NCBI GenBank assembly: GCA_029938505.1
Contig: JAOZUV010000048.1
Coordinates: 1-9,852 of the forward strand
Length of the DNA: 9,852 bases
Reading direction: 5' to 3'
From: Bacteroidales bacterium
GTDB lineage: Bacteria; Bacteroidota; Bacteroidia; Bacteroidales; GCA-2711565
Position numbers and translations under genes: made by a program. Within the stretch, counting starts at the first letter, position 1, and the number at the start of each line of letters is the position of its first letter. This document shows positions 1 through 9,852 of the stretch, one piece after another. Below the pieces are notes generated by a model. That model searched no databases and was not told the origin of the DNA. It saw nothing but the letters and a program-made list of their open reading frames with translations.

Positions 1-53
1 GTCCAAACTTTATCAACATGTTCTTTTTAATCATCAAATCTTATAGTTCATTA

Positions 54-78
54 TAGTAATGTAGTAATCAGTAGTAAT
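54..78. repeat. Three short TAGTAAT repeats
   Basis: TAGTAAT occurs at 54-60, 62-68 and 72-78, with start-to-start spacings of 8 and 10 bases. It lies just beyond the 3' end of the cytochrome b gene, which is read on the minus strand. No hairpin or T-run accompanies it, so it does not look like a terminator. In such AT-rich DNA it may be chance. The rest of 1-103 shows nothing recognisable. Confidence 0.35.
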
Positions 79-103
79 ATTCAAACAGTCAAGTTAGTTC
101 AAT

Positions 104-724
104 CTAGTGTGCTTCATGCCATCCGTTAATAATGCTTTTAAAATTGCTTAGTGCTGTTTTTCCCATGGTACAGAAATAAATATGTATCACCAAAAAAAGA
201 GAAATTACAAATCCAGTAATTAAATGAAGAAGATCAAATATATGTATGCTTTCTTCACCAAGTACATTGTTTTGCATAAAATCTGGAAAAATTAATACCC
301 AACCACTAATAACTACTATTGGTACTAAGAAATACATGAGTATTACATAGGTAATTTTTTGTAAGGGATTAAATTTTGATTTTTCTGTAATTGGAAAAGG
401 AGCTTCTTCACCTTTAAAAATACCCAAAGCATAATGTCTGAATTGCTTAAATAAATCCAAAATAAAACCTTTTAATACAATCCGATAATGTCTGCCATTA
501 GGTCTTATTAAATTCCCTATAATAAAGAAGAAATAGCTTAGAGATAATAGTACACCTGCAATATTGTGATAATTAACAGCTACATCAAAACGAATAATCA
601 GTGTATAATCTGGATTTGAATATTGCATACTTAATCCGGTAAAAATCAATGTTAAACATAATAGGGCATTCAAGCCGTGCCAAACCCGAATCCATTGTGG
701 ATATAAATATATTTTTTCTGACAT
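104..724 (-). CDS. Cytochrome b561-type membrane subunit (thiosulfate reductase cytochrome b-like)
   Basis: Inner-membrane di-heme cytochrome b of 206 residues that probably exchanges electrons between the quinone pool and the multiheme cytochrome encoded just upstream. Four hydrophobic segments are visible, at about 14-34, 52-72, 125-147 and 165-186. Histidines H16, H53, H167 and H181 sit inside or at the ends of the helices, the usual pattern for b-heme ligands in the b561/formate dehydrogenase gamma-like superfamily. The N-terminal YPQWIRVWHGLNA stretch is typical of this family. I start at the ATG at 724. An in-frame ATG at 760 would add 12 residues lying inside the upstream gene and preceding the conserved start. 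The upstream TAG ends at 726, one base before this ATG, so translational coupling is likely. Last gene of the cytochrome operon. Family assignment is firm; the physiological partner is inferred. Confidence 0.88.
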   Translation of the reverse strand: MSEKIYLYPQWIRVWHGLNALLCLTLIFTGLSMQYSNPDYTLIIRFDVAVNYHNIAGVLLSLSYFFFIIGNLIRPNGRHYRIVLKGFILDLFKQFRHYALGIFKGEEAPFPITEKSKFNPLQKITYVILMYFLVPIVVISGWVLIFPDFMQNNVLGEESIHIFDLLHLITGFVISLFLVIHIYFCTMGKTALSNFKSIINGWHEAH

Positions 725-725
725 A

Positions 726-1694
726 CTACCTGGATTTAAAAATGATACGTAAAATAACATGAATACTTATACCCCCCAGTGTCGTCAAAAAGATTAGAAT
801 ACTGGCAAGATTTAAAACATAGTTCCGGTTACCACCAATTAACTTAGGAGATTCCAAGTTCTCGTCTCTATCTTCGCTATACGATTTACCTTCATTTTGG
901 TATTTATAAAGGGTTTCGCTCAATATCGAATTTTGAGAGTGACACTCAGCACAACGCTGAACAGCCTTATCTTTAGTTTGTACATTATGGGCGACAAGAA
1001 TTTCATTATTGATTTCAGTATGACACTCTATACATCGCACACTCTGAAAATGCAAAACCTGATTAGGCAACCACTCGTGTTTCTCCAAAATATTGGGATT
1101 TTCCAAGGTAGTCAGTAATTGATATTTTGAAATATCAGCATGACAGCTTAAACAAATATTATTATCGTATTGAATGATTTCTTTTAGATGACCATTTGTT
1201 CGTGCACTGATTTTATAGGAGTGCGGATTGTGACACATCCAACAAGTAAATTCATCAGAATGTTTGGATGAATGCACACTATTGTGAAATTCTTCTTCAA
1301 TTTGATCAAAGCCATATTTGGCATAATCGTCATCGCCTCCGTGACAATCCATACAGCCCATTTTGGGTTCCATTCGTAATTCGCCTGAATGTGGAAATAT
1401 GGAATATTCAGATGAGTGACAATCGGTACAACTGAAATTTCGATGATTGGCCTGATAATATTCAGCCGAATCAACGATAAAATAAGGGTTCATACGTTCC
1501 CTGATCATTCTTTCGAACCAGTCATTATAGTAGTTATAGTATTTATGACCATGACATTTCAAACATTGCTGATTTTCTTTGGCATAATCAAAAGTAATAG
1601 TAGTTTGGTCTTGAGCGAGTAGTTCTGGGTAAAAAAATAATACTGAAATCAGAATAAAACCAAGTTTAGTAATCATGTTTAGTTTTGCTTTCAT
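726..1694 (-). CDS. Seven-heme c-type cytochrome with C-terminal membrane anchor
   Basis: Periplasmic multiheme electron carrier of 322 residues. A signal peptide (about 1-28, ending LLAQ) exports it. Seven CXXCH heme-binding motifs start at residues 44, 89, 114, 151, 181, 221 and 248, and many further histidines (for example near 84, 102, 137, 141, 158) could be second axial ligands. A hydrophobic segment at about 292-316 followed by basic FKSR looks like a C-terminal transmembrane anchor. This arrangement differs from NapC/NrfH cytochromes, which are anchored at the N-terminus and are shorter. It is coupled to the downstream cytochrome b gene (one-base gap), suggesting a two-subunit quinol:cytochrome c module with the b subunit in the membrane and the hemes in the periplasm. 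No CXXCK or other catalytic heme is seen, so I read it as a wire rather than a reductase. A second in-frame ATG seven codons in is a possible alternative start. The exact subfamily is not recognised. Confidence 0.88.
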   Translation of the reverse strand: MKAKLNMITKLGFILISVLFFYPELLAQDQTTITFDYAKENQQCLKCHGHKYYNYYNDWFERMIRERMNPYFIVDSAEYYQANHRNFSCTDCHSSEYSIFPHSGELRMEPKMGCMDCHGGDDDYAKYGFDQIEEEFHNSVHSSKHSDEFTCWMCHNPHSYKISARTNGHLKEIIQYDNNICLSCHADISKYQLLTTLENPNILEKHEWLPNQVLHFQSVRCIECHTEINNEILVAHNVQTKDKAVQRCAECHSQNSILSETLYKYQNEGKSYSEDRDENLESPKLIGGNRNYVLNLASILIFLTTLGGISIHVILRIIFKSR

Positions 1695-1709
1695 TCGTGT
1701 ATTTTTAAG

Positions 1710-1743
1710 AATTGGGTGTTCTTTAATTAAAGAACACCCAATT
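1710..1743. promoter_or_regulatory. Perfect 34-bp palindrome upstream of the seven-heme gene
   Basis: The half-site AATTGGGTGTTCTTTAA is followed directly by its exact reverse complement, with the centre between 1726 and 1727. Read on the minus strand it ends 15 bases before the ATG at 1694, inside the 155-base gap after the beta-barrel gene. As RNA it would form a strong hairpin in the leader of the seven-heme cistron. The minus-strand sequence after it is not a clean U-run (CTTAAAAATA), so it is a poor intrinsic terminator in that direction. It could be an mRNA processing or stability element, an attenuator, or a dimeric protein-binding site. The palindrome is certain; its function is not. 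Confidence 0.75.
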
Positions 1744-1849
1744 TAACAAATTGTTTATTATTTAAGAGTTCTATTAAGGTTTATAAATGTTTGCCTGCTT
1801 TTTATTGTTAGTGTTAATTTAGGCATTCATATTTTTTCTTTTTCAAGAA

Positions 1850-2719
1850 TTAAAAACTCCACAAACGTGTAATGGTAAAACCAAACATCATGTCACCATT
1901 TGTCCAATCGTTATCATTCATCATCATATTGTATTGATTACTCAATGCATCAGCAGTTCCCAGATAAACTTGGAAAACATGTGTACCTGTTGCAAATTCA
2001 ACTCCCAAAGCTAAATTTGCTTTTGGTTTGAATCCTAATTCAAGAAATTCTTGAGTACTTTTAATATGCAATGGGATGTCGTAATTAAAAATGAAAGAAC
2101 CTTGTGGGCTAAATTTTGCACGACCACTAAAAGAAAGACCATATTTATCATGTTCCAGTCCTGGTTCTACATTATTTATGTGTGAAAAACTAGGAGCAAA
2201 TTGTAAGGAAATAGCATCACTAAATTTACGGGCAAATATGATTTGTGCAAAGAATGAATATCTGTTTTGGCCTTCAAATGCTTCGCCAAAAACTTCTTTA
2301 TCTCGTCCGTCACTAGCTAAATTACCATAAAGAGTAATTGCTACAGGCATATTATTTGACCTGGTTTGATGGATAATATTCCATTTCACACGAACATCAT
2401 ACAATTTACGATCTTTCGTTGCTCCAATACCAATCATCAAATAGTCTCTGATGCTATAATTAAGACCCATTCGAATATTGGATGGTGCATAAAGACCAAA
2501 CATGTCATCTGTTCCATTTTGAATAGTTCCAAATCGGTGCTCAATGACCATCTCTAAAGTTCCTTTATCTGGAACAAGAATGGTTTGGTTATCAATGATT
2601 ACACCACTTTCAAAAGTACCACTAACGGGCCTTTCTTTTGCTTTTGGCTCTGCATCCTGTGCCATTAATACACCAACACTAAGAAGCAGCCCTAATAGAA
2701 GTAAAGTTATTTTTTTCAT
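1850..2719 (-). CDS. DUF5777-type outer-membrane beta-barrel protein
   Basis: Predicted outer-membrane barrel of 289 residues. The first 21 residues form a signal peptide (MKKITLLLLG..., cleavage after LMAQ is plausible). The mature part is rich in alternating polar/hydrophobic stretches separated by Gly/Asn/Asp turns and ends in phenylalanine (ITRLWSF), the usual C-terminal signature of outer-membrane barrels. Features I associate with the DUF5777 family are the early EHRFGTI stretch, the GLYAPSNIRMGLNYSI segment and the DYLMIGIGATKDRK segment. As I recall, members are often encoded beside mono-heme cytochrome lipoproteins in Bacteroidota, as here: the mono-heme gene ends 12 bases upstream. 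The function is not established. In this operon a barrel that houses or anchors cytochromes at the outer membrane, or a small-molecule porin, are both possible. The family call is strong; the role is inferred. Confidence 0.82.
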   Translation of the reverse strand: MKKITLLLLGLLLSVGVLMAQDAEPKAKERPVSGTFESGVIIDNQTILVPDKGTLEMVIEHRFGTIQNGTDDMFGLYAPSNIRMGLNYSIRDYLMIGIGATKDRKLYDVRVKWNIIHQTRSNNMPVAITLYGNLASDGRDKEVFGEAFEGQNRYSFFAQIIFARKFSDAISLQFAPSFSHINNVEPGLEHDKYGLSFSGRAKFSPQGSFIFNYDIPLHIKSTQEFLELGFKPKANLALGVEFATGTHVFQVYLGTADALSNQYNMMMNDNDWTNGDMMFGFTITRLWSF

Positions 2720-2731
2720 AAGTTCCGTTTT

Positions 2732-3133
2732 TTAATTATTTAATGCTCCTTCTTGAATCCACAGTAAAATTTTTGCAGCCTGTGCTGACGAATAGAATTT
2801 TTGTGGATGAGTGCTTGTAGATACTAGAATATAATCATATAACTTACTGGCTTCAGGATCAGTTAAATTAACTAGATTCATAGACATAATGCTATTGTAA
2901 GCGTTTACAGCCGTTAAGTCTGGTGCTGTTTTTCCTGGATAATGACAAGAAGTACAATAATCACCATTCGTAAAAACTGGAATTATTTTAGAAGCAAAAC
3001 TAATCGGATTATCTGGATCAGGAGTTGGGGGATCTATGTCTGCGTCAGGGTATTGAACAAATGTATATTCACATCCAGCCAAAAATAAGACCCCAAAGAA
3101 AAGCATTATAAAATATAGTCTTGTGTTTTTCAT
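2732..3133 (-). CDS. Mono-heme c-type cytochrome lipoprotein
   Basis: Small electron carrier of 133 residues, lipid-anchored. The leader ends in a clear lipobox (FLAG followed by C21). A Pro/Asp-rich linker covers about 26-43. One heme site, CTSCH, is at 60-64. The rest resembles the small cytochrome c domains of Bacteroidota lipoproteins, with a segment of the type DPEASKLYDYI and the terminal WIQEGA motif. In many relatives a Met-Pro-Pro motif before the last helix supplies the sixth heme ligand. Here that place reads STHPQKF, so H109 may replace methionine; M83 and M85 are other candidates. It sits between the terminator-like hairpin and the barrel gene and probably passes electrons between the periplasmic seven-heme protein and outer-membrane components. 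Inner- versus outer-membrane anchoring cannot be settled from sequence alone. Confidence 0.85.
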   Translation of the reverse strand: MKNTRLYFIMLFFGVLFLAGCEYTFVQYPDADIDPPTPDPDNPISFASKIIPVFTNGDYCTSCHYPGKTAPDLTAVNAYNSIMSMNLVNLTDPEASKLYDYILVSTSTHPQKFYSSAQAAKILLWIQEGALNN

Positions 3134-3162
3134 TTTTTGTAAGTTTAAGTTTAAAATTTAGC

Positions 3163-3196
3163 AAAAAAAAGGCTCCTTAAAATTGAAGCCTTTTTT
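3163..3196 (-). terminator. Intrinsic terminator-like hairpin between two cytochrome genes
   Basis: The arms AAAAAAGGCT (3165-3174) and AGCCTTTTTT (3187-3196) form a 10-bp stem around a 12-base loop. On the minus strand the GGCT/AGCC stem is followed by a run of eight T's, as in a rho-independent terminator, 20-50 bases after the stop of the six-heme gene. It could end most transcripts after the first gene, so that the outer cytochrome is made in excess over the downstream components. The A/T arms make it usable in both directions. Confidence 0.7.
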
Positions 3197-3216
3197 ATCT
3201 AAGTTCTAATGTGAAA

Positions 3217-4293
3217 TTAAGGAGTAACTTCAGCTATAGTATTTGTTAATAGTGTCTTGATGTACAAATAATTATGTGCACCATGGCTACCATCATAATG
3301 AGCTAAGTTTAAATTAATAATTGCAGCTGCATGAGTAGCAGACATTGTTTGTGGAATTGCATGGCTAGTTGCATCAAGAACTCCAGCATCCATTAACAAT
3401 GCTTTTAGTTGTGCTTCCAAACCATCAATTTCGGTTGCAGTTGTAGCCATTTTTGCATTTAATGCTCCTGAATCAGGATGACATGCAACACAACCTGCAC
3501 TATTCACAGAAGTGCTACCATAAGAAGTTTTAGTAATCCCCATTGTATGACCACCCATTGCAACACCATCAGCTTCTGCCATATGGCAATCCACACAAGT
3601 ATTTTCAATTTGGGTTCCATGAGCAGAATTTAAGTATCCTGTTCCAAACTCAAAACCTCCAGTACCAGCCATAACAGCGGCTTGTGCACCATAATGAGCT
3701 CCCCAATATTTATGTGGAATAAAAACATCAGATCCACCTAAAACAGGCATTGGTTCTGGAAGTCTATTTTGGTGACAATTGGCACATAAATTTCCTTTAC
3801 CTAAATCAACCTGAGCACCGTTAATATGAAGCGTAACAGCAGAAGTTGTTGTAAGAGCTAAATCAGAAGAAGTGTAGGTGTCATGTATATTATGACAAGT
3901 ATAACAGTTAATTGGGTTAGGATTGCTAATTATAGCTCCTTCCGCTAAAGGATCATAAGAGCCTGAAAGGTTTCCTAAGAATCCCTGACTTGTGTGACAA
4001 ATAGCACAATCTTCATCATTTCTGTTGAAATTGCCACCAGTAGCATGTGTACTTGCTTCCCACTGATTAATTTGGGAAAACATTCCTTGAGATTCACCAC
4101 CATCGTGGCATGCTATACATCCGGCTGTACCGTCTGTACCGTTAATTCCGTCTTCACCAGCTACACCTGCTGCTCCTGTTGCTCCTTGAGCACCTGTTGC
4201 TCCCGCTGGCCCTTCTTTTGTACAGCTTGACATCAGGATCATGCCCGATACGAAAGCTATCGATAAAAATGTTAAAAATGTAAATTTTTTCAT
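3217..4293 (-). CDS. Six-heme c-type cytochrome lipoprotein with collagen-like stalk
   Basis: Probably a membrane-anchored, possibly surface-exposed, electron-transfer protein of 358 residues. The leader ends LMSS-C24, a lipobox. Residues 28-57 are ten uninterrupted Gly-X-Y triplets (GPAGATGAQ...), a collagen-like spacer, and the first heme motif follows at once. Six CXXCH motifs begin at residues 59, 96, 130, 170, 233 and 268. Segments such as WGAHYGAQAAVMAGTGGFEF, the NSAH before heme 5 and the GGHT after it are familiar from large multiheme cytochromes of environmental bacteria, as is the C-terminal SHGAHNYLYIKTLL, which recalls the end of NrfA-like proteins. There is no CXXCK heme and the heme count and order do not fit NrfA, so I do not call it nitrite reductase. 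First gene of the minus-strand cluster, facing the Crp/Fnr gene across a shared upstream region. Which compound it reduces or oxidises is unknown. Confidence 0.88.
   Translation of the reverse strand: MKKFTFLTFLSIAFVSGMILMSSCTKEGPAGATGAQGATGAAGVAGEDGINGTDGTAGCIACHDGGESQGMFSQINQWEASTHATGGNFNRNDEDCAICHTSQGFLGNLSGSYDPLAEGAIISNPNPINCYTCHNIHDTYTSSDLALTTTSAVTLHINGAQVDLGKGNLCANCHQNRLPEPMPVLGGSDVFIPHKYWGAHYGAQAAVMAGTGGFEFGTGYLNSAHGTQIENTCVDCHMAEADGVAMGGHTMGITKTSYGSTSVNSAGCVACHPDSGALNAKMATTATEIDGLEAQLKALLMDAGVLDATSHAIPQTMSATHAAAIINLNLAHYDGSHGAHNYLYIKTLLTNTIAEVTP
4123..4212 (-). repeat. Collagen-like Gly-X-Y triplet coding repeat
   Basis: Ten consecutive GXY triplets (residues 28-57 of the six-heme lipoprotein), four residues after the lipidated cysteine. 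Ala/Thr fill most X and Y positions early on, then acidic and Asn residues. Such stretches can trimerise or act as a stiff spacer that holds the heme domain away from the membrane. The repeat is visible directly; trimer formation is inference. Confidence 0.85.
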
Positions 4294-4422
4294 TGTCGTA
4301 GTTTTAGTTAGTTTTTGCGCTTTTAACTATTACAATATTAGGGATTTTACTCTCCTTGGAAAGCTTAGTAATACTGAGATTTATCGGAGCTAACAATGAA
4401 ATATGTCTCTTTTTTCTTGACA

Positions 4423-4434
4423 TTTATTGGCAAT
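4423..4434 (+). repeat. Left arm of a 12-bp inverted repeat (TTTATTGGCAAT)
   Basis: Exact reverse complement of ATTGCCAATAAA at 4536-4547. Because the two flanking genes diverge, each arm reads ATTGCCAATAAA in the direction of its nearer gene. This is what one would expect of an oriented activator or promoter element used once per gene, but two copies are too few to prove it. Confidence 0.55.
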
Positions 4435-4437
4435 TGA

Positions 4438-4451
4438 TTGATATTTGTCAA
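4438..4451. promoter_or_regulatory. FNR/DNR-like operator palindrome
   Basis: The sequence TTGATATTTGTCAA fits TTGAT-N4-GTCAA, the form described for DNR/NNR-type regulators, and matches 9 of 10 fixed positions of the classical FNR box TTGAT-N4-ATCAA. It is located 145 bases upstream of the six-heme gene and 142 bases upstream of the Crp/Fnr gene, roughly midway. The adjacent Crp/Fnr-family protein is the natural candidate to bind it; binding is inferred, not shown. In AT-rich DNA an isolated match has some chance of being coincidental. Confidence 0.5.
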
Positions 4452-4535
4452 CGCTTTGATAATTGATTTTGCATCTTGCGTACTTTAGTCGACATAAGCA
4501 TCTGTTTAAAAAGCATTTGATCACTTCAGTATTGC

Positions 4536-4547
4536 ATTGCCAATAAA
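4536..4547 (+). repeat. Right arm of a 12-bp inverted repeat (ATTGCCAATAAA)
   Basis: Pairs exactly with 4423-4434 across a gap of about 100 bases. It ends 45 bases before the ATG of the Crp/Fnr gene, a position suitable for an activator site or an extended promoter element. The gap is long for an RNA hairpin, so a protein site present in two orientations is the simpler reading. Confidence 0.55.
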
Positions 4548-4578
4548 ACAGTCTTACTTAGACTTACTATAAATACTA

Positions 4579-4586
4579 TATTTTTG
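4579..4586 (+). promoter_or_regulatory. Possible -7 element (TATTTTTG) of the Crp/Fnr gene
   Basis: It fits the Bacteroidota -7 consensus TAnnTTTG exactly. The last base lies only six bases before the ATG at 4593, so a transcript starting at the usual distance would have almost no leader. It also overlaps an in-frame TTG at 4584, which argues against that TTG being the start codon. No convincing -33 box is seen, and the A/T-rich setting makes chance matches likely. Confidence 0.3.
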
Positions 4587-4592
4587 ACTTTT

Positions 4593-5288
4593 ATGGCACA
4601 ATTTATTAACACCACATATTGCACAAATTGCAACAAACAAGCAAGTATGTTTAAGCTCCTCACACCTGAGGAAATGACATATCTTAATGAGCACAGACAT
4701 GAAGTTCGTTTTAATCCTGGCGAGACTATTTTTAAAGAAAGAGGTGCCTTAACCCATATCGGATGTATAACCTCAGGCTTGGTTAAGGTTTATACCGAAG
4801 GAATTAACAAACGAAATTTAGTATTTTACATTTTAAAGTCTGGTTCTCTTATAGGTGGGCCTGGTTTTATGGATGATAATAGATTGCATTATTCAGCATC
4901 TGCATTAACATATGTTACGGCTTGCTTTATCGAAGTTGACGCTTTTATTAAAGTTATCAGTACTAATCATCAGTTTACCACTGAAATGTTTAAAATGATA
5001 AACCGGAAGTCGAGTATTTATATGGATAAACTCGTATCTCTTACTCAGAAACAAATGCCAGGCAGAATAGCAGATACTCTTCTGTATTTATCGGAAGAAA
5101 TTTATAATTCTCAAGAATTCACTGTTGATGTTTCCCGTCAGGATATTGCTGACTTATCTGCCATGTCAAAAGAAAGTGCTATTCGTATTATAAAGGAGTT
5201 TAAAGATGCCGGCTATGTCAGTTGTGAAAACAATGATATTGTTATTAAAGACCTAAAAGCTCTGAAAAAAGTAAGTCTGACAGGATAA
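4593..5288 (+). CDS. Crp/Fnr-family transcriptional regulator with N-terminal CXXC
   Basis: DNA-binding regulator of 231 residues. A cNMP-binding-like beta-roll covers about 20-115, a long dimer helix follows (about 127-155), and a winged helix-turn-helix lies at about 180-208, with SRQDIADLSAMSKESAIRII as the recognition region. The cAMP pocket signature of CRP (GE...RS/TA) is absent; the matching place reads GGPGFMDDNRLHYSAS, so cAMP is an unlikely ligand. Cysteines at 10, 13, 58 and 111 recall the iron-sulfur cysteines of FNR, though the spacing differs; redox, O2, NO or heme sensing are all open. I start at the ATG at 4593 rather than the TTG at 4584, which falls inside a possible promoter element. 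A later ATG (4647) would remove the CXXC. Divergent from the cytochrome cluster, it probably regulates that cluster and itself. Confidence 0.9.
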   Translation: MAQFINTTYCTNCNKQASMFKLLTPEEMTYLNEHRHEVRFNPGETIFKERGALTHIGCITSGLVKVYTEGINKRNLVFYILKSGSLIGGPGFMDDNRLHYSASALTYVTACFIEVDAFIKVISTNHQFTTEMFKMINRKSSIYMDKLVSLTQKQMPGRIADTLLYLSEEIYNSQEFTVDVSRQDIADLSAMSKESAIRIIKEFKDAGYVSCENNDIVIKDLKALKKVSLTG

Positions 5289-5308
5289 TATTTATTCCCC
5301 TTATTTCC

Positions 5309-5316
5309 TACCTTTG
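5309..5316 (+). promoter_or_regulatory. Bacteroidota -7 promoter element of ispG
   Basis: TACCTTTG matches TAnnTTTG exactly and is followed by CAC, the common context in this phylum. The GTG start of ispG lies 21 bases after it, leaving a leader of about 15 bases. No clear TTTG-like -33 box is seen at the expected distance. It implies ispG has its own promoter and need not be read through from the regulator gene. Confidence 0.6.
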
Positions 5317-5337
5317 CACTAACCAATGATATTTTAA

Positions 5338-6966
5338 GTGCATAAAAAAAACCTTTTTAATGCCTCGTTTGTATCTCGTGAATTTTTTATCGGAGATATT
5401 GCTATTGGGCATAAAAACCCCATTCGGATTCAATCTATGACATCAACCAATACTAATGATGTTGATGCAACAATACAGCAATGCTTAAGATTGATTAATG
5501 CTGGCTGCGAATTTATAAGAATTACAACCCCTGGACTTAAAGAAGTTGAAGCTCTTAAAAATATTCATAAAAAACTTCGAGGGATGGGGATAAAAACACC
5601 CATTATTGCTGATGTTCATTTTAATCCTAAGATTGCAGAGGAAGCAGCCCGTTTTGTTGAAAAAGTACGGATAAATCCAGGAAATTATATCGACAAAAAC
5701 TCAAGTACAAAAATTCATTTTTCAGATGCTGAGTATAAATATGAACTCAAAAAAATTGCTATTAATTTAGAGCCTCTCATAAAAATCTGTAAAGCCAATA
5801 ATACAGCTATTCGCATTGGGAGCAATCACGGATCGTTGTCTCACCGAATTACCTCAAAATATGGCGATACTCCTTTGGGAATGGTTGAATCTGCCATGGA
5901 ATTTGTGAAAATTTGTGAGGAATTTGAATTCCACAACATTGTACTTTCAATGAAATCAAGCAATACGAAAGTAATGGTTCAGGCAAATCGCTTGCTTATT
6001 AACCGAATGCTTGAAGAAGGAATGAATTATCCTTTACATTTAGGAGTAACCGAGGCTGGAAATGATATTGAAGGGCGCATCAAATCTGCTGCCGGAATTG
6101 GAACCTTATTAGAAGAAGGCATTGGAGACACTATTCGAGTATCTCTCACTGAAGAACCTGAAAATGAAATTTCTGTTGCAAAATCTATCCTAAAAAAATA
6201 CGATCCACTTAGAATAACTGATCGAAAAAAATCCTTATATTTTTCAAAAATAAATCCTTTTGAATACAAGCGAAAAATAAGTTTAGCCAATAAAAAAATT
6301 GGAGGTTTTAATGTTCCAATTATCGTAGGGGAACCAAATTCAAAGGCTGATTATTCAACTGTAGAATTTGAAAAATTATCAAGCCAGCTCATTGTTTTAT
6401 TATCTTCCCATACTGATAATATTGAAAAAACAAAGCAAAAGATAAATACCTTAATTGAACAAAATTCCGAAACTCCAATCATTATTAAAAGATCTTATTC
6501 AAATTTAAGTGATGATGATTTTATAATCCGAGCTGCTATTGATTTTGCTTCATTACAATTAGATGGTTTAGGGGATGGAATCTGGATAAAAAATGATTCT
6601 TATAATGGTGATTTAACCGAACTCTCAAAACAAATATTGCAAGCCTGTGGAACACGAATTACATCAACCGAATATATTGCCTGTCCTTCCTGTGGGAGAA
6701 CACAATACGACATTCAATCAGCCCTTGAAAAAGTAAAAACAGTAACTAAACATTTGGTGGGATTAAAAATTGCTGTTATGGGATGCGTAGTTAATGGTCC
6801 TGGTGAAATGGCCGATGCTCATTATGGATATGTTGGTGCTGGAAAAGGAAAAGTAAATTTATATAAATCAAGGGCATTAGTTAAAAAGGGGATTCCCGAA
6901 AAAAATGCCATTGATGAATTAGTTCAGCTCATTAAAATGAATGGTGATTGGTTGGCATCAAAATAA
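5338..6966 (+). CDS. ispG: 4-hydroxy-3-methylbut-2-en-1-yl diphosphate synthase (IspG/GcpE)
   Basis: Cytosolic iron-sulfur enzyme of the MEP isoprenoid pathway that reductively opens MEcPP to HMBPP. Length 542 residues. The N-terminal TIM-barrel part is clear (IRIQSMTSTNTNDVDATIQQ, IADVHFNP, VRINPGNY, AIRIGSNHGSLS, LHLGVTEAG). The C-terminal [4Fe-4S] domain has CPSC (C449, C452) and GCVVNGPGE (C483, E490), giving the three cysteines and one glutamate that bind the cluster. Between them (about 290-435) is the extra domain found in plant and Bacteroidota/Chlorobi-type enzymes, absent from the roughly 370-residue E. coli form. The whole is somewhat shorter than the roughly 600 residues I expect for Bacteroidota, so this insert may be reduced. 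The start is GTG at 5338: an in-frame TAA at 5335 lies directly before it, so no start further upstream is possible. Convergent with the lipid kinase gene, nine bases apart. Confidence 0.96.
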   Translation: MHKKNLFNASFVSREFFIGDIAIGHKNPIRIQSMTSTNTNDVDATIQQCLRLINAGCEFIRITTPGLKEVEALKNIHKKLRGMGIKTPIIADVHFNPKIAEEAARFVEKVRINPGNYIDKNSSTKIHFSDAEYKYELKKIAINLEPLIKICKANNTAIRIGSNHGSLSHRITSKYGDTPLGMVESAMEFVKICEEFEFHNIVLSMKSSNTKVMVQANRLLINRMLEEGMNYPLHLGVTEAGNDIEGRIKSAAGIGTLLEEGIGDTIRVSLTEEPENEISVAKSILKKYDPLRITDRKKSLYFSKINPFEYKRKISLANKKIGGFNVPIIVGEPNSKADYSTVEFEKLSSQLIVLLSSHTDNIEKTKQKINTLIEQNSETPIIIKRSYSNLSDDDFIIRAAIDFASLQLDGLGDGIWIKNDSYNGDLTELSKQILQACGTRITSTEYIACPSCGRTQYDIQSALEKVKTVTKHLVGLKIAVMGCVVNGPGEMADAHYGYVGAGKGKVNLYKSRALVKKGIPEKNAIDELVQLIKMNGDWLASK

Positions 6967-6975
6967 GATGAAATT

Positions 6976-7926
6976 CTAAATTGTTTTCCCGCTAATTAAA
7001 CAAACACTCTTGGGAATAATATTAAACTCAAGAGGTGAATGACCCAAAGATTCTCCATCGGCCTCCAAAAACACAGAATATTTAGGTCGAGCAATTATTT
7101 CAATCTTCTTCCCGGTAAATGTTTCTACCTCCGGAATCTTTACAAAAGATCCATCATAAAGATTTTTAATATTGGTAATAACTTTAAATTTTGAAGCTTT
7201 TTTTATAAGGGTAATATCAAATTGGCCATTGTCAGGAACAGCACCTGGTAACTGCATCATCCCACCACCATTGTATTTGCATATACCAATACTAATACTA
7301 AAAACCTTTCCGTTATATTTTTGTTTGCCATCTATCTCAATCATCATATGATTGAATTTATATTGTACCAGTCCTAAAAAAAGATTAATCAAATAAGCAA
7401 AGGGACCACCCTTTCCTTTCTCTTTCATCGAATTGGTTTTTTGGGCAACTAAAGCATCATATCCCATACCAGCCATATTCACAAAGTAACGAGTATGGGT
7501 TTCGGTGTTTTTATAACTAATTTTTCCAGCGTCCTGAATAAAAGTTTTATTTTTTTGTAAAATTTTAATGGCCTCTTCATAATTATTAGGAATCTCATAC
7601 ATTCGACCCCAGTCATTTCCTGTGCCAACAGGAATCATTCCAATCTTCACCTGATTAGTTGGAATTATATCTTGAGAAAAAACACCATTAATAACTTCAT
7701 TCATAGTACCATCTCCACCAACAACTATAATTTTTCGGTAACCATCCAAAACGGCTATACGACCTAGTTCAATGGCATGAGTTTTATGCTCGGTAAAAAT
7801 ATTATCAAATTCAATCCCGTATTGAACTAATAATTTACTGATTAGCCCCCAATCTTTCAATCCTTTTCGACTCCCCGAATTTGGATTTACAATCACTAAA
7901 CACTTCTCTTCAATCGAATTTTTCAA
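6976..7926 (-). CDS. Diacylglycerol kinase-family lipid kinase (YegS/DgkB-like)
   Basis: Soluble or peripheral ATP-dependent lipid kinase of 316 residues with the DAGK catalytic fold. Visible motifs are NPNSGSRKG (14-22), the nucleotide-binding GGDGTMNEV (70-78) and PVGTGNDWGR (99-108). The C-terminal half contains the expected beta-sandwich and a conserved DGE at about 290-292. The substrate is not fixed by sequence: diacylglycerol, phosphatidylglycerol or a sphingoid base are possible, the last because many Bacteroidota make sphingolipids. The start codon is TTG: an in-frame TGA lies two codons upstream, and the next in-frame ATG (in GGDGTM) would remove the NPNSG motif. It follows trkH after 26 bases and is probably the last gene of that operon. 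No terminator is obvious in the nine-base gap to ispG. Confidence 0.92.
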   Translation of the reverse strand: MKNSIEEKCLVIVNPNSGSRKGLKDWGLISKLLVQYGIEFDNIFTEHKTHAIELGRIAVLDGYRKIIVVGGDGTMNEVINGVFSQDIIPTNQVKIGMIPVGTGNDWGRMYEIPNNYEEAIKILQKNKTFIQDAGKISYKNTETHTRYFVNMAGMGYDALVAQKTNSMKEKGKGGPFAYLINLFLGLVQYKFNHMMIEIDGKQKYNGKVFSISIGICKYNGGGMMQLPGAVPDNGQFDITLIKKASKFKVITNIKNLYDGSFVKIPEVETFTGKKIEIIARPKYSVFLEADGESLGHSPLEFNIIPKSVCLISGKTI

Positions 7927-7952
7927 ACTTCAGTTTTAATAAATAAAAAAAT

Positions 7953-9419
7953 TTATTTTCGCCAAAATGCTGGAGCAAATATAATAAGAACTGTAAATAA
8001 CTCCAGTCGTCCCAATAACATCAAAAACGATAAAAACCATTTCCCAATATCTGGGATGTTAGCATAATTACCTGTTGGTCCAACCAATCCAATCCCCGGA
8101 CCTATATTTCCTAAACTTGCGGCAGTAGCTCCAATAGCAGTTTCAAAATCTAAACCTATGATTGACATGACCATGGTTCCAAAAGCAAAAATCATCATAT
8201 AAATCAGGAAAAATGCCATGATTTTTGAAATAATTTCTTTGGGGACAGATTTTCGATTTAACTTCACCGGAATAACAGCCTGCGGATGAATTAACCTTTT
8301 TAGTTCTAATCCGCTATTTTTAATCAATAATAATTGACGAATAACTTTCATTCCGCCACCTGTTGAGCCAGCGCTTCCTCCAACAAACATCAATAAGAAT
8401 ATAAACAACCAAAGCATACCCGGCCAAAGTAAATAATCGGAAGTAATATAACCCGTCGTAGTAACTATAGATACCACTTGAAAAAGAGTGTCTCTAAATA
8501 TTTTTTCAATTCCTGTATTAGAAATAATAATTATAGAGGTGGTAATAATCAATGTGACAGAAAACAAAATCCCAATATAATATCTAAATTCTTCATTTTG
8601 TTTTATCCTGCTAAAATTACCAAGCAAGGCATAGTAGTGTAAGGTAAAATTAGTACCCGCTAATATCATAAATACAATAACTACATATTGGATAAAAGGA
8701 GAAAAGCTTGCAATGCTATCATTTTGGGTTGAAAAACCTCCAGTGGCCATGGTTCCAAAAGCATGGCAAAGTGCATCAAAAAGACTCATTCCACCAAACA
8801 TCAATATAATTGTTTCAGCAAAAGTTAATAACACATAAATTCCCCACAAACGTTTTGCTGTATGTGTAATTCGTGGGTGCAATTTATCAGGTGCAGGGCC
8901 AGGCATTTCAGCAACAAACAATTGCATTCCACCAATTCCCAATACAGGTAAAATAGCAACAGAAAGAACAATAATTCCCATTCCTCCAATCCAATGCGTT
9001 AAACTACGCCAAAATAAAATTCCTTCTGGAACAGATTCAATATCGGTTAAGATTGATGATCCCGTTGTTGTAAAGCCCGACATTGTTTCAAAAAAAGCGT
9101 CAGTAAAATTAGGAATAGCACCACTGAGCAAAAATGGAAGTGAGCCAAAAATAGAAGTGACAATCCATGTAAACGAAACAATTAGATATCCTTCACGTTT
9201 GCCAATATTACTACTGATTTTTTTTCCGTTCAATCCAAAATAAAGAAGGATGCCTACACCAACTGTAATTAAACCAGAATAAAGCAAAGAGAAGCATTCG
9301 AATCCACAATAATACCAAGAGAATGGCAATCCCAAAAACATAAATACTCCCTCAATCATCAATATAAAACCAATGATACGTAGGATTAACTTATAATTTA
9401 TATCGGCTTTGCGAGGCAT
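7953..9419 (-). CDS. trkH: Trk potassium uptake system, membrane subunit TrkH
   Basis: Inner-membrane K+ channel/transporter subunit of 488 residues, the usual length. It has four repeated membrane-pore-membrane units. The filter loops are visible as SGFTTTGSS (114-122), GTMATGGFS (222-230), IVTTTGYIT (318-326) and SLGNIGPG (435-442). The intramembrane Gly-rich gating loop of the third unit (VGGSAGSTGGGMK, 346-358) and the C-terminal LGRLELFTVL (469-478) are also typical. It works with the cytoplasmic nucleotide-binding ring TrkA, whose gene ends 54 bases upstream in the same direction. ATG start at 9419, just before the first membrane helix. No odd residues were noticed in the filters. Confidence 0.96.
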   Translation of the reverse strand: MPRKADINYKLILRIIGFILMIEGVFMFLGLPFSWYYCGFECFSLLYSGLITVGVGILLYFGLNGKKISSNIGKREGYLIVSFTWIVTSIFGSLPFLLSGAIPNFTDAFFETMSGFTTTGSSILTDIESVPEGILFWRSLTHWIGGMGIIVLSVAILPVLGIGGMQLFVAEMPGPAPDKLHPRITHTAKRLWGIYVLLTFAETIILMFGGMSLFDALCHAFGTMATGGFSTQNDSIASFSPFIQYVVIVFMILAGTNFTLHYYALLGNFSRIKQNEEFRYYIGILFSVTLIITTSIIIISNTGIEKIFRDTLFQVVSIVTTTGYITSDYLLWPGMLWLFIFLLMFVGGSAGSTGGGMKVIRQLLLIKNSGLELKRLIHPQAVIPVKLNRKSVPKEIISKIMAFFLIYMMIFAFGTMVMSIIGLDFETAIGATAASLGNIGPGIGLVGPTGNYANIPDIGKWFLSFLMLLGRLELFTVLIIFAPAFWRK

Positions 9420-9473
9420 ATGAATTTTATTGAAGGGGTGAAATTAAACAATTTGACGAAAAACCCAAAATGC

Positions 9474-9852
9474 TTAGTTAAATAGCTTATCAACTTTATG
9501 GATGGCCTGAGGCAGTGAGAATACGACAACCTTGTCATTCTCTGCGATTTGCAAGTTTCCAGTAGCAATTAAACTTTCTTTGCCTCTCACAACACCGCCA
9601 ATAATTGCACCTTTCGGAAAATTTAATTCCTTAATAAGTTTTTGCGTAATAGGAGAGTTTGGCTTAGCTACTAACTCCATTGCTTCGGCATCAATACCAC
9701 TCAAGCATTTGATGGAAGCAACCTCAGCTCCCATGGTAAATTTCACAATATAACTAGCCGTAATTAATTTTTTATTAATAATTGTATCGATACCTATATT
9801 TTGAGAAATATCAATATAATCTATGTTTTCAACAAGGGCGATTGTTTTTTTA
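9474..9852 (-). CDS. trkA: Trk potassium uptake regulator TrkA, C-terminal part (5' end outside window)
   Basis: The reading frame is open up to the window edge, so this is the C-terminal 125 residues of a longer protein, not a small gene. A GTG at 9746 could be taken as a start but lies in the middle of the domain. Visible are the end of the second Rossmann (TrkA-N/RCK-N) domain (KKTIALVEN, then DYIDISQNIGIDTIINKK) and a complete TrkA-C (RCK-C) domain from about VKFTMGAEVASIKC to the end, with the usual GAIIGGVVRG and NDKVVVFSLP strands. TrkA forms a cytoplasmic ring that gates TrkH by binding NAD(H) or ATP/ADP. The gene order trkA-trkH is as in many genomes. Confidence 0.93.
   Translation of the reverse strand, partial: KKTIALVENIDYIDISQNIGIDTIINKKLITASYIVKFTMGAEVASIKCLSGIDAEAMELVAKPNSPITQKLIKELNFPKGAIIGGVVRGKESLIATGNLQIAENDKVVVFSLPQAIHKVDKLFN

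What the first reader, a model, noticed from the sequence alone, without database searches (positions are those of the whole stretch)
104..4293. Five-gene set resembling an inner-membrane-to-surface electron conduit
Seen: a cytochrome b561-type membrane protein, a C-terminally anchored seven-heme cytochrome, an outer-membrane barrel (DUF5777-like), a mono-heme lipoprotein and a six-heme lipoprotein on a collagen-like stalk, all co-directional. Known: porin-cytochrome conduits such as MtrCAB combine a quinol oxidase, periplasmic hemes, a barrel and an outer cytochrome. Inference: this cluster could be a Bacteroidota version built from unrelated parts, with 14 c-hemes and no recognisable terminal reductase. 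The barrel is only 289 residues, so it may be too small to enclose a cytochrome, which is the main weakness.
Basis: partly seen in the sequence, partly recalled or inferred. Interest (0 to 1): 0.75.

Follow-up and report, generated by a model that had tools for sequence, protein, structure and literature searches.

The report
Bacteroidota heme pathway across cell envelope
This is a conserved set of neighbouring genes in uncultured Bacteroidota that most likely carries respiratory electrons from the inner membrane to heme proteins at the outer membrane, using an outer-membrane barrel too narrow to work like the known electron conduits.

Summary
In detail: five co-directional genes with 6+1+7 CXXCH motifs. 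They are a conserved unit. In 80 genome loci anchored on the seven-heme protein, b561 follows directly in 77 of 78 testable, the DUF5777 barrel lies within 3 kb upstream in 63 of 65, and a mono-heme protein precedes the barrel in 61 of 63. The window's contig ends 103 nt after b561. In relatives with at least 2 kb beyond b561, another electron-transfer gene follows on the same strand within 5 kb in 58 of 66: Fe-S/NrfD, 19-heme CbcL-like, NapC-like or c554-like. The six-heme protein belongs to the NrfA/OcwA superfamily. The barrel is predicted to have 12 strands, too narrow for an MtrA-style insert, and belongs to a redox-linked DUF5777 clade apart from the common, mostly YceI-linked kind. Best reading: a menaquinol-linked pathway to outer-membrane or surface cytochromes. 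The electron steps, surface position and direction are inferred. A cluster with similar, not identical, gene counts was noted in an anode-enriched Bacteroidetes genome (PMC8258643). New variant of a known kind.

The parts
3217..4293 (-). Six-heme lipoprotein, NrfA/OcwA superfamily, with short collagen-like stretch after the lipobox Cys24
   Evidence: 6 CXXCH; PF22113 E 3e-10; PF01391 below cut-off; profile A2 to 6i5b E 9e-13 and NrfA 1oah E 2e-6; 6 non-motif His invariant in 33 of 33
2732..3133 (-). Mono-heme c-type lipoprotein (Cys21 lipobox), constant partner of DUF5777
   Evidence: C21 and C60/C63/H64 invariant in 20 aligned rows; directly before the barrel in 61 of 63; no Pfam match at E 0.05
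1850..2719 (-). DUF5777 outer-membrane beta-barrel, 12 predicted strands, redox-linked clade
   Evidence: PF19089 E 6e-77; AlphaFold2, pLDDT 89, 12 strands; tree
726..1694 (-). Seven-heme c-type cytochrome with signal peptide (by eye and hydropathy) and one C-terminal membrane helix; His312 and Arg316 in or at the end of it are 97% conserved
   Evidence: 7 CXXCH; helix 296-314; 7 non-motif His outside the helix invariant in 79 rows; an eighth, H145, 90%
104..724 (-). Cytochrome b561-type membrane subunit, 206 aa, four invariant His placed as in the family (two b hemes expected)
   Evidence: PF01292 E 3e-25; H28, H65, H179, H193 invariant in 77 rows; numbers for the 218-aa ORF from 760; start at 724
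4584..5288 (+). Divergent Crp/Fnr-family regulator, possibly controlling the cluster
   Evidence: PF13545, PF00027; a crp gene within 8 kb in 52 of 80 loci, many loci being short

Best explanation
The cluster encodes a menaquinol-linked electron pathway from the inner membrane to cytochromes anchored at the outer membrane, most likely for passing electrons to an extracellular acceptor. Steps: (1) the b561 protein (two b hemes) takes electrons from menaquinol and passes them to the seven-heme protein, fixed beside it by its C-terminal helix, as CbcBA and CbcL are held to do in Geobacter (inferred from architecture). (2) Soluble carriers (class I or c554-like cytochromes in relatives; none in the window) may bridge the periplasm (inferred). 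(3) At the outer membrane the mono-heme lipoprotein works together with the 12-strand DUF5777 barrel; the tight pairing is shown, the role in crossing the membrane is inferred. (4) The six-heme NrfA/OcwA-type lipoprotein is the terminal electron outlet (inferred). In relatives, extra quinol oxidoreductases of the CbcL-like, NapC-like or Fe-S/NrfD kind sit beside the same outer-membrane part.
For: Conserved order: b561 next in 77 of 78, DUF5777 in 63 of 65, mono-heme in 61 of 63 testable loci. Interchangeable quinol-side modules in the same clusters. Invariant non-motif His equal in number to the hemes in the seven-heme (7, plus H145 at 90%) and six-heme (6) proteins, as bis-His wiring would need. 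The cluster-type DUF5777 is split from 40 generic ones at SH-aLRT 100. In 14 regions from genomes lacking the seven-heme gene the same clade sits near Fe-S plus NrfD in 10 and class I cytochrome c in 13; EB_dh-type lipoproteins adjoin in the three scanned, and in L207 a CXXCH protein with a type IX secretion tail, i.e. an exported partner. The six-heme protein's best solved match is OcwA, a cell-surface terminal reductase. A full NrfA lies elsewhere in 12 of 16 related genomes at E below 1e-170. MtrB/PioB gave weak partial matches in 3 of 16, 1 over the cut-off at 26.7 bits. The four class genomes with the seven-heme gene also have the six-heme gene, in G141 as pieces at contig ends. PMC8258643 (passages): anode-enriched Bacteroidetes genome with a similar cluster.
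Against: No surface localisation was shown: by eye neither lipoprotein has a known Bacteroidota surface-export signal (motif recalled). A 12-strand barrel cannot enclose a multiheme protein, so how electrons cross the outer membrane is unexplained. The six-heme gene is less constant (39 of 52) than the rest, and occurs in G281 without the seven-heme gene. DUF5777 is present in 259 of 296 class genomes, the seven-heme gene strongly in 4. The NrfA kinship leaves room for a soluble-substrate reductase. Eight of 66 loci show no further electron-transfer gene downstream on the same strand. No expression or physiology is available.
Confidence: 0.58

Rival explanations
1. Soluble-substrate respiration or detoxification: the six-heme NrfA-like lipoprotein is a reductase for a small molecule (nitrite, hydroxylamine or similar) on the outer membrane; the 12-strand barrel is a diffusion pore that lets the substrate in, and b561/seven-heme supplies electrons.
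For: NrfA/OcwA superfamily membership; OcwA itself reduces nitrite slowly and turns over hydroxylamine (PMC6703420, passages); among the barrel's solved neighbours shown, those best covered are porins such as NanC and KdgM.
Against: No CXXCK motif in the window protein; six invariant non-motif His for six hemes leaves no obvious open site; a dedicated NrfA exists elsewhere in 12 of 16 related genomes; the outer part recurs with other lipoproteins of EB_dh type.
Confidence: 0.2
2. Same machinery run inwards: electrons from outside (reduced minerals, a partner cell, a cathode) enter through the outer cytochromes and reduce menaquinone.
For: CbcBA is predicted to run in reverse in syntrophic Seep-SRB2 (PMC10553843, passages). 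Nothing in the sequence sets the direction.
Against: The named relatives are Bacteroidota MAGs, a group mostly of organotrophs (recalled); no carbon-fixation or syntrophy genes were examined.
Confidence: 0.12
3. DUF5777 plus mono-heme lipoprotein is a general outer-membrane maintenance or redox-sensing unit, and the cytochromes beside it serve an ordinary periplasmic respiratory chain.
For: DUF5777 in 259 of 296 class genomes, commonly with a YceI-like gene (29 of 37 loci) and a mono-heme protein (33 of 37).
Against: The cluster-type DUF5777 are a separate clade, and generic paralogues co-exist in some of the same genomes.
Confidence: 0.1

Closest known systems
Uncharacterised 'Bacteroidetes_1' anode-biofilm cluster (Biofilm 2021, PMC8258643)
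   Same: Seven genes: one beta-barrel and six cytochromes, five with signal peptides, three with membrane helices (passages). The L001/L005-type cluster also has seven genes, one barrel and six cytochromes; by eye five with signal peptides and three with membrane helices.
   Different: The paper calls all six cytochromes multiheme; here only four of the six are (the others are mono-heme and b-type). Sequences were not compared (supplements not readable here), so identity is possible, not shown.
Geobacter CbcBA, CbcL and ImcH quinone oxidoreductases
   Same: Multiheme c plus b-type inner-membrane design; in relatives a CbcL-like fusion (19 c hemes plus b561 domain) and a NapC/NirT-type protein sit in the same cluster.
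   Different: CbcL has nine c hemes (PMC9129911); no CbcA/CbcB sequence was in reach for a homology test; in Geobacter they are separate loci (recalled).
OcwA of Thermincola potens (6I5B) and NrfA
   Same: Profile match over the C-terminal heme pair and helical part (E 9e-13 and 2e-6).
   Different: Six hemes instead of nine or five; no CXXCK (unlike NrfA); lipoprotein with collagen-like stretch in a Gram-negative, whereas OcwA is from a Gram-positive bacterium.
MtrCAB / Pcc porin-cytochrome conduits
   Same: General idea: quinol oxidase, periplasmic hemes, barrel, outer cytochrome.
   Different: Barrel is DUF5777 with 12 predicted strands, not MtrB/PioB; the seven-heme protein has its own membrane anchor rather than sitting in the barrel.
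Generic DUF5777 / mono-heme unit of Bacteroidota, mostly YceI-linked
   Same: Same barrel family and a mono-heme partner (33 of 37 loci).
   Different: Separate clade; no seven-heme gene seen in the 1.5-kb flanks held.

Membership tests
DUF5777 (PF19089) | Match over the curated cut-off across the whole domain | tested here: met
   258.7 bits vs 23.1, profile 1-247 of 247
MtrCAB-type porin-cytochrome complex | Large MtrB/PioB-type barrel that can enclose a multiheme cytochrome | tested here: not met
   One search lists only PF19089 for the barrel, no PF11854; 12 predicted strands; no MtrB among the 50 Foldseek rows shown
MtrCAB-type porin-cytochrome complex | Soluble periplasmic multiheme protein inserted in the barrel | tested here: not met
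   Within the window the only candidate, the seven-heme protein, has a C-terminal membrane helix with conserved residues in it; the DNA beyond the contig end was not seen
MtrCAB-type porin-cytochrome complex | Surface-exposed multiheme lipoprotein | not testable with these tools
   Lipobox Cys conserved; exposure needs experiment
CbcBA quinone oxidoreductase | Adjacent genes for multiheme c-type (seven hemes, recalled) and diheme b-type subunits | tested here: met
   Seven-heme protein with b561 directly downstream in 77 of 78 loci; four invariant His
CbcBA quinone oxidoreductase | Sequence homology to Geobacter CbcA/CbcB | not tested
   No Geobacter sequence was fetched; the weak PDB match 28pb_A 'Cytochrome c' (E 1.6e-7 by single sequence; 9e-5 by profile) is of unknown title
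NrfA/OcwA superfamily | C-terminal heme motifs followed by helical bundle | tested here: met
   Profile A2 to 6i5b_A E 9.2e-13 and 1oah_A E 2.2e-6; the G308 copy scores 26.3 bits over the PF02335 cut-off of 24.1, while the window's own copy scores 17.2, below it
NrfA nitrite reductase (sub-family) | CXXCK catalytic heme, five hemes | tested here: not met
   Six CXXCH, no CXXCK in the window protein
OcwA-like terminal reductase (sub-family) | Open-coordination heme(s) with a His-His motif above | tested here: inconclusive
   A column next to invariant H200 is His in 88% of 33 rows but Tyr in the window; six invariant non-motif His for six hemes

The most novel reading that the evidence does not exclude
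The DUF5777 barrel with its mono-heme lipoprotein is a minimal outer-membrane electron crossing: a 12-strand barrel and a single heme, instead of a large barrel wrapping a multiheme wire. It would be a Bacteroidota-wide unit onto which different quinol oxidoreductases (CbcBA-, CbcL-, NapC- and NrfD-like) and different outer heme proteins (six-heme, EB_dh, type IX-secreted) are plugged. One heme half-way is enough for tunnelling in principle; this is inference.
Probability: 0.18. Interest if true: 0.88.

Novelty: new variant of a known kind. Interest (0 to 1): 0.62.

Why it matters
Surveys look for known conduit porins (MtrB, OmbB, Ext). In one bioanode survey two Bacteroidetes were among the ten most abundant biofilm organisms, yet the groups named with such porins in the passages I saw did not include them (PMC7399161). 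A conserved cluster with a different, small barrel could explain missed extracellular respiration in Bacteroidota and give a metagenome marker (seven-heme/b561 plus cluster-type DUF5777). It also poses a clean physical question: how electrons cross an outer membrane beside a barrel too narrow to hold a heme wire.

Tried and rejected
Structure of the seven-heme protein: AlphaFold2 gave mean pLDDT 44, not used beyond noting the C-terminal helix. A barrel-cytochrome complex could not be predicted (single chains only). Bacteroidota-type promoter pattern: 0 matches, 1.1 expected. Sigma-70 and terminator scans did not exceed the shuffles; not used. Plasmid carriage of the seven-heme protein: no match. 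Defence-system origin: no PADLOC match for the three proteins tested. Collagen-like stretch as proof of exposure: rejected, because the match is below Pfam's cut-off. The weak MtrB/PioB-like places L217 and L218 were not looked at further. Literature: 'DUF5777' gave 0 papers in the held library; collagen-like plus multiheme cytochrome plus Bacteroidetes gave 0; Prolixibacteraceae plus extracellular electron transfer plus multiheme plus gene cluster gave 0. Other searches were seen as listings with starts of abstracts; passages were read in PMC10553843, PMC7399161, PMC8258643, PMC6295460, PMC12307469, PMC6703420, PMC9129911, PMC12977616 and PMC6148476, no paper in full. Joshi et al. 2021 (CbcBA) itself was not seen.

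First DUF5777 tree had mislabelled rows: DUF5777 copies up to 10 kb away had been counted as cluster-linked. Labels were redone by distance (0-4.5 kb upstream of the seven-heme gene) and one duplicate was dropped. There, two displaced copies (L012, L032) were called generic but fell inside the cluster-linked clade; I counted them as cluster-linked. Only DUF5777 of 250-345 aa, and 250-370 aa for the added rows, were used. Trees are quick searches (SH-aLRT only, long branches flagged). The 40 generic rows are the 30 top-scoring loci, six from the ten genomes and four from near the clusters, so low-scoring DUF5777 are under-sampled. One search used length-filtered rows: 77 b561, 79 seven-heme, 33 six-heme, 64 DUF5777.

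Mended after checking: the likeness to the PMC8258643 cluster was first stated as equal counts; the paper's word 'multiheme' for all six does not fit, so the claim is now 'similar'. The 'YceI-linked' label of the generic barrels was counted (29 of 37).
Full report
What is in the window. The five genes are real and co-directional on the minus strand. Heme motifs count 6, 1, 0, 7 and 0 in transcription order, 14 in all. Pfam assigns the barrel to DUF5777 at 258.7 bits and the last gene to the b561 family. The b561 start should be moved to base 724 (206 aa), close to the length seen in relatives. The window's contig stops 103 nt after that gene, so what lies downstream is unknown here. Upstream and divergent lies a Crp/Fnr-family regulator, then gcpE, a YegS-like lipid kinase, trkH and the C-terminal end of a trkA-like gene. 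Crp, gcpE and the kinase flank the cluster in L001 too, and with trkH in L002.

Is it a unit? A search of one genome per species found 332 relatives of the seven-heme protein; the 80 best were fetched. Counting only loci with enough DNA to test, the b561 gene follows directly in 77 of 78. DUF5777 lies within 3 kb upstream in 63 of 65. A mono-heme protein (by BLAST, or under 180 aa with a heme motif) lies directly before the barrel in 61 of 63, and the six-heme lipoprotein within 6 kb in 39 of 52. With broader seeds the six-heme gene is within 8 kb in 52 of all 80. L017 lacks the b561 gene and has other genes instead; in L012 and L032 the barrel lies elsewhere in the locus. So four genes form a tight unit and the six-heme gene is a frequent but looser member. 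In an even draw of 296 genomes of the class (90% completeness was asked for; the tool did not report it back) the seven-heme gene was found strongly in 4, plus one weak hit of 20.9 bits: the system is patchy. In the family of L001's genome it is in 4 of 6. In the same 296 the six-heme profile matched over its length in 4 genomes (three of them with the seven-heme gene, and G281 without) and in pieces at contig ends in the fourth (G141); most of the other 30 genomes at E <= 1e-3 matched weakly, mainly in the N-terminal stretch, with stronger part matches in G017.

What the contig end hides. In 66 loci with at least 2 kb beyond b561, another electron-transfer gene follows on the same strand within 5 kb in 58. 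The next gene is a Fe-S protein in 28, the 19-heme protein in 16, the NapC-type in 9 (same strand), the four-heme in 2 and class I in 1. The eight without are L021, L022, L060, L066, L067, L072, L074 and L076. Within 8 kb on either strand 78 of 80 loci hold at least one such gene: a 19-heme protein with a C-terminal b561 domain (23), a c554-like four-heme protein (19), a NapC/NirT-type six-heme protein (36), NrfD (29) or a class I mono-heme cytochrome (43; in many it lies between barrel and seven-heme gene). Families were assigned on examples. The four nearest relatives (L001, L002, L003, L138) have the 19-heme or the four-heme gene right after b561. I therefore expect one of these in the source organism.

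The inner-membrane side. The b561 protein has four invariant His in 77 rows, enough for two b hemes. The seven-heme protein has seven fully invariant non-motif His outside the membrane helix in 79 rows, one per heme, an eighth (H145) at 90%, plus His312 and Arg316 in or at the helix at 97%. This is what an all bis-His wire bound to a b-type quinol oxidase needs; that it oxidises menaquinol is inferred from the family. Geobacter uses such inner-membrane c/b-type complexes (CbcL: nine c hemes and two b hemes, PMC9129911, passages; [quoted passage not shown] Sequence homology to CbcA or CbcB was not tested.

The six-heme protein. A profile of 18 relatives matches OcwA (6i5b, E 9.2e-13) and NrfA (1oah, E 2.2e-6) over the last two heme motifs and the C-terminal helices. 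OcwA is a cell-surface terminal reductase, related to NrfA and not to MtrC (PMC6703420, passages; the paper contains the code 6I5B once). By single sequence the window protein gives no PDB match better than E 0.03, so the link rests on the profile. Pfam's MtrC-type match (PF22113, E 3e-10) probably reflects shared heme motifs, as other multiheme proteins here match it too. The protein has no CXXCK. Six non-motif His are invariant in 33 of 33 rows, one per heme, so a pure wire is plausible and an open site is not evident. A full NrfA lies elsewhere (another contig, or 29 kb away in G008) in 12 of 16 related genomes at E below 1e-170; G005 has only a broken piece, G281 a weak hit, G307 and G233 none.

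The barrel. AlphaFold2 on 40 aligned relatives gives pLDDT 89 and twelve strands. Foldseek finds general porins and transporters (OmpG, FapF, COG4313 first), with the best target coverage among the rows shown for the porins KdgM and NanC (TM 0.74 and 0.68 by target), and no MtrB among the 50 rows shown. DUF5777 is not specific to this pathway: 259 of 296 class genomes have it. In 37 loci of the generic kind a YceI-like gene was seen in 29 and a mono-heme partner in 33, despite only 1.5 kb of flank. But the barrels of the present clusters are a lineage of their own. In a tree of 135 rows, 69 cluster-linked barrels and 26 from genomes without the seven-heme gene stand on one side of a branch with SH-aLRT 100, and all 40 generic barrels on the other, including paralogues from some of the same genomes. 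Limits: quick tree, no bootstrap, generic set biased to high scorers.

What the seven-heme-less relatives add. At E <= 1e-70, 27 of 296 genomes carry this barrel type; 4 of them have the seven-heme gene. In 14 regions from 14 of the other 23 genomes, Fe-S plus NrfD genes sit near the mono-heme/barrel pair in 10 and a class I cytochrome c in 13. The four without both Fe-S and NrfD are L203, L206 (cut by a contig end), L209 and L213 (NrfD-like alone). EB_dh-type lipoproteins adjoin in L200, L201 and L210, the three scanned, and in L207 a CXXCH protein with a type IX secretion tail, which marks a protein exported through the outer membrane. So the outer unit is a constant plug for variable quinol oxidoreductases and variable outer heme proteins. 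This is the best evidence that it handles electrons at the outer membrane, with at least one partner on the outer side.

How it most likely works. Menaquinol gives electrons to b561 and the seven-heme protein; soluble cytochromes (found in relatives) may carry them over the periplasm; the mono-heme lipoprotein and the barrel pass or position them at the outer membrane; the six-heme protein hands them to the acceptor. Shown: gene linkage, families, conserved possible ligands, predicted barrel size, clade. Inferred: every electron-transfer step, the surface position, the direction. The crossing itself is unexplained.

Prior print. An anode-enriched Bacteroidetes genome had a cluster of seven genes, one beta-barrel and six cytochromes, five with signal peptides and three with membrane helices, called 'previously uncharacterized' (PMC8258643, passages). 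The L001/L005-type cluster also has seven genes with one barrel and six cytochromes (six-heme, mono-heme, seven-heme, b561, 19-heme, four-heme). However, the paper calls all six multiheme and here four are, so it may or may not be the same system; sequences were not compared. No paper in the held library contains 'DUF5777'.

Verdict. A real, conserved, uncharacterised electron-transfer cluster; a new variant of a known kind. The five-gene view is a truncated one.

Noticed in passing
L081-L086, L091, L104-L133 (generic DUF5777 loci): DUF5777 across the class commonly sits with a YceI-like gene (29 of 37 loci) and a mono-heme protein (33 of 37), often also an OB-fold protein of about 144 aa (one scanned, PF12869); function of this very common set is unknown to me.
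   Followed up: partly
L207:7472-8299; L204:5961-6818; L205:4351-5163; L211:6637-7479: Similar proteins with a heme-like Cys motif lie by the cluster-type DUF5777; the one scanned (L207) has a type IX secretion tail (PF18962). The others were only read by eye.
   Followed up: partly
L211:7703-8725: A second collagen-like heme lipoprotein (two class I heme stretches) in a DUF5777/NrfD cluster: such heme lipoproteins recur.
   Followed up: no
window 1850-2719 (H61, H180, H247): Three His are nearly invariant in the cluster-linked DUF5777 and by eye also present in the generic kind; possible metal or heme site or lumen feature.
   Followed up: no
window 726-1694 (His312, Arg316): His and Arg in or at the C-terminal membrane helix of the seven-heme protein are 97% conserved, possibly at the quinone or b-heme site.
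   Followed up: no
L001:11627-14434: CbcL-like fusion with 19 CXXCH and a b561 domain in one 935-aa protein, next to the seven-heme/b561 pair.
   Followed up: partly
window 4584-5288: Crp/Fnr-family regulator with a Cys pair near its N-terminus (CTNCNKQ); related Crp genes flank many relatives, some loci with two or three copies.
   Followed up: no
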